NCBI GenBank assembly: GCA_945787155.1
Contig: CALZHD010000009.1
Coordinates: forward strand, 1-38,843
DNA from: an uncultured Gammaproteobacteria bacterium
GTDB lineage: Bacteria; Pseudomonadota; Gammaproteobacteria; SZUA-140
Reading direction: 5' to 3'
DNA: 38,843 nucleotides
The notes beneath the pieces were generated by a model. That model had not been told where the DNA came from, ran no database searches, and worked only from the letters and a program-made list of their open reading frames with translations. Below are positions 1 to 38,843 of this stretch, in pieces. Position 1 is the stretch's first letter; every line of letters starts with the position of its first letter. The translations under genes were made by a program, and so were the position numbers.

Positions 1-1752
1 TTCGGTGCCGAGGCGGTGTAGTGGCGAGCTTTCCTCTGATACGCCGGCATAACGGCTGATCAGGTGCAGTGACGAGACCGGTACATAGAGCTTGTCACCG
101 CCGGCATATTCGAGCATCAGGTATTCGTTAATATGGCCACCGGCGTCGAGTGTCTGTAGTCCGAGATAGCGACCCACGCCGTGCTCTTCATGGACCACGG
201 GTGAGCCAACGGTCAACTCGGTGAGGTTTTTGATGACGGCTTCAACATCGCGGCCACGTTTCTTGCGACGGCGACGTTGCATCACCTGTTCGCCAAAAAG
301 TTGCGATTCGCAGATGACCGCTAGCTTACCCTGATCACGCTTGCCTTGATCACGCGGATCTGTTTCAAGCAGCATGCCTTCATCAAAGGGTGCAACAGTG
401 ATCGCCAGTGGTGCATCGCTCTGGATAAACTCAGCCCAGCTATCAAGCTGTTTAGGGTAACGCTCATGGTCACGCAACATCTCCAGCAGCGTCTCGCGTC
501 GCCCGGTGCTTTCGGTAGCGATCAGTATGCGCCCATCAAAACCGTCAAGAAACGTCAGCAGTGGGGCGAGTGGGTGAGGCGTGCGTGGTGGCAGGCTCAA
601 TTTAGGGGGTGCGCTGGTGGCAAAGTTATAGCTGCCTGTGCCCATCGATGCGCCAGCGTCTATCTCGCTGCGGCTCAACTGGATGTTGTCTTTTGTCAGC
701 AATTGCTGCGCTAACTGCTCAGGGTCAAGAAAGAGGTTGTGAGGTGCCAGTAGTGGACGCTCAAGGTCGTGGCGGCCCGATTCATAACGCTCGCCACATT
801 CCTGCCAGAACTTTTCGGCCGCTTCAATTGAGCCATTGGCGGTGATGATGAGGGTGTTTTTGGGCAGGTAGTCGAACAACGTCTGCGTCTGTTCAAAAAA
901 GAGCGGCAGGTAATATTCGATCCCGGCGGGCGCGAGCGCCTGCGTGACATCGCGATAGATCACACTCTGCTGCGGGTTACCTTCAAACTGCGAGCGGTAT
1001 TGTTGACGAAAGTGGGTGATGCCATCTTCGCTGAGGGGAAACTCCCGCGCAGGCATCAGGCGAATCTTGTCGATGTTCGCCAGCGTACGTTGAGTTTCGG
1101 GATCAAAGGTACGGATGGTTTCAATCTCGTCATCGAACAGGTCGATGCGGTAGGGGGTCTTGCAGCCCATCGGGAAGAGATCGAACAGTCCACCGCGTAC
1201 CGTGAACTCGCCATGTTCCATCACCTGAGAAACGTATCTGTATCCACTGTTGTCGAGGCGTTCACGCATCTGCTCGATGTTGAGTTTCTGGCCGACATCC
1301 AGCATCAGTGTGTTCGATTCAAGGTAGTCACGTGGCGGCAGCTGATGCATCAGCGTGCTGATCGGTACAATCACGATGCCGCGTGTCATCTGTGGCAACT
1401 GGTAGAGGACGCCGAGCCGCTCGGAGATGATGTCCTGATGCGGGGAAAAGTGATCGTAGGGCAGGGTCTCGTGATCGGGAAAGACCGAGACCGGCAGCGC
1501 AGGCTGCGTGGTATCACTGCCGAGATAAAAACGCAGCATCTGTGCGAGCGTCTCTTCGCCGTGGATGTCGGCGGTGATCACCATCAGTGGGCCGTCATGT
1601 TGCTGCGCGGCGCTGCTGATGGCAAGCGCGGCACTGCTGCCGTAAAGTTTCCCCCAGTTCAGGGTCGATAAACTTCGCTGGGATTTATCAGGGGATTTAT
1701 TCGCAGCTTGCGATGCGGGCAGCGGCGGTGAAAACGGGGTGATTGCACTCAT
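1..1752 (-). CDS. mfd: Transcription-repair coupling factor Mfd, N-terminal part (truncated by window start)
   Basis: Own translation of the minus strand gives a continuous frame from ATG at 1752 (MSAITPFSPPLPASQ...) through ...LPYDHFSPHQDIISERLGVLYQLP..., ...GGLFDLFPMG..., ...LTVGSPVVHEEHGVGRYLGL..., typical of the Mfd UvrB-like and CarD/RID regions. Not in the ORF track because it runs off the window. Confidence 0.95.
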   Translation of the reverse strand, partial: MSAITPFSPPLPASQAANKSPDKSQRSLSTLNWGKLYGSSAALAISSAAQQHDGPLMVITADIHGEETLAQMLRFYLGSDTTQPALPVSVFPDHETLPYDHFSPHQDIISERLGVLYQLPQMTRGIVIVPISTLMHQLPPRDYLESNTLMLDVGQKLNIEQMRERLDNSGYRYVSQVMEHGEFTVRGGLFDLFPMGCKTPYRIDLFDDEIETIRTFDPETQRTLANIDKIRLMPAREFPLSEDGITHFRQQYRSQFEGNPQQSVIYRDVTQALAPAGIEYYLPLFFEQTQTLFDYLPKNTLIITANGSIEAAEKFWQECGERYESGRHDLERPLLAPHNLFLDPEQLAQQLLTKDNIQLSRSEIDAGASMGTGSYNFATSAPPKLSLPPRTPHPLAPLLTFLDGFDGRILIATESTGRRETLLEMLRDHERYPKQLDSWAEFIQSDAPLAITVAPFDEGMLLETDPRDQGKRDQGKLAVICESQLFGEQVMQRRRRKKRGRDVEAVIKNLTELTVGSPVVHEEHGVGRYLGLQTLDAGGHINEYLMLEYAGGDKLYVPVSSLHLISRYAGVSEESSPLHRLGTE

Positions 1753-1859
1753 TTTGTTCTGCGACGGCACTCTTGAATTTGGCTGATACGGCGAATTTTA
1801 TTGCGGCTGATTATCGCATAATTTGCAACAGGGCGGGGTGGCTTTTGTGGTAGTGCTCT

Positions 1860-2582
1860 CTACAGTGGTAGTGATTCCAGCGTGAATTTCCCATTGCGAT
1901 GCTGCAACACACTGCCCTGGTGGTACCAGTCGCCGAGCACGGTGCGTTCGGCGTGCGTACCATCCAGTTCAAAGTGGTGTTGTGCCGGGCGATGGGTGTG
2001 GCCGTGGATCAGGTGATGAACGCCGTACTCTCGCATTGTCTTTTCGACGGCAGCCTGATTGACGTCCATGATTTCAGCGCTTTTTTCCTTTGAGCGGTTA
2101 CGGCTCTCTTCGCGAAACTGACTGGCAATCGCCATCCGCTTTTCGATCGAATGGCTAAGGAATTCGCTGCAAAAAGCGGGATCCCGTACTTGACGGCGAA
2201 AGGCCTGATAGTCGACATCATCGGTACAAAGTGTGTCGCCATGCATTAGTAATACGTTTGTGCCATCAAGCTCAATCACGACATGATCATCGATGAGCTG
2301 GGCGCCACTGACGCTGGCAAATTGATCGCCTAGCAGGAAGTCGCGATTACCGTGCATCAGATAAACGGCAATACCGTTCAGGTGCAGCTGTTGTAGCGCG
2401 TCGATCACTGGCTGACTGTGTTCATCCACGGCGTCATCGCCGATCCACGCCTCGAACAGGTCGCCGAGGATATAGAGCCTGTCACCCGGTTGTGGTCGTT
2501 GTTGCAGAAATGTGATAAACAACCGGGTGATGGCGGGACGACTGGCACAGAGGTGCAAGTCAGAGATAAAGAGGGTTGTCAT
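1860..2582 (-). CDS. lpxH: UDP-2,3-diacylglucosamine diphosphatase
   Basis: MTTLFISDLHLCASRP..., GDLFEAWIGDD, HGNRDFLLG, HGHTHRPA: calcineurin-like phosphoesterase motifs of LpxH. Confidence 0.95.
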   Translation of the reverse strand: MTTLFISDLHLCASRPAITRLFITFLQQRPQPGDRLYILGDLFEAWIGDDAVDEHSQPVIDALQQLHLNGIAVYLMHGNRDFLLGDQFASVSGAQLIDDHVVIELDGTNVLLMHGDTLCTDDVDYQAFRRQVRDPAFCSEFLSHSIEKRMAIASQFREESRNRSKEKSAEIMDVNQAAVEKTMREYGVHHLIHGHTHRPAQHHFELDGTHAERTVLGDWYHQGSVLQHRNGKFTLESLPL

Positions 2583-2603
2583 TGCAGATGGAGTTGGCCT
2601 TGT

Positions 2604-3206
2604 TTATTGTTCGATGCGGCTTATCTTCTCAATAATCACCATCTTTTTGGGCACATCACTTGGAAAAGGACCGCCACGACCGGTCTTCATTTTCTGGATA
2701 CGGTCGACCACGTCCATCCCTTTAATCACCTTGCCAAAGACGGCATATCCCCAGCCGCGTGAATTCTTCTGAGTGTGATTGAGGAAGTTGTTATCGACGA
2801 CATTGATAAAGAACTGCGCGCTGGCGGAGTGCGGCGCATTGGTGCGGGCCATCGCGATGGTACCACGATCATTTTTCAGACCGTTATCTGCCTCATTTGT
2901 AATGTTGTCGTGGGTGCTCTTTTTCTTGTAGGTTTGATCGAAACCGCCGCCCTGAATCATGAAATCAGGAATCACACGGTGATAGATAGAACCATCGTAA
3001 TAACCTTCGTCGACATAGCGCAGAAAATTTTTCACGGTGATGGGTGCCTTCGCTGCGTCCAGTACTAGCGTAATTTCGCCCATATTGGTTGTCATGAGCA
3101 CCTGAACCTTGTCATTAGCACTGGAATTGGCATTGGTCATGGTTGAAAAGGAGAGGGTGGCTGCCAGCATCGCAAAAACGGAGGTCTTCAAAAGTCGTTT
3201 AATCAT
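2604..3206 (-). CDS. Peptidyl-prolyl cis-trans isomerase, cyclophilin type, with signal peptide
   Basis: N-terminal signal peptide, then TTNMGEITLVLDAAKAPITVKNFLRYVDEGYYDGSIYHRVIPDFMIQGGGF, the cyclophilin signature. Confidence 0.93.
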   Translation of the reverse strand: MIKRLLKTSVFAMLAATLSFSTMTNANSSANDKVQVLMTTNMGEITLVLDAAKAPITVKNFLRYVDEGYYDGSIYHRVIPDFMIQGGGFDQTYKKKSTHDNITNEADNGLKNDRGTIAMARTNAPHSASAQFFINVVDNNFLNHTQKNSRGWGYAVFGKVIKGMDVVDRIQKMKTGRGGPFPSDVPKKMVIIEKISRIEQ

Positions 3207-3431
3207 TGTTCAATACCAGTTATTTGAATCGGAAAGGCCACATGATAAAGGGTTTGTTGGAGAGATAAAAGTGGTCTGTCGTGCATAAACCTTGACATAC
3301 CTCTCATTTCACCAGTTCTGCTTGCGCCTGTATTGGTGAAAATTGGTGTCCATTTGTGATGCAGCCTGCTTGCTGGTGATGCCATACCAAAGCAGCCGTT
3401 GTGATGAGAAATAACAGAAGCACGTTGGTGA

Positions 3432-6400
3432 TCAGGATTTGATCTGTTTGATAAATTCATCTGCGGGTAAGGGGTCTCCATACAAATATCCCTGCCCTTC
3501 ATCGCAACCAATTGCCTTGAGAAATTGTTGTTGTGCTTTGGTTTCTATACCTTCTGCGATCACCTTCAATTGAAGACTTTGTCCGAGCGCAACAATCGCG
3601 CGGGTGATGGCCTCATCGTTGGGGTCGTCAGGGATGTCTCGTACAAACGATTTGTCTATTTTTAATTTATCTAACGGCAGACGCTTGAGGTAACTGAGCG
3701 AAGAGTAACCCGTGCCGAAATCATCTACTGAGATCGATACGCCAAGTTGCTTGATCTCATCCAGCACTTTAATAGCCGACTCTGTCTTCTGCATGATATA
3801 ACTTTCAGTAATTTCCAGTTCGAGATGCTCCGGATTGAGACCCGAGTCGTTCAGTACCTGCTTTAATGTTGCTAAAAGATCGTGACGCTGGAATTGCAGG
3901 CCAGAGACATTAACCGCGATGCGATCTAGTATCAGACCACTATCCAGCCATTGTTGCATCTGCAGACAGGCGCTACGCAGCACCCATTCACCGATGGGTT
4001 CGATCAGACCGCACTCTTCAGCCAGGGGAATAAATCTGGTGGGGCCTACCAGTCCCATGTCTGGGTGTTGCCAGCGAATAAGTGCCTCAGCGCCGATCAG
4101 ACCCCCTGTTATTAATGAGTATTGCGGTTGGTAGTAAAGAATAAATTCATCTCTGCTCAATGCGCGGCGCAGCGCCGTTTCCAGTGTTAGTCGCTCAAAC
4201 ACTGCGGCGGTGAGTGCCGAAGTATAAAACTGATAATCATTACGACCATCTTCCTTGGCACGGTACATGGCAGCATCGGCATTCCTGACTAGGGTATTAC
4301 TGTCTTCACCATCTTGTGGGTAAAGGCTGATACCGATACTGACGGTCTGGTGTAACTCATGTCCGTCAATGACAAACGGGGCAAAGAAGGCCTCAGTGAT
4401 CTTTTGTGCCAGCTGCGCGGCATCTTGTGCTTCAGTGACTTCTTCGATGAGAATGATGAACTCGTCACCACCGAGGCGCGCCACGGTATCTTCCTTGCGC
4501 ACCAGGTGGGTGATTCGCTCGCCTGCATTTTGCAATAAGGCGTCGCCAACCGGATGGCCAAGGCTGTCATTGATATTCTTGAAACGGTCCAGGTCAAGAA
4601 AGAATACTGCAACCAGCTGATCTTCTCGCTGAGCACGTTGCAAGGCATGCTCCAGTCGATCATAAAATAACACGCGGTTTGGAAGACTGGTCAGCGGATC
4701 ATGGTGGGCGAGAAAGTCGAGTTGTTCCTGTGACCGTTTGATGCTGGAGATGTCTGAAAATACCGAAACATAATTTGTCAGATTGCCATCACTATCATGC
4801 ACGGCGCTGATGGTTGACCAGGCAGGGAAGATCTCGCCATTTTTACGCCGATCCCAAATTTCGCCTTGCCACATGCCGGTTGATTCAATCGCCGCCCACA
4901 TGGCGCCGTAAAAGTCTCGTTGATGTTTTTCAGACTTTAGCAGGCGAGGGCTTTGGCCCAGGGCCTCTTCTTCACTGTAACCGGTGATCTCTGTGAAGGC
5001 GCAATTAACGGCGATGATTTGATTGTCAGCATTGGTGACGATGACTGCTTCCGCAGTGTTTTTTACCACAGTTGCCAGCTGTTGCAGCTCAATTTCTGCT
5101 TTTTTACGCTCGGTGATATCGCGAGCGCTGACGATTAAGGTGGTTACCTGAATCTGGTCTTTAATGGGGCCAACATGGGCCTCAAAATAACGGCAGTTTC
5201 CGTCCTTGTCACAATACTCTGTTTCATAGCGATCTGGTTTGCCGCTATCGAGTACCCGTTGAAAACAGGCTTGTGCATGGGGTCTGAATTTTTCCGGAAT
5301 ATAGCTGTTAATCGGCGTGCCGATGACTTGCTCGGCTGTTAAGTCCGGCACGGTATGGTTGATAAACAGGATAATGCCTTCGGGGTCAATCATCATGATG
5401 TGGTCAGGTGAGTAACGAGTAATGGAGCGCCACCTTTCTTCAGAGACTTTTAGTGCCTGCTCGGTGAGTACGCGTGTTGTAACATCTTGTGTGGTGCCAA
5501 CTAAACGTAAGGGCTTGTCATTAGTATCATATTCAGTTTCGCATCTAGTGTGGACATGTTTTACTGTCCTATCTTTCAATAACAGACGATGAATGACTTC
5601 ATAAGGCGTTTTGTTTTTTAGCGATCTGACATATTCAGTCTTGACCAGGTCACGGTCATCGGGATGTACTATTGCCAAAAAGTCTTGATAAGAGTAAGTG
5701 CTGCGCTCGTTGACCTGGATACCAAATATTCGACAAACCTCGTCAGAGCAGACCCCTTGATTATTGCTCAGGTCTAACTCCCAGCTACCCAGTTGGGCAA
5801 TACGCTGTGCCTCTGCCAGGCTGGTTTCACTGCGCGTTAAATCTGCAACGGTAAGCTGGACGCTTAAGGCTTCTGTGAGTCGTTGGCCAATTTCGTTAAA
5901 CAGTCTTACTTCATCATCTGTGAAGAGATGGGGCTCTGCGCAATGATGCAGACCCAGCAACCACGGCTTGCCTGTTTTCAGATGAAGGGCCATGGTTAAT
6001 TGTGACTGAATGGAAAATTCTTGTGCCATGCGGGGAAGTGCATGTGGCGACTGCGGGTCATATCTAACCACTGAATTTTTTTGCAATGCTGTTCTGAAGA
6101 CTTCAGCCACTTCTGGATCCATCGGCGTCTCTTTCCCGCTTGCATGGATTCCAGGCCACTCCGGCCGTGTACGCTCCATGGGCACATGCCAGTTAGGGGC
6201 GTCGGGATCACATGGGAAAAGAATCCAGGCGCGATCGCATTCAAAAATGTCCAGTATCTCGTCCAGCACGCTGCCGAGCATGTCATCTATGTTGCTCTTC
6301 AGGGCTAGATGGCTGATGTGCTCGATGGCATTCAGGTGATGCAGCTGTGTCTGAATCGTTTGTTCAGCTTGCCTGCGCTCAGTGATATCACGTATGACAC

Positions 6401-7760
6401 TGACAAAAGCGGTTCGTTGTCCGGAATCACTCTTTATTTCGGTGACGCTGTTTTCAGTCGGAAAGAGCTCGCCATTTTTTCTTTTTAATTGAAATTCGGT
6501 GTGGAAAACTGTGGCCTTGGCAAGATCGGCCGTCAGATTTTTCTTAAACTGTTCATAACATTCGTGATTCTGGTGTAGTAATTCAATGTGCTGGCCTATC
6601 ACTTCGTCCCTGGAATAACCGAATATCCTTTCGACGGCCTGATTGCAGGAAATGATCTGGCGGCTTTCTGCATCGACAACGCAGACTGCTTCAGACAGAC
6701 TGGCAAAGGTGGCTTCGAGCAGGTAGTTGAGTTCGTCAAGGTGCTGAGTCCTTTGTTTAACCTTTTCTTCAAGTTTATTACGCGCCTCTCGCAGTTCCTC
6801 TTCGTTGCGTTTGAGGGCGGTGATGTCACGGGCTTGCGCCATAAGATAGATATCTGTTTCATCCCTGTGAAATGAAAAGCCAAGATCTACCGGAAAAGTA
6901 CTGCCATCCTTGTGTCGGTGAACACCTTCAAATTTGATCGGGTGGCCATCTTCGATACTGTGCCAGGCCTGCTCAATTCTCTCATGTGAAGCCGTGTCGG
7001 AAATGTCGAACACAGAGAGTGACAATAATTCTGCGCGGGTGTAACCAAGACTTGAGCAGGTCGCCTGGTTAACGTCGTTTATCTTGCCATCCCTGCTGAC
7101 CAGAAACAGTGCATCGGGCGAATTTTCAACATAGGAACGAAACTTCTGCTCGCTTGCGTGCAATTGCTTCAATAATTGGTCACGCGCAGTGTTCGCCTGA
7201 TGCACATTGATGATCTGGGCATAGGTTTCTAACAGCGGTTTCAGGTAGTCGATAATCGATGAGTCATAACCGCCGGGGCGATTGGCAACACCAATCATGC
7301 CACTGTGTTGCTTGCCAAAAAAGACAGGCAGGCCGAGAAATGTTTTTAGTATAGGATGCCCTTTGGGTGTGCCGTTGCCGCGTTGGTCATTGGTTGGGTC
7401 ATTGGCGATTAGCGCTTCGCCGCTGCTGATTACCCTGCCAAATAAAGTGTTGAGATTGTTGAATTCAAGCCCCTCAGGCGCATGGGCCTGATAAAAGGCA
7501 CGGCTTTCATCATTCCAGGCAATATTGCTTATGGCGTGGGTTTTTAGATAGGGTAGGCCATCTTCTTGATAGAGGATTTCACCAATAAAACCATTTTCAC
7601 TCTGCGTGAGTTCGAGAAAATCTTTCAGCAGGCTGTCAAACAGCTGATGTGGGTCTACGTTGCTTATAAGGTGTTGCTGCGCTCGACTGATGGCTTTCAG
7701 GAGCGCATTGCTTTGTTCGAGGCTGAGCTTATCCGGTTCTGTTTGTCCTGCGGTTGGCAT
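3432..7760 (-). CDS. Multi-sensor GAF/PAS-containing diguanylate cyclase/phosphodiesterase (GGDEF-EAL)
   Basis: 1442 aa; GAF-like N-terminus and central GAF, several PAS/PAC repeats (e.g. ...VSVIRDITERRQAEQ, ...SARDITERKKAE), GGDEF motif RLGGDEFIILIEE with upstream RxxD (RKED), EAL motif GAEALIRWQHP and DDFGTGYSSLSYLKRLPLDKLKIDKSFV. No evident transmembrane segment. Confidence 0.93.
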   Translation of the reverse strand: MPTAGQTEPDKLSLEQSNALLKAISRAQQHLISNVDPHQLFDSLLKDFLELTQSENGFIGEILYQEDGLPYLKTHAISNIAWNDESRAFYQAHAPEGLEFNNLNTLFGRVISSGEALIANDPTNDQRGNGTPKGHPILKTFLGLPVFFGKQHSGMIGVANRPGGYDSSIIDYLKPLLETYAQIINVHQANTARDQLLKQLHASEQKFRSYVENSPDALFLVSRDGKINDVNQATCSSLGYTRAELLSLSVFDISDTASHERIEQAWHSIEDGHPIKFEGVHRHKDGSTFPVDLGFSFHRDETDIYLMAQARDITALKRNEEELREARNKLEEKVKQRTQHLDELNYLLEATFASLSEAVCVVDAESRQIISCNQAVERIFGYSRDEVIGQHIELLHQNHECYEQFKKNLTADLAKATVFHTEFQLKRKNGELFPTENSVTEIKSDSGQRTAFVSVIRDITERRQAEQTIQTQLHHLNAIEHISHLALKSNIDDMLGSVLDEILDIFECDRAWILFPCDPDAPNWHVPMERTRPEWPGIHASGKETPMDPEVAEVFRTALQKNSVVRYDPQSPHALPRMAQEFSIQSQLTMALHLKTGKPWLLGLHHCAEPHLFTDDEVRLFNEIGQRLTEALSVQLTVADLTRSETSLAEAQRIAQLGSWELDLSNNQGVCSDEVCRIFGIQVNERSTYSYQDFLAIVHPDDRDLVKTEYVRSLKNKTPYEVIHRLLLKDRTVKHVHTRCETEYDTNDKPLRLVGTTQDVTTRVLTEQALKVSEERWRSITRYSPDHIMMIDPEGIILFINHTVPDLTAEQVIGTPINSYIPEKFRPHAQACFQRVLDSGKPDRYETEYCDKDGNCRYFEAHVGPIKDQIQVTTLIVSARDITERKKAEIELQQLATVVKNTAEAVIVTNADNQIIAVNCAFTEITGYSEEEALGQSPRLLKSEKHQRDFYGAMWAAIESTGMWQGEIWDRRKNGEIFPAWSTISAVHDSDGNLTNYVSVFSDISSIKRSQEQLDFLAHHDPLTSLPNRVLFYDRLEHALQRAQREDQLVAVFFLDLDRFKNINDSLGHPVGDALLQNAGERITHLVRKEDTVARLGGDEFIILIEEVTEAQDAAQLAQKITEAFFAPFVIDGHELHQTVSIGISLYPQDGEDSNTLVRNADAAMYRAKEDGRNDYQFYTSALTAAVFERLTLETALRRALSRDEFILYYQPQYSLITGGLIGAEALIRWQHPDMGLVGPTRFIPLAEECGLIEPIGEWVLRSACLQMQQWLDSGLILDRIAVNVSGLQFQRHDLLATLKQVLNDSGLNPEHLELEITESYIMQKTESAIKVLDEIKQLGVSISVDDFGTGYSSLSYLKRLPLDKLKIDKSFVRDIPDDPNDEAITRAIVALGQSLQLKVIAEGIETKAQQQFLKAIGCDEGQGYLYGDPLPADEFIKQIKS

Positions 7761-8043
7761 GCATTCTCCGACTAAACACTATACGATATTTTCTTTTACC
7801 TGCGCCCACCTGAGTTGAATTCGTTTGAAAAATATATTTGGTTTATTCGTTCATCCTAGTCTTTTATTCGGGCCTTCGCAAACCCCTCTATTGACGTGTT
7901 ATAGATAAGGTTATTGCCAGGTTTATTTGTAATTTGGATGTAATAATCCAGCCGCAAAATAGAGAGTAGTGACGATCAGTTCAAACAGGTTTAATCTTGC
8001 TTCTGTTCGACATTGATAATTAGACTATTGTTTTGAAAGAAAT

Positions 8044-9270
8044 TTATTTTTTGAGAAACAGATGCTTATTGATCTTTTTTCCAACAACTTCAGCAAATAG
8101 CTCCATCGCATTAAGTAGCTGCTGATCGTTGAGATACGGTGCAGGGCCCAGTCGTAGTGTGTCGCCGCGACTATCACAATAAAACTGCCGTGCATGTAGT
8201 GCCTGGGTCAATGCGGCAGCATGAGGTGAGTGGAGTGCGATAAAGCCACCTCGTTGTGGCTGCGAAATCGTGTGGTCACGACAGATGAAGTCGGGGGGAA
8301 GGTCGAGCGCGTCGAATCGGGCCAGTAACAAGGCGGTCTGATATTGATTGATTTCGCGCAGTAACAGCGGGTCGAGGCCATTGCTGGCAAAGAATTCGAA
8401 GACCTTTGCGGCACGGTAATGGCTGGTCGGGTCATAAGTCGCTCCGGCAAAGCGTTGCCCACCATCGCCATAGTTCACCTGATGATCATGATTGCCATTG
8501 AGCGACTCAAAGTCCGCATACCAGCCGGTGATGAGCGGACGTAGTTGACAGCCTGGCGGGATTCGCAGAAAGCAGTTGCCTTCGCCGAGTTGGCAGTACT
8601 TATAACCACCGCCCACCATATAGGCCTGTTCCAGTCCTTCACGTGCAATATCAAACGGGACCACGTTGAGGTGGTGATAGGTATCGACCAGCAACTCTGC
8701 GCCCTGTTGGCGGCAGGCCGACATCACTTCGCTGAGTCCATTGCATATCTGTCCGCTATTGTAGAAGACCGATGAGACCAGCACGGCCGCGGTGATCGCA
8801 TTGACCTCGCTGGCAAGTCGTTCTGTAAAGGTTTCATGCGGCTGGCTTTCGACACGTACAATCTCGACCCCTTCTTCAGTAAGGCGATCAAGCTGGCGAC
8901 GGATCGAATGAAACTCACTGTCGCTGGTAACGAGTCTGGGTCTGTTTTTGAGATCCAGCGCGGAGAGAAAACGGACGACCAATGTATGGGTGTTTTCTGC
9001 AAGGGCATAGTCACCATCACTATCGTTTAGCAGACGCGAAAACCCCTGTTCAACCTGGCGTGCCTTCTCAAAGGCGAATTGCCATTTATCATCGAGGTGT
9101 GTGGCCGCATCAAACCACGCCTCTTTGACCCCATCAAAGGCAACATCGGGCCATGCCTGATGTGAGTGACCTGTGAGCAACAGGCGTTTGTCTACTCGAA
9201 ATTGGGCGTAGTGCGGCGCAATCGGATTGGTATCACGCTGGAAATCGACTGCACTCAATTTCTTTGGCAT
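8044..9270 (-). CDS. kynU: Kynureninase / class V aminotransferase-fold PLP enzyme
   Basis: MPKKLSAVDFQRDTNPIAPHYAQFRV..., LVDTYHHLNVVPFDI, YMVGGGYKYCQLGEGNCFLRIPP; adjacent to tryptophan 2,3-dioxygenase. Start moved to ATG at 9270 because the track's 9393 start overlaps the upstream gene. Confidence 0.8.
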   Translation of the reverse strand: MPKKLSAVDFQRDTNPIAPHYAQFRVDKRLLLTGHSHQAWPDVAFDGVKEAWFDAATHLDDKWQFAFEKARQVEQGFSRLLNDSDGDYALAENTHTLVVRFLSALDLKNRPRLVTSDSEFHSIRRQLDRLTEEGVEIVRVESQPHETFTERLASEVNAITAAVLVSSVFYNSGQICNGLSEVMSACRQQGAELLVDTYHHLNVVPFDIAREGLEQAYMVGGGYKYCQLGEGNCFLRIPPGCQLRPLITGWYADFESLNGNHDHQVNYGDGGQRFAGATYDPTSHYRAAKVFEFFASNGLDPLLLREINQYQTALLLARFDALDLPPDFICRDHTISQPQRGGFIALHSPHAAALTQALHARQFYCDSRGDTLRLGPAPYLNDQQLLNAMELFAEVVGKKINKHLFLKK

Positions 9271-9274
9271 GGCG

Positions 9275-10057
9275 TTAGAGTGCGTTGCGTATTGCCCACA
9301 GATCCGGGAATAACGGGGTGAGCAGGGTCTTGTAAAGATAATCGACACCGACTGAACCGCCAGTACCGATCTTGTTGCCGATGGTGCGTTCAACCATCTT
9401 AATGTGGCGATAGCGCCACTCCTGCAGTCCTTCGTCGAGATCGATCAGGTGTTCACAGAGCTGTGTCAGCAGTGATTCATCCCGGTAGATTTTGATCAGC
9501 TGTTGCTGCACGGCTTGATTGAGTTCAGGCGGGACTGAAACATCGCGCATGAGTTCCGATTCGGGCATTGGATAGCCACTGTCATTCAAACAGTGCAAAA
9601 AGGTATCCCATAGACTGGGCTGTTGCATGAGTGATTCGAGTCGCTCACGTGCGCCTAGCCCCTGTGGATAGTGGACGAATACGCTGGGGTTGCGTCTGCC
9701 GAGCATGAACTCGATCTCGCGAAACTGTACCGACTGAAAACCGCTGGCGCTTTCGAGACGATCACGAAAGGCGCGGAACGAAACCGGGCTGAGGGTCTCA
9801 ATGATGTCCATCTGCGCCACGAGCACTTTGAGGATATGCAGGACGCGATTCAGGTTACGTAGTGCTATCGGCAGGTTCTGTTGCGCGAGTGCAGATTGAA
9901 AATCGGCAAGTTCGTGGATGATCTGTTTAAACCACAATTCATAGACCTGATGGGTGATGATGAACAGCATTTCATCATGTTCCGGGTCCTCTGATAACGG
10001 TTGCTGTAGAGCCAGCAACTCATCGATCTTCAGGTAATTTTTATAGGTCAGTGGCAT
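9275..10057 (-). CDS. kynA: Tryptophan 2,3-dioxygenase
   Basis: MPLTYKNYLKIDELLALQQPLSEDPEHDEMLFIITHQVYELWFKQIIHEL..., SGFQSVQFREIEFMLGRRN, HIKMVERTIGNKIGTGGSVGVDYL: TDO signatures. Confidence 0.96.
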   Translation of the reverse strand: MPLTYKNYLKIDELLALQQPLSEDPEHDEMLFIITHQVYELWFKQIIHELADFQSALAQQNLPIALRNLNRVLHILKVLVAQMDIIETLSPVSFRAFRDRLESASGFQSVQFREIEFMLGRRNPSVFVHYPQGLGARERLESLMQQPSLWDTFLHCLNDSGYPMPESELMRDVSVPPELNQAVQQQLIKIYRDESLLTQLCEHLIDLDEGLQEWRYRHIKMVERTIGNKIGTGGSVGVDYLYKTLLTPLFPDLWAIRNAL

Positions 10058-10142
10058 GGTTTGATTATTTCATTAATTTAGTTGGGCGCAAGTTATGGAA
10101 CCTCTAATGTCACTATGCATCACATTTTAGATAATGCACAAA

Positions 10143-10220
10143 GTAGCCCGGGCTGAGGTAAAACCCGGGAGGGTAATGGCACTGTTCCCCGGGTTTCGCT
10201 GTGAGCTCAGCCCGGGCTAC
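10143..10220. repeat. 78 bp palindromic intergenic repeat (REP-like)
   Basis: Perfect outer arms GTAGCCCGGGCTGAG (10143-10157) / CTCAGCCCGGGCTAC (10206-10220), inner arms AAACCCGGG (10161-10169) / CCCGGGTTT (10188-10196). Confidence 0.75.
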
Positions 10221-10261
10221 ACGTAAATTATGTAGATATGGTGAGGAGTGAACCACATCAA

Positions 10262-10747
10262 TCAGCTAAAGGCCGAATCGCTGTCGGGTTGATCGCTACG
10301 ATGTACCAGAAAGGCGACCACGGTTGCTTCGGCGGTTTTTAGCTCGTTTGCATAGAGACTACATTCGAGTGTGTATTTCTTATTTTTGATCTCGGTGACC
10401 TGGGCGCGCAGTTCCAGTTGTTGATCATTTGGCGTCGGGGCAAGGTATTTGATGTTGAGCATGCCGGTGGCGAAGCGATAGTAGGGTTCCGAGATCAATG
10501 GTCGCCCTTCGTTACGGATTGCGGTTGCCATGGCAGTGGCCATACAGTGACAGTCGATCAGTGTGGCGATGATGCCGCCGCAGGTGATTCCGTCCCAGCC
10601 TTCGTGATGTTTCTCGGGTCGCCAGTGGCAGACCCCTTCGTCACCCTCCCAGTAGCTGTGAATCTTTAGTCCAGCCGCATTGTTACCACCGCAGCCGAAA
10701 CAGACGTCGCCGGGCATTGCGAGTTGGAAGTATTCAGGGTCAGACAT
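10262..10747 (-). CDS. PaaI-family hotdog thioesterase
   Basis: CFGCGGNNAAGLKIHSYWEGDEGVCHWRPEKHHEGWDGITCGGIIATLIDCHCMATA: hotdog-fold thioesterase pattern. Confidence 0.8.
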   Translation of the reverse strand: MSDPEYFQLAMPGDVCFGCGGNNAAGLKIHSYWEGDEGVCHWRPEKHHEGWDGITCGGIIATLIDCHCMATAMATAIRNEGRPLISEPYYRFATGMLNIKYLAPTPNDQQLELRAQVTEIKNKKYTLECSLYANELKTAEATVVAFLVHRSDQPDSDSAFS

Positions 10748-10750
10748 TTG

Positions 10751-12211
10751 TTATACTTCCTTCGACTGGATTACTTTCCACAGATCCATGAAATGGTCTA
10801 CAGGCATAGCATGTAACGTTTCCTGATTTCGCATCAACGCTGCCAGCTGTTCCCGCTGTGTCGTAGCGTAGTGATGTGTCAGATTGTCATGAAATTTGAG
10901 TTCCAGCAGTGGATAGGCATCGCTGCGACGACGACGGTGGCCAATCGGATAGTCTATGCAGACCTCTTCAATAGAGCCATTTTCAAAGTGGATGACGATA
11001 CGGTTGCCGATGGCACGTTTGTCCGGGTTTAGATAGTCATCGCTAAATTGTTTATCTTCCATTGCCTGCATCTTGCCACGCAATTGATCAATACGAGGAT
11101 CGGCGGCGATCTCATCGTTGTAATGGTCACTCTCCAATGTACCGAACAGTAGCGCAATCGCCACAGCGTATTGGAGCGAGTGGTCACGGTCGGCAGGATT
11201 GTGTAGTGGGCCGGTTTTATTGATGATGCGCATCGCGGCATCTTGGGTGTGGAGTTCGATCCGCTGGATTTGATCAATGTGTGATATGACGCTGGGATGT
11301 AATTTCACAGCACATTCAACCGCGGTTTGAGCATGAAATTCGACCGGGTAGGAGACCTTAAACAGGATGTTCTCCATCACGTAACAGCCATACGCTTTTT
11401 TAACGACGAGTGGTTGGCTATTGAAGCAGACAGCTTCAAAACCCCATTGTGGTGTAGTGAGGGTATTGGGGTAACCCATCTCGCCGTTGAGTGCCATCAA
11501 GGCATGACGCACGGCGCGTGAGGTGGCATCACCGGCGGCCCATGATTTTCGCCAGCCGGTATTGGGTGCGTGGCGATAACTGCGCAGCGTGCCGCCATCG
11601 GCCCATGCATTGGAGAGCGCATTGACGATCATCTCTTTATCGCCGCCAAGCAGGCGTGTCGCCACGGCGGTGGAGGCGATCTTTACCAGCAGTACATGAT
11701 CGATACCGAGTCGGTTAAAGCTGTTTTCGAGGGCCAGTATCCCCTGGATCTCATAGGCCTGAATCATCGCGTTGAAAACGTCACCCATTGTCAATGCAGG
11801 CTGAGGTTGTGTGCGGCTGACATAGTCGGCGCAGGCAAGGATCGCCCCGAGGTTATCAGAGGGATGACCCCACTCGGCGGCGAGCCAGGTGTCATTGTAA
11901 TCGAGCCAGCGCACCATCGTGCCGAGGTTGAATGCGGCCTGAACTGGATCGAGCTGGTAATCAGTGCCAGGTACCGGAACACCATTGGCGAGTGTTGCGC
12001 CGGGGACGACTGGGCCGAGTCGTTGGCGGCACTCATCTGTCTGTAGTGCGAGGATACCGCAACCGAGTGCATCGAACAGGCTGTAGCGTGCGGTCTCGAT
12101 CGCCTCATCACTTGCTGCACTGTAATTGCAGACATAATCGGCGATATCGAGCAGCAGTTGATCGGGTGGGGCGCGTCGGTTGTCGTCGCCATGGTCAATA
12201 GGTTTATTCAT
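10751..12211 (-). CDS. prpD: 2-methylcitrate dehydratase (MmgE/PrpD family)
   Basis: 486 aa, ...[14 protein letters not shown]..., [48 protein letters not shown]; adjacent to prpC and prpB. Confidence 0.93.
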
Positions 12212-13319
12212 CGTCAGGATACTCCCGTGGCGTGGGACCGATGTATTCGGCAGTGGGGCGGATCAGGCGATTATCACTGCGCTGTTCAATGATATGGGCC
12301 GCCCAGCCACTGGTACGTGCGATGACAAACAGCGGTGTAAAGAACGGCTTTGGAATATCGCACAGGTGATAGGCCGAGGCGCTGTAGAAATCCAGGTTTG
12401 GGAACATCCCTTTTTCGCGTTGCATCACCTGCTCGATACGTTCAGAGATATTAAACAGAGACATATCGCCTGCAGCCTCAGAGAGGTCTTTCGACCATTG
12501 TTTGATAATCGGTGAACGTGGATCACAGTGACGATAGACGCGGTGGCCAAATCCCATGATCAGCTGTTTTTTTGCCAGCATCTCAAGCAGGCCAGCCTCT
12601 GCGGAAGCGGGATTTTCAAATTGTGCGATGAGTTCCATTGCCGCCTCATTGGCACCGCCATGCAGTGGTCCACGCAACGTACCGATGGCACTGGTGATTG
12701 CTGAATAGAAGTCGGAGAGGGTGGCGGTGGTGACACGCGCGGCAAAGGTCGAGGCGTTGAATTCGTGCTCTGCATAGAGGATCAGCGATGCATCGACGGC
12801 ACGGCAGTGCAGTTCATCGGGGGCTTTGTCGTGTAACAGGTGCAGGAAATGGGCGGCGATACTGTCGTCATCCGTCTGCGTGTTGATGCGTTTTCCATTA
12901 GCGTGAAAGTGGTGCCAGTAAAGCAGCATCGATGCAAATGATGCCATCAGGCGGTCGGCTATGTCGGTCTGTTGCAGTGTTGAACGTTCGGCTTCAATGC
13001 AACCTAGCGCGGAGCAGCCAGTGCGCAAAATATCCATTGGATTGGCGTTTGCAGGAAGCTGTTCCAGGATGGCCTTCAACGCATCTGGCAGGCTGCGTAG
13101 TGACTGGAGTTTTATACGATAGGCCTTGAGGGTTGCGCTGTCTGGCAGTGTTCCATGAATCAATAGATAGGCGACCGCCTCGAATGAACTCCTGGTGGCG
13201 AGGTCGTGTATGTCATAACCACGGTAGAAGAGTCCATCGCCACTTGCCTCCACCGTAGAGATGGCCGTTTCTCCTGCTGACACACCGGCGAGTCCTCTAT
13301 GATCAGTCGCTGTCATCAT
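12204..13319 (-). CDS. prpC: 2-methylcitrate synthase / citrate synthase family
   Basis: [68 protein letters not shown]: citrate synthase-family motifs; context prpB-prpD. Confidence 0.93.
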
Positions 13320-14218
13320 TACTCTGGATCATTCAGGCCATCGTTTTGGTCGGCATCTCTGTCGAGAGCCGTTTCAAAACGGTAATAGTCGAGATGCTGG
13401 TAGAGTTCCTCTCTGCTCTGCATGCGGTCAACCACGGCGGCCTGACTCCCGTTGGCTCGAATGGCATTATAGCCCTCCCATGCGGCAGCGCTCATCAGTC
13501 GGAAGGCACTGAGTGGATAGAGGGCAATCGCGACGCCGACACTTTGGAGTGCTTCAATGTCAAACAGGGGTGTCTTGCCAAACTCGGTGATGTTGGCGAG
13601 GAGTGGAACATTGATGGCAGCGGTGATCTGCTGGTATTGTGCTAGCTCAGTGAGCGCCTCGGGAAAGAGCATCTCGGCACCCGCATCAATATAGTGCTGC
13701 ATGCGTTGCAGTGTGGCGGCTTCACCTTCCGTCGCAAAGGCATCGCAACGCGCCATGATGATAAAAGAGGATTCGCAGTGATCACGGGCGGCGACGGCCT
13801 CATCGATGCGTGACATCATCACACCGGTGGAAACCAGTTGTTTATTGGGACGATGACCGCAACGCTTGTTGTTCACCTGATCTTCGATATGGAGACCGGC
13901 AGCGCCGGCAGCGATGAGTCGTTCGACGGTTTCGATGATATCATCAAAACCGGTGTCGACGTCGACTAATAACGGCAGGTCTGTTGCACCAGTGATGCGT
14001 TGAACATCTTCGATGATATTATCGAGTGTGGTCAGTCCAAGGTCGGGCAGGCCATATGAGGCGTTGGCGACACCCGCACCGGAAAGATAGATGGCGCGAA
14101 AACCGGCCTGTTCGGCGAGCATTGCGCAAAACGCATTGATCGTGCCGACCATCTGCAACGGCCGCTCTACCATAAGCGCATCACGTAGGCGCCGTCCGGC
14201 TGGGATGGGGTCACTCAT
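13319..14218 (-). CDS. prpB: Methylisocitrate lyase
   Basis: [73 protein letters not shown]: the KRCGH signature. Confidence 0.96.
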
Positions 14219-14239
14219 CAGTTTGGCTCATCGGCGTCG

Positions 14240-15382
14240 TTACTCCGTCTTGTTGAGGTCCTGGATCACGGCGGCGAGAAAACGTGCCGCTTCGCCTCCG
14301 GTGACGCAGCGGTGGTCGACCGTCAGTGACAGTGGCAGCATGGTATGTACGACAGCCTGTTTATCGACGGCGATCACCTCATCACGTACACGTCCTGCGC
14401 CGAGGATGGCGACCGTGGGCGGCACCACAATGGGGTCTGCATAACGGCCACCAAAGGCGCCGAAGTTGGAGAGGGTAAAGGTGTAGCCGCGCATCTCCTC
14501 GGCAGGAATCGTGCGTGCCTTAACATCACTCTTGACCTGATTGAGTGCACTGCGCAGATCTGCGGGTGTCCGTTTGGCGATGTCTCTCAGTACCGGGACA
14601 AATAATCCTTCTTTGGTGTCGACCGCAATACCGAGGTCAATCTGTTGCCGCAGGCGCCGTCCGACGGCGTGCCCGTCGTACCACGCGTTAAGTGAAGGCT
14701 CTGCCTGGCAGCCGACGGCGATGGCACGGATCAGCCGTAGCGTGGTGTCCGCACCTGGTTGCCAGTCGTTTATATCGGCATCATCACAGATGGTGACGTC
14801 AGCCACCTCATCATGTGCCTGGGTCATGATATGAGCCATTGCACGGCGCACACCACGCAGGGGTTCCATCGGCCCCGCTTCTTCGAGGATTTTGGCAACA
14901 CGTTGTACATCGGCGGCGATCACTACGCCGTCCTTGCCTGACGGCGTGACTATCGACAGGTCGACCTTCATCCGTTGCGCCAGGGCACGTACCGCGGGCG
15001 TTGCCTTGATGCTGACGCTGCTGCCACTTTTGCCCCCGCCACTGCCAATGGTGGTGGGTGGTTCTTTGATAACGCCTTTATCACTCTCCATCTCTCCGAC
15101 GACCGTGCCCTGATCCTGCAGGGCAGGGGGACTCTTTTCATCATCATGCGTGAGTTCGAATTCAACTAGTGGATCACCGACCTGTGGAATGTCGCCCGCA
15201 TTGACATAGAGTTTGTGGATGACACCATGGTGCGGCGAGGGAATATCAACAATTGCTTTAGCGGTTTCGACGGAGAGCAGTGGTTGATCGAGTTTGACCG
15301 TATCGCCTTCTTTGATGTGCCATTCGACGATCTCTGCCTCCTGTAGTCCTTCACCCAGGTCGGGTAGCTTGAAAATATTCAT
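14240..15382 (-). CDS. Dihydrolipoamide acyltransferase (E2) of a branched-chain/2-oxoacid dehydrogenase complex
   Basis: Lipoyl domain MNIFKLPDLGEGLQEAEIVEWHIKEGDTVKLDQPLLSVETAKAIVDIPSP; catalytic TFTLSNFGAFGGRYADPIV and LSLTVDHRCVTGGEAARFL. Confidence 0.94.
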   Translation of the reverse strand: MNIFKLPDLGEGLQEAEIVEWHIKEGDTVKLDQPLLSVETAKAIVDIPSPHHGVIHKLYVNAGDIPQVGDPLVEFELTHDDEKSPPALQDQGTVVGEMESDKGVIKEPPTTIGSGGGKSGSSVSIKATPAVRALAQRMKVDLSIVTPSGKDGVVIAADVQRVAKILEEAGPMEPLRGVRRAMAHIMTQAHDEVADVTICDDADINDWQPGADTTLRLIRAIAVGCQAEPSLNAWYDGHAVGRRLRQQIDLGIAVDTKEGLFVPVLRDIAKRTPADLRSALNQVKSDVKARTIPAEEMRGYTFTLSNFGAFGGRYADPIVVPPTVAILGAGRVRDEVIAVDKQAVVHTMLPLSLTVDHRCVTGGEAARFLAAVIQDLNKTE

Positions 15383-16359
15383 GCTTCCTCCAGTGTCTTT
15401 TTCACCGCAGCTATGATGCGGTCGGTCGATGGCATGTAGTCGTTTTCGAGCTTGAACATCGGCATGATTGTGTCATAACCGGTGACGCGCTGTACCGGTG
15501 CAAAGAGGCTCAGTAGACCGTGCTCAGCCAATTGTGCAGCAATCTCAGCACCCACGCCACAGGTGCGCGCGGCTTCGTGAACGATGACACAGCGCCCGGT
15601 CCTGGCGACAGAGTTGAGGATCGTCTCCATGTCGAGCGGCTTGATGGTCGCGACATCGATCACATCACAACTGACCCCTTCAGCTTCGAGCTGGTCAGCC
15701 GCCTGTAGTGTCTCGTGTGTCATCGCGCCCCACGTCACGAGCGTGACATCGGTGCCATCGCGCAGTTGAAAACAGACATCGAGCGGCAGCGCTTCACCAT
15801 CGTCCGCGACCTCCTGTTTCATCATGCGGTAGATCCGCTTGGGTTCCAGGAAGACAACCGGATCAGGATCCTGAATGGCAGCAAGCAGTAACCCGTAAGC
15901 GCGTAGGGGTGATGATGGGATGACCACGCGTAGCCCCGGCATATGGGCGAAGATCGCTTCAGTGCTTTCGGAGTGGTGTTCCGGTGCATGGATGCCGCCG
16001 CCATAAGGAGCGCGTAAAACCATCGGGCAGGTGATACGACCACGGCTGCGATTGCGCAGGCGGGTAGCGTGGCAGATCATCTGTTCAATGGTGGGATAGA
16101 TGAAACCCATAAACTGAATCTCTGCCACGGGACGTAGCCCCTGTGATGCCATGCCGATCGCCATGCCGGCAATCAATGTCTCAGCGAGTGGGGTATCGAG
16201 CACACGATCTGTGCCGTAGCGTTGTTGCAGTCCATCGGTAGCACGAAAGACGCCGCCATTGAGGCCGACATCTTCGCCAAAAATGATAACGTCAGGACTG
16301 TTTTCGAGTGCTCGCGCCATGGCGAGATTGACGGCTTCAATGATGGTGATTTCAGCCAT
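15379..16359 (-). CDS. 2-oxoacid dehydrogenase E1 component, beta subunit
   Basis: MAEITIIEAVNLAMARALENSPDVIIFGEDVGLNGGVFRATDGLQQRYGTDRVLDTPLAE: transketolase-like E1beta. Start placed at ATG 16359 (a second ATG sits 6 nt upstream); the track's 16485 start lies inside the E1alpha gene. Confidence 0.93.
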   Translation of the reverse strand: MAEITIIEAVNLAMARALENSPDVIIFGEDVGLNGGVFRATDGLQQRYGTDRVLDTPLAETLIAGMAIGMASQGLRPVAEIQFMGFIYPTIEQMICHATRLRNRSRGRITCPMVLRAPYGGGIHAPEHHSESTEAIFAHMPGLRVVIPSSPLRAYGLLLAAIQDPDPVVFLEPKRIYRMMKQEVADDGEALPLDVCFQLRDGTDVTLVTWGAMTHETLQAADQLEAEGVSCDVIDVATIKPLDMETILNSVARTGRCVIVHEAARTCGVGAEIAAQLAEHGLLSLFAPVQRVTGYDTIMPMFKLENDYMPSTDRIIAAVKKTLEEA

Positions 16360-17461
16360 TGTCATCACCCCCTTGTTTCTGCTTACCGAGCCGTTCGACT
16401 TCATCACGTTGCGATTGGAGTGCATCGGGCAAGGTTTCATAGAGGTGATCAAACATGGTCTCAGGTGGTGCGGGTGGGGTTTCAAGATAGCTGCTGACGG
16501 CGGCCTCTACCTCAGCGGCGCATGTTTCATGCAGCTCGTTCTCTTGTGTCTCATCCCAGTTGTGATGTGCGGTAATATATTTTTTCAAGCGTTCAATCGG
16601 ATCGAGTAATTTGTGTTCATCTACGACGGTCTGTTCACGATAGCGACTGGCATCGTCTGCGGTGGTATGGTCGTGCATGCGATAGGTGATCGCCTCGATC
16701 AACGTTGGACCGGCGCCGCTGCGGGCTCTTTCAAGTGCATTTAACATCACATGGCGCATCGCGATCACATCATTGCCATCAACCTGTTCGCCGGGGATAC
16801 CCGCGGCGATCGCCTTCTGTGCCAGTGTCTGTGCGTGGGTCTGCACATCACGTGGCACTGAAATGGCCCATTGATTATTGGTGACGACCACTACCATTGG
16901 AAGTTGCCAGGCACCAGCGACATTGATCCCTTCGTAAAAATCGCCCTTTGAGGTGGCGCCGTCACCGAGAACGCTCACCGCGACACGTGGTTCATTGCGC
17001 AATTTCATCGCATAGGCGATGCCGGCACACTGTGGCACATGGGTAGCGATCGGCACCGTAATCGGCATGTCGTGAGGTTGATGCTGATAGGCCATGCCGC
17101 GTTCGTCACCGCCCCAGTAGCGCAGGATCTCACTCATCGCGACGCCACGTTGAAACTGCGCGCCATATTCACGGTAGGTAGGCAGCAGGACATCTTCGAA
17201 ACGCATCGCACTGCCGATGCCCACCGATACGGCTTCCTGGCCCAGTGATGACGAATAGGTGCCCATCTTACCTGTGCGTTGCAATGCAATTGCCTTGGTA
17301 TCAAAGGTGCGTGTCTGCACCATGGTGCGATAGAGTGCGATCAGTGCCTCGGCAGAGGCTGCAAATTCAGGGAGAGGCCCGACCAGCTCACCCTGTTGAT
17401 TCAATAACTGGGTGTAGTGGATTTCAAATTGGGCGACGCATTTTTTCTCTTCATTCGTCAT
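16352..17461 (-). CDS. 2-oxoacid dehydrogenase E1 component, alpha subunit
   Basis: RTFDTKAIALQRTGKMGTYSSSLGQEAVSVGIGSAM, SVLGDGATSKGDFYEGINVAGAWQLPMVVVVTNNQWAIS (TPP motif). Confidence 0.94.
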   Translation of the reverse strand: MTNEEKKCVAQFEIHYTQLLNQQGELVGPLPEFAASAEALIALYRTMVQTRTFDTKAIALQRTGKMGTYSSSLGQEAVSVGIGSAMRFEDVLLPTYREYGAQFQRGVAMSEILRYWGGDERGMAYQHQPHDMPITVPIATHVPQCAGIAYAMKLRNEPRVAVSVLGDGATSKGDFYEGINVAGAWQLPMVVVVTNNQWAISVPRDVQTHAQTLAQKAIAAGIPGEQVDGNDVIAMRHVMLNALERARSGAGPTLIEAITYRMHDHTTADDASRYREQTVVDEHKLLDPIERLKKYITAHHNWDETQENELHETCAAEVEAAVSSYLETPPAPPETMFDHLYETLPDALQSQRDEVERLGKQKQGGDDNG

Positions 17462-17745
17462 GCTGGCTCCTTTGGCCTATTGTCAGGCCGCCATTCCGTA
17501 GAAGGTCTCTTCTTTAATGCCGTCGGGTGTTAATACCTGCTGTTACTTTATTCATCACAAGCATTGGATGGGTTGTCTCTTGATTCATCATCTGTTTTCC
17601 CTCGCTTCATGCTGAAGTCTGAAAATTGACGAGATTTAAAATGTGAATGAAATCATGCACGTCATCACTATATCGGCCGCATGTGTCACATATTGATAGT
17701 TTAAGCCCCCTTTGGTGTGACACTTTCAACTATCAAAATAACAAC

Positions 17746-19674
17746 TTATCGTGGCTTGCCTGGCGCCTTGTCAGTTGGCTTGTGTGGTGTTTTAGGGTAA
17801 TCATCAAGGCCACGTTCGATGATGCCACTACTTAGATTGTAATATTCACCTTTTACGCCATTTTGTCCAATGTGAGCGCGCGCTTCGTCATCGTTAGTGA
17901 TGAGTTCTTTGAGTAAGCGGTTAATGCGTAGACGACTGGCGCGATAGAACTCGCTAGCGAGTTCGCGGGCATAGGGGCGATTGATGGTCTCGGCATGCAG
18001 CGCCGTCATTGCGATGGTGAAGAGTTCCTCGCCGACCTGTTCGATACGATTCTGGCGGCCCTGGTCATCACGCATCGATTCGCGACAGATCAACATCGCA
18101 TAAAAGATATGGCGTGCCAGTTTACGACTGGTGCGCTCGATATAGCCAAGCTTTTCGTTGACGCGCGGCGCGCTAAAGGCGGGATTATTGGGTATCCGCC
18201 GCGGTTTCCATTGGGATAGATACCAGCCGGGGTAGTTGCTTAGCAATTTGAAAATATGTTTTCTACGCTGTGAAAAACTGCTTTTTTCATCGAAGAGGGG
18301 TTTTATCTGTTCGAGGTGGTGGTTGAGTCCTTCACGTGCGACGTAGGGGCGCAGGATGTCGGTAGCCCCTTCGCCGATACGGTACATGGTGGCGTCGCGT
18401 ACCAACTGTTCCATGCCGAAGGCGGGTTGTCCGCGGAAGCGTTTGGAGTCTGCCGTTTCGTAACCCATGCCGCCAAAGATCACCTGTGCATCATTGAGAA
18501 ACTGCAGTGACTGTTCGGAACAGAATATCTTGGTGATCGCCGCCTCGATGCGAATGTCGTAATGTTTGTGATCAGCCATCTGCCACACCCGTTCACACAT
18601 CGCCTCCATTGCGAATAGTTGGGTCGCCATTTCACCGATACGTATCTGTTGTGTCTGACGCGCACCGAGTGACTGGCCAAAAGTGATGCGTGAGTTGGCG
18701 CGGTCGAGTGTCGGTTGCCACGCCTGCTTCGCCATGCCGAGGCAGATTGCTGGGACGCTGATGGCACGCCCGAGGTTGAGGATCGAAAGGGCATATTTAA
18801 GCCCTTTGCCGAGTTCGCCAATGACATTCCCTACAGGGATCTCCACCGCTTCAAAGGTGAGGTGACCATTTTCGATGCCACGGCACCCCTCGAACTGACA
18901 GCGCTGTTTTACGGTGACGCCCGCGCTCTTCATGTCGAGGATGAATGCAGTGTGGATGCGATCGTCAAATGGCGCCCCTTTTTTCGTTGCCACCCACGTG
19001 GTTTTACCTTGTTGATCGGTCTCTTTACGTGCGGGGACGCGTGCAATCAACGTGATATAGCGGGCGATCGGGCTATTAGTACACCATAGCTTTTCACCGT
19101 TGATGATGAAATTTTCGCCATCACTATCGATTACTGCCTCGGTTTGTACGTTGGCGGCATCGGAACCGGTTTCTGGCTCCGTCAACGCAAAGGCGGTGAT
19201 CTCTTTGCGCGCCACCAATGGTAGATATTTATCTTTTTGTGCCTCGTTACCGTACATCAGGATCGGCATGCCGATACCGATCGACTGCGGGACTGCGACG
19301 GTCAGCGAGAGGATGTTGTTCCAGCTGGCGATCACCGTCAGCACACGACCGTAATTGGTGTGTGAAAAACCGAGTCCACCATATTTTTTGGGGATCTTCA
19401 TGCCGAAGGCACCGAGGTCAAGCAGTCCCTGGAGGACATGCTGAGGGATTTTGGCAGTGCGTTCGATTTCGTCGGGGTCGACGTGTGCTTTCAGGAATGT
19501 CTCGATCTTCTGACAGTAGGCGAGGCCTTCGGCCTTTTCTTCGGGCGGCTCGTCGGGGGGGAGTAGCAGTTCAAAATCGGGACGTCCGAGGAAGAGGCCG
19601 GACATGAAGCTGTCACCTGTGAGGTGCTCACGCACCGCTTCAATCTGCTCCAGTCCTTCGAAAAGCTTTCCCAT
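17746..19674 (-). CDS. Acyl-CoA dehydrogenase
   Basis: 642 aa; ITAFALTEPETGSDAANVQTEAV, FIINGEKLWCTNSPIARYITLIARV, C-terminal ACAD helices (QVIFGGMGYETADSKRFRGQ). Confidence 0.93.
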   Translation of the reverse strand: MGKLFEGLEQIEAVREHLTGDSFMSGLFLGRPDFELLLPPDEPPEEKAEGLAYCQKIETFLKAHVDPDEIERTAKIPQHVLQGLLDLGAFGMKIPKKYGGLGFSHTNYGRVLTVIASWNNILSLTVAVPQSIGIGMPILMYGNEAQKDKYLPLVARKEITAFALTEPETGSDAANVQTEAVIDSDGENFIINGEKLWCTNSPIARYITLIARVPARKETDQQGKTTWVATKKGAPFDDRIHTAFILDMKSAGVTVKQRCQFEGCRGIENGHLTFEAVEIPVGNVIGELGKGLKYALSILNLGRAISVPAICLGMAKQAWQPTLDRANSRITFGQSLGARQTQQIRIGEMATQLFAMEAMCERVWQMADHKHYDIRIEAAITKIFCSEQSLQFLNDAQVIFGGMGYETADSKRFRGQPAFGMEQLVRDATMYRIGEGATDILRPYVAREGLNHHLEQIKPLFDEKSSFSQRRKHIFKLLSNYPGWYLSQWKPRRIPNNPAFSAPRVNEKLGYIERTSRKLARHIFYAMLICRESMRDDQGRQNRIEQVGEELFTIAMTALHAETINRPYARELASEFYRASRLRINRLLKELITNDDEARAHIGQNGVKGEYYNLSSGIIERGLDDYPKTPHKPTDKAPGKPR

Positions 19675-19819
19675 CTTATGACCTCCATACCGAATAAGGA
19701 ACGTCGTGTGAGATATCGACCTGTCTACAGGAAGTATGAGGTCGATTTTGTTCGTTGAGTGTTGGTTTTAATTGATCTAAAACATCACCTATATATTATA
19801 AGATCATGATTATTAATTA

Positions 19820-20692
19820 TTATTGCTTGGTCTCTGGTGTGGGTGGTGTTATGTGGCTGGCAAAGACCTCTTCAGTATCGATACGATCTAGCGTGTATTG
19901 TTGATTGCAAAACTCACAGCCGACTTCGATTTGACCTTGTTCTTCAATGATTGAATGGGCTTCATCGTAGCCGAGGGCACGAATCATCGTGATGATTTTT
20001 TCACGGCTACAGCTACAGCGGAAGCTGACCGGTTCAGGCTCAAAGAGGCGGATATCCTCCTCGTGGAACAGACGGTGCAGGATCTCCTGTGAGCTTAGTT
20101 GTAACAGTTCACCACGGGTGATAGTTTCACCAAGGGTCTCAATGTGGTGCCAGAAATCTTCATCTGTTGTTCCACCGGGAAGCTGTTGCAGCAGCAGCCC
20201 GACTGCCTGTTGGTGGTCAGCGTACAACCATAAACGAGTCTTGAGTTGTTCAGACTGGCTAAAATAGCGCTCAATGGCTTCGCTTAGCGTTTCACCTTCA
20301 AGCTCAACAATGCCCTGATAGCGCTCGTCATTTTTGTCATTGTTAATGGTGATCGTGATACGCCCGTGGCCGTAGATTTCTTTCAGTGAGTCACCATCGA
20401 TTTCGCCTTGCCAGCGTGCAAGTCCACGGATGTGGCGCTGATCATCACACTGTGCGACGAGCATGTTGATTGGGCCATTCGACTGTATCTGGACGATCAA
20501 CGAGCCATCGAATTTGATGGTTGAGCCTAGCAGGGTGCTCGCGGCAAGTGTCTGTCCAAGCTGTTGTGCGACCGCATTGGGGTACTCGTAACGGTCACGC
20601 GAGGCCAGATAACTGGCCTGCAGGTGAATGAAGGTGCCTCGAACGTTGCTGTTTTCGAACAGGAAGCGTTGCAGGGTATCTGCGTCTTTCAT
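19820..20692 (-). CDS. hslO: Redox-regulated chaperone Hsp33
   Basis: LQRFLFENSNVRGTFIHL; C-terminal zinc motif FRCSCSREK...VGCEFCNQQY (CxC / CxxC). Confidence 0.96.
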   Translation of the reverse strand: MKDADTLQRFLFENSNVRGTFIHLQASYLASRDRYEYPNAVAQQLGQTLAASTLLGSTIKFDGSLIVQIQSNGPINMLVAQCDDQRHIRGLARWQGEIDGDSLKEIYGHGRITITINNDKNDERYQGIVELEGETLSEAIERYFSQSEQLKTRLWLYADHQQAVGLLLQQLPGGTTDEDFWHHIETLGETITRGELLQLSSQEILHRLFHEEDIRLFEPEPVSFRCSCSREKIITMIRALGYDEAHSIIEEQGQIEVGCEFCNQQYTLDRIDTEEVFASHITPPTPETKQ

Positions 20693-21066
20693 AGATTAGG
20701 TACTTTGGCTTTTTACAAAAATAGGCTGTTGGTTATTGAAATTGTACAGGAATTTATTGCCTCTAGTGGATGCCTTCAGTCCATTTCGTGGCTTTGCCTG
20801 ATAAATAGTAGTGCTGTTAGTGGGAATTATTGGTTTTATTGATTTAAAGTCAATCTCGGTATGCTTGACTGCAATTGTCGGGTATATTTGGAGTGCTGAG
20901 TGATGCTGGAATCATCAGCATAGATCTATTACTATGGCATAGTCGTTTGTTGTAGCAATAGCACTAATTAAATCTTTCAGTTAATTCTGAACCAAATAAT
21001 ACCTAAGTTGTCGTATGAAGATTAGTGAAGGCAGTCAAACCTTTGTTGTGTTAGAGGTTTGCCCGC

Positions 21067-21642
21067 ATGGGCGATAGTAAAACCGACCAGCATCTGGTTG
21101 AGCGCGTACAGCGTGGCGACAAGCAGGCTTTTGATATTCTCGTAACGAAATATCAGCATCGCATTGTCAAGCTGGTGTCGCGCTTCCTGAATGATTCTGG
21201 GGATGTTTTAGATGTGACTCAGGAGGCCTTTATCAAGGCTTATCGGGCGCTTCCTAACTTTCGGGGAGATAGTGCCTTTTACACCTGGTTATATCGAATT
21301 GCCATCAATACGGCGAAAAACTATCTGGTTTCGCAAGGACGCAGGCCTCCAGGCATCGACATTGATGCGAGTGAGGCAGAGCAGTTTGATGGTAGTCTGG
21401 CGTTAAAGGAGTACGCAACGCCAGAGCGGTTACTGCTCAAAGATGAAATTGAGCGTGCCGTCACTGAAACGATAGAGGCTTTGCCAGCTGACTTACGTAC
21501 TGCGATCACGCTACGAGAGCTTGAAGGTTTGAGTTATGAAGAGATTGCAGAGGTGATGGGGTGTCCGGTGGGTACCGTGCGATCTCGGATCTTCAGGGCG
21601 CGTGAGGCGGTACAGGAAAAACTAAAAGTGTTGTTGAATTAG
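21067..21642 (+). CDS. rpoE: RNA polymerase sigma-E/AlgU family factor
   Basis: MGDSKTDQHLVERVQRGDKQAFDILVTKYQHRIVKLVSRFL...QEAFIKAYRALPNFRGDSAFYTWLYRIAINTAKNYLVSQGRRPP; followed by rse/muc genes. Confidence 0.97.
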   Translation: MGDSKTDQHLVERVQRGDKQAFDILVTKYQHRIVKLVSRFLNDSGDVLDVTQEAFIKAYRALPNFRGDSAFYTWLYRIAINTAKNYLVSQGRRPPGIDIDASEAEQFDGSLALKEYATPERLLLKDEIERAVTETIEALPADLRTAITLRELEGLSYEEIAEVMGCPVGTVRSRIFRAREAVQEKLKVLLN

Positions 21643-21662
21643 AACAGGTTTAGGTGAGAATT

Positions 21663-22343
21663 ATGTCAAATGTAACGATTCCCTCAGATAGTCCGGCAGA
21701 TAGTCTCAAGGAAAAAATTTCATCTATGGTGGATGGTGAACTCGATGCCCATGAATATTCACAGATAATAACGGAAGTTGCCGAGGGAAGTGAAAATGGC
21801 GTTGCGAGTTGGGAGCAATACCATTTGATTGGCGAAGCGATGCGTAATAATCTTCCCGATATACTCTATGCAGACCTCGCTAGTAGTATCAGCGCGGCAA
21901 TCGCCAGCGAGCCTGCTTATGCTGGTGAACCAGTATCTCAGACGGTCAATAATAGCAACACCAAAGTGACCAGCATTACCCCGGTGATGGCGCGCACCAG
22001 GAACCCCGTATTAGGATACGCGATAGCTGCATCCATTAGTGCGATCGCGATTGCGGGATTGTATCAACTTAACCAGGGTAGTCAGTTATCGCAACCGATG
22101 ACCCACAGTGTTGCATCAAATCAGCAACCAGCGACGCAGCAACCAGCATTGGAGAATATCTCCTGGAGTCATGAAGTGAAGCAGGAACCCGTTCTAGTGG
22201 AGAATCGCTATCCGCTCTCTCGTATCCCAAATGAGACACTTCATCGTTATATCGTCAATCATAATGAACACTCGATTGCTATGCCTGCCCAGGGAGGGAT
22301 GCTCCCTTACGCCCGATTGGTTGGTTATGAGGGGACACAGTAA
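21663..22343 (+). CDS. rseA: Anti-sigma-E factor RseA/MucA family
   Basis: KEKISSMVDGELDAHE, WEQYHLIGEAMRN, single TM VLGYAIAASISAIAIAGLYQL; directly downstream of rpoE. ATG at 21663 preferred. Confidence 0.9.
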   Translation: MSNVTIPSDSPADSLKEKISSMVDGELDAHEYSQIITEVAEGSENGVASWEQYHLIGEAMRNNLPDILYADLASSISAAIASEPAYAGEPVSQTVNNSNTKVTSITPVMARTRNPVLGYAIAASISAIAIAGLYQLNQGSQLSQPMTHSVASNQQPATQQPALENISWSHEVKQEPVLVENRYPLSRIPNETLHRYIVNHNEHSIAMPAQGGMLPYARLVGYEGTQ

Positions 22344-22416
22344 ATATGCTATTTCCTGAGCAGAAGTTTTATACTTAATTAAATATGAAACATAACTACA
22401 CCAATTCCTGAAGTTT

Positions 22417-23412
22417 ATGCAGACCGTGTCACATCGTTTTATCTTGCTATTACTGGTATTTTCGATGCCAATGGGTCTCAGTTATGCTGCTGATGAGTCT
22501 ATGTTAGTGAAGGCGTGGTTAGAGAAGATGATTAAGGCAGAGGATTCGGTCAGTTACCAGGGCACACTCGTTTATCGCTATCGTGATGAGATGGTTGCGA
22601 TGAATATTGTGCGTACCCGAGGTGATAATGGCATGTTAGAGCATCTAACCTCGCTGAATGGAACGCCTGGAGAAGTAGTGCGCAATCCTCATCAGGTAAC
22701 CTGTGTTTTGCCGAATACCCCTACGCCAATCGTGTACGACAATCTAAAAATTAAGGCAGGTGCTGTAGATGCATTACATAATCGTATTGATGAGATCGAA
22801 CAGTATTATCAGCTATCGCTTGCAGAGGTTGCGCGTGTTGCGGGCAGGATGAGTCAGAAGGTCGTGATTAAACCACGAGATGAATATCGTTATGGTTATC
22901 AGCTCTGGATTGACCAGCAGAGTGGCTTGTTGCTTAAGCTGGAACACCTGGCCGCTGATGGCAAGATAATGGAACAGATGATCTATTCAAATGTTGATAT
23001 TTTTAGCAACGAACTTTCCTCTGGGGCACGACAGCAGCTCGCCATTAACCCTGTAGATAAAGGTTCTTTGACACAGTCGCCGAGCCCTCAGGTAAAAAAT
23101 GATGGAGCTAACAACTGGGCAGTAAAATATATCCCTAACGGTTTTGCTTTGGCCGATTATAAACGTCGCAATTATGCGCAACAGATGCCGTTTGAGCATA
23201 TAGTTTTTTCCGATGGCCTGGCCTCTGTCTCTGTGTTTATCGAAAAGCAGGGAAAGAGTGGGCCTTTTAATGGCGTGTCCCAGCGGGGTGCGATGAATGC
23301 GTATATTGCCTCTGTCGATGATTACCAGGTGGTAGTGGTTGGCGAAGTACCTCTTGAGACATTGGAACTGATCGGAGAATCGGTTCGCCACTCACCCGTT
23401 TCCATTCACTGA
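22417..23412 (+). CDS. rseB: Sigma-E regulatory protein RseB/MucB
   Basis: Signal peptide; VSYQGTLVYRYRDEMVAMNIVRT..., RDEYRYGYQLWIDQQSGLLLKLEHL; synteny. Confidence 0.93.
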   Translation: MQTVSHRFILLLLVFSMPMGLSYAADESMLVKAWLEKMIKAEDSVSYQGTLVYRYRDEMVAMNIVRTRGDNGMLEHLTSLNGTPGEVVRNPHQVTCVLPNTPTPIVYDNLKIKAGAVDALHNRIDEIEQYYQLSLAEVARVAGRMSQKVVIKPRDEYRYGYQLWIDQQSGLLLKLEHLAADGKIMEQMIYSNVDIFSNELSSGARQQLAINPVDKGSLTQSPSPQVKNDGANNWAVKYIPNGFALADYKRRNYAQQMPFEHIVFSDGLASVSVFIEKQGKSGPFNGVSQRGAMNAYIASVDDYQVVVVGEVPLETLELIGESVRHSPVSIH

Positions 23413-23422
23413 GTTTAGAAAG

Positions 23423-23923
23423 ATGATTGAAGAACAAGCGCGAGTCGTCGCGATTGAAGGTGAATATGCACTGGTTGAGACGCAGCGTAAATCGACCTGT
23501 GAGTCATGCTCAGTAAATAAAGGGTGTGGCACTGGGGCTGTTAGCAAAGCACTTGGGCGCTCTGCAGTACAGTTTAAGGCGATAAATCATATCAATGCCA
23601 GGGTTAACGAGCAAGTTGTAATTGGCATTGATGAGGGTTGGTTATTGAGAGGTTCGTTTGCCGCCTACATCATTCCACTTTTTATGATGTTGCTTTGCGC
23701 TGGGATCGGTGAAATGATTGGGGCTCGTTTATGGGGGGGCGGAGCGGAAGGCGCGACTATTTTCGCGGCGTTTTTTGGGCTCCTCGCAGGCTTTTTCTGG
23801 TTACGTCGGTATACAGCTAGCCTGCGTCAGCACAATGTCTGCCAACCCGAGATATTACGTAGTGCATCAAATGAAGCTCGTATTGAATTTAAAAATAGCC
23901 CTGCGTTACACGGGCAGGATTAA
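23423..23923 (+). CDS. rseC: Sigma-E positive regulator RseC/MucC
   Basis: MIEEQARVVAIEGEYALVETQRKSTCESCSVNKGCGTGAVSKALG, two TM segments; synteny. Confidence 0.93.
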   Translation: MIEEQARVVAIEGEYALVETQRKSTCESCSVNKGCGTGAVSKALGRSAVQFKAINHINARVNEQVVIGIDEGWLLRGSFAAYIIPLFMMLLCAGIGEMIGARLWGGGAEGATIFAAFFGLLAGFFWLRRYTASLRQHNVCQPEILRSASNEARIEFKNSPALHGQD

Positions 23924-23950
23924 GGCTTGATTAAGCATAAGGGAGACGTT

Positions 23951-25408
23951 ATGAGAAATTTGATGACGGTAAAGGGGCGTTCCTTTATCGCATTTACACT
24001 CATGTTTTTTGCCGCCAGTATCAACAGTAGTTGGGCTGCAACCAATGCACTGGGACTACCTGACTTTACCGAGCTGGTTAAAAAGCATAGTACTGCGGTA
24101 GTGAATATTAGTACTTCGCAGAAAGTAAAACGTGATGTACGACCACAGCGACCACATGGTATTCCGCCTGGGGCTCCTTTCGATGATTTTTTAAAGCGTT
24201 TTTTTGGCGATCGGGACAAGGAAGGTGATGGGATGCCGGATCTTTTTGACGCCAAGTCACTGGGCTCGGGATTTATTATCTCTGATGATGGGTACGTGTT
24301 AACCAATAATCATGTCATTAAGGAGGCCGATGAAATCATCGTGCGCCTCAGTGACCGACGTGAATTTGTGGCTGAAGTGATTGGCATGGATAAACGCAGT
24401 GATGTGGCTTTATTAAAGATAAATGCTGATGACCTACCAGTAGTTAAGATCGGAGAATCGAATGCGCTTATGGTCGGTGAGTGGGTGTTGGCGATTGGTT
24501 CGCCATTTGGCTTCGATCACACGGTGACGGCGGGTATTGTCAGTGCCAAGGGGCGTAGTCTGCCAAATGAAAATTATGTGCCATTTATTCAGACCGATGT
24601 CGCGATTAATCCTGGTAACTCGGGTGGGCCTCTTTTCAACCTTGATGGCGAAGTCGTGGGGATCAATTCCCAGATCTATAGTCGTACCGGTGGCTTCATG
24701 GGGCTCTCGTTTGCGATCCCGATGGATGTAGCGATGAATGTGGTTGATCAGTTGAAGGATACTGGTCATGTTACCCGTGGCTGGTTCGGGATCCTGATTC
24801 AGGATGTGACGCGTGAACTGGCTGAATCATTCGAAATGGAGAAACCAATCGGCGCACTGGTGGCTAAAGTACTGCCGGAAAGTCCCGCTGAAGCGGCGGG
24901 TATCAAGGTCGGGGATGTGATTGTTGCATTCAATGGGAAGGAGGTGGTGAGTTCATCGGCACTACCACCCATGGTGGGCAGTACTCGCGTCGGTGAGAAG
25001 ATCGAAACCAAAATTATTCGCGAAGGCAAGTCAATCACAATTAACGTCAAGATTGGTGAACTACCGCTGGAAGATGACCTGAAGGTTTCAGCGACCGAAG
25101 AGGCCGATAAGACGGTTGAGATTGAGCGTCTCGCACTGGTGGTCTCTGAGCTCGCTGATGAGCAGAAAGAGATTCTGGAGGAAGGTAAGTCTGGTGTCTA
25201 TATCGACTCGGTAGGACGTGGTGCTGCGGGTCGAGCAGGGATACGCAAGGGCGATATCATCGTGATGCTGGATAATAAGAATATTGATGACGTAAATGGC
25301 TTCAAGGAGATCGTCGAAGGGCTAAAAGCCGGGCGTTCTGTGCCGGTGCTGGTGCAGCGCCGCAGTGGTCCAGTCTTCCTTGCGCTCAAGATTAGTGATG
25401 AGGAATAA
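23951..25408 (+). CDS. mucD: Do-family periplasmic serine protease (DegP/MucD)
   Basis: Signal peptide; catalytic TNNHVI, DVALLKI, NPGNSGGPLFN, two PDZ domains. Start placed at ATG 23951 rather than 23927. Confidence 0.95.
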   Translation: MRNLMTVKGRSFIAFTLMFFAASINSSWAATNALGLPDFTELVKKHSTAVVNISTSQKVKRDVRPQRPHGIPPGAPFDDFLKRFFGDRDKEGDGMPDLFDAKSLGSGFIISDDGYVLTNNHVIKEADEIIVRLSDRREFVAEVIGMDKRSDVALLKINADDLPVVKIGESNALMVGEWVLAIGSPFGFDHTVTAGIVSAKGRSLPNENYVPFIQTDVAINPGNSGGPLFNLDGEVVGINSQIYSRTGGFMGLSFAIPMDVAMNVVDQLKDTGHVTRGWFGILIQDVTRELAESFEMEKPIGALVAKVLPESPAEAAGIKVGDVIVAFNGKEVVSSSALPPMVGSTRVGEKIETKIIREGKSITINVKIGELPLEDDLKVSATEEADKTVEIERLALVVSELADEQKEILEEGKSGVYIDSVGRGAAGRAGIRKGDIIVMLDNKNIDDVNGFKEIVEGLKAGRSVPVLVQRRSGPVFLALKISDEE

Positions 25409-25474
25409 GCATCAATGACTGGAATCTGACGATAATATGTCTCTTTTTCCTGTTTTTCGACCGGAAATGATACA

Positions 25475-25516
25475 AGAGAAGGGGGGAATCGTTTAGAATT
25501 CCCCCCTTCTTTTTTG
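25475..25516 (+). terminator. Rho-independent terminator downstream of mucD
   Basis: Perfect 13 bp stem AGAAGGGGGGAAT (25477-25489) / ATTCCCCCCTTCT (25498-25510) followed by a T run. Confidence 0.9.
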
Positions 25517-25554
25517 TATTTCCCGGGATCTTCCCGCTCTGAGTTTGCCCACAA

Positions 25555-27345
25555 ATGAAGCACATACGTAATTTTTCGATCATTGCCCACATCGACCACG
25601 GAAAATCAACGCTTTCAGACCGCCTGATTCAGGTTTGCGGTGGTCTGAGCGAGCGAGAGATGTCTGCGCAGGTGCTCGATTCAATGGATATTGAACGTGA
25701 GCGAGGCATCACCATCAAGGCGCAGAGCGTGACATTGGAGTATGTCGCGAAAGATGGCGAACGCTATCAATTTAATTTTATCGATACGCCTGGCCATGTT
25801 GATTTTGCCTATGAAGTGTCGCGTTCACTGGCAGCCTGTGAAGGTGCCTTACTGGTGGTAGATGCCTCACAAGGGGTGGAGGCGCAGACCGTGGCGACCT
25901 GCTATACCGCGATTGAACAGGGTTTAGAGGTGGTGCCGGTTTTGAATAAGATCGATCTGCCAACTTCAGACCCAGAGCGGGTGATTCAGGAGATTGAAGA
26001 GATCGTTGGTGTTGAGGCCGAAGACGCGGTACGTGTCAGTGCCAAGACCGGACTCGGTGTGGATGCGTTGCTGGAGGATATTGTTGCCCGCATCCCGCCA
26101 CCAGAAGGTGATCCCGATGCGCCGCTACAGGCGTTAATCATCGACTCCTGGTTCGATAATTTTCTTGGCGTGGTTTCACTGGTGCGTATTGTTCAGGGAA
26201 AAATCTCAGTTAAAGATAAAGTCACTGTGATGTCCACCGGCAAAAGCCATCAGATCGATCGTGTTGGCATCTATACGCCTAAGGCAAACGATCTTGGATC
26301 GCTCTCTGCCGGCGAAGTGGGCTATGTCATCGCAGGCATCAAAGAGATCAATGGCGCGCCGGTGGGCGATACCTTGACCCAGACAGGAAACCCTGCCGCG
26401 AGCCCCTTACCAGATTTTCAGAAAGCCAAGCCTCAGGTATTTGCGGGTCTCTTTCCAATTAACGCCGAAGACTACGAAGATTTTCGTGATGCATTAGCAA
26501 AGCTCTGTCTCAATGATGCCTCGCTTTTTTATGAGCCAGAGTCATCTCAGGCACTCGGGTTTGGCTTTCGTTGTGGGTTTCTCGGCATGCTGCATATGGA
26601 GATCATTCAGGAGCGACTGGAGCGTGAGTATAACCTGTCGCTGATTACCACAGCACCAACGGTCGTTTACGAAATTGTCACCAGCAAGGGTGATGTATTG
26701 CAAATCGATAATCCATCACGAATCCCGGACCCAGGTATGATTGAGGAATTTCGCGAGCCAATCATTCAGGCAGATATTCTGGTGCCGCAGACGCATCTTG
26801 GGGCGGTAATCACCCTCTGTATTGAAAAACGCGGGGTGCAAAAGAAGATGCACTATCATGGGAATCAGGTGGCGGTGAGTTATGAGCTGCCGATGAGCGA
26901 AGTAGTGATGGATTTTTACGATAGACTTAAGTCGGTGAGCAGAGGGTATGCTTCGTTAGATTACTCTTTTATCCGTTTTCAGGCGGCTGATCTGGTTAAA
27001 CTTGATATCTTGATCAATGGAGAGCGTGTGGATGCACTTTCGTTAATCGTCCATCGAGATCGTTCACAATTTCGCGGTCGGGAGCTGGTTGAGCGCATGC
27101 GCACGCTGATTCCTCGTCAGATGTTTGATGTCGCGATTCAGGCAGCCATAGGCGCGCATGTGATCGCGCGCGAAACGGTCAAAGCGTTGCGTAAGAATGT
27201 AACTGCCAAATGTTATGGTGGCGATGTTAGTCGTAAACGTAAGCTTTTGGAAAAACAGAAAGCGGGTAAGAAACGTATGAAGCAGGTAGGGTCGGTGGAG
27301 ATTCCACAGGATGCCTTCCTTGCTGTGTTAAAGACGGGTAAATAA
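25555..27345 (+). CDS. lepA: Elongation factor 4 (LepA)
   Basis: [26 protein letters not shown]..., [38 protein letters not shown]. Confidence 0.99.
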
Positions 27346-27347
27346 TT

Positions 27348-28178
27348 ATGAATTTTGATTTTCAAGGGATAATGCTACTGTTGTTGATTGTCAGTGGTGT
27401 TATATGGGCTCTGGATCACTGGAAGTGGGCAGCTAAACGGCGTGCGGCAGAGAAGACTGCACGGGCGTCGATGAAGCCGCCGCTAGATGAAGCAAAGCTT
27501 GCTGGAATTTTCAGGGAGCCAACTTACGTCGAATACGCCAAATCTTTTTTCCCAATCATCCTGATAGTTTTTGTGATGCGTTCGTTTCTGGTGGAGCCGT
27601 TCCGTATTCCATCTGGCTCAATGATGCCGACACTCCTGGTGGGTGATTTCATTTTGGTCAATAAATTTACCTATGGTGTGCGTCTGCCGGTCGCGGGCGC
27701 TAAGATCCTCGATATTGGCGCCCCAGAACGTGGCGACGTCGTCGTATTTCGTTACCCGAAAGATCCCTCGCTTGACTATATCAAGCGTGTTGTGGGCTTG
27801 CCGGGGGATCGAGTTGGTTATTTTAATAAAACTATCTATATTAATGGCAAACCAGTGGCGCAGGAGGAGACAGGAAAATATATTGGCATTGGCGGTGGGT
27901 TGTCTTCAGATGGTGCTAGTCAACGCATTGAACAGCTGGGCAACGTTGAACATGAGATTCTGATTAATACCGCTCAGCGTGCGCGTGAAGGAGAGTTTGT
28001 TGTCCCTGCTGGCGAATATTTTGTGATGGGTGATAATCGAGATAACAGTAATGATAGTCGTTTTTGGGGTACAGTGCCTGAAGACCACCTGGTAGGAAAG
28101 GCCTTCATGATCTGGATGAACTGGGATTCTTCTGCCGGCGGCATTACCTGGGGACGAATAGGTTCCAGCATCGACTAA
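27348..28178 (+). CDS. lepB: Signal peptidase I
   Basis: FLVEPFRIPSGSMMPTLLVGDFILVNKFTYG, KRVVGLPGDRV, FVMGDNRDNSNDSRFWG. Confidence 0.98.
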   Translation: MNFDFQGIMLLLLIVSGVIWALDHWKWAAKRRAAEKTARASMKPPLDEAKLAGIFREPTYVEYAKSFFPIILIVFVMRSFLVEPFRIPSGSMMPTLLVGDFILVNKFTYGVRLPVAGAKILDIGAPERGDVVVFRYPKDPSLDYIKRVVGLPGDRVGYFNKTIYINGKPVAQEETGKYIGIGGGLSSDGASQRIEQLGNVEHEILINTAQRAREGEFVVPAGEYFVMGDNRDNSNDSRFWGTVPEDHLVGKAFMIWMNWDSSAGGITWGRIGSSID

Positions 28179-28199
28179 TCAATGATATAGGAGTAAGTA

Positions 28200-28568
28200 A
28201 TGAAAAGAATAGCAACAAGGCAACATGGTGCTAGTGGGAGTGGTTTTATCGCCCTGATTGTACTGTTCGTCATGCTGGTAGTATTGGTGCTGAAGCTTTT
28301 TCCGGTCTATATGGAGCACTTTAATGTCAGTTCATCATTAAACTCACTGAGTGACCAGGCTGACATTAAAGAAATGAAAAAGGCGGAAATAAAAAAGTTG
28401 CTTGAACGCCGTTTCGCTATTAACGAAGTGGATAACGTAAATAAAGAAAACATTATGATCAATAAAACAAAGAGTGGCATGACGATTGATGTGATCTATG
28501 AGGTGCGCAAGCCTCTGGTGGGTAACATTGATATTGTCATCTATTTTAACGATCAATTGAAGATCTAG
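28200..28568 (+). CDS. DUF4845-like small membrane protein
   Basis: 122 aa, N-terminal TM (GFIALIVLFVMLVVLVLKLFPVYMEHFNV), located between lepB and rnc as is typical for this family. Confidence 0.8.
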   Translation: MKRIATRQHGASGSGFIALIVLFVMLVVLVLKLFPVYMEHFNVSSSLNSLSDQADIKEMKKAEIKKLLERRFAINEVDNVNKENIMINKTKSGMTIDVIYEVRKPLVGNIDIVIYFNDQLKI

Positions 28569-28601
28569 TCCTGTGATGTACGGCATGGAGCATTTGAGTA
28601 A

Positions 28602-29285
28602 TTGAATCACTCAATTGACAAAGTAGAGCAGGTGATTGAGTATCGTTTTATGCAGCGTCATCATTTAGAAACTGCTCTAACTCATCGTAGTGTTGGCAGT
28701 AATAATAATGAACGCCTTGAGTTCCTCGGTGACGCTATCCTCAATTTCGTGATCGCAGAGGCGCTTTATCATCAATTCCCGAATGTCGATGAAGGTAAAT
28801 TGAGTCGACTGCGTGCATCGCTGGTGCGTGGTAGTACATTGGCCGTGTTAGCACGAGACCTCAGCCTCGGTGATTACATTGTACTTGGACCGGGGGAGTT
28901 GAAGAGTGGTGGCTTTCGCCGTGAATCAATACTAGCGGGTACGTTAGAGGCCATTATTGGTGCAGTTTTACAGGATGGTGGTTTTGAAGCGGCTAAGGCA
29001 TTTATTTTGAATCTCTATCAGGCTGCTCTGGACGAAGTCTGCGCAGATCGAGAGCTTAAAGACCCCAAGACACGTCTGCAAGAGCACTTACAGGCAAAGA
29101 AACAGACGTTACCCAGTTACTCGGTTGTCTCGATTGATGGCGAAGGGCATTCGCAGCGTTTCACTGTTGATTGCACGGTTGAAGGTCTGGGTAAAAAAAT
29201 TATCGGTATTGGCGAGAGTCGGCGTAAAGCCGAGCAACATGCTGCATCGAATGCACTAGAGTTATTATTGAAAAATGAAGAGTGA
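28602..29285 (+). CDS. rnc: Ribonuclease III
   Basis: TALTHRSVGSNNNERLEFLGDAILNFVIAEALYHQFP, dsRBD QRFTVDCTVEGLGKKIIGIGESRRKAEQHAASNAL. Apparent TTG start. Confidence 0.97.
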   Translation: MNHSIDKVEQVIEYRFMQRHHLETALTHRSVGSNNNERLEFLGDAILNFVIAEALYHQFPNVDEGKLSRLRASLVRGSTLAVLARDLSLGDYIVLGPGELKSGGFRRESILAGTLEAIIGAVLQDGGFEAAKAFILNLYQAALDEVCADRELKDPKTRLQEHLQAKKQTLPSYSVVSIDGEGHSQRFTVDCTVEGLGKKIIGIGESRRKAEQHAASNALELLLKNEE

Positions 29286-30174
29286 TTTTTTGAACCATTG
29301 TGGTTACGTGGCGATTGTTGGGCGCCCCAATGTCGGCAAATCTACATTGCTGAATCGTATTCTGGGTCAGAAGGTCAGCATCACCACACGCAAGCCGCAA
29401 ACTACCCGCCATCAGATTCTTGGCATCAAGACGACCGAAGATGCGCAGGTGGTTTATGTAGACACACCAGGATTGCACCGTGGTAGTAAAAAGGCAATGA
29501 ATCGTTACATGAATAAGGCTGCCGCGAGCGTTATTAATGATGTCGACGTGGTGGTGTTTGTTGTCGATGGTCTGCGCTGGATGGACGATGATCAGGCGAT
29601 TCTTGAGAAGTTAAAAAACATCGAGTCGCCAGTGATCCTTGCATTGAATAAACTCGATAAACTGCAAGACAGAGAACAGTTATTGCCTCATATACAGCAG
29701 TTGTCTGAAAAGATGACCTTTAAGGAGATTATTCCGATTTCAGCCAGCAATGGTGAGAATATTGAGTCACTTGAGACGATGGTGACATTACTGTTGCCAG
29801 CATTACCCGCCTTTTTCCCGGAAGATCAAATAACCGATAAGAGCGAGCGTTTTATCGCGGCAGAGTTGGTGCGTGAAAAATTGATGATGCGACTGGGGCA
29901 GGAGATCCCCTATTCATTAACGGTTGAGATTGAGCAATTCAAGTTGGAAAAAGAGGTGCTGCATATTAATGCGCTAATCTGGGTGGAGCGCGATAATCAG
30001 AAGACCATTGTCATTGGCAAGAATGGTGAAATGTTGAAGGCAGTGGGTAAACAGGCACGCCTCGAAATGGAGAAGATGTTTGAAAAAAAGGTCTTTCTCA
30101 AGCTGTGGGTGAAGGTCAAAGATAAGTGGGCAGATGATGAGCGTGCGTTACAGAATCTGGGTTATACGGAGTAA
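29275..30174 (+). CDS. era: GTPase Era
   Basis: GYVAIVGRPNVGKSTLLNRILGQKVSITTRKPQTTRHQILGIKT, C-terminal KH domain. Confidence 0.99.
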   Translation: MKSDFLNHCGYVAIVGRPNVGKSTLLNRILGQKVSITTRKPQTTRHQILGIKTTEDAQVVYVDTPGLHRGSKKAMNRYMNKAAASVINDVDVVVFVVDGLRWMDDDQAILEKLKNIESPVILALNKLDKLQDREQLLPHIQQLSEKMTFKEIIPISASNGENIESLETMVTLLLPALPAFFPEDQITDKSERFIAAELVREKLMMRLGQEIPYSLTVEIEQFKLEKEVLHINALIWVERDNQKTIVIGKNGEMLKAVGKQARLEMEKMFEKKVFLKLWVKVKDKWADDERALQNLGYTE

Positions 30175-30181
30175 GGGTAGC

Positions 30182-31009
30182 GTGGGGTCGCCAATACGCC
30201 ACCACCTACAGCCTGGTTTTGTTCTGCACCAAAGGGCGTATCGTGATACCAGCATGATCGTCGATTTCTTTACCGTATCACATGGCCGTATTAGTGTCGT
30301 TGCCAGGGGGGTTCGTAAAGCAAAATCACGTCTGGCACCGCTACTGCAGCCATTTCAGCCCCTGTTGCTCTCATGGGTTGCACGTGGTGAACTTGGTACG
30401 CTGACTGCGGTTGAAAGCAACGGTGTACCGTTGATGCTGAATCGCCGTGTACTGATCAGTGGGTTTTATATCAACGAGCTTCTGGTTCGATTATTACATC
30501 GCGATGACCCTCATACTGAACTTTTTCAGGCCTACCTTGAGGTGCTGCAACAATTAGCTGCCCTGCAATATTCGCAGTTGCAGGTGCCCACCGATGAACA
30601 GGTTGCATTAAGAGGATTCGAGAAACAGCTGCTGCATGAGCTTGGTTACGCCTTGATACTGGATCATGATGTAGTAAGTGGTGCACCGCTAAGCGATGAT
30701 GCGTTGTATCATTATTATCTGGACCAGGGGCCGATGCTCTTTGATGAGGAACAGATGGGCAGTGTATTTGCTCAGAATAGTCAGTCACGGGCGCGGGCGC
30801 GCGATGTGGTCAGGCTGCATGGCAGGAGTTTGCTTGATTTGGCTCACGGGGTCTTTAGAGATAATCGCTCTCTGCGAGAGAGCAAACGATTGATGAGAGC
30901 GGCGCTGGGGGTTCATCTTGGCAGCAAACCTCTGTATAGCAGGATGCTGCTCAGTGGTTTACAGCCTTCCGCTGTTACAAAACATTCGTCTGAAATGGAA
31001 TATAGGTAG
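30182..31009 (+). CDS. recO: DNA repair protein RecO
   Basis: [54 protein letters not shown]. In-frame GTG at 30182, just after the era stop, preferred over the track start 30134. Confidence 0.95.
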
Positions 31010-31016
31010 AGAAAGT

Positions 31017-31754
31017 ATGAATCAACAACCAATATTTTTGGGTGTAAACATAGATCATGTTGCAACCCTGAGGCAAGCACGCGGTACGCGCTATCCGGAC
31101 CCGATTCAGGCAGCAATTGATGCGGAACAGGCAGGCGCTGATGGGATTACATTACACCTGCGCGAAGATCGTCGTCACATTCAAGAGCGTGATGTCAGGA
31201 TGTTGAAAGAGATCCTGCAAACGCGCATGAATCTAGAGATGGCCGTGACAGATGAGATGATTGCGATTGCTGCTGAGGTGGCCCCAGAAAATGTTTGCCT
31301 GGTACCTGAGCGGCGCGAAGAATTAACTACCGAGGGTGGACTGGATGTTGTTGGGCATGAAGCTAAGGTTGCCGATGCCTGCCGACAACTTGCCGACAGT
31401 GGTTCGATTGTCTCGCTGTTTATCGATGCAGAAAATGGGCAGATAGACGCTGCTGTGCGTTGTGGTGCGCCTGTGATTGAGGTCCATACCGGGCGCTATG
31501 CAGACCTGGTTGATGAGCAGGCACAACAGGCTGAGTTGAAGAAAATCAACGATGCCGTTTTATATGCCCATCGCTGCGGCCTGCAAGTAAATGCCGGACA
31601 CGGTTTACACTATCATAATGTAGCGCCGATTGCGGCGATCAAAGAAATCGTCGAATTGAATATTGGCCATGCCATTATTGCCCGTGCACTCTTTACTGGT
31701 TTGCAGGAAGCGGTGCGTGAGATGAAGCATTTGATGCGAGAAGCTCGCCGGTGA
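31017..31754 (+). CDS. pdxJ: Pyridoxine 5'-phosphate synthase
   Basis: [47 protein letters not shown]. Start MNQQPIF at 31017; the longer track ORF overlaps recO. Confidence 0.98.
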
Positions 31755-32128
31755 TAATCGGTATAGGCACCGATATTGTACGTGTCTCACGTATGGCCAG
31801 GAACCTGGAGCGATATGGTGATAAGTTTGCAGCGCGTATTTTAACCTCGAGTGAGTTTGCCGAATTTTCACAGCATAAGCGCCCGGCCGGTTTTCTCGCT
31901 AAGCGTTTTGCGGCCAAAGAGGCGGCCGCCAAAGCAATGGGATGTGGTTTCAGAGATGGCCTGATGTTGACGCATATTGGTATCGGACATGATGAATTTG
32001 GTAAGCCGTTACTGGAATACCGTGATAAGGCGATTGAGGTCTGCAATAGACTGAAGGTTAGCCATAGTCATGTTTCAATCTCTGATGAAGATGAATATGC
32101 CGTTGCTTTTGTTACATTGGTCTCCTGA
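31751..32128 (+). CDS. acpS: Holo-[acyl-carrier-protein] synthase
   Basis: [52 protein letters not shown]. Confidence 0.98.
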
Positions 32129-32313
32129 AAATAATTTCTCTTCCTGCTGTTCTGCATCAATCACCTCCCCTAAGTTCTACTCCTTTTTGTGACTAAGATC
32201 TCAAATGTTTTTGTTCGATTTTTGGAATTGTATAGCTGTTCACAAAATAGATGTATTATTTGCGGTTTAATAGTTTATTCATTTATATCGTTATTATTCG
32301 ATGGAGAAAGTAG

Positions 32314-32811
32314 ATGCGTGATCGCCTGAAAGTAGTGATGTTGATCTTTGTAATGAGCTTTTCTGCTGCTGTATCAGCTTCAGGAACTGCACCTGATTTT
32401 GAGCTTGATGGACTTAAAGGAAAGGTCAAGTTATCCGAGTACAAAGGGAATGTAGTCTATCTCGACTTCTGGGCATCATGGTGCGGGCCATGTCGAAAAT
32501 CATTTCCCTGGATGAATGATTTGCAGGCACGTTTTAAGGATCAGGGATTACGGATCGTTGCGGTGAACCTGGATTCAAAGCGAGCTGATGCGGATGATTT
32601 TATTACACAGATGGCGCCGCGTTTTGATATCGCGTTCGATCCTCCAGGAAATGTCGCGGGACGTTATGATCTGCAAGGGATGCCAAGTGCTTTTTTGATA
32701 GATCGCAAAGGACAACTGCATAGTGTGCATTTAGGTTTTCGCGGCAAGGATATCGACCTGTTAGAGCATGAAATAGAGACGCTACTCAATAATGATAAAA
32801 TCAAAAATTAA
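32314..32811 (+). CDS. TlpA/ResA-like periplasmic thioredoxin
   Basis: Signal peptide MRDRLKVVMLIFVMSFSAAVSASG; VVYLDFWASWCGPCRKSFPWMNDL (WCGPC active site); cis-Pro region QGMPSAFLID. Confidence 0.93.
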   Translation: MRDRLKVVMLIFVMSFSAAVSASGTAPDFELDGLKGKVKLSEYKGNVVYLDFWASWCGPCRKSFPWMNDLQARFKDQGLRIVAVNLDSKRADADDFITQMAPRFDIAFDPPGNVAGRYDLQGMPSAFLIDRKGQLHSVHLGFRGKDIDLLEHEIETLLNNDKIKN

Positions 32812-33061
32812 TATTAAGACTTTAGTGCATTATAGCTTGTTGTTTTCTTTTCTTTTGCTGAGCGGCTGCTCCACCTTAAAAACCGGAGGGATGTTTGCCA
32901 AAGAGACGGTCGAGCCATGGCATAAAGAATTATTGGCCGAAGAGAGAATGCAACTAAATCCATATCCCCTGGAAAATAGTGCCGATCAAAAAATTTATTA
33001 CAGTCGTGAAAGTGCCAATGGCGGACAGGGTATTGGTGGCGGAGGTTGTGGGTGCAATTAA
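32792..33061 (+). CDS. Small lipoprotein, DUF4266-like, C-terminal GGGGCGCN
   Basis: Lipobox LLLSGC; body VEPWHKELLAEERMQLNP...IYYSRESANGGQGIGGGGCGCN; overlaps the thioredoxin gene by 20 bp. Confidence 0.82.
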   Translation: MIKSKINIKTLVHYSLLFSFLLLSGCSTLKTGGMFAKETVEPWHKELLAEERMQLNPYPLENSADQKIYYSRESANGGQGIGGGGCGCN

Positions 33062-34383
33062 AAGATAAGAAGTTGAAATCATACCCCTCAAAACCATCCG
33101 TTCGCAGCGCGCTAATTATGGCGACATGTACTGTATTGTCTGGCTCACTGTCACCTGCAAGCGCAGAAGAGGAGGATGACAGCACATTATCCAGAATAGA
33201 TTTGTCAACGCTCTATTATTCAGAAGAAGATCGTGTCTCTGTCAATACCACTCATGTAGTCGTAGAAAACGATCTTGGTGATGAGGAGTTTGTACGCGCC
33301 AATTTTATCTATGACACCATTACTGGCGCCTCACCTAACGGGCGAATTATCCCGGCGGATCAGGGCAGTGGTGGGAGTATTCCTTTTACCTCGGCCTCTG
33401 GTTTTACGCTTAATGTGAATGACGTAGGAAGTGCTGGGCAAAAGTGGCTGACTGAGTTTACTGATAAACGAGCTGCGATTGATCTGAGCTGGGAAAAACC
33501 GATTACACGTACGCTACGGCGTATCTTTGAAGGTAATTTTTCATCTGAAAATGACTTTACTTCATATGGTGGTGCAGCAACGATGGTATGGGATCTAAAC
33601 CAACGCAATACGACTGTTACCGGTGGGCTGTCAGTGTTAAAGGAGACCGTGAGTCCAGATAGTGGTACGCCTTTGGAGTTGGCAATCGCTAATTGCAATG
33701 ATACTGCGCCGGCATTACCCGTATGGGCAAATTGTAATATTACCAGCCCTCGATTTGGTAATGGTCATAAACGAGTATTTGATGGTGTAATTGGGGTGAC
33801 ACAGGTCATCAATAAACGCACGATTACACAGTTGAATTATAGCCATGGCGTATCTCTTGGTTATCTTACTGACCCCTATAAACTGATCAGTGTAGTAGAC
33901 AACAATCTTGATGGTGAAGAGGTGCTAATTTTATACGAAAAGCGCCCAGACAGACGTGCGCGCAATAGTCTTTACTGGAAGACAGTCAGCCAGCTTAGTC
34001 CTAAAAAAGTGGTAGATTTTTCCTATCGATATTTCTGGGATGACTGGGGCATTAAATCTCACACTATTGATTATAAATATCGTTATGATTACGCGCCAAA
34101 GAGTTACCTTCAGCCGCATATTAGATACAATACGCAATCGAGTGCTGATTTCTTTCATAACGCTATAGATGCCGCAGTGAATGAACTGCCTCGGTATGCG
34201 AGTGCTGATTATCGTCTCGATAAACTGCAAACCTATAGTATTGGGTTGAAATATGGAAAAGAGCTGGGGAAAAGTGGGGCGTTTGCTATGCGCGCTGAGT
34301 ATATCGTCCAAAACTATAATGCTGTATCGTTGCCTGACATGAAAGCGCTGGTTTATCAGGGAACGTTCTCTTTTAAATTTTAG
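33052..34383 (+). CDS. DUF3570-like exported protein (likely beta-rich/outer-membrane)
   Basis: Signal peptide ...SALIMATCTVLSGSLSPASAEEE; alternating aromatic-rich strands ending in ...GTFSFKF (C-terminal F, OMP-like); motif DTITGASPNG; context with DUF4266 and ApbE. GTG at 33052 preferred (GGAGG 6 nt upstream); track starts at TTG 33046. Confidence 0.75.
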   Translation: MQLKDKKLKSYPSKPSVRSALIMATCTVLSGSLSPASAEEEDDSTLSRIDLSTLYYSEEDRVSVNTTHVVVENDLGDEEFVRANFIYDTITGASPNGRIIPADQGSGGSIPFTSASGFTLNVNDVGSAGQKWLTEFTDKRAAIDLSWEKPITRTLRRIFEGNFSSENDFTSYGGAATMVWDLNQRNTTVTGGLSVLKETVSPDSGTPLELAIANCNDTAPALPVWANCNITSPRFGNGHKRVFDGVIGVTQVINKRTITQLNYSHGVSLGYLTDPYKLISVVDNNLDGEEVLILYEKRPDRRARNSLYWKTVSQLSPKKVVDFSYRYFWDDWGIKSHTIDYKYRYDYAPKSYLQPHIRYNTQSSADFFHNAIDAAVNELPRYASADYRLDKLQTYSIGLKYGKELGKSGAFAMRAEYIVQNYNAVSLPDMKALVYQGTFSFKF

Positions 34384-34399
34384 ATACTTGGCGGTTAAA

Positions 34400-35296
34400 A
34401 TGAAGGGGGCAGGGCCTGTAGGGCTGGAGAGGCAGAATGGCCTGTGGGTCGGGCGATTTACCGCAATGGCAAGCCCATGTGAACTATTGGTGGATACGCC
34501 AGATCGAACACTGGCGTCATCTCTTTTATCCATAGCAGAGCACGAAGCTAAACGTATAGAGCAAAAGTTCAGTCGTTATCGTGACGACAATATCATTTTC
34601 AAAATCAATAATGCCTGTGGGAAATCCGTCGCCGTCGATGAAGAGACTGCATTGCTGCTGGATTATGCAGATCAATGTTATCAGTTGAGTGGGGGACGCT
34701 TTGACATTACATCCGGAGTGTTGCGTGAGGTCTGGCGATTTGATGCTAGTGCGAATGTGCCATCATCTGATGCGGTCACGGCCTTACTATCACGGGTGGG
34801 CTGGTCCAGGGTTAAGTGGCATTCTGCTGTATTGACAATGCAACGTGGAATGGAAATTGATTTAGGAGGGGTAGGTAAAGAATATGCGGTGGATCGTACT
34901 GCATTGTTACTTAGGCCTCATATTAGCAGTGGTGTACTCATTAACTTCGGTGGTGATTTATGTGCGCTTGGCCCTCGCATAGATGGTAGTGCGTGGGAGA
35001 TTGCAATCGATGACCCGGAAAATAGCGGTAAAAACCAGCTTGGACAGGTAAGCTTGAAAACGGGAGCTGTTGCGACCAGCGGAGATGCACGGCGCTACCT
35101 GCTTAAGGACGGTGTGCGTTATGGCCATATTCTCGATCCACGAACGGGGTGGCCAATTCCATATGCGCCTCGCTCAGTCACAACTATTGCATCTACCTGC
35201 ATGGAGGCGGGCATGTTGTCGACGTTTGCAATGCTTGAAGGCGCTGGCGCAGAGGCGTTTCTCAAACAACAGGAAGTCGAATTTCTGTGTTTTTAG
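34400..35296 (+). CDS. apbE: FAD:protein FMN transferase (ApbE family)
   Basis: ASPCELLVDT, IEQKFSRYRDDNIIFKIN, GGRFDITSGVL, EIDLGGVGKEYAVDR, GVLINFGGDLCALGP, GHILDPRTGWP. ATG at 34400 preferred over the TTG at 34388. Confidence 0.93.
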   Translation: MKGAGPVGLERQNGLWVGRFTAMASPCELLVDTPDRTLASSLLSIAEHEAKRIEQKFSRYRDDNIIFKINNACGKSVAVDEETALLLDYADQCYQLSGGRFDITSGVLREVWRFDASANVPSSDAVTALLSRVGWSRVKWHSAVLTMQRGMEIDLGGVGKEYAVDRTALLLRPHISSGVLINFGGDLCALGPRIDGSAWEIAIDDPENSGKNQLGQVSLKTGAVATSGDARRYLLKDGVRYGHILDPRTGWPIPYAPRSVTTIASTCMEAGMLSTFAMLEGAGAEAFLKQQEVEFLCF

Positions 35297-35472
35297 GAAT
35301 CTCTGATTAATTCTGGGCGGAATGATATGAGATTCAAAACTGCCCAATGCAAGGCGGAAATCGCAGATAATACCCAAGGGGCACGCCGTAGCGGGCAATT
35401 ACCAAGGTTTCCAACACCGCAGTGGACAATTTTGGACTCAGAGCATCCGTTCATGAATAAATCAGAGGTTCC
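35296..35472. mobile_element. 177 bp MITE-like element with IS5-like terminal inverted repeats
   Basis: Left end GGAATCTCTGATTAATTC, right end (reverse complement) GGAACCTCTGATTTATTC (16/18 match); flanking direct repeat TTTA at 35292-35295 and 35473-35476; no coding content; right end matches the IS end at 38749. Confidence 0.8.
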
Positions 35473-35493
35473 TTTAACTTTTGGTTAAAATTG

Positions 35494-35531
35494 AATGCCA
35501 TGAGGCGCAGTCTTGTGCGCCTCATGGCATT
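35494..35531. terminator. Strong hairpin between convergent genes, likely terminator
   Basis: Perfect 16 bp stem AATGCCATGAGGCGCA / TGCGCCTCATGGCATT with 6 nt loop; weak T tract, mainly on the minus strand side. Confidence 0.6.
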
Positions 35532-35555
35532 TACTGAGTAGCAGATCACCCAGAT

Positions 35556-37010
35556 TTAGATGGCCTCATTTGGCGCATTTTCATCCAGCGGAGGGTCGTC
35601 GTTGAGGACATTACCGTTTTGGACGCCAAAGTATTTGTATACCGATGATGCGACCGAGAAAGGTTCTGCCTGATAACTATCACTAGTCGGTGAGGTGAAC
35701 TGACGATTAACACCTGAGGCACCAATGCGCATTGTTTTACCCACAATCTTGCCCAGGGTGCGCCCTGGAATTCCTTTCCCACCCAGTGTCATCAGATTCT
35801 GATTATTGCCATGGTCCCAGCCGATTGAGTTGTTCAAGTTTACATTGCGGCCAAAATCGCCATAGACATTGATAATGATATTGTCGCGATTTGTCAGGTT
35901 CATATGTTTGACAGCGACGTCAAGTGAGCTCATCAGGTCGCGCATGCGTGCTGGGTACTCTATCAGGCTTGAGTCGTGATCATCCCAGCCACCGAGGCCA
36001 CCGCTGCCCATTGAGATGAACAAACTATCAGGATTGTTGATTGCCAAGCTGACAGCCGCCTTCATGCGGTTGCCAAAATTAGTATTAGGATAGGCGATTG
36101 GCAGGGCTGTATTCGGATCGATAGGAAGACTCGCATCGATTGCCGTGGCATTAAAACTGGCGCGAATAAAGTCAGCGAGTTCTCGACGTTTGGTGAATGC
36201 TTCCCTCACTTTCAGGAATTTTTGGCGTTGTGCGGTACTGCGTGCAAGCGCATCAATCGCATCTTCGTTAGCACCAACAAGATTCGCAGGATCGGAGCCG
36301 CCTTGACCTGAAACAAAGGAGTTGTTATTGCGGTCATAAGGGTTGCGAAAGTTCTGATCAAGCGCGACATATTTGGCACCTAACGGAATATCAAGACCAG
36401 CAAGCTGGAATATTAGCGAGTCACCTTCGAAAGAAACAAAGGGCAGTATCATATCTTCAGGGGCTTTACCAAAGGCGCCGTGAGCGCTCAACACTGCCGC
36501 GAGTGTTGTTGCCATGCCCGGACTGTTTTCTGCGTCCAGATGGCCGGTGAGGTTCTGAAAAATACTGGAACGATGCGCTTTAGAATCTTCTTTTACACGA
36601 TTCAATGTACGAAAGATGGTCATATCGCCTGATGCAATCAGGCTTTCCATTATTTCACCGCCCGCGCCATTATTGCCACCACCCCAGAAATTATTGGGGG
36701 TGACAATGGTGTTGGCATCGTTGGGGTTTAAATTATCAGGGTAGGGGTTTTGCGAGTTGGCGTTAATATCTTCTATATTGGTGAGATTGCCAGCCAGTTC
36801 AGAGGGGCCGCCATAAAGAAAAATATGAATGACCTGAGGAAGTACGGCTGGTCGCACGTAATTGACTTCATTCAGGATAACGTTATTAGCGTTTCCAGTA
36901 TTCAGTGCTGCCATGCTGGGTGAAATAAGGCTACGACCGCCCAGCATAGATGCTGCAGTACAAGCACCACCAAGGATACCAAGATGTTTCAGGAATTGTC
37001 TTCTTTCCAT
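35556..37010 (-). CDS. DUF1501-like exported protein with twin-arginine signal
   Basis: MERRQFLKHLGILGGACTAASMLGGRSL (RRxFLK Tat motif); HIFLYGGPSE, GGLGGWDDHDSSL, NVYGDFGRNVNLN...GWDHGNNQNLMTLGG typical of DUF1501 proteins. Confidence 0.88.
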   Translation of the reverse strand: MERRQFLKHLGILGGACTAASMLGGRSLISPSMAALNTGNANNVILNEVNYVRPAVLPQVIHIFLYGGPSELAGNLTNIEDINANSQNPYPDNLNPNDANTIVTPNNFWGGGNNGAGGEIMESLIASGDMTIFRTLNRVKEDSKAHRSSIFQNLTGHLDAENSPGMATTLAAVLSAHGAFGKAPEDMILPFVSFEGDSLIFQLAGLDIPLGAKYVALDQNFRNPYDRNNNSFVSGQGGSDPANLVGANEDAIDALARSTAQRQKFLKVREAFTKRRELADFIRASFNATAIDASLPIDPNTALPIAYPNTNFGNRMKAAVSLAINNPDSLFISMGSGGLGGWDDHDSSLIEYPARMRDLMSSLDVAVKHMNLTNRDNIIINVYGDFGRNVNLNNSIGWDHGNNQNLMTLGGKGIPGRTLGKIVGKTMRIGASGVNRQFTSPTSDSYQAEPFSVASSVYKYFGVQNGNVLNDDPPLDENAPNEAI

Positions 37011-37025
37011 AATAATGATACCTGC

Positions 37026-38573
37026 TTAATTTACGCTGTTGTTGAAATACGTCTCGGGTAAGCGAGAAATATAATCAAATATGATCATTGTTTGTCCAGT
37101 ACGATTATCACCATAGTTTCGATTGGTAATGACATCGCTTAAAACGGTTAACTCCTGACCATTGGCTTTACGACCAACGGTGCTTAAAAAGAGGTAATGG
37201 ATAAAGTCGTTTGCATCCAGGTCTGATGCTTTTTCGATAAATCCAGGTTCCCAACCCGCATCGTTATCGTTCGTTAAGTTTGTTCTTCGATCAAGTAACA
37301 GACGTTCACGTGTCAGTTTGTGATAATAGGAAAAACTGAGAGAGTCCAGCGGTTGCTCAGCCCAGCGGCCGAGTTTGAGTGTCATTCCTGGTTGCTTCAT
37401 TTGAGCCAGGGTTGGGTTTGAAGCGCTACCAGATGGATTATTTAGATCCTGAAAGAAGCGTCTGTATGGGTGCCACTTTGTGCGGTGCGCAATGTTGAAA
37501 AAGGTCTCTTCCAGGCGTCTTGGGCGTTCACTGTTGAGCAGGTATTCGCGAGAAAAAAGAATGGCGGTAAAGATGTGCTCAAATCGTGTTGGGTTACTGT
37601 TGATGATACTTTGCACCAGTGCAGCACGTTTCGCCTGATCCATGTCAACAAAGAACTGATCGACCAGTACATTGACGACTCTGGCGACCACCTTGGGGTG
37701 GTTTGACACAGTGCGGTAAAAATCGAAGCAGGTATTGATCCACTGGCCGAGTACTTTTTGCGGCACTATGTTTTCATCGAGCGTAATGACAAGCTGGTAG
37801 TCCTGATCATCACCGGTCAGGTGCCAGTTTTGACACGCCTGTGAGGCCTTTGGTACTTCGTCATCTTTATCGAACAGGCCAAGATAGATTTCGATCATCT
37901 CACGAGTGTTGTCTTCTGGTGAGCGAAAACGACGCCAGTTTTCCTGAGAAATCATATGCTGGTAGATGATGTCACGGATGCTCATGTTTGAATTAATGCG
38001 ACTAACGAGCTTGCTATAGACTCTGTGGACATCGAAGTAATCGGCTGAGTCCATCTCGAGTGCCGGTGAAAAGAGGATGGTGTTGGCCAGAGTGTAGGCC
38101 ATCCAGTGCGAAAAGAGGTCGCGACTGACAGGAAGGTCGAACATCAACGCCAGCGGCATCTCTTGCGAATAACGTGTCGAATTGAAATCATAATTATCGT
38201 TAATCTGCTGGATGTAGTTACCCGTGTCAGGAAGTTCTTTAGTTAACTGAAGTGATGTTCGATTGATAAAATTACCGCCGCCACCAATTTTTGGAGATGC
38301 CAGTCCCTGGCTTAGGTCAAAAAATTCATCGGCAGGAACACCTTTGTAGAGCGTGCCCATCAGACGATTTGAAACGGCGTATTGCTGTTCCGCGGATAAT
38401 TGGTTGTATTCGCTAGATGTGAGTGGGGTGGCTTCACCCGTTACAACCTGGGCTCCAAAGAGTCCAGCGGTGCTCTCTGTATCTTGTCCCTGGCTCGGTG
38501 AGTCCGGTTTACATGCGGTGAGGATAACTGCTGTTAACATCACCCACACAGCTTGTTTTATCGCATCTCTCAT
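37026..38573 (-). CDS. Lipoprotein partner of the DUF1501 protein, possibly DUF1800-like
   Basis: N-terminal lipobox VILTAC; SREYLLNSERPRRLEETFFNIAHR; directly upstream of the DUF1501 gene in the same orientation. Family assignment is by context and weak resemblance. Confidence 0.5.
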   Translation of the reverse strand: MRDAIKQAVWVMLTAVILTACKPDSPSQGQDTESTAGLFGAQVVTGEATPLTSSEYNQLSAEQQYAVSNRLMGTLYKGVPADEFFDLSQGLASPKIGGGGNFINRTSLQLTKELPDTGNYIQQINDNYDFNSTRYSQEMPLALMFDLPVSRDLFSHWMAYTLANTILFSPALEMDSADYFDVHRVYSKLVSRINSNMSIRDIIYQHMISQENWRRFRSPEDNTREMIEIYLGLFDKDDEVPKASQACQNWHLTGDDQDYQLVITLDENIVPQKVLGQWINTCFDFYRTVSNHPKVVARVVNVLVDQFFVDMDQAKRAALVQSIINSNPTRFEHIFTAILFSREYLLNSERPRRLEETFFNIAHRTKWHPYRRFFQDLNNPSGSASNPTLAQMKQPGMTLKLGRWAEQPLDSLSFSYYHKLTRERLLLDRRTNLTNDNDAGWEPGFIEKASDLDANDFIHYLFLSTVGRKANGQELTVLSDVITNRNYGDNRTGQTMIIFDYISRLPETYFNNSVN

Positions 38574-38748
38574 GTTTTAGTCTCTCGAATTATTATTAAT
38601 AGTGTGCAGCGATCTACGTCACGGAAGCATTTTCACTGCATTTCACTTCATCTGGATCAATTATAGATATTCTTATATGATAAAAACTTGAGCTATTTCA
38701 CAACATGAGAAGATGTCTTATTAATACAAATAATCTGTTGTTATTTAA

Positions 38749-38843
38749 GGAACCTCTGATTTATTCATCATTTCCGTCATAATACGTTTTATCGATTTAA
38801 ACGTCGCGGAGAACAACAAGATGCGCCAGCAAACACTCGCCGA
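38749..38843 (+). mobile_element. Left end of an IS5-family insertion sequence (truncated by window end)
   Basis: TIR GGAACCTCTGATTTATTCAT shared (20 bp identical) with the MITE; followed at 38821 by ATGCGCCAGCAAACACTCGCCGA = MRQQTLA..., the typical start of IS5-group transposases (M-[KR]-QQTLA). Confidence 0.75.

Follow-up and report, generated by a model that had tools for sequence, protein, structure and literature searches.

What might a thioredoxin, a short lipoprotein, a DUF3570 protein and an ApbE flavin transferase accomplish together when their genes are packed side by side? This question is raised by a locus in the DNA of an uncultured gammaproteobacterium, within a stretch of 38,843 nucleotides that was analyzed as a whole and is called the window here. 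Open reading frames and Pfam matches agree with an earlier note on this DNA in placing the four genes on one strand (Table 1). The spacing also is as described there: the tlpA and DUF4266 genes overlap by 20 bp, the DUF4266 and DUF3570 genes overlap by 10 bp, 16 bp separate the DUF3570 gene from apbE, and a gap of 185 bp lies between acpS and tlpA (32128 to 32314). We favor the reading that the products form an outer-membrane relay that would pass electrons from thiols to a flavin, and give this mechanism as a whole a probability of about 0.5.

Table 1. Positions of genes and sequence features in the window
Feature	Coordinates	Strand	Details
TlpA-like gene	32314..32811	+	165 aa; Pfam AhpC-TSA/Redoxin, E 8e-24
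DUF4266 lipoprotein gene	32792..33061	+	89 aa; PF14086, E 5e-19
Dual-use stretch	33029..33061	+	Gly-rich/CGCN codons of DUF4266 also hold the DUF3570 Shine-Dalgarno sequence GGAGG (33041-33045) and GTG start (33052); read directly
DUF3570 gene, GTG start	33052..34383	+	443 aa; PF12094, E 6.7e-100
Flavinylation motif DTITGAS (D88 to S94)	33313..33333	+	Start of long outer loop L2 (predicted); Ser94 codon 33331-33333
ApbE gene, ATG start	34400..35296	+	298 aa; PF02424, E 6.3e-69
Perfect 16-bp inverted repeat, 6-nt loop	35494..35531		Between apbE and the convergent DUF1501 gene
DUF1501 gene	35556..37010	-	484 aa; PF07394, E 1.8e-9; Tat-type N-terminus MERRQFLKHLG
Lipoprotein gene, no known family	37026..38573	-	515 aa; beside DUF1501; all-helical model

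Membership in a recurring flavinylation cassette

The earlier note knew of no function assigned to this gene set, but clusters that combine ApbE and DUF3570 with DUF4266 and a thioredoxin-like protein have been published, including 316 that have no DsbD gene linked to them, together with a proposed role (Meheust et al. 2021, eLife, PMC8238504). The same study reports DUF3570 in 227 and DUF4266 in 221 of its DsbD-linked clusters. The window locus almost certainly belongs to this known four-gene cassette, as all four families lie together, the DUF3570 protein carries the acceptor motif, DUF4266 ends with a CXC sequence, and DsbD is not adjacent, as in the 316 clusters. There are also differences. 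The window thioredoxin matches AhpC-TSA/Redoxin whereas the published one is named as PF13899, the window DUF3570 has one flavin site whereas that of Chlorobium luteolum has two, and the window cassette faces a convergent DUF1501 gene and a gene for a 515-residue lipoprotein, unlike the clusters as described.

A search for co-occurrence of the families reveals a redox-type cassette that indeed recurs in other genomes. Among 39 related genomes, DUF4266 is encoded in 21, and DUF3570 is encoded in those 21 and in two more (Fisher p = 4e-9), which exceeds chance. All four genes lie close together at 74 of 111 DUF3570 loci, and 20 further loci have TlpA, DUF4266 and DUF3570 genes without a close apbE, with some of the loci being cut by contig ends. 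A search of plasmids for DUF3570 returned only three weak Vibrio matches.

The target of ApbE is answered in principle, because the DUF3570 protein of C. luteolum is flavinylated by its cognate ApbE at [ST]GA[ST] sites (PMC8238504). The flavinylated partner that had been predicted for ApbE is thus the DUF3570 product of the same operon, which carries a complete motif in the window. Across 68 aligned DUF3570 sequences the motif reads D-x-x-[ST]-G-[AS]-[ST] without exception: its aspartate and glycine are invariant (68/68), positions 91 and 94 are always Ser or Thr (68/68), and the alanine is either Ala or Ser. Since FMN is attached to the last motif residue (review PMC12052999), Ser94 is the expected flavin acceptor of the window protein. 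A second motif present in some relatives is missing from this protein, which has TSASG at that place, with the Ser-Gly pair being invariant. What was already known, then, is the gene set and the flavinylation of a DUF3570 homolog, and what is new here is the predicted barrel with an outer-side flavin, an ApbE subfamily that lacks an export signal, and partner genes specific to a subclade.

A predicted barrel, with its flavin probably on the outer side

The AlphaFold2 model of DUF3570, computed with 68 sequences, is a 16-stranded barrel (pLDDT 83, pTM 0.82). Its periplasmic turns span only 2-4 residues, and its long loops (residues 93-136, 201-237, 271-300 and 363-391) all lie on the side opposite from both termini. 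When the model was compared to the PDB using Foldseek, the best matches included FadL, OmpG and Occ porins, and the matches listed were nearly all outer-membrane barrels. This resemblance is one of fold only, as no PDB sequence match was found at E values up to 0.1. The window protein has an N-terminal leader peptide and ends with FKF, and 54 of the 68 aligned sequences end with F, W or Y, the aromatic residue of the beta-signal. DUF3570 leaders are mildly hydrophobic (mean best 12-residue hydropathy 1.72). With an even strand number, short periplasmic turns, long outer loops and a terminal aromatic residue, the modeled DUF3570 protein is very probably an outer-membrane beta-barrel.

The words 'barrel' and 'porin' are absent from the text of Meheust et al. 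(PMC8238504). A paper from 2024 on flavinylation modeled other ApbE substrates. Its section that names the outer membrane among the locations of flavinylated domains does not treat DUF3570 (PMC11334425), but the authors may already suspect an outer-membrane location for this family.

Conservation was mapped onto the model by using an entropy cut-off of 0.35, which was applied once and was not tuned. The most conserved positions include 17 in the outer halves of strands versus 3 in the periplasmic halves (Fisher p 0.0014), and 22 in outer loops versus none in turns. Mean entropy did not differ significantly between the outer and periplasmic strand halves (p 0.08). Outer loops are usually the variable part of porins, and their conservation in DUF3570 therefore suggests that the functional center is at the outer, loop side of the modeled barrel. 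Ser94 is predicted to be on this side, at the start of loop L2. This loop has low confidence, with a pLDDT of about 47-56 across residues 101-130, and no other part of the model is less certain.

A possible route from thiols to flavin

By its sequence, the TlpA product is a TlpA/ResA-like periplasmic thioredoxin. It has a signal peptide and the active site WASWCGPC, and its nearest solved chain is 3gl3 (E 8.8e-48), followed by ResA; matches to the ResA subfamily model and to DsbE both fall below the respective cut-offs. In a hydropathy scan, 91% of cassette TlpA proteins showed a hydrophobic segment at the N-terminus. The window DUF4266 lipoprotein consists of a lipobox (LSG-C), a mature tether of 64 residues and the C-terminal tail GGGGCGCN. 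Its relatives likewise have short mature parts (median 55 residues), and the CGC cysteines to which the earlier note drew attention are almost invariant: GGCGCN forms the C-terminus of 103 of 105 relatives, with one exception resembling a frameshift in a draft genome. Position +2 of the lipobox is S, A or T in 76 of 81 DUF4266 proteins and D in only one of 81, and by the enterobacterial Lol rule DUF4266 would therefore reside in the outer membrane.

These parts can be joined into a relay. The cassette ApbE would attach a single FMN to Ser94 at the outer, loop side of the barrel. One DsbD protein, encoded elsewhere in this genome away from the cassette, would probably recharge the thioredoxin, which in turn might reduce the C-terminal CGC pair of DUF4266; the idea that the thioredoxin services these cysteines is a plausible partnership. 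The CGC pair, carried on a glycine-rich arm that is tethered to the outer membrane, could then bring electrons to the FMN of the barrel. The flavin could hand these on to an acceptor, possibly an oxidized metal, located on the cell surface or beyond it. We infer the contact between arm and flavin, the direction of electron flow and the nature of the acceptor. For a widespread cassette, a flavin on a predicted barrel combined with a near-invariant dithiol arm turns a list of domains of unknown function into a mechanism that can be tested.

Conduits of the MtrCAB type, in which an outer-membrane barrel and redox cofactors move electrons across the outer membrane, would be similar in their mode of working, as they also pair a barrel with a redox cofactor. 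The cassette is not a member of that porin-cytochrome family: it has 16 predicted strands and would use covalent FMN and a dithiol arm instead of hemes, and no cytochrome was identified by Pfam among the four cassette genes or the convergent pair.

Electrons might alternatively leave the CGC arm via the barrel flavin for oxygen or another oxidant, such that the module would make disulfides in the manner of Erv/ALR enzymes. In Erv2, a C-terminal CXC pair shuttles electrons to the flavin domain beside it (PMC4019985), and the glycine-rich CGC arm of DUF4266 resembles this arrangement, although by analogy only, given that arm and flavin reside on separate proteins in the cassette and FMN is attached covalently by ApbE. 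No cysteine occurs in the strongly conserved barrel columns of DUF3570, and no Erv domain was matched by Pfam in any of the four proteins, whereas Erv enzymes carry a CXXC close to the flavin. Furthermore, TlpA/ResA-like proteins with a linked DsbD normally serve as reductants, and a DsbD-like gene is adjacent and divergent to the cassette in Marinomonas and Agitococcus loci. Thus, an oxidase direction is quite improbable.

Returning to the proposed relay, the probable location of ApbE adds a further element. Exported ApbE lipoproteins canonically have an N-terminal signal peptide, but a hydropathy scan of 81 cassette ApbEs and 30 others detected no segment resembling one in the cassette group. 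The mean best 12-residue N-terminal hydropathy is 0.67 for cassette ApbEs versus 2.31 for other ApbEs, 2.34 for TlpA and 2.24 for DUF4266, and values of at least 1.8 are reached by 7% of cassette ApbEs versus 87% of the others. Of the proposal that the four genes specify one extracytoplasmic redox module, the redox cassette stands, while an extracytoplasmic location is doubtful for ApbE for this reason. The cassette ApbEs also group together in the ApbE tree, and the only two rows labeled as other ApbEs that fall within this group likewise follow a DUF3570 gene. The window ApbE, whose nearest solved relative is 1vrm (TM1553), bears the subfamily marks FxAMASPCE and GKEYAVD, the latter being found in cassette ApbEs (glutamate in 100%, glycine in 94%) where others have KGYA.

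In this assembly the cassette ApbE is the only one, and it was considered whether it might serve Rnf as well, but each of nine same-genus genomes encodes two ApbEs, one full-length and the other as short as the cassette enzymes. For this reason, the missing second ApbE probably lies in a gap of the assembly, which is 94.6% complete. Two further proteins of this genome, RnfG and a PepSY-associated FMN_bind protein, probably depend on that second enzyme. We infer that DUF3570 is the dedicated substrate of the cassette ApbE and receives its flavin before export; given that the enzyme lacks an export signal, attachment to the barrel precursor probably would take place in the cytosol. A cytosolic ApbE of Klebsiella pneumoniae that flavinylates a soluble fumarate reductase (PMC12052999) is similar in having no signal peptide and one dedicated partner, whereas the cassette partner has a leader peptide and a predicted outer-membrane destination.

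Should ApbE act in the cytosol, the barrel would have to reach the outer membrane with a bulky cofactor intact. This would be surprising, and we know of no precedent for passage of an FMN-bearing chain through Sec. The more specific version of the relay, a cytochrome-free conduit whose barrel is loaded with FMN in the cytosol, exported with its cofactor and supplied with electrons on the periplasmic side by a dithiol arm that swings, is thus advanced only tentatively, as a possibility that is more doubtful than the relay itself.

Divergent loci and neighboring genes

A second, divergent type of DUF3570 still occurs with TlpA and a CGC tail. Its motif often reads S[SN]AS instead of SGAS, and its gene neighbors encode HZS-alpha-like, SH3 and TPR proteins. 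At six such loci (L021, L022, L025, L027, L028 and L030) apbE and the flavin motif had at first seemed to be missing together, but wider flanks and whole-genome searches uncovered an ApbE of the ordinary type, located 5-12 kb or more away in most genomes and directly adjacent, with a signal peptide, in one (G427). These loci therefore belong to a second lineage, which does not amount to a clean natural experiment. Either the flavin is inessential to the thiol part, or the altered motif still works; a change from Gly to Ala in the motif of another protein left about 50% flavinylation (PMC12052999). Which type of ApbE accompanies which type of barrel thus varies from one lineage to another, a caution against regarding the thiol arm and flavin attachment as bound to occur together.

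The persistence of TlpA and DUF4266 in a lineage with an altered flavin motif would also be expected if these two proteins help to fold or insert the DUF3570 barrel, with the flavin having a separate surface function. The same can be said of the apparent coupling of the DUF4266 and DUF3570 genes, which look translationally coupled on account of their 10-bp overlap and a ribosome-binding site within glycine codons. According to the ORF list, DUF3570 and ApbE could also start farther upstream, at TTG codons (33046 and 34388, respectively). For DUF3570 the GTG at 33052 is the better start, because GGAGG is found 6 nt upstream and a start reading M/VQL recurs in relatives, where it likewise overlaps the last DUF4266 codons. 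Among 105 relatives, a G-rich segment resembling a Shine-Dalgarno sequence is present near the 3' end of the DUF4266 gene in 101, and in 72 the last glycine codon of DUF4266 is GGA or GGG, which gives rise to the [A/G]TG start of DUF3570. A role as an assembly aid nevertheless is rather improbable, since a thiol chaperone would find no cysteine pair to act on among the strongly conserved barrel columns, and DsbD-linked versions of the cassette point to a supply of reducing power.

A third alternative to the relay concerns metals. The CGC pair might bind Cu(I) or another soft metal, with TlpA keeping the thiols reduced so that they can be loaded, and the flavin barrel reducing the metal or carrying it across the outer membrane. 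This is consistent with the fusion of DUF3570 to a His/Met-rich C-terminal region in three genomes (G102, G413 and G410), with a YcnI/DUF1775-like neighbor in G413 (E 1.6e-4, below the cut-off), with feoB or ccmF/dsbE genes that adjoin plasmid homologs of the fused region, and with the presence of the VIT1 iron transporter in 25 published clusters (PMC8238504). The window protein lacks a His/Met-rich extension, however, and no metal gene is recurrent beside the cassette across 80 named loci. In other lineages a sensor-kinase/regulator pair is often near the cassette, but it resembles QseBC/PmrAB and falls below the cut-offs of heavy-metal families. On balance, a metal-handling module is unlikely.

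The kinase/regulator neighbors add little regarding function, as they occur here and there on the DUF3570 tree without a clear pattern (10 changes; a number as low arose in 85 of 500 shuffles). Sensing of ferric iron by these kinases through ExxE motifs also was considered and set aside, since 21 motifs were seen versus 14 expected, and the recurrent one lies within the stretch EVEELFDAQL, which we take to be typical of QseC.

In the window, the inverted repeat between apbE and the convergent pair (Table 1) is probably a bidirectional terminator. The 515-residue lipoprotein of this pair has no Pfam match at E values up to 1, and its all-helical AlphaFold2 model (pTM 0.84) has no analog in the PDB (best E 1.5). 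Its gene accompanies that for DUF1501 next to the cassette, and homologs of it occur at 16 loci. Both genes are constant neighbors of the cassette within one DUF3570 clade (98/95), a distribution that requires a single change on the tree, and they may be part of the system in this lineage. This clade includes Ca. Manganitrophus, a member of the Nitrospirota.

The repeat downstream of apbE

The intergenic region that follows the cassette in the window holds a short repeat (see table), which has 35 full or partial matches in the source genome at 66–100% identity, the window copy included. Because of this copy number, and because the ends of the repeat are roughly inverted (tctctgattaattc and gaataaatcagaggt), it is probably a miniature transposable element.

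Features in the window
Feature	Size	Positions	Remark
Repeat	~180 bp	35297-35480	Begins directly after the apbE stop codon
Fragment of the same repeat		38744-38768	
Lipoprotein	515 aa	37026-38573	

Neighboring genes

The lipoprotein adjoins the DUF1501 gene at the same cassette in both Gammaproteobacteria and Nitrospirota. Its predicted structure is confidently all-helical; a Pfam search assigned no family, and a PDB search with the model returned no analogue. In one group of Gammaproteobacteria, putative genes for MsrP/MsrQ, a periplasmic methionine sulfoxide repair system, lie immediately upstream of the cassette (loci L048, L051, L052, L054, L055 and L056), these names having been given by eye rather than by family search.

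Variants of the cassette proteins

In three genomes (G102, G413 and G410; loci L012, L155 and L157, respectively), a C-terminal His/Met-rich region is fused to DUF3570, and G413 also carries a DUF1775-like gene (a match below the cut-off) near the cassette. These features may connect the cassette with copper or iron. In a Candidatus Manganitrophus genome (L044:7756-8196), the DUF4266 reading frame continues beyond the point where GGCGCN should close it and reads GGGGLRLQ..., as if a frameshift had occurred within the Gly codons, which could be either real or an assembly error. Divergent TlpA-DUF4266-DUF3570 trios in other genomes (L115, L117, L119 and L121) sit inside a large conserved cluster encoding an HZS-alpha/PD40 lipoprotein, an SH3 and small-barrel protein, and TPR proteins.
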